Shown here piece by piece: positions 1 to 21,106 of a DNA stretch of 21,106 bases (positions are counted from its first letter, which is position 1; every line of letters starts with the position of its first letter). The position numbers were made by a program, and so were the translations under genes. This DNA comes from a virus, in IMG/VR virus record IMGVR_UViG_3300002514_000113, positions 4,392 through 25,497 of that record; one strand, given 5' to 3'. A model generated the notes under the pieces. That model saw only the letters and a program-made list of their open reading frames with translations. It had not been told where the DNA came from and ran no database searches.

Positions 1-411
1 CAGCGGCATGGGGTTGAGGCTCACGGCCTCCTTCTCCATCTCGGCCTCGGCGAGCTTGCGGAGGGTGGAGAACTGCGAGTGGGCGATGACCTCACCGAGG
101 AACTCCGCCTCCTTGTACTGGGCGAACTGCTCGCGGCCGTCCTCGTCGAGCTCGACGAAGTGATTCACGTCGTCCTGGTCCCAGTTCGGGGGGAACTCGA
201 CGTCGCCGTCGGCCTCGGCGCCGGAGTAGTGGTCGTAGAGGGCGTCGATCTGGCTGTCGTCGAGCTGGTCGACGTCGATGCCATCGGAAGCAGCGAGCTT
301 GGTGAACGCGTCCCAGACCTCGAGGTCGGACTGCGTGAGACCCGAAGCCTGCTTCTCGAAGCCGTTCGGGTTGCCGTACAGATCGGCGAGGAAGTTGTTG
401 ATACCGGACAT
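1..411 (-). CDS. Acidic protein, 5' part of gene only; possible scaffold or head protein
   Basis: The frame is open from an ATG at 411 to the left edge, so only the first 137 residues are visible and there is no stop. The protein starts MSGINNFLADLY and is strongly acidic: about 30 Asp/Glu against about 7 Lys/Arg, with Asp-rich stretches near residues 43-56 and 78-91. It carries five K-x-A units (EKQAS, TKLAA, YKEAE, RKLAE, EKEAV) like its upstream neighbours. An AGGAG lies about 11 nt before the ATG, a rather long spacing. The gene follows the protease-like gene after 69 nt in the same direction. In many tailed phages the gene after the head protease is the scaffold or major capsid protein, and the acidity would fit a scaffold, but that is inference. 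No family was recognised. Confidence 0.75.
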   Translation of the reverse strand, partial: MSGINNFLADLYGNPNGFEKQASGLTQSDLEVWDAFTKLAASDGIDVDQLDDSQIDALYDHYSGAEADGDVEFPPNWDQDDVNHFVELDEDGREQFAQYKEAEFLGEVIAHSQFSTLRKLAEAEMEKEAVSLNPMPL

Positions 412-480
412 GAAGTTCTTTGCTCCTGGGTGGTTCCCGTTTGTAGAGGACGGTCCGGCGTCTGCGAGACTGTAGGGTCT

Positions 481-2343
481 CTATGCCAGGGCGCGTACAG
501 CCGCTTCGACCGCAGCGGGTTTCAGCGTAGCAGCTGTACCCACTCCAGCCGCAAGGGCTGTGACGAGAGAAGGATGGTCTGCAACTAGGCTTTTGATCAA
601 GCCCAAATCTTGTCCCATCTCCTTCTGCGACTTCCAATGAGCCGCATTCAAGTAGACGAGAGAACCAAGAACAGCGAGCCCCGCAAGCGGAACAGCCACT
701 GCTGCAGACGCAGTCTTCAACCCTGCACGAAGATCCATTGTCTCGTTCCGAAGAACCGCTTCTTTGATCTCTGGGTGGCTGAGCCCTTCGACAATCTCCG
801 GAATGGAGGTCATCACAGACTCTCGGTAGTCGGCATACCCATCTGCCAGCTTCTGCATAACACCAGGAGAGGTGTCGTGGCGAACCGGCTCGGGCGGATG
901 TTCGATGATCAGCATGGTGAGGCGTCGCCTGATCACGGGCTCACAGCACGACCTATGGCGTGCCATACCCAGCAGGGGACGAATCAGCGACATGATGGAG
1001 CTGAGCGGGTGACCGCCAGCCACGGGATGCATTCCTGTGGGTCTGCCCATGTACGGATTGAACGAGACGCGCCTGGCACTCAACTCGCGTGCCAAGGATC
1101 CCATTCCTCCGTGAGTCAGGCAGACACGCTGGTACTCCTCGGGACGAAGCACGATGCCTGCTCTGGTGGGCGCAGAGAGAGCCATCGACAGAGAAGGTGC
1201 TTGTGCCAGTCCGTCCAGCACACTGTCGGGGAGGGGCTTCTCATTCTGCTCGAGTCGAGTGAGCAGGTGAGACGGACCTGGAGGTAGCTGCTTCAGCATC
1301 TCTCCGATCTTCAGTCCCGCCTTCTTCACACGGAGCTCGAACATCTCATCTTCGATCTTCTTGGCGTTGTCGATCTCCTGGAGAGCTTCTGCCTCCGACA
1401 GGTGACTGCCCATGAAGGGCAGCTTGGAAATGAGCTTCTGGATGGGTGCGGCCTGCTTGACCACTCCAGCCGTCTTGGTCAGCTCATCCTCTCCGTAGTA
1501 GAGCTCTCCCCGCAGTGCTGACGGAAGCGCCAGGCCCTCTTTGGTGAACAGCCAGTACTTCTGGGAGCCGGAGGCGATCTTCGCCATCACGAACGCGGTC
1601 TTGTCTGCGCCGATGGTGACGAAGCTGTCGTCGAAGAACCGTGGCTTGTCGTTGTGGACGCAGCACTTCCTCCCGTCGGGGAGAATCTTGTTCATGCCGA
1701 ACTGGCGGTCCTTGTTGTTGACATGCTTGCAGTACTGGTGCCGAGTCTTCGCCCGATTGCCACAGATGCTGCAACGGTCGTCTGGCACCTTGCAGCCCAT
1801 CGACGTCATGGGGAAGTCGCCGGAGTTGATCCTCTCGATGAGACCCCAGGCTCCCTGTGCTCGACAGAGCTCGTGGTCCAGGTCGAAGATGACCTCGACG
1901 CGGTGCATCACTGGGTTCCACACCACCAGGCAGATGACCCCCAGCGTCTTGGAGGGGTCCTTGTTGGCGTGGTGCTGGAAGATGTGGGCCGTATAGAAGG
2001 TCGCGTACCCGTAGTTCAGCTTCTTGGCGAACGCCGTGCGTCCGGGCACATCGTCCAGGCCGTATGTCTGAAGCGCGGAGTGGCCATTGAGTAGCCCGTC
2101 CTCTGGGAAGGTGTCCCCGTTGATGTTGGAACCGTACACCTCCCAGGAACCCAAGGCGTTGTTCAGGACGTAGGTGTGTCCTGGCTTGGCGTCCATGTCC
2201 CTGATGTACCGCTGGACATCAGGGTGAAGCTGCCCCACCTGCGCCATCTTCGACATGCCTGCACGGCCAGGACGAACGATCTGTGTGAAGACCGAGCCCG
2301 TCCGGCTGTTCAAGCCGTCAAAGTGGAGCAGCTTCTCCATCAT
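481..2343 (-). CDS. Prohead-protease-like protein with Cys-rich insert and hydrophobic tail (620 aa)
   Basis: Likely head-maturation protease. The N-terminal third follows the layout of phage prohead serine proteases: SNINGD at residues 72-77, then a His pair (H124/H125) in a segment followed by a Leu-Gly-Val strand, then TSMGC with candidate nucleophile S181. Directly after comes a metal-site-like cluster: CSIC (C191, C194), C205, H207 and C227/C228. The middle (about 300-450) is charged and helical. The C-terminus (about 545-575) has a hydrophobic, membrane-like stretch, and the last 30 residues are Ala-rich. At 620 residues it is much longer than classical HK97-type proteases (about 200-250), so the rest may be a fused internal head protein. 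KTA occurs three times (ADKTAF, LTKTAG, GLKTAS). Two ATGs in tandem open the frame 2 nt after the upstream stop; the ribosome site is weak, and M30 is an alternative start. The catalytic assignment rests on motif order, not on a search. Confidence 0.72.
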   Translation of the reverse strand: MMEKLLHFDGLNSRTGSVFTQIVRPGRAGMSKMAQVGQLHPDVQRYIRDMDAKPGHTYVLNNALGSWEVYGSNINGDTFPEDGLLNGHSALQTYGLDDVPGRTAFAKKLNYGYATFYTAHIFQHHANKDPSKTLGVICLVVWNPVMHRVEVIFDLDHELCRAQGAWGLIERINSGDFPMTSMGCKVPDDRCSICGNRAKTRHQYCKHVNNKDRQFGMNKILPDGRKCCVHNDKPRFFDDSFVTIGADKTAFVMAKIASGSQKYWLFTKEGLALPSALRGELYYGEDELTKTAGVVKQAAPIQKLISKLPFMGSHLSEAEALQEIDNAKKIEDEMFELRVKKAGLKIGEMLKQLPPGPSHLLTRLEQNEKPLPDSVLDGLAQAPSLSMALSAPTRAGIVLRPEEYQRVCLTHGGMGSLARELSARRVSFNPYMGRPTGMHPVAGGHPLSSIMSLIRPLLGMARHRSCCEPVIRRRLTMLIIEHPPEPVRHDTSPGVMQKLADGYADYRESVMTSIPEIVEGLSHPEIKEAVLRNETMDLRAGLKTASAAVAVPLAGLAVLGSLVYLNAAHWKSQKEMGQDLGLIKSLVADHPSLVTALAAGVGTAATLKPAAVEAAVRALA

Positions 2344-2345
2344 GA

Positions 2346-3131
2346 CTACCGCCGAGAAGCCTGGAGTCGGAGAGTACGCATGTAGTCAAGCTGGCTCTGA
2401 GCCGTCTTCTTGAGGACGTCCCGCCCGAGCTCCTTGGAAACGATCCGGGATGCGCCCTGCTGCGGACGGGTTGGGACCTTCTTGCCCGCCTTTCTCTCGA
2501 TCGGGTTCTCCCTGAGCCAGTTGAGCGCTAGCTGCGCTTGAGCACCCTGGGCCTTGCCGTCGATCTCCCGCTCCTTCTGCGCGTGAGTTCGCTCTCGCTG
2601 CTGGTACGACCTGTCCTGCTCAGCGGCACGAGCACCTCCCTCTATCCCCATCTGGAGGCCGCGAGAGACGTTCTGTGCGAACACCCCACCCATGCCAGAG
2701 GCCTGGTAGCCAGGCTTGTGCCGGCTCTGGACGTCCACCAGGGTCTTCACCCAGTTGGGGTCCACCTCTTCGCCGAAGCGAGTGACCCGCTTGACGAAGG
2801 TGCCGGCCACCATCGGGTCCTTGGCCACGTCCGGGGCGAAGCGGTGCATGGTGTTGAACGCTCGGCGCGTCTCCTCGGAGTCCTTGAGGTCGTCGTTCTC
2901 CTTCAAGAGCTTCTTGTAGCCGCGGTTCTGGCTGATCTTCTTGCCCGCTGCACCGAACCCCTTGCGAAGACCGTACTCCGCACCCTCCCAGGCCCCGTGG
3001 GCAGCAGAGCCTGCGAGACCCAGACTTCCCGCTAGCGCTCCGATTGCGAGCAGCGGGTGATTCTTGGCCCACGCAGGCGGGGTAAGCGCCTGGATGTAGG
3101 CCACCTTGTGTCGAAGTTCAGATGCACGCAT
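2346..3131 (-). CDS. Uncharacterised protein with Ala/Gly-rich hydrophobic segment (261 aa)
   Basis: Not recognised. I start it at the ATG at 3131, which overlaps the upstream TGA by one base (TGATG), with AGGA about 9 nt before it. The open frame runs further upstream but there lies over the preceding gene. Residues 26-45 form an Ala/Gly/Leu-rich hydrophobic stretch that could cross or enter a membrane. The rest is charged, mostly helical and rich in Gln, Arg and Glu (AEQDRSYQQRERTHAQKERE near residue 180), suggesting a coiled coil. It ends in a KKTAQ motif region and a basic tail (LQASRR). It lies between a small hydrophobic protein and the protease-like gene in a tightly coupled run, so a structural or head-assembly role is likely from position only. 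Confidence 0.7.
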   Translation of the reverse strand: MRASELRHKVAYIQALTPPAWAKNHPLLAIGALAGSLGLAGSAAHGAWEGAEYGLRKGFGAAGKKISQNRGYKKLLKENDDLKDSEETRRAFNTMHRFAPDVAKDPMVAGTFVKRVTRFGEEVDPNWVKTLVDVQSRHKPGYQASGMGGVFAQNVSRGLQMGIEGGARAAEQDRSYQQRERTHAQKEREIDGKAQGAQAQLALNWLRENPIERKAGKKVPTRPQQGASRIVSKELGRDVLKKTAQSQLDYMRTLRLQASRR

Positions 3132-3493
3132 CAGTAGAGTCCTGACTGAGAGTGGCCTTGTGCCGGGTTCGGTCTTCGGAAGCGGGGGTCGACGCTTCCG
3201 TACCTTTGCTGCTGTAGCCGCGACGTCTTCCTCACGTTCCTGGCTGCGCTGACTCCAGAAGCCACCACTCCAGTACCAATCGCTGTGCCAGCCAGACGCC
3301 GGTACCCGGTACCTCGCATGGCCTTGTCCCCTGTCTGGATGCCCTTGACCAAGGGAGACACACCAGTACCTCGGCCCACGGCCTTGATCCCGCCCCAAGC
3401 AGCGCCTGCCAGGGGCTTGATGACTGCGAACGCCTCCTTGATCATCTCTTCAGATGCGAAGTGGAGCGCTAGCCGGAGGGTCTCAGGATGCAC
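3131..3493 (-). CDS. Small basic hydrophobic protein (120 aa)
   Basis: Not recognised. The start is a GTG at 3493 that overlaps the end of the upstream gene by 11 nt, with GGGGAG upstream of it. An internal ATG (M17, in MIKEAF) is a shorter alternative. Two Ala/Gly/Val-rich segments, around residues 20-40 and 66-85, look membrane-interacting, and the C-terminus is basic and rich in Arg, Gln and Pro. It overlaps both neighbours, so the three genes 3483-4400, 3131-3493 and 2346-3131 are probably translated together. The Gly-rich hydrophobic design resembles the next protein and the 242-residue protein at 15994-16722, which may be related in role. Confidence 0.65.
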   Translation of the reverse strand: MHPETLRLALHFASEEMIKEAFAVIKPLAGAAWGGIKAVGRGTGVSPLVKGIQTGDKAMRGTGYRRLAGTAIGTGVVASGVSAARNVRKTSRLQQQRYGSVDPRFRRPNPAQGHSQSGLY

Positions 3494-4400
3494 TCACCGC
3501 TCCCCGCACGAAGGAAGTGATCTCATCCTGCTTCTTCTGGAGCTCGTACGACGCCAGCTTTCGAGCAGCCCGCTTCTCCACCATCCCGCGATAGGAGCCG
3601 AAGAGCTGGGCCACAGGAGACTGATCGTTGACCTCCTGCCGGGCGAGCTTGGTGAACGCAGAAGCGTCCGTCCCGGTGATGGTCACACGGGCGGTCTTCG
3701 CGGCCTCCCCGATGAACTCACCCGCCTGCTGCATGGCGTCGGGGCGAGGATCGATGCTCCCGCACACGAGAGCCATCTCCTCAGCGGTGTGTCCCTCACG
3801 AAACGCCTGGGCCATCTTGGTGACCAGCTGGATGCCGCAATCACGGATGCGGCCGTTCAGGTAGGCGACTTCGCTGTCCAGCTCCTGCTGAGCTGTCTTC
3901 ATCGTTGACCGCAGGGCCATCGGCTCGGCCAGCGGGAACGCATGAGGCGTGGACGTCTTGGGCCGGGACTCTTCAGCGGCAGCCGCTGCCTTCTCCATGT
4001 ACCGAGCCCCGGCGGACTTCGTGTACCTGGCAGGAGCTGTGGCGTATGCCACATCGACAGGAGTGACCTGCGTGGAGGGCGAACCGTCCCCGAGCTCCTG
4101 CATGACGGAGTTGAAGTCGGCCACCTCGAAGTTCGGGACTCGAGAGTCCTCCGCAGCGGCCGCCTTGAACATGGCGTTGAAGGTGTCCTGGTTGGCGAAC
4201 TCGCACATCCGCCGGACGTGCTCCTGGTTCAGCCCCTCGACCGCCGCTGCTTCCTTGGCGATGGTCACCCCGAGCGGGATGCCTGCATCCATGAGGCGAG
4301 CTGCTGCCTTCTTGCCGATCATCTCGAGACGTTCCGCTGGAACGCCTGATCGGCTACTGCCGCCGGCGAGAAGGGCGTCGAATGCTCCGAATCCGCTCAT
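3483..4400 (-). CDS. Uncharacterised K-x-A-rich protein, first gene of head-side block (305 aa)
   Basis: Not recognised. The ATG at 4400 has a strong ribosome site, GGAGG at 4411-4407, six bases away. The protein is Ala-rich and mainly helical, with no membrane segment. Its striking feature is at least ten K-x-A units in 305 residues (GKKAA, AKEAA, TKSAG, EKAAA, MKTAQ, TKMAQ, AKTAR, TKLAR, EKRAA, RKLAS). It opens the minus-strand block that leads to the protease-like protein and is divergent from the HTH gene at 4446, from which it is separated by 45 bp. It overlaps the next gene by 11 nt. The context suggests a head or neck protein. It is shorter than a normal portal and shows no portal features I can point to. 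Confidence 0.75.
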   Translation of the reverse strand: MSGFGAFDALLAGGSSRSGVPAERLEMIGKKAAARLMDAGIPLGVTIAKEAAAVEGLNQEHVRRMCEFANQDTFNAMFKAAAAEDSRVPNFEVADFNSVMQELGDGSPSTQVTPVDVAYATAPARYTKSAGARYMEKAAAAAEESRPKTSTPHAFPLAEPMALRSTMKTAQQELDSEVAYLNGRIRDCGIQLVTKMAQAFREGHTAEEMALVCGSIDPRPDAMQQAGEFIGEAAKTARVTITGTDASAFTKLARQEVNDQSPVAQLFGSYRGMVEKRAARKLASYELQKKQDEITSFVRGAVSAS

Positions 4401-4406
4401 GCTGAA

Positions 4407-4445
4407 CCTCCACCGAGCGACAAGCTCTGCTTATAGTAGGCGTCT
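4407..4445. promoter_or_regulatory. Divergent promoter region between HTH gene and head-side operon
   Basis: The 45-bp gap between divergent starts holds AT-rich boxes in an otherwise GC-rich genome. On the plus strand TATAGT (4432-4437) matches a TANNNT -10 box. Placing its last T at -7 puts the start site at 4444, two bases before the ATG at 4446, so that transcript would be leaderless. On the minus strand TATAAG (4435-4430) or TACTAT (4438-4433) could serve as -10, giving a leader of about 23-26 nt that includes GGAGG. No convincing -35 is visible on either strand. The two boxes overlap, so the two directions may compete and the HTH protein could bind here. The assignment is by pattern only. 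Confidence 0.45.
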
Positions 4446-5081
4446 ATGCAGACAGGCCTGATCTCGAAGCAGGATACCGCGGCGATTCTGGGGAAAGCAT
4501 GCCGCACTGTTGAGTGGTACGCCAACCGCGGATTCCTGTCCAGAGTGAAGCAGGGACGCCGTGTCTTCTTCACCTCTGAGGAAGTGTACCGGCTCAAGCG
4601 GGAGCTGGGAGAGGAAGGCCGTACCGACCCAGAGATGGCCGCTCTCCGCAGCAGGGTCAAGAAGCTCGAGCTGGATGTCTCCTTGCTGCTCCGCCTCCTG
4701 GAGGCTCGCCGACATGTTGATCTCACCTCTGGAGAGCTGGAACAACTCGAACTTCGTGCCCGCACAGAGACAGCCTGGTCCCTGCCATTGGTGGAGTCCT
4801 GGCACGCAGTGCTCATGTCCCTCGAGGACTCCGATCTCAAACGGCTGCCTGTCGGAAGCTGGAAGAGCTTCAATGCGCTGGCCACGAACATCCTCGACGC
4901 TCTTCGGAACAGCGACGAATGGGCTACGAGCCTACAAGTCCAGCGACTGGCCTCGATGATGGCCACGGCGCGACGGCACCTGCGTGCCACCGTGTTGTGC
5001 GGAGATGAGCTGGGCCGGACGCACGAGGAGCTCTTCGGGGAGCCCCCGGACCTGAAAGAGGAACTCTTCGCTCTGCTCTAG
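4446..5081 (+). CDS. Excisionase/MerR-type helix-turn-helix DNA-binding protein (211 aa)
   Basis: Probable transcription regulator or DNA-bridging protein. Residues 6-52 fit the short winged-helix HTH of the excisionase/MerR group: ISKQDTAAILG (helix 1 and turn), CRTVEWYANRGFL (recognition helix) and KQGRRVFFTSEEV (wing, then start of the next helix). Residues 62-90 (ALRSRVKKLELDVSLLLRLL) have heptad-like spacing and probably form a dimerising coiled coil. The C-terminal half is helical and unassigned, and it lacks a recognisable MerR effector domain. It is a single plus-strand gene set between minus-strand virion genes. Its TAG stop overlaps the terminase TAG in the palindrome CTAG at 5078-5081, and its start is divergent from the 305-residue gene. 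This position favours control of the flanking late genes, or autoregulation. Confidence 0.75.
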   Translation: MQTGLISKQDTAAILGKACRTVEWYANRGFLSRVKQGRRVFFTSEEVYRLKRELGEEGRTDPEMAALRSRVKKLELDVSLLLRLLEARRHVDLTSGELEQLELRARTETAWSLPLVESWHAVLMSLEDSDLKRLPVGSWKSFNALATNILDALRNSDEWATSLQVQRLASMMATARRHLRATVLCGDELGRTHEELFGEPPDLKEELFALL

Positions 5082-6820
5082 GCCGCCTGCCTCTCCTGGC
5101 TCGGAGTGATGATGTCCGGCCTGGGGTACTCGGGCATGCTTGCCAGCAAGCAGTAGATGATCGAGTGGAAGGTGTCGTCGGTGGTGCCCGGCGCCTTCAT
5201 GAACTGGTTGGCGTTCCTGCGCTCGTTATACTCACTGAAGATGTTCAGCATGTCCCTGGAGAAGGGATCCTCGAAGTCTTCCCAGCATGGGAACTGCAGA
5301 ACGCCTCCACGCTTGATGGCGGCGAACACGTCTGCCATGACCTCTGTACGGTTCACTAGCCAGCGGCGTAGGCCATCGTCCCAGGTCACCTTCTTGCGAG
5401 GAGCTGCGTACTGGTAGCGGAACAGTCGCTGGTGTCCGAAGGTACGGAGCAGGTCGTCGTTGGGCCACCAGCCACCACCGAAGTCGACCCCGATACGGCG
5501 TACACGCCAAGCACGACAGATCTTCTTGATGATGGCGATCTGTCTGTCCGGTTCCGCGTCCTGCCCCACAAAGCGGTGTACGAAGAAGATCGTGAACTTG
5601 CCGTCGATGTACGCACCCAGCGTCAGGACTGTGAAACTGTTCTCTCCACCAGCACCCCAGTCGACCCCCGCGTAGACGGGGATGTTGGCCAGGCCCTTCA
5701 TCAGGTCCTTCATGACATCGGGGTTCGACATCTGGATCTTGGGGTTGCAGCAGTCGATGACCTCCTGCCTGGTCAGGGGCCGCGTACCTGTGTCGAAAGA
5801 GAGACCCAGGACCTCGTTGTTGAACCGGGGCCGCGGGTAGTGCTCGTACTTGTCGAGAATCTCGGGCCAGCTGACCCAAGGCACCATCAGCTGAGGGATG
5901 CGGAAGCCCTCGAAGGGCTCAGCCGTCTTCGGCTTTTGCATCGACGCCCATCGAGCCTTCTCGTGCATCGGGTTGATGAGCTTGTGGCACTTCGAGCACG
6001 AGAGGCCGTGCGGCTCGATGTTCTTCTCTCCAAGCACGTTCCAGAACCAGGGGGAGTGCCGCTCGCACGGCACCACCCACTCGTTGGCTGTGGACATGTT
6101 CGCCCAGTAGTACTCGATGGTGTTGTCGAGCGACTTCGGGGTGCCTGAGAAGCGGAGCAGCTTGTAGGGGGAGTGCGAAGCACACTCGAGGATGACCGGG
6201 ATGTGGTCGATGTAGATGTCCTGGATCTCGTCCAGAAGGATCATGTCCGCGGGGATGCCACGAGTACGGTCAGCGTTATGGAACGCGTACCGGAGAGTGA
6301 TCTTGCTCCGGTTCAGGAACTGCTTGAGCATCACGGAGTCAGCGATCTTCTGATCTGTCCAGACCTTCAGGATGTCGCTGGTCTCCATGGGGTCCTTCAG
6401 CCGGTCACGACTGAAGGTGCGTGTCTGATCCTGCGAGGGAGACACGAAGAGGATGTTGAAGCCAGGGAGGATGCAGGCGTACGCCAGGCAGATGTTGCCC
6501 AGCGACGTGCTCTTCTCGACCTGGCGGCCGCACTTCAGCAGTACCCGACGGGACTGCGTGTTGTAGATGGGCTTGAGGTACCTCCGCTCTGCGAAGGAGA
6601 AGTTCTCCATTCGCGGAGGCTTCCCTTCCTCAGTGACACGCACGGTGATCCCGAACTCCGCGAAGTCCGTGGGCCGCGCGAAGTAGACCTCATCCCCTGC
6701 AACTTTGAGGGTATTGGAGAAGAGAGCCCCCTTGGGGGGCTCGAAGTCCGTGAACCTGTTTCTCTGGGCTCGAATCATCTCTCCGAAAACCGCCGATGTC
6801 GGTGGGATAAGGTCCAGCAA
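5078..6820 (-). CDS. terL: Terminase large subunit, GpA-like
   Basis: DNA-packaging motor: an ATPase that drives DNA into the prohead plus a nuclease that cuts concatemers. Numbering from the TTG at 6820 (580 aa): Walker A-like GRQVEKST at 98-105, Walker B ILLDEIQD with D197/E198, coupling motif SGTP at 225-228, a zinc-site-like set C252, H255, C275, C278 (LSCSKCHK), then the RNase H-like nuclease with D387 (GVDWGAGG), D446 (GVDFGGG) and D548/D549 with H552 (DDTFH). The length is normal. The start is uncertain: the frame is open to a TTG at 6865, while ATG 6778 is the first ATG. A candidate -10 box at 6836-6831 would start transcription near 6824, which favours 6820 or 6778. The gene converges with the HTH gene, and no small terminase is recognised nearby. 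Confidence 0.93.
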   Translation of the reverse strand: MLDLIPPTSAVFGEMIRAQRNRFTDFEPPKGALFSNTLKVAGDEVYFARPTDFAEFGITVRVTEEGKPPRMENFSFAERRYLKPIYNTQSRRVLLKCGRQVEKSTSLGNICLAYACILPGFNILFVSPSQDQTRTFSRDRLKDPMETSDILKVWTDQKIADSVMLKQFLNRSKITLRYAFHNADRTRGIPADMILLDEIQDIYIDHIPVILECASHSPYKLLRFSGTPKSLDNTIEYYWANMSTANEWVVPCERHSPWFWNVLGEKNIEPHGLSCSKCHKLINPMHEKARWASMQKPKTAEPFEGFRIPQLMVPWVSWPEILDKYEHYPRPRFNNEVLGLSFDTGTRPLTRQEVIDCCNPKIQMSNPDVMKDLMKGLANIPVYAGVDWGAGGENSFTVLTLGAYIDGKFTIFFVHRFVGQDAEPDRQIAIIKKICRAWRVRRIGVDFGGGWWPNDDLLRTFGHQRLFRYQYAAPRKKVTWDDGLRRWLVNRTEVMADVFAAIKRGGVLQFPCWEDFEDPFSRDMLNIFSEYNERRNANQFMKAPGTTDDTFHSIIYCLLASMPEYPRPDIITPSQERQAA

Positions 6821-6839
6821 TGGAAGATATACCTTACCC
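6804..6839. promoter_or_regulatory. Inverted repeat with back-to-back TAAGGT boxes between terL and the accessory operon
   Basis: GGGATAAGGT (6804-6813) is mirrored by ACCTTACCC (6831-6839), which reads GGGTAAGGT on the minus strand. The two arms therefore point toward each other and give a TAAGGT (TANNNT-type -10) on each strand, 17 bp apart. Setting the last T at -7 puts the plus-strand start at 6820, exactly the A of the ATG of the 125-residue gene. It puts the minus-strand start near 6824, just before the TTG at 6820 of the terminase. No -35 is evident. It could be a divergent promoter, an operator for a dimeric repressor, or a site for the phage's own RNA polymerase. Confidence 0.45.
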
Positions 6840-7197
6840 TTCGCCACGTCTGAAGTGGCTGGCAAGCATGCTGCAGGCCCTACTCCGGACAGACGACCGC
6901 TGGTATACCGCGGACGTCGTTGATCACGAGGGGGATCCTCTCCGCAAGACCTTCGTCCTCCGGTGTCGGAGGAGGGTAGAGGATGAGTCCTGGGTACCGC
7001 TGCAGAGGTTCATCCGCAGTTGGGCACACCAGAACGATTGCTCCACCAAGAACATCCGCAGGTACGCGGGTCATGTGGAGATGGATCTGTACATCAAGTA
7101 CTTGGACAGACCGTCGGACTTCTCCCCGTGGGAGGAGCTGCCGGCAGGGGAGAAGAGATGGCGCGCAGCGAACGAACGACTGAAGGCACAAGGATGA
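6820..7197 (+). CDS. Uncharacterised small protein, first gene of accessory operon (125 aa)
   Basis: Not recognised. The ATG at 6820 coincides with the start site predicted from the TAAGGT box, so the mRNA may be leaderless; no ribosome site precedes it. An internal ATG at 6868 (M17) is the alternative and would avoid overlap with the terminase frame. The protein is basic to neutral, rich in Trp and Arg, with an amphipathic helix near the N-terminus (LKWLASMLQALL) and alternating strands and helices after it. It shows no signal peptide or membrane segment. Its stop overlaps the next start as ATGA, which ties it to the operon that carries RNase HII. Confidence 0.6.
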   Translation: MEDIPYPSPRLKWLASMLQALLRTDDRWYTADVVDHEGDPLRKTFVLRCRRRVEDESWVPLQRFIRSWAHQNDCSTKNIRRYAGHVEMDLYIKYLDRPSDFSPWEELPAGEKRWRAANERLKAQG

Positions 7198-7463
7198 CCG
7201 AGTGCGGGCTTCAGTGCGGCAAAGCACAACGAGCAAAGAACCTGGCGGAGCTCATCGACGCGAAGCTCATTGCTCTGCCCCCACGAGACTTCGACTTCCG
7301 CAGGGACCTGGCGGGAGCTCCCATCTACGTCGACTGGGGCACCATCCCAGTTGCCACCCAGGCAGAGGTGGACTCGATCTACGAACGCGAGCTCGCAGAG
7401 AGCATCGTCACCAACATGGAGATCGCGCATGGCAATTCCCCGCCGGAGGCTGAAGAAGCCTGA
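7194..7463 (+). CDS. Uncharacterised small acidic protein (89 aa)
   Basis: Not recognised. The ATG at 7194 overlaps the upstream TGA (ATGA). The same frame is open further upstream, but that part overlies the previous gene and is probably not used. Two cysteines near the N-terminus (C4, C8) are the only notable residues. The centre reads as a strand region (PIYVDWGTIPV), and the tail is acidic and ends EAEEA. Its last 35 nt overlap the start of the RNase HII gene in another frame, which suggests coupled translation. Confidence 0.6.
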   Translation: MTECGLQCGKAQRAKNLAELIDAKLIALPPRDFDFRRDLAGAPIYVDWGTIPVATQAEVDSIYERELAESIVTNMEIAHGNSPPEAEEA

Positions 7464-8073
7464 CGGCCTACGTCACGACTACACGCTGCTCTCCTCCCTG
7501 CCCGCCCGCTACAAGGTGGCAGGAGTCGATGAGGTAGCCCTGGGCCCGTTGGCAGGCCCCATCGTTGCTTGCGCCATCGTGTTCCCAGCAGAGCACCTAC
7601 CCCTCCAGGGGGTCACCGACAGCAAGCAGCTCTCCCACCACAAGATGGACCAGCTGTTCGAGGACATCCTCGACAGGTGCACCGACTACGGCCTTGGGGT
7701 CGTGGAGTCCGATGAGATCGACAAGGTAGGTCTCGGGGAAGCCCACAAGCGGGTGCTCCACCGAGCTCTGCAGCAGCTCGAGTACACGCCCGACCACACC
7801 TACGTCGACGGGGACAAGTACATCCGTCGGCTGGGTGACGTCGAGTTCGTGGTGAAAGGGGACGCACGCATCTGGATCGTCGGAGCTGCGTCCATCGTCG
7901 CCAAGGTCGAGCAGAAGCGGCTCATGGAGGGCTACCACGAGAGGTGGCCACGGTACGGGTTCGACTCCCACGCCGGCTACGGAACCAAGAAGCACCTGGA
8001 GGCCCTGAGGGTCTACGGGCCTTGCCCCATCCACCGACGGGCCTGCCGGCCTGTTCGAGAGGCGGAACGATGA
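7429..8073 (+). CDS. rnhB: Ribonuclease HII homologue with altered active site (214 aa)
   Basis: RNase HII normally cuts RNA in RNA-DNA hybrids and at single ribonucleotides in DNA. The fold is clear throughout: AGVDEVALGPLAGP (31-44), DSKQLS (64-69), EIDKVGLGEA (96-105), YVDGD (125-129), VKGDA (142-146), AASIVAKVEQKR (153-164), AGYGT (182-186) and CPIHRRACRPV (199-209). The length is usual for the family. Compared with the known motifs, D34, E35 and D127 and the substrate-sensing Tyr (Y184) are present. However, the GRG motif reads ALG (A37, L38, G39), and the fourth carboxylate, Asp in AKVxRD, is Lys (K163, codon 7915-7917). Activity may be changed or lost. The start at 7429 has GGAG seven bases upstream and overlaps the preceding gene by 35 nt. 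The stop overlaps a downstream ATG. It belongs to the plus-strand accessory operon. Confidence 0.92.
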   Translation: MAIPRRRLKKPDGLRHDYTLLSSLPARYKVAGVDEVALGPLAGPIVACAIVFPAEHLPLQGVTDSKQLSHHKMDQLFEDILDRCTDYGLGVVESDEIDKVGLGEAHKRVLHRALQQLEYTPDHTYVDGDKYIRRLGDVEFVVKGDARIWIVGAASIVAKVEQKRLMEGYHERWPRYGFDSHAGYGTKKHLEALRVYGPCPIHRRACRPVREAER

Positions 8074-8212
8074 GAACAAAGGCGAGAAGACCAAGAAGCC
8101 GAACCCGAAGTGCTCCAACAGCTGGTGCATGAACAGGGTGGAGTACCGAGACGACGAGTGCGCTTGGTGCCGGGAGAAGCGTGACGCCGGGCTCGACCCG
8201 AGGACCAGATGA
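8070..8212 (+). pseudogene. Small zinc-binding protein with a reading-frame break near its start
   Basis: An ATG at 8070 overlaps the RNase HII stop (ATGA) as in the rest of this operon, but its frame ends after 20 codons (TGA at 8130). The neighbouring frame, open from 8009 to the TGA at 8210-8212, carries a clear four-cysteine pattern: CSNSWC (codons at 8111 and 8126), then CAWC (8159 and 8168), a typical small zinc finger. That frame has strongly GC-rich third positions, while the 20-codon frame does not. It has no ATG, GTG or TTG start before the first cysteine. One extra base just after 8072 would join the ATG to the zinc frame and give about 47 residues starting MRNKGEK. The stop again overlaps the next ATG. 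The causes could be a sequence error, a real frameshift mutation or programmed -1 slippage at A-AAG (8075-8081). Confidence 0.5.
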
Positions 8213-8421
8213 CAGAACTCACCCTCAAGACTGACCAGCAGGTGGTTGCCCTCGTCGACGAGGCCAAGCACCGGCTCAAAGCAGGCCTGCCCTACTCTCC
8301 GCTCCGCGAAGACTTCGTCCGGGTGCTGGACGAGTTCATCAAGAGGCACGGACTGGACTGGGACCCTCACAGCTTCGCCCGGCTACCCGTGGACGCCATC
8401 AAGAAACTGGAGCTGAAATGA
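8209..8421 (+). CDS. Uncharacterised small protein (70 aa)
   Basis: Not recognised. The ATG at 8209 overlaps the stop of the zinc frame upstream, and its own TGA overlaps the next ATG at 8418, so it is embedded in the coupled operon. The protein is a helical, charged domain (VVALVDEAKHRLKAG, then LREDFVRVLDEFIKRHG) and ends in a short basic helix. It has no cysteines, signal peptide or membrane segment. The size and helix pattern would suit a small regulatory or adaptor protein, but nothing specific can be claimed. Confidence 0.65.
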   Translation: MTELTLKTDQQVVALVDEAKHRLKAGLPYSPLREDFVRVLDEFIKRHGLDWDPHSFARLPVDAIKKLELK

Positions 8422-8654
8422 CTACGAGTAGACGAGAATTCCTCAAGGCGGCAGCGGCCTTCCTCGCCGCGGCGACAGCACCTGTCAGCCTCGCCACCGC
8501 CATCGCAACCAGCCCGAAGCCGCAGCGCCAGGTCGTCTACGAGGACCTGAGACACTACCGCTTCGACATCATCAAGATCATCGAGGACCAGTGCATCGCA
8601 GACATACAGCGCATTGAGGACCAGAGATTCTTCGACATCCTGGAGGCTCTGTGA
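8418..8654 (+). CDS. Small protein with twin-arginine (Tat) signal peptide (78 aa)
   Basis: The N-terminus TTSRREFLKAAAA matches the Tat consensus (S/T-R-R-x-F-L-K) residue for residue, with R5/R6. It is followed by an Ala-rich hydrophobic stretch to about residue 29 and an A-x-A site (A28-I-A30) suited to signal peptidase. The predicted mature part is only about 48 residues, charged and helical, with the paired pattern IIEDQC and RIEDQR. Tat exports folded, often cofactor-bearing proteins, so such a leader on so small a phage product is odd. The mature domain is unrecognised; its IEDQ helices loosely recall helices of some phage capsid proteins, but I give that little weight. The gene overlaps both neighbours by 4 nt. 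The leader is clear in the sequence, while actual export is inferred. Confidence 0.72.
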   Translation: MTTSRREFLKAAAAFLAAATAPVSLATAIATSPKPQRQVVYEDLRHYRFDIIKIIEDQCIADIQRIEDQRFFDILEAL

Positions 8655-9091
8655 GCATCACCTGCCCCTACTGCAAGCACGAATTCGATGAGAAGACCTA
8701 CGACAACCGCCACGTTCCCTGTCCGGAGGACGTGGGCGATGTACCGATCGAGTCCACTCCGAGAACCCTTGATGAGGGGCAGCTGTTCAAGGAGTGGGAG
8801 AAGGCTGAGGACAAGACCGCTGAGGCGATGAAGGAGATGTACGAGAGTCAGGGCCGCCAGCCCGATGTCATGTGGCTGCCCAAGCAGGACTGGGAAGACC
8901 TGGTGGCCTGGGAGCCTCCCCCGAAGGAGACCTTCAACGCCCAGCACCAGCAGGAACCTGTCAACATCCAGGAGGCCATCAACAGCCACCGCTCGAGCTG
9001 TGGCAAGTGCCGACAGGGCAAGCACTGTTGCGATACCAAGAGCTGTCGGGAGACCGGCGATGAGAGGAGGGGCCTCGGCCCTTCTTCTTAG
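8651..9091 (+). CDS. Zinc-ribbon-like protein with two cysteine clusters (146 aa)
   Basis: It starts at a GTG (8651) that overlaps the upstream TGA, with GGAGG four bases before it. The N-terminus ITCPYCKHEF carries C5-x2-C8 and a later C24, as in short zinc-ribbon or zinc-knuckle proteins. The C-terminus has a second cluster, CGKC (C117, C120), CC (C126, C127) and C132, rich in Lys and Arg. Between them is an acidic, Trp-rich helical middle. Two metal sites joined by a linker suggest nucleic-acid or protein bridging, but no family is recognised. It is the last gene of the operon, and its final codons lie inside the hairpin at 9062-9089. Confidence 0.7.
   Translation: MSITCPYCKHEFDEKTYDNRHVPCPEDVGDVPIESTPRTLDEGQLFKEWEKAEDKTAEAMKEMYESQGRQPDVMWLPKQDWEDLVAWEPPPKETFNAQHQQEPVNIQEAINSHRSSCGKCRQGKHCCDTKSCRETGDERRGLGPSS
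9062..9089 (+). terminator. Hairpin, probable intrinsic terminator of the plus-strand operon
   Basis: GGGC (9070-9073) pairs with GCCC (9078-9081) around a CTCG loop. The stem can extend to about 12 bp with G-U pairs, because a purine arm (from 9062) faces TTCTTCTT (9082-9089). The pyrimidine-rich 3' arm takes the place of a U-tract. It overlaps the end of the 146-residue gene and faces the convergent minus-strand block, a fitting place for a stop signal. There is no uninterrupted U run after it, so efficiency is uncertain. Confidence 0.5.
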
Positions 9092-9097
9092 CTCCCA

Positions 9098-9151
9098 CCT
9101 GGGAAGGCCTGCCCCAGGGATACCCCCAACACGCGACACTGCTAAGGCAGT
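9098..9151. repeat. Two short inverted repeats in the convergent junction
   Basis: CCTGGG (9098-9103) pairs with CCCAGG (9113-9118), and ACTGC (9138-9142) pairs exactly with GCAGT (9147-9151) around TAAG. The second hairpin contains the stop codon of the minus-strand gene ending at 9142. Neither is followed by a T-rich run on either strand, so they are weak terminator candidates; they may slow the converging polymerases. Confidence 0.3.
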
Positions 9152-10053
9152 AGAAGCTCTTCTCGTGGCTGGCTGACTACCCACCTGCGGATCCGTGCCT
9201 TGTCCCCAGGACGTGCTCTGTAGTGCATGCTTCTACGGGTAGTCATGTCCACCACACCGTCCCATCCTCCACTCCGATCGCTCCCCACCTCGTTCAGAGA
9301 CGCCCGGACGTCAACCTTGCTGGGTGACCCGTGGCGAGCCACTGCGTGGACATCGAAAAACTCCTTGGCCCTTCGGATCTCAGAGATGTCCTTGTTGCTC
9401 AGTCCGGGAAGGTTGAGTTCCTTGGCTGCCCTGACGGACATCTCCTCCATATCGGAAACGGGGTTGTTCTTGCCGCGAAGATGCAGCCTGGGGGTCTTTG
9501 TACTAGACCACCTGCGGGTCGCCTTCAGACGCTCCTTCAGTGGTAGGCCCTTACCGTAGTTCCACGCCTCGCGCACACTCCAACCGACATCTCCTGCTGG
9601 GTGTGAGTGTGTGGTCCGCACTAGGTGTTCCCAAGGGTCGAGGACCTTCTCCATCCTCACGCCCCTACCAGGGCCCATCCCCGCCTTCGAGTCCTTGTGA
9701 AGCTGCTGGAACAGCCGCTTGTAGAAGGTGAGGAAGGGCGTGTCCCTCCCAACGTGCACTGGCGTGGATCTCTTTTTCCCCCGGTGTATCCGCGTGGTGC
9801 CCCGTATCCCGAGACCCTCTCCAGTCTCTAGCGTCGGACGGCTCCGAGCGACCCGGATGAACTCCTTGCTGCCTCCCCCCAAGTCCTCGAGGGACTTGAC
9901 CTTCCCCTTCAAGACCATCTTCCCGACCCACCGCCAATCACCGCCCTTGGTGGGGTCGATCCCTATGCTCTTAGCCGCATGGAAGAGCCTCTCTGCTGAG
10001 GCAGAGAGCTTCTCGAACTCCGCCTGGTACGCGTTGAAAATTGCGGGGCGCAT
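9142..10053 (-). CDS. Uncharacterised basic protein with HSHP motif (303 aa)
   Basis: Last gene of the large minus-strand block. The ATG at 10053 lies 2 nt after the upstream stop with GGAG seven bases before it; the longer open frame overlies the previous gene. The protein is very basic, rich in Arg, Lys and His, with FEKLSASAERLFHAAKS near the N-terminus. Residues 149-162 read H-S-H-P, six residues, S159, two residues, E162. This resembles the JAMM/MPN metalloprotease signature HxHP-x6-S-x2-D with Glu in the Asp position. JAMM domains occur in some phage tail proteins, but I cannot place the required upstream Glu, so this stays a suggestion. The stop lies in a small hairpin. The basic charge could also mean nucleic-acid binding. 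Confidence 0.65.
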   Translation of the reverse strand: MRPAIFNAYQAEFEKLSASAERLFHAAKSIGIDPTKGGDWRWVGKMVLKGKVKSLEDLGGGSKEFIRVARSRPTLETGEGLGIRGTTRIHRGKKRSTPVHVGRDTPFLTFYKRLFQQLHKDSKAGMGPGRGVRMEKVLDPWEHLVRTTHSHPAGDVGWSVREAWNYGKGLPLKERLKATRRWSSTKTPRLHLRGKNNPVSDMEEMSVRAAKELNLPGLSNKDISEIRRAKEFFDVHAVARHGSPSKVDVRASLNEVGSDRSGGWDGVVDMTTRRSMHYRARPGDKARIRRWVVSQPREELLLP

Positions 10054-10055
10054 GG

Positions 10056-10526
10056 CTACTCCAGGAGTTTGCGTACCCCCGCAATGAAGGGACCGCAGAG
10101 GATCTCGTTCGCGTGGTCGCTGGAGGCGTAGTCCTTCGCCTTGACGGCCCACGTCTGGAGCAGCCGGAAGGTAGCGGGGCGAGCCATGGTGAGCACCTGC
10201 TTCTTGGGCCCCACCAAGAGCTTCTCTCCGCTCCACAGACCGCGTAGCTCGTCCGTCTCGGATGCCTCGAAGCGGTGTGGCAGAAGGCCTGCCTTCTCGA
10301 TCACCTGCTCGAGCAGGTCAGAGAAGTCCTCCGGGAAGTCCTCGAACCAGAGGTGGAACAGGACATCGTCCTCTCGGCGCCCTACCTCGACGATGAGCCC
10401 ATCCATGTTCACTGGGTCATTCCACACAGGCGGAGGCGCGATCGACTCTACTCCCACGGCACCGTGCTCCCGAAAGGCGGAGTACACCTCGTTGCTGAGC
10501 TGATCAATCTCTGGTCCACGTCTCAT
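10056..10526 (-). CDS. Uncharacterised protein (156 aa)
   Basis: Not recognised. The ATG at 10526 overlaps the upstream TGA (ATGA) and has a strong GGAGG ribosome site. The protein is acidic and mixed alpha/beta, with an aromatic acidic central part (VLFHLWFEDFPEDFSDLLEQ, about residues 55-75) and an Ala-rich helical C-terminal third (TFRLLQTWAVKAKDYASS). No signal, membrane or cysteine motif is seen. The small size and position downstream of tail-like genes would suit a tail-completion or baseplate accessory protein, by position only. Confidence 0.65.
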   Translation of the reverse strand: MRRGPEIDQLSNEVYSAFREHGAVGVESIAPPPVWNDPVNMDGLIVEVGRREDDVLFHLWFEDFPEDFSDLLEQVIEKAGLLPHRFEASETDELRGLWSGEKLLVGPKKQVLTMARPATFRLLQTWAVKAKDYASSDHANEILCGPFIAGVRKLLE

Positions 10527-11407
10527 CCCACCTCCCCGGAGTGGCTGCCCGGAGGAGCGATGTCGTCGATGCTGACGACCTGGTCCTCATCAGTGTTCCG
10601 CATGGCGAACTTGCCGAAGCGGTCCATGACGTCGTCCAGGTCCTCACCTGCGTCCTTGAGGGTGCCCCAGACGCTACGGAACTCGGAGGAGAGCCCCGTC
10701 AGCATCTTGACGGACACGGGGTTGGTGGGCATCTGATCCACCTCGAGGAAGCGGAAGAAGATGGACTGCTCGATGCGTCGAAGCATCTTGCTGCCCTCGA
10801 GCCTCGCCGACTGTCCGAGACGGTGAAGCGCCACCATCGGCCCACCCTGGAGAATGGGCAGCCGACGGGTGTCTTCCATCTCCCGTAGCCAGTAGGCCCA
10901 CTCGGGGAGCGTCATGGCGTTCGGGTTGAAGTAGTACCGCGAGTACTCCTCCAGGGCGTCCTCAGACACCAGGTTCTCGGTGTCGTACCTCTCGTTGAGC
11001 ACCTTCACCAGCTCCTGGTGCGGCACATGTCCCAGAAGACCAGTCTCCACGTCATCCCGTAGCAGAGCGGACCCCAGGATGGCTGTGGCGTCTCGCACGC
11101 CCTTGTGGCTCAGGTGCATGGACAGAACGCCGGCGCTCTTGAGGTAGAGCTTGGTCTTGCTGTCCCGCTTGACCGCTGACGGAAGGAACGGAACCGGTCG
11201 GTTGGCCATGTCCCGAAGCTCTTCGGCCTCTTCGATGATGCTCTCTTCGTCTGCAGGGAACAGGCCGAGGTCGGTCAGCCCCCTGTTGACGAAGGAAGGC
11301 CCGAACTTCTCTCCATCACCGAGGGTGAGGAGGTAGCGGATGAACATCCGGGAAGGGTGCCGTTGCACTCGCAATCCGTGCGAGTACAGGGCTGGGAGAT
11401 CTGACAT
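10523..11407 (-). CDS. Uncharacterised protein (294 aa)
   Basis: Not recognised. I choose the ATG at 11407 (MSDLPALYSHG) because AAGGAG precedes it at normal distance; the frame is open upstream to 11515 without a comparable site. The protein is largely helical and soluble, with Tyr/Trp-rich patches in the middle (EEYSRYYFNPNAMTLPEWAY) and an acidic C-terminal region (DAGEDLDDVMDRF, then NTDEDQVVSIDDI). It contains one KSAG motif. It follows the 764-residue protein by about 168 nt and is coupled to the 156-residue gene. It is probably a virion or tail-assembly component from context. Confidence 0.7.
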   Translation of the reverse strand: MSDLPALYSHGLRVQRHPSRMFIRYLLTLGDGEKFGPSFVNRGLTDLGLFPADEESIIEEAEELRDMANRPVPFLPSAVKRDSKTKLYLKSAGVLSMHLSHKGVRDATAILGSALLRDDVETGLLGHVPHQELVKVLNERYDTENLVSEDALEEYSRYYFNPNAMTLPEWAYWLREMEDTRRLPILQGGPMVALHRLGQSARLEGSKMLRRIEQSIFFRFLEVDQMPTNPVSVKMLTGLSSEFRSVWGTLKDAGEDLDDVMDRFGKFAMRNTDEDQVVSIDDIAPPGSHSGEVG

Positions 11408-11426
11408 CTGGGCTCCTTGTTGTCTG

Positions 11427-11579
11427 CTACCGGGGGCTACCTGAAGGGCGAGCAGCACGAAGCATGTCCATTCTAGACTGTCCCTGTCCAGGGTGAGCGA
11501 TCGGAGTCCCGCCATGGGCTGACCTGTGCTTCACTCGCGTCAACATTCTGCCGACAGACTGCTTCATCTCAGGAGTCAC
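11427..11579 (-). CDS. Doubtful small basic ORF between larger genes (50 aa)
   Basis: The 168-nt gap after the 764-residue gene holds an open frame that could start at a GTG (11579) overlapping the upstream TGA (GTGA), or further upstream inside that gene. The product would be small and basic (MKQSVGRMLTRVKH, then MDMLRAARPSGSPR). Its third-position GC is only moderate, and there is no clear ribosome site. It could be a real small gene or a non-coding spacer. Near its end the plus strand reads GCTACC twice around GGGG (11428-11443), a short direct repeat. Confidence 0.3.
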   Translation of the reverse strand: MTPEMKQSVGRMLTRVKHRSAHGGTPIAHPGQGQSRMDMLRAARPSGSPR

Positions 11580-13870
11580 CGTGCCGGCCTGTCGTGCCTT
11601 TCGGAAAGCGTTCCCCACTCGCTGGGCTTTCCGAAGACCCAACTGGCGGTCTTCATCGTGTCCGGGGGACCTGTCTGGGCGAGGGTCTTGAGTCCCTGCA
11701 CCGTGTCCTCGAGGGAGAACAGCGCCTTGTGGATGGCGCCCTCCGACAGAGGACGCATCCCCACCCGAACCGCCATGAGCAGGTCGGCGAGCTGGCTCAC
11801 CGCCTTCTCGAGGTCAGGCAGGTAGTCGACGTACATCTGCACGTTCTCGGGACGCAGGAAGTTGAGGCCGAGGATCTTGTCCACTGTGGCGACGTCGTCG
11901 ACCTCGAGAGCTTCCTTGATCAGGCAGGGACGCTGGAACACCTGGGGGTACGCCTCGGCGATCTTCTCCAGGCTGTACTCGATGGCCGATGCGATCTTGG
12001 TGGACTCGGTCAGCGGTCGGCAGCCACGGATGGTCACCGGCCCGTGAACTCGGCAGTGCGACAGCTTCTCCACGGCGTACATGGGCTCGACACCCAGAGC
12101 ACCCAGGACGAAGAGCGCCTGCGCTTCCTTCACTCGCTTGTACTCGGACCCGTTGATGTCCCGGAGCAGGGGGCTGGACAGGGTGTACACGCCGGTCCGG
12201 TCACCGATGATGTCCACGGCATCGTAGGTGGCAGCAGCAGTCTTCTCCGACCACCCGTTCGCCTTGACGGCATCGCCTTCCACCCGCACCGGGCTGTCAG
12301 GCACCGAGCGGAACACGAAGTGCGAGGGGACCGCGTAGCGGCTCTCTGCCGTCTTCACCATCCCGTGGAGCCCTGGTACGACCTCGAGTGTGGCAGAGCG
12401 CCCACCCAGCTTGACGAGGATCTCTGTGACGCCCTGGTTCTCCACCAGCGCGGTCACATGGAAGGGGTAGCTGGCACTCGCGGTCTTCGGGTCCATGAGG
12501 AACCCGTGCCCCTGAACCACGTCCGACTTGACGTCACCGGCGATGCCTCCCAGCGCGACGCCAGCGATCGACCCTGTCTTGACCGTGTAGCCATCCTGGC
12601 TGACCACCAGCCACTCACCCGCACGCTTCTCTCCAGTGAAGGAGACCAGCGGGAGCACGGCACCGCTCAGCTTCTCTCGAGGGCCGGAAGGCAGCTGGTA
12701 GATCCCTGCCTCCTTCACCTGCTCGTACTCGTACATCTCCGGGGGATCCGAGCTGACCACGTACTCGGGGACCGCCGTGTACGACTGGCCGGGGGCGAGG
12801 TTGGCGATGTCCACGCCGCCCGAAGCAGCTCGAGCTCCGGCACCATCGACTTCTTGCTCGATCACCCTGAAGGCGTCCGCAGAGGCAGCCTTGACCATGT
12901 ACCGACCGTTGTTGAGCCGGGAGATCTGCACCACGGAGGGGGCGTGCTGCTCCAGGAGAGGTGCAGCTGTCTTCTCCTGCGTGCGATCCGCAACCATCTC
13001 CAGCAGGGGGAGCACCGAGCTGTGTCGCTCCGCAGCCCAGGCGGTAGCTTCGTCACCGAGGGCTTCCGCAGCCTTCGCCATGTCCTCTCGGGACACGAAC
13101 TCGTTCTGCAGTGCCTCGCAGAGCAGGGGCCTCTCGGCCTTCTTGGTGAGCCGGAAGATTCCCTCTGCAGGCCCGGTCTGGATTCCCGTAGCTCCTACAG
13201 ACTTCGCCAGCTCACGAACCTTGGGCTGCTTCATCAGCACCGTGCCGGCAGCCGCGTGCGGGTTCTGATGTCCTGCGCGATCAGCGCGGTTGTACGCCTT
13301 GTCGTACACCGACTGGAGGCTGTTCGACACGAACTCGCCGTTGCCCGTGATCTGGAAGTCGGCTCCGGCCAGCTTCGTGCCCGAACGCGGGCCTCCCATG
13401 GAAGCAGCAGACGATGAGCTCGACGGCGGCATCAGGTCCTTGGCGATGCTGCTGTCGCCAGGCATCTTCGCAGGCCGGTCGAAGGTGTCTGCGGAGAACA
13501 GCGCCTCCCGAACGCGCTTCTCAGTCATCGGCCAGGTGGTGTCCTGCTGCATGAACAGGTCGAACGGCAGGAGCTGCCAGTCCTTGACGATGAACGGAAC
13601 CCGCAGGTACGGGACAGGACGCTCGCCCGCCTGCGTGTTCAGCGGGCGCTCCGTCGGGGGCTTCACCGCCAGGAACCCGAAGCCGAACCCCTGGGCGTTG
13701 TCCAGGTGCCTGATGTGGGCCGACATCTCGTAGTCACCCATGTAGGGCGCCTGCTGCTGCAACGACGAGATCAGGATCTCGGGCCACCGATCCACCGCAG
13801 CGGTCATCCGCACGAACGGCACAGCAGTCTTCTCGAACTGAAGGAGAGGCGGATTCTTGAAGAGTTCCAT
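11576..13870 (-). CDS. Large virion-like protein with repeated K-[T/E]-A motifs (764 aa)
   Basis: No family recognised. The ATG at 13870 has AGGA about eight bases upstream and follows the spike-like gene by 8 nt. The protein begins MELFKNPPLLQFEKTAVPF. A Ser-rich linker (SSSSSAAS, near 153-160) separates an N-terminal part from a long beta-rich middle with many Val/Tyr strands, and the C-terminal 150 residues are helical. KTA appears six times (EKTAVP, EKTAAP, PKTASA, VKTAES, EKTAAA, MKTASW) and KEA three times (VKEAGI, VKEAQA, IKEALE), spread along the whole length, often just before a strand. Its position after a baseplate-spike-like protein makes a baseplate, tail or virion-interior role likely. 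The motif spacing does not suggest simple tandem repeats. Confidence 0.8.
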   Translation of the reverse strand: MELFKNPPLLQFEKTAVPFVRMTAAVDRWPEILISSLQQQAPYMGDYEMSAHIRHLDNAQGFGFGFLAVKPPTERPLNTQAGERPVPYLRVPFIVKDWQLLPFDLFMQQDTTWPMTEKRVREALFSADTFDRPAKMPGDSSIAKDLMPPSSSSSAASMGGPRSGTKLAGADFQITGNGEFVSNSLQSVYDKAYNRADRAGHQNPHAAAGTVLMKQPKVRELAKSVGATGIQTGPAEGIFRLTKKAERPLLCEALQNEFVSREDMAKAAEALGDEATAWAAERHSSVLPLLEMVADRTQEKTAAPLLEQHAPSVVQISRLNNGRYMVKAASADAFRVIEQEVDGAGARAASGGVDIANLAPGQSYTAVPEYVVSSDPPEMYEYEQVKEAGIYQLPSGPREKLSGAVLPLVSFTGEKRAGEWLVVSQDGYTVKTGSIAGVALGGIAGDVKSDVVQGHGFLMDPKTASASYPFHVTALVENQGVTEILVKLGGRSATLEVVPGLHGMVKTAESRYAVPSHFVFRSVPDSPVRVEGDAVKANGWSEKTAAATYDAVDIIGDRTGVYTLSSPLLRDINGSEYKRVKEAQALFVLGALGVEPMYAVEKLSHCRVHGPVTIRGCRPLTESTKIASAIEYSLEKIAEAYPQVFQRPCLIKEALEVDDVATVDKILGLNFLRPENVQMYVDYLPDLEKAVSQLADLLMAVRVGMRPLSEGAIHKALFSLEDTVQGLKTLAQTGPPDTMKTASWVFGKPSEWGTLSERHDRPAR

Positions 13871-13878
13871 GCTGTTTC

Positions 13879-15330
13879 CTAGCCCGTAGTAGCTTTCTTC
13901 GAGTTCATCGTATTCAGTGCCAGAAGGCCTGCTCCTGCGGAGCCCTTCACTGAAGCCAGTGATGCGACATCGGTGGGGACAAACACCGAAAGTGACGCTA
14001 GCAGACTGGCCAGGATGCCCTTCAACACATCGCCCTTGACGAGTGGATGTTCTCCAGCCGCCAGCTTGACCCTAGGACCCGGTCCCAGGTCAACATCAAT
14101 CCCGATCCCCTCTGATCCTACCTGGAACTTCGGGGCCTTCACGATGACCTTGGTGTCGCTCTTAACGGTGACCTTGTTCGTTCCCAGGAGGAGCGCTTCC
14201 GTATCGGACTTCAGCTCCATGTCCTTGGCAGCATGGAGAGTAGCGGTGTCCGCAGTGGTCACCGACCAAGCAGCCTGCGCGGTCCAGGACACCTCACCCT
14301 CCTTGGTGACGTACATGTTGACTCCGACTACTCCTGCGTCCTCGCCGCTACCCGACGTGTTGCTGCTCGTGCTGAACCCGAGCACCGGGTTCGCCGTACC
14401 GGCCTTGTCCAGTACGAGCTCTACATCACCCTTCTCCTCGGTAGTGAACTGCACCGAGGTGGTCCCTCCGGAAGTGACCAGGGCAACAACGATTCCCTCA
14501 CCGGCAACGAGCGCCGCCAGGAGGTCCTGTAGCTCCGTCAAGTCGTCGGCATCACCGCTGAACGTGAGAGTCTGCTTGGCCTTCTTGTCTCCCTCGATTG
14601 TCCTCTCGAAGATCAGGGTCTTGCCGTTCAGAGCCCAGGACGATCCCTTCAGGGTCGCCTCTGCCTTCGCAGATAGCCCTGGTCCTGATGACACCTCGAG
14701 GCTCACCACTGGATCAGACCGCCCACCTCCCTGGTGCCCGAAAATGAGCGTCGCGGTGGGGCTCGGGTCGTCTGCCAGCTCCTTGGCCAACAGCCGTACC
14801 CGGGTAGGCCTGTCACCTGTGGTCGTAGTCTCGTCCCGGTCCACCTCCCACAAGAAGTCACCTGCGAAGGAGTGCAGCGAGTAAGCCTCACAGATGTCGC
14901 GGATGATGTTCCCTACCGGGAGGTACATCCTCTGGGCCAGTGGCGTCGACTGGATCTGAACGATGCCTCCTCGGTGCAGGAACACGCAGTTCTTGTCCCG
15001 AGTGGCGATGTAGATGTCTCCGGGGTTCATGTTGGGGCGAGCTGCCCTGAAGGACCCCTCCTTGTTCCACATCCCGCCGAACCCGAGCACGAACGGCTTG
15101 CTGCCTGGCTCACTCGACTTGCACACCCACACGGGGCAGCCCACCTCCGGCATCACGGAGATGCCCTCCCCAGAGAACTGGTGCAGGTACGGAGAGGACC
15201 AGGCGATGTCCAGGTACCGCCGGTAGGAGAACTGCGTAGCGATGTCCACGGTGAACTTGGTCATGTTCACGTTGATGATCATCCCGCTCTCAATGACGGG
15301 ATCTACGAGTGATCGATCAGCGCGGCTCAT
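13879..15330 (-). CDS. Baseplate spike / central puncturing protein, OB-fold plus beta-helix-like tail (483 aa)
   Basis: Probably the tip of a contractile-type tail, comparable in layout to gpV/gp5-like spikes. The N-terminus (about 15-95) is strand-rich with MPEVGCPVWVC, like the OB-fold part of spike proteins. The centre is low in hydrophobics and rich in Gly, Ser and Thr (for example TSSNTSGSGEDAG). From about 355 onward there are repeated short Val/Lys strands (NKVTVKSDTKVIVKAPK, VGSEGIGIDVDLG), as in a trimeric beta-helix spike. It ends in an Ala/Leu-rich segment near 435-455. The start ATG at 15330 overlaps the upstream gene by 14 nt with GGAG before it. If correct, the phage is probably a myovirus. 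Identification is from architecture rather than a strict motif. Confidence 0.65.
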   Translation of the reverse strand: MSRADRSLVDPVIESGMIINVNMTKFTVDIATQFSYRRYLDIAWSSPYLHQFSGEGISVMPEVGCPVWVCKSSEPGSKPFVLGFGGMWNKEGSFRAARPNMNPGDIYIATRDKNCVFLHRGGIVQIQSTPLAQRMYLPVGNIIRDICEAYSLHSFAGDFLWEVDRDETTTTGDRPTRVRLLAKELADDPSPTATLIFGHQGGGRSDPVVSLEVSSGPGLSAKAEATLKGSSWALNGKTLIFERTIEGDKKAKQTLTFSGDADDLTELQDLLAALVAGEGIVVALVTSGGTTSVQFTTEEKGDVELVLDKAGTANPVLGFSTSSNTSGSGEDAGVVGVNMYVTKEGEVSWTAQAAWSVTTADTATLHAAKDMELKSDTEALLLGTNKVTVKSDTKVIVKAPKFQVGSEGIGIDVDLGPGPRVKLAAGEHPLVKGDVLKGILASLLASLSVFVPTDVASLASVKGSAGAGLLALNTMNSKKATTG

Positions 15331-15997
15331 GAACTCCAGTCCTCACGGAGATGAGGCCTGCCTTCTTGGTCATCCCCTTCATGGCCGCCTTGCGGTCACG
15401 CACGAACACCCACTTGACCATGGCGGCCACGATCTTGCGGAGCTCCACCGGAGACATGTCGTCCAGGTGTGCCTTGTTCACCACCTTCTTGCAGAAGGAC
15501 ATGAACTCGTCCCCGTGGGAGTCCGGCATCTTCAGCGCCTCTGCGATCTGGTGCACCTGCCGCTGGTCCAGAGTGACGAAGCCCTTGCCTCCGTTGAAGT
15601 TCTGCAGCCACTCCGCGACGTGCAGCGGTGTGCTGTACCGTGCACTTCGCCACGCATCCGGCTTGAGATCGTGCTTGAGCCCCTGGCTCTCGAAGAACTT
15701 GATGGCCTCCAGGAGACCGAACCTGTCGCAGCCACGCTCCAAGATGATGGTAGGCCCGAAGTCCTGGATGTACTCCTGGTCAGAGCGTCCATCCACCACA
15801 TGCCCGAGGTCGTGGAACCCGGACCACGCAGCGTCTTGCAGGGAGACAGGCTTCCCGCGGCGAGCTCGAGCCAGGTAGATGACCTTGTTCTTCTCGTCCT
15901 GGGCCGCGTAGCTCTGCATGTGGGGAACGACATCCAAGGTGTAGTCGTACTCCTTGAGTGCAGCGCCCAGAACCCTGACCAGCGTTTCCCAGCTCAT
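15317..15997 (-). CDS. Uncharacterised protein with HDLGH motif (226 aa)
   Basis: The ATG at 15997 overlaps the upstream TGA (ATGA) with AGGAGG before it. A strand (KVIYLAR, 38-44) leads into a helix with H62-D-L-G-H66, followed by E87-x3-D91. This is the layout of small zinc peptidases of the HExxH type (compare ImmA/IrrE-like proteins), but with Asp where the catalytic Glu should be. An alternative is an HD-type phosphohydrolase, in which HD-x-G-H is common, although the other conserved His is not obvious. The C-terminal half is helical and basic. It sits between a hydrophobic protein and the spike-like protein, so it may be a tail or cell-wall-related enzyme; this is not certain. Confidence 0.65.
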   Translation of the reverse strand: MSWETLVRVLGAALKEYDYTLDVVPHMQSYAAQDEKNKVIYLARARRGKPVSLQDAAWSGFHDLGHVVDGRSDQEYIQDFGPTIILERGCDRFGLLEAIKFFESQGLKHDLKPDAWRSARYSTPLHVAEWLQNFNGGKGFVTLDQRQVHQIAEALKMPDSHGDEFMSFCKKVVNKAHLDDMSPVELRKIVAAMVKWVFVRDRKAAMKGMTKKAGLISVRTGVHEPR

Positions 15998-16722
15998 CGC
16001 TTCCTCCTGCGGGACACTGGCGTGTCGAAGGCAGTGCGGAGCTCCGTCCCTGCCTTCCTGCCGCGTCGGTAGTTCCCGTACGACCCGAGGCCTCCAAGCA
16101 CACCACCCACCGTTGTCTGCGTGATCAGGGAGGACACAGCACTCTGGGCGGGGCCCCGAAGGATCTCTGCCTGAGCAGGTGTCAGCGCGTCCAGGGTCTT
16201 GAAGGCAGGCACTGGGTGGCCAGCCATGGAAGAGATAGGGGCGCGGTCAGCAAACCACTGGAGAACCTTCCGCCCTCGATCGTCCAGAGGCACAGGCGCC
16301 CCAGAGATCTGCGCCTGGTCCAGGATCGCCTTGGCTCTGCGCCCCTTGGGAATGCCAGAGAGCCTGCCCCACACGCCCTTCACGGCGGAGGCAGCTCCTC
16401 CCACCGCCTTCCCGCGAACGCCCTTGCCCTGCTGCACTCCCATGATCCCGCCGTACAGGGCGGACATGAGGGAGGGCACAAGAATGGCGCCGCCGACTGT
16501 GCCTCCAGCGACACCCAGGTTCCGAACCAGCTTGTGGTACTTCTCGCTCTCTCTTTCTGCCTCAGCAGTCGCTGCGAGACGAGAGAGCGCTGCCCCCGTC
16601 GGGTCCGCTCCAGCTATGAGCCCCTCGCCGGCGTCACGCAGCTTCCCAGAGAAGGAGTCCTCCGCTTGTGCTGCTTCTTTGATAGCGGCCGTCAGCCAGA
16701 GAGCGTAAGGATCAGTACGCAT
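15994..16722 (-). CDS. Gly-rich hydrophobic protein, possible membrane or ejected protein (242 aa)
   Basis: Not recognised. The ATG at 16722 overlaps the end of the RNA polymerase gene by 11 nt and has AAGGAG at good distance; the open frame upstream of this lies over the polymerase gene. Residues 69-95 form a Gly-rich hydrophobic stretch (GVAGGTVGGAILVPSLMSAL), and a second one lies near 200-218 (TVGGVLGGLGSYG), which fits membrane insertion. The rest is Ala-rich and basic, ending SRRRKR. It starts MRTDPYALWLTAAIKEAAQ, with the KEA motif common in this genome. The Gly-zipper-like segments resemble those in the proteins at 2346-3493. Possibly a pilot or membrane-contact virion protein, by inference. 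Confidence 0.68.
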   Translation of the reverse strand: MRTDPYALWLTAAIKEAAQAEDSFSGKLRDAGEGLIAGADPTGAALSRLAATAEAERESEKYHKLVRNLGVAGGTVGGAILVPSLMSALYGGIMGVQQGKGVRGKAVGGAASAVKGVWGRLSGIPKGRRAKAILDQAQISGAPVPLDDRGRKVLQWFADRAPISSMAGHPVPAFKTLDALTPAQAEILRGPAQSAVSSLITQTTVGGVLGGLGSYGNYRRGRKAGTELRTAFDTPVSRRRKR

Positions 16723-19700
16723 AAGGTTTCTCCTTCGTCCCGAGCCCGAACTCCTTGCCGTAGACCATCGCAGGAACAGGGTGCGTGCCGTGAATATTGC
16801 TCTCCCACCCCTGTGCAGCACCATCAAGAACTGTCGCAGAGAGGTGCTCGAACTGCATTCTAGCTAGCCAGTCCTCCTGCATGAGGAGAGGTACCTGGTT
16901 GATTCCTCGAAGGATCGGCTCGTGCTCCGCGTGCTTCTTGCCGGCCTTCACCAGGTCTCGATTCTCTCGGACCAGTGCTGATGCAGGCACGATGTCGCCT
17001 CGCAAGAAGTTCGTATCGCCTGGATCCTGCACGCTGGTGAGGTCTGTGAGCGACCTCACCACAACTTCCATGTTGCGCCTCTTGACCGGCCCCACCTGCC
17101 GGTAGGCGCCGTACATCTCGTCAACCAGGTGGTTGCGTACCTTGTCCATGCTCGACACGTTGAGCAATTCTCGGGGGTTGACCGGCCCACTGCTCAAGGC
17201 CTGTCCCGCGGACACCTTGACGGCCTGGCCTTTCGACGCCTTGCTCACATGCGCTGACAACTTCCGGTTGCCCGGAATGTAGTGCTCCACTGACGTCGGG
17301 TTCCTCTTCTTGTCCTGCCCGGTCACTGTGACTCGCCAACCTCCTGCGGGGTCTGCACGCACCCCGCCCTTGGAGATCTTCCCGTTCACCTCGGAGAGGG
17401 TCGCCGAGCCCTTCAGCGTCTCTGGCATGCTCAACAGCTGCTGCAATCGTGCGAAGTCACTCACCCGAGTGGTGTCCTTGTCCGTGACAACTCCTCCGGT
17501 GTGGAAGCTCTTCATCGACAGGTTGACCGCGGGCTCTCCCACAGCCTGGGCAGCGATGGTCCCTACGTTGACACCCAGGGATGGGTTGTTGCCCTTCTCG
17601 TCCAGTCCGTAGCACTTGGCGCACATGCCCTCACGCGACTCGCACTTCAGAGGAGAGCGCACCACCAGGCGAGCCGTCTTGGCGTTTCGCATGGACGACA
17701 GGATCTCCGGCGTCAGCAGCGTTCCTGCCGGGAAGCTCTTCTTGTGCGCCGAAGCAGATGCCGCCAGGTACCGATCATGGATCTCTGGGTCATCCACTCC
17801 CATGGCAACACCACCTGAGGTGCCACAGTCATTCTCGGTGATGAGCTGGTTCATGGTCGTGTTGACGACCCTCTTGGTCAAAGCGCCGGGCTCAGAGGCC
17901 CCGACCACCTTCGAGAGCGTGCCCATCCGTGCACCAGACAACGACGCCCAGTACTCCGGAGTGGAGAGGCCCTCAGAGTAGCTCCGCTTGATGGGGATGG
18001 GTACGGGCTTGCCGTCGGTACCGTTCACCAGCACAGGCGCGATGGTCATCTGCTTGAACTGGTCCCAGTCCCCACGAGCTCCTGACCGAACCATGGCGTA
18101 GACACGGTTCTGGCTGTTCTCCATCCCCGCCTTGCCCTTCTTGTCGAGCTCGCGGATAGCGCCCCTGTACGCCTTGATCACAGCATCGTTCTGACTCATG
18201 CCCGCAGCACGCAACTCGGCGACGCGACGGTCAGTGCGTTCGAGCACTGGATCCCGCATGGCGTTCTGCGAGGCGAAGTCATCCAAAGAGAAGGAGAAGC
18301 CAGAGTCGTAGGTGTGCCTGTTCCCCATCTGGTTCATCTTGTTGACGGCATTGGCGAAGTCCTTGGGGTCGTTCTTGGCCATGTCGGTCAGGAACTTCTC
18401 CGCCCCCTGCGAGTCCATCAGGAACCCCGGGTCCGTGAGGATCTGCTGCTGGTACTTCGAGCCCGGCTTCACGGCCTTGGACAGCATGATCCTGCCGGCG
18501 GTCGTCTGAATCGTGGGAGCTGCGAACTTGAACCGGCTGCCAGCACCGACGGTGATCTGGTCGTCGATGTTGATCTTCCCGTCGTCGAACGCCTTCAGGA
18601 CATCCTTCATGGTGTCGAAGCGGTGGCCAGTCCTCTTGCCCTTCTTGCTGAGCTGGTACACCCCCAGCTGCCCCTCGTGCTGCGGGTACTGGATGATGCG
18701 ACCAGTGGAGGGGTTGAACAGGTTCTGTGAGGGCATCATCCCTCGTGCTTCTGCCACGGCCTCGTGCCCCAAGGGCACGAACACCGACATTGTGTCTCCG
18801 TCGAAGTCAGCTCCATAGCCCTTGGTGATCAGCGGATGTACCTGGATGGCTTTGCCTCCTACCACCTTCGGGCGGAAGGCCATGATCCCGTGCTTGTGCA
18901 GCATGGGGTCGCGCTTGACGATCACAGGACGCTTGTCGGCTACCTGAGCCAACGCCTTGTCCGTGATAGGTGCGCCCTCCTTGATGGCTCGCTGAGCCTG
19001 GAGAGGTGTGTAGCCAAAGCCCTTCACCATCTCTCGGACCACGAAAGGCTTGTAGAGCTCCATCGCTGCCTTCTTCGGCAGTCCGATCTCGTCCAGGTGC
19101 ATGGAGTCCTCGGGGATGATGGTCCCCCGCATGGACAGGTCCTGCTTCCTCGAGATGATCTTGTCCTGGAAGTAGCCCTGCTTCGGAGAGGGACCTGCCA
19201 TGGTCTCCATGACTCCGCGATGGTGTCGCTGCCCCAGGTCGGCGCCGGTCATCGTCAGCGCCTTCAGCCCGTCGTACACCGCCGAGTGCATGGGCAGCAT
19301 CATGCTGTCCGGAGTGGCCTTGTCGGCGGACTTGACCTGGTCGTTCATCACAGACAGCGCGCGGTACAGCCCGTTGACGTCATCTGCGTTGAGGTCGCCG
19401 TTGTCCAGGACAGTCACCGGCCGCATGGACGGAGGCAGCACGGGGACGGCCTTGGTGGTGTAGGCGTCCGTTGCGGACATGTCCGCTTTCTTGAGCGCCT
19501 GGAGGTATCGGACACGGAGCCGGGCATGATTGAGCTTGCTCTTGCGTGCCGTCTTGAGGGTCTCCTCTGCCGCCACCAAGTCCGCGTTGACGTCTACCTT
19601 CTTGAGCGCATCGACGATGGCCTTGGGCCCTGTCTTGCCATCCAGGTCCTTCTTCCCCGCGATGATCTCCTTGATGTCTCCCTGCTTGACCCCGAGCAAC

Positions 19701-21106
19701 CCGGCAATGGGCTTCTCGAAAACCGGGTTGGGCATCGACTGCGAGAGCTCGAAGTGGCTCCACTTCTTGCCCTGGGATCCTCCGGTGACCGTCTCGTCAA
19801 ACAGGCCGCCCTTCTCCGGGCGCATGTCCTTGCCCCGGAACATCTTGGCAGCGTCCTTGAGCTCGCCGTTGCTCTTCTGCCGGACCTGCTGGTCGGTGAT
19901 GGGCCGCAGCTGCAGGTTGTTGCCGTCCTTGTTCACGTCGACACCCATGACGTTCAAGTAGCCCTTGAGCTTGTCGTAGGTGAACGGGATCTTCGGTGTG
20001 GGCAGCACCTCTCCGGATTGAAGAGCGATCCAGAGCTCGTCGTTCTTGTCCGACTTGAGCGTCTGCATCTCCCGCAGGTTGTGCCGTGCACCGTGCGACA
20101 GGAGGCCGTAGAGACCGAGAGCAGATACGGCCTGCCCGCCACGCTGTCCTCCGCCCTTGGGCGTCATGTTCATGGAGTAGGGGTTCCCCACTCCGCCAGA
20201 ACGCACGGTGGTCTTCTTCTCCACCTGGTGCCGGAGCTTGAGGAGGTACTGGTCTCCCAGCATTACCTTCCCGAGCTCCTTGCCAGAGGTGGGGTCGAAC
20301 AGGGTCTCTGTGTCCGTCAGACCTGCCTTGGCCAGCTCAGCCTTCACGTCCTTGGTGTAGTTCGGTGTCTTGTTCGGGAAGTTGTCCACCAGGAACGGAG
20401 AGCCCTGTGCCTTGGCGATCTTCCCTGCCGCCGTCTCCAGCACCTGCCCCAGGTTGATTCGGCCAGGGACTCCGTGGGGATTCAGCGCGATCTCTACGTG
20501 CTTCCCCTCCTTGGTGTGGGGCATCTCGTGGTCAGGAACGACCTTCGAGATGATCCCCTTGTTGCCGTGACGACCAACCAGCTTGTCGCCGATCTGTGCC
20601 GGCTCCAACGTCTTGACGTGTACCTCTACGTTGTTGCCTCGCTGAACGACGCGGACGACCTCTCCGGGGTAGCCCTTGGCCCACCGCACGGTTCTGTCTC
20701 TCTCGGACTTGACCATGGACTTCTTCAGCGACTGGAGCTTCTTCTGCTCGGTGGTGAACTCCTCCCGCTGCAGCTTCCCGATGATGATGTCGCCCTCGTG
20801 CACCACTGAGCCAGCCCGAACGATGCCCTTGTCGTCCAGCTTGTCTCTCTGCTCCGCAGTCAGGGCCTCCGTGGGTAGGTACGCCGTGAGCTTGTTCTTG
20901 CTCAGGATGGTGTTCCTGTCGACGGTCGCGCTGGGTCGGTACATGTGCTCGGACGTCAGCTTCTTGGCAGCACTGTCCGAGATGACGACCCCGTCCTCGA
21001 AGTTGTAGCCCTTGAAGGGCATGTAGGCCGTGGTGAGGTTCACTCCCAGGGCCAGCGTCCCCTCCTTGGAGAAGTTCGTGTCGGCGACGATCTGCCCCCT
21101 CTTGAC
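16712..21106 (-). CDS. rpoBC: Fused RNA polymerase beta-beta' subunit, 5' end outside window (at least 1464 aa)
   Basis: Multisubunit-type RNA polymerase catalytic chain. The frame is open to the right edge, so the N-terminal part of beta is missing; GTLALGVN upstream of the first GTG matches beta and shows that this GTG is not the start. Numbering from 21106, beta motifs come first: GYNFED (near 34-39), GDKLVGRHGNKG (near 172) and NPHGVPGRINLGQ. After the beta C-terminus (REMQTLKSD) the chain runs straight into beta': PEKGGLF (near 432), the metal-binding ADFDGD (766-771, DNA 18794-18811), SGARG, EGLSTPEYW, the zinc-2 site (DCGT plus CESREGMCAKC) and the trigger loop VGEPAVNLSMKSFHTGG. The N-terminal beta' zinc-1 domain is absent: only a short GSQGKKW link follows PEKGGLF. 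The last codons overlap the next gene by 11 nt. It may transcribe phage late genes or be packaged in the virion. Confidence 0.96.
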   Translation of the reverse strand, partial: VKRGQIVADTNFSKEGTLALGVNLTTAYMPFKGYNFEDGVVISDSAAKKLTSEHMYRPSATVDRNTILSKNKLTAYLPTEALTAEQRDKLDDKGIVRAGSVVHEGDIIIGKLQREEFTTEQKKLQSLKKSMVKSERDRTVRWAKGYPGEVVRVVQRGNNVEVHVKTLEPAQIGDKLVGRHGNKGIISKVVPDHEMPHTKEGKHVEIALNPHGVPGRINLGQVLETAAGKIAKAQGSPFLVDNFPNKTPNYTKDVKAELAKAGLTDTETLFDPTSGKELGKVMLGDQYLLKLRHQVEKKTTVRSGGVGNPYSMNMTPKGGGQRGGQAVSALGLYGLLSHGARHNLREMQTLKSDKNDELWIALQSGEVLPTPKIPFTYDKLKGYLNVMGVDVNKDGNNLQLRPITDQQVRQKSNGELKDAAKMFRGKDMRPEKGGLFDETVTGGSQGKKWSHFELSQSMPNPVFEKPIAGLLGVKQGDIKEIIAGKKDLDGKTGPKAIVDALKKVDVNADLVAAEETLKTARKSKLNHARLRVRYLQALKKADMSATDAYTTKAVPVLPPSMRPVTVLDNGDLNADDVNGLYRALSVMNDQVKSADKATPDSMMLPMHSAVYDGLKALTMTGADLGQRHHRGVMETMAGPSPKQGYFQDKIISRKQDLSMRGTIIPEDSMHLDEIGLPKKAAMELYKPFVVREMVKGFGYTPLQAQRAIKEGAPITDKALAQVADKRPVIVKRDPMLHKHGIMAFRPKVVGGKAIQVHPLITKGYGADFDGDTMSVFVPLGHEAVAEARGMMPSQNLFNPSTGRIIQYPQHEGQLGVYQLSKKGKRTGHRFDTMKDVLKAFDDGKINIDDQITVGAGSRFKFAAPTIQTTAGRIMLSKAVKPGSKYQQQILTDPGFLMDSQGAEKFLTDMAKNDPKDFANAVNKMNQMGNRHTYDSGFSFSLDDFASQNAMRDPVLERTDRRVAELRAAGMSQNDAVIKAYRGAIRELDKKGKAGMENSQNRVYAMVRSGARGDWDQFKQMTIAPVLVNGTDGKPVPIPIKRSYSEGLSTPEYWASLSGARMGTLSKVVGASEPGALTKRVVNTTMNQLITENDCGTSGGVAMGVDDPEIHDRYLAASASAHKKSFPAGTLLTPEILSSMRNAKTARLVVRSPLKCESREGMCAKCYGLDEKGNNPSLGVNVGTIAAQAVGEPAVNLSMKSFHTGGVVTDKDTTRVSDFARLQQLLSMPETLKGSATLSEVNGKISKGGVRADPAGGWRVTVTGQDKKRNPTSVEHYIPGNRKLSAHVSKASKGQAVKVSAGQALSSGPVNPRELLNVSSMDKVRNHLVDEMYGAYRQVGPVKRRNMEVVVRSLTDLTSVQDPGDTNFLRGDIVPASALVRENRDLVKAGKKHAEHEPILRGINQVPLLMQEDWLARMQFEHLSATVLDGAAQGWESNIHGTHPVPAMVYGKEFGLGTKEKPYAY

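Follow-up and report, generated by a model that had tools for sequence, protein, structure and literature searches.

Phage RNA polymerases (RNAPs) related to the cellular enzyme are known so far in two forms, the cellular polymerase being shattered, as in phiKZ, or replaced by very divergent single chains, as in crAss-like phages, YonO and P23-45. In nearly all bacteria, beta and beta' are distinct proteins; fused polymerases occur in Helicobacter and Wolbachia, where they are bacterial enzymes with alpha and omega. In these rpoBC products, as in the phage locus described here, the beta C-terminus is joined to the beta' N-terminus (fusions cited in PMC7483510), but the present phage clade lies apart from the 22 bacteria sampled and has no zinc-1 cysteines. 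The vRNAP and nvRNAP of the jumbo phages phiKZ and AR9 resemble the RNAP described here in being phage-encoded, alpha-less and related to beta and beta', one form being packaged; however, they comprise four or more chains and two enzymes per phage and use no sigma (PMC7598289). This is the opposite architecture to a single 2,072-aa ORF, and the contrast with phiKZ-type split enzymes drawn in an earlier note on this DNA holds. The crAss-like gp66, YonO and P23-45 gp64/gp96 likewise carry both DPBB barrels in one chain, with P23-45 gp96 being a virion enzyme, but show little recognisable likeness to cellular subunits (PMC10770324), whereas the present RNAP can be aligned with almost the whole of beta and beta', with E ~1e-113 to bacterial beta'.

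Closer to this locus are the multi-subunit RNAP-encoding Caudovirales, mReC (Weinheimer & Aylward 2020, PMC7481178), which, like the present clade, are known from IMG/VR tailed-phage contigs, have beta and beta' recognisable by cellular models and an RNAP among virion genes, and form a clade apart from bacteria. In that paper, beta and beta' are handled as two subunits and concatenated, and fusion is mentioned for crAss-like phages only (PMC7481178). Among cultured phages, Salmonella phage Arash encodes gp206 (1,525 aa), which spans beta and beta' to just past the catalytic barrel, and gp216, which is the C-terminal half of beta'; gp206 is termed 'subunit beta' in the Arash paper, with the fusion not mentioned (PMC10585845). 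Vibrio phages D69 and D181 follow an Arash-like plan. In Arash and in D69, D181 and D148, as in the present phage, beta is joined to beta' and the portal gene lies directly upstream. Unlike the present chain, which is joined through to its end (~33% identity), theirs is split in beta' after the catalytic DPBB, D181 and D148 having an additional break next to a homing endonuclease, and their catalytic motif is AADYDGD rather than GADFDGD.

The window, that is, the whole stretch of 21,106 nucleotides that was analysed, covers positions 4392-25497 of a virus record of 34,755 bases. One open frame of 1,464 codons occupies 16712-21106 on the minus strand and runs off the right edge. The earlier note had read beta and beta' in this single uninterrupted frame and suggested extending it to the right; in the source record, the same frame reaches an ATG upstream, the whole ORF having 2,072 aa (L002:1104-7322), and the entire beta N-terminal half lies in frame beyond the window edge, where no stop or unrelated short gene interrupts it. 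The motifs named in the note (GRHGNKG, PEKGGLF, GADFDGD and SMKSFH) were all found. The features of the chain, in the order of translation, are as follows.

16712-21106, minus strand: fused beta-beta' RNA polymerase, residues 609-2072 of 2072 (ORF reading and Pfam); the gene extends past the right edge and starts with an ATG at record position 27321
20555-20575, minus strand: beta DPBB motif GRHGNKG, the active-site lysine region (sequence; alignment)
19913-19939, minus strand: beta/beta' junction (...LNVMGVDVNKDGNNLQLRPIT...), with a linker of a few residues only; the Bacillus beta C-terminal tail is absent after residue 1003 (alignment)
19706-19825, minus strand: place of zinc-1 after PEKGGLF, with no cysteines and a 25-residue four-cysteine loop missing (alignment to Bacillus beta'; cysteine survey)
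18911-18913, minus strand: Arg1340, kept, equivalent to E. coli beta' Arg425, the chief sugar-selectivity determinant (alignment; PMC7862312)
18794-18814, minus strand: catalytic loop GADFDGD, with the three Mg-binding Asp kept and Gly at the Asn458 position (alignment)
17612-17827, minus strand: zinc-2 domain, with C1702, C1763, C1770 and C1773 (cysteine survey in the alignment)
17501-17524, minus strand: trigger loop NLSMKSFH, with Asn at the Gln929 position and Met932, Phe935 and His936 kept (alignment)

The chain thus comprises a complete beta and a nearly complete beta' with almost no linker. Pfam domains follow in their natural order, Rpb2 domains 3 and 6 and then Rpb1 domains 1, 2, 3, 4 and 5 (E 2e-63 to 3e-4, with the matches to Rpb1 domains 1, 3 and 4 falling below curated cut-offs), and the terminase large subunit (TerL) and these Rpb2/Rpb1 matches are found on one contig. 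At the join, where most bacteria have two free termini, the end of beta passes almost directly into the start of beta' (VMGVDVNKDGNNLQLRPITDQQV). The greater part of the chain is covered by two AlphaFold models. For the window protein, residues 613-1812, which include both DPBBs, were modelled with a mean pLDDT of 87.8 and a pTM of 0.83, and the model aligns to bacterial beta' with a TM of 0.62; the N-terminal 611 residues of L018, the closest relative in the tree, gave a pLDDT of 92.6 and a pTM of 0.89 and align to the beta of solved bacterial RNAPs with a TM of ~0.8. Since solved beta' chains are matched over ~950 residues at E ~1e-113 and the confident fold model matches beta', chance similarity is excluded. 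In the predicted arrangement, the beta claw (lobe/protrusion, fork, DPBB-B and flap) would be joined head-to-tail to a beta' claw made of the clamp, DPBB-A, bridge helix, trigger loop and zinc-2.

The notion that assembly or sequencing joined two separate genes, a doubt also raised in the earlier note, draws on a single N, an ambiguous base within the RNAP gene that lies one base outside the window end. However, this position encodes a variable residue with the frame intact in the alignment with relatives, and independent metagenomes show the identical join. Because the join recurs in every relative examined, a sequencing error is rejected, and the probability left to an artefact is negligible.

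The fusion is widespread. Scanning with the window protein identified ten relatives with 34-48% identity to it, in each of which the fusion holds up to the limits of the contig, and a profile scan identified 79 loci. A first survey covered 92 viral loci, including four from isolate records; in 70, all four tested segments lay in one ORF. A second search used the beta N-terminus alone, thereby avoiding the bias of a query that names the catalytic motif; relatives of this part are encoded at 308 IMG/VR loci, 80 of which were listed, and in the 81 loci of the second survey (79 new and two from a separate search, with contigs overlapping between the two surveys) every chain was fused into beta' or ran off a contig end, 70 being complete. 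A maximum-likelihood tree of 103 rows, including 22 bacteria and built without archaea, eukaryotes, NCLDV, Helicobacter or Wolbachia, separated the phage RNAPs from the bacteria with 100% SH-aLRT and placed L018 nearest to the window protein (58% identity over core columns). In a minority clade to which Arash and the Vibrio phages belong, beta is joined to the first half of beta' and the second half is made separately; all seven sampled loci whose beta' C-half has a gene of its own fall into a single group with a support of 83. Given the survey and the tree placement of this split-beta' group, the ancestor of the clade appears already to have had beta joined to at least half of beta', its first part, although the root and the long branch of Cobetia phage Carin-5 and Yersinia phage GN1 make any order of events tentative. 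The fusion and zinc-1 loss described in the note were correctly read, but both traits are clade-wide and not peculiar to this phage.

Carin-5 and GN1 (L017, L203) have another RNAP type, which sits on a very long branch and is encoded by separate genes in reversed order, beta' before beta; in Carin-5, a sigma-factor gene is annotated just before the RNAP genes. At L076:15954-19679, a separate beta' C-half of 1,242 aa consists of the RNAP part and a ~600-aa extension. Eleven loci (L040, L048, L052, L074, L078, L086, L088, L089, L090, L092 and L095) have one to four inserts of ~300-500 aa in the RNAP ORF, placed at conserved catalytic positions, namely GDK/GRHGNKG, directly after ADFDG and the trigger loop; LAGLIDADG domains, in some cases with intein-splicing domains, were detected in the six loci scanned (L040, L048, L086, L088, L089 and L092), and the insert sites read as intein hot spots. 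In-frame TGA codons interrupt the RNAP gene in L059 (10999-11003 and 12811-12815) and L030 (12079-12083), one of those in L059 standing where the other relatives invariably have tryptophan; this hints at TGA=Trp recoding in L059, with two TGA there and one in L030 being too few cases.

Recent capture of the gene from a cellular host was rejected: identity to the best 80 cellular loci is at most 30%, the phage proteins form a separate clade and the gene does not differ in GC from the remainder of the phage. The scan of cellular genomes gave cellular rpoB/rpoC loci, at 27-30% identity, and thus pointed to no host or prophage.

This clade is probably that of the mReC phages, based on the same collection, the same kind of evidence and a shared source metagenome, 3300017989, which yielded two of the three named mReC examples and also the fused loci L013 and L049. 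The mReC sequence filter required NADxDGD, which the GADFDGD of the window would fail (PMC7481178); however, the nearest relatives, L018 and L212, have NADFDGD, and the glycine is therefore a local change inside the clade and not a ground for exclusion. The mReC phages have a major capsid protein of PF07068/VOG11186; on the present fragment, no capsid gene was identified. In the open literature, to which the search was confined, no paper was found that describes beta and beta' fully fused in a phage; the clade itself is probably already known as mReC.

The note's reading of the zinc domains is confirmed by the alignment, in which the 25 residues holding the four cysteines of Bacillus beta' are gone after PEKGGLF and the four zinc-2 cysteines are present. 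Across 62 aligned sequences, the zinc-1 cysteines are absent from 61 and zinc-2 is kept in 56. The zinc-2 cysteines are also lost in L010, L046, L063 and L087 (partly in L024/L041), and a few members therefore have neither zinc domain.

The active site differs from the bacterial one at two of the three universally conserved side chains that are able to contact the ribose 2'-OH, namely Arg425, Asn458 and Gln929 (PMC7862312). Arg425 is the dominant of these contacts, the N458S substitution alters selectivity only a few-fold, and Q929M lowers binding-step selectivity 30-fold (PMC7862312). R1340, at the Arg425 position, is invariant across the 62 aligned rows. The glycine noted in place of asparagine before ADFDGD is real, but such replacement is recurrent in the clade and is paired here with a change of Gln929 to Asn: of 91 loci, 73 retain Asn458 and 18 have Gly, Ala or Ser instead, requiring at least 11 changes on the tree, and within the 62 rows Asn at the Gln929 position is confined to the window protein, L063 and L087. 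Because the dominant Arg425 is kept and the N458S and Q929M effects are of these sizes, we predict a working RNA polymerase with a modestly altered substrate preference and not a DNA-making enzyme; the changes would leave Mg2+ catalysis normal and ribose contacts altered.

The partners of such a chain, which the note had suggested looking for, were sought in 29 records of relatives. Neither alpha (PF01193) nor omega (PF01192) scored above the Pfam cut-off in any of the 29, with control genomes positive in 13 of 14 and 14 of 14 cases, respectively, divergent alpha-like proteins being able to escape such models; alpha and omega genes were accordingly rejected as candidate partners over these cut-offs. 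A second RNAP, as in the phiKZ-style virion/non-virion pair, was rejected as well, with one RNAP of this type per record and no other in the 29. Ordinary sigma domains are patchy among the relatives' records by Pfam, and some of the weak matches constitute one family related to Arash gp010. When the 28 records >100 kb were searched with a model of this family, 22 proved to encode an orthologous sigma-like protein, with scores of 130-378 bits, ordinary sigmas from five bacterial genomes and one phage record scoring at most 70 bits; the gene was not found in the 34.7-kb fragment that holds the window, nor in seven other fragments <85 kb. The Arash copy matches sigma region 3 (E 1e-8) and, weakly, the end of region 2, and Arash and D69, the two such phages searched, both encode the orthologue. 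The family appears specific to the clade, covers regions 2-4 and occurs once per genome, e.g., in L185, L187, L190 (Arash gp010) and L192, and is caught weakly or not at all by Pfam sigma models. A sigma-like gene is thus found in most large relatives, and recognisable alpha and omega genes are absent.

A fused core could instead work as a hybrid that, once delivered or synthesised, recruits alpha, and perhaps sigma or omega, from the host. The sequence and fold of the beta half are still bacterial-like and might preserve a surface for binding alpha, and some records have no sigma-like gene. Against this, alpha genes are absent throughout the 29 records, the phiKZ/AR9 enzymes work without alpha (PMC7598289), and every host would need to supply a compatible alpha; we consider such a hybrid unlikely. 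In the preferred reading, an alpha-less enzyme guided by the phage's own sigma, the fusion would probably take over what the alpha dimer and omega do in assembly, and the sigma-like factor (regions 2-4) would probably direct the core to phage promoters.

The gene neighbourhood bears on when the enzyme acts. A portal-like gene homologous to Arash portal gp204 (L002:9415-11367; profile E 1e-136) lies upstream of the RNAP gene, and in 67 loci a portal gene precedes the RNAP gene on the same strand. Three further genes of the window belong to this context.

13879-15330, minus strand: baseplate-spike-like gene, its function being a reading of the sequence; homologues lie directly downstream of the RNAP gene in 52 relatives (median gap 4 bases)
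5078-6865, minus strand: terminase large subunit, downstream of the RNAP gene in 44 relatives
481-2343, minus strand: head-maturation-protease-like gene (phrog_18299, E 6e-6)

With the portal upstream and the spike-like and terminase genes downstream in relatives, the RNAP gene, judged by gene order, belongs to the block of virion genes, as has been described for mReC. Opposite this structural block, a ribonuclease HII gene is encoded at 7474-8073 on the plus strand (E 2e-31), with homologues opposite to the RNAP in 11 relatives. The product of 4446-5081 (plus strand), which weakly matches the small mad1 model of PADLOC and has a helix-turn-helix-like start, is probably a regulator rather than a defence gene.

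The evidence on particle content comes from Arash. In sucrose-gradient-purified particles, gp206 yielded 3,516 spectra, the most of all proteins and more than the capsid protein (spectra not being length-corrected), with 100% coverage; gp216 (beta'C) yielded 1,210 and the sigma gp010 yielded 467 (PMC10585845). The preparation contained 116 proteins, including helicases and ribonucleotide reductases, and the authors allow for cell carry-over (PMC10585845). The same breadth would fit a non-virion enzyme made after infection for middle or late genes and detected in Arash particles by carry-over, as would the late-operon position, which also suits a late-made protein. However, gp206 leads all proteins, including the capsid protein, in uncorrected spectra, most relatives share the location between the portal and spike-like genes, and each record has one RNAP, so that the first genes would need host RNAP if it were not packaged; a non-virion role is therefore judged quite unlikely.

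Virion proteins are often processed by phages, and the maturation-protease-like gene nearby could suggest that the chain is made fused and then cut into beta and beta', leaving a two-subunit mature enzyme. Yet the 100% peptide coverage of Arash gp206 should include the beta/beta' join, and the join offers almost no linker; we regard such cleavage as very unlikely.

The best explanation, which we hold to be fairly probable, is an alpha-less, sigma-guided, one-chain, bacterial-type virion RNA polymerase for early transcription. It is supported by the single frame and its domains, the two fold models, the clade-wide fusion, the lack of recognisable alpha and omega genes, the one RNAP per record, the shared sigma-like factor, the portal upstream and the Arash proteomics; against it stand the ~33% identity of the Arash RNAP, the separate gene for its beta'C and the carry-over allowed for by the Arash authors, as well as the finding of no sigma-like gene in the fragment that holds the window and the possible escape of divergent alpha-like proteins from Pfam models. 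The enzyme would be made late with the portal, baseplate and terminase and packaged in the particle, and, by analogy with the particle content seen in Arash, would enter with the DNA and transcribe the first genes. More tentatively, and with somewhat less than even confidence, we propose that a one-chain core and one phage sigma-like factor, free of alpha and omega and carried in the virion, has repeatedly relaxed Asn458, and here also Gln929, giving altered nucleotide-sugar selectivity in a widespread phage clade.

Compared with the shattered and the very divergent phage enzymes, this clade has kept a nearly bacterial polymerase and welded it into one chain, with the assembly subunits apparently dropped. 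The roles of alpha and omega, the dispensability of zinc-1 and sigma-dependent initiation by a one-chain enzyme thereby become testable, and the clade provides a natural set of Asn458/Gln929 variants for the study of dNTP rejection by RNA polymerases. Since the fused chain is present in hundreds of related environmental phage contigs, and a cultured relative has its own version in its particles, it offers a simple test of the minimum needs of a cellular-type polymerase.
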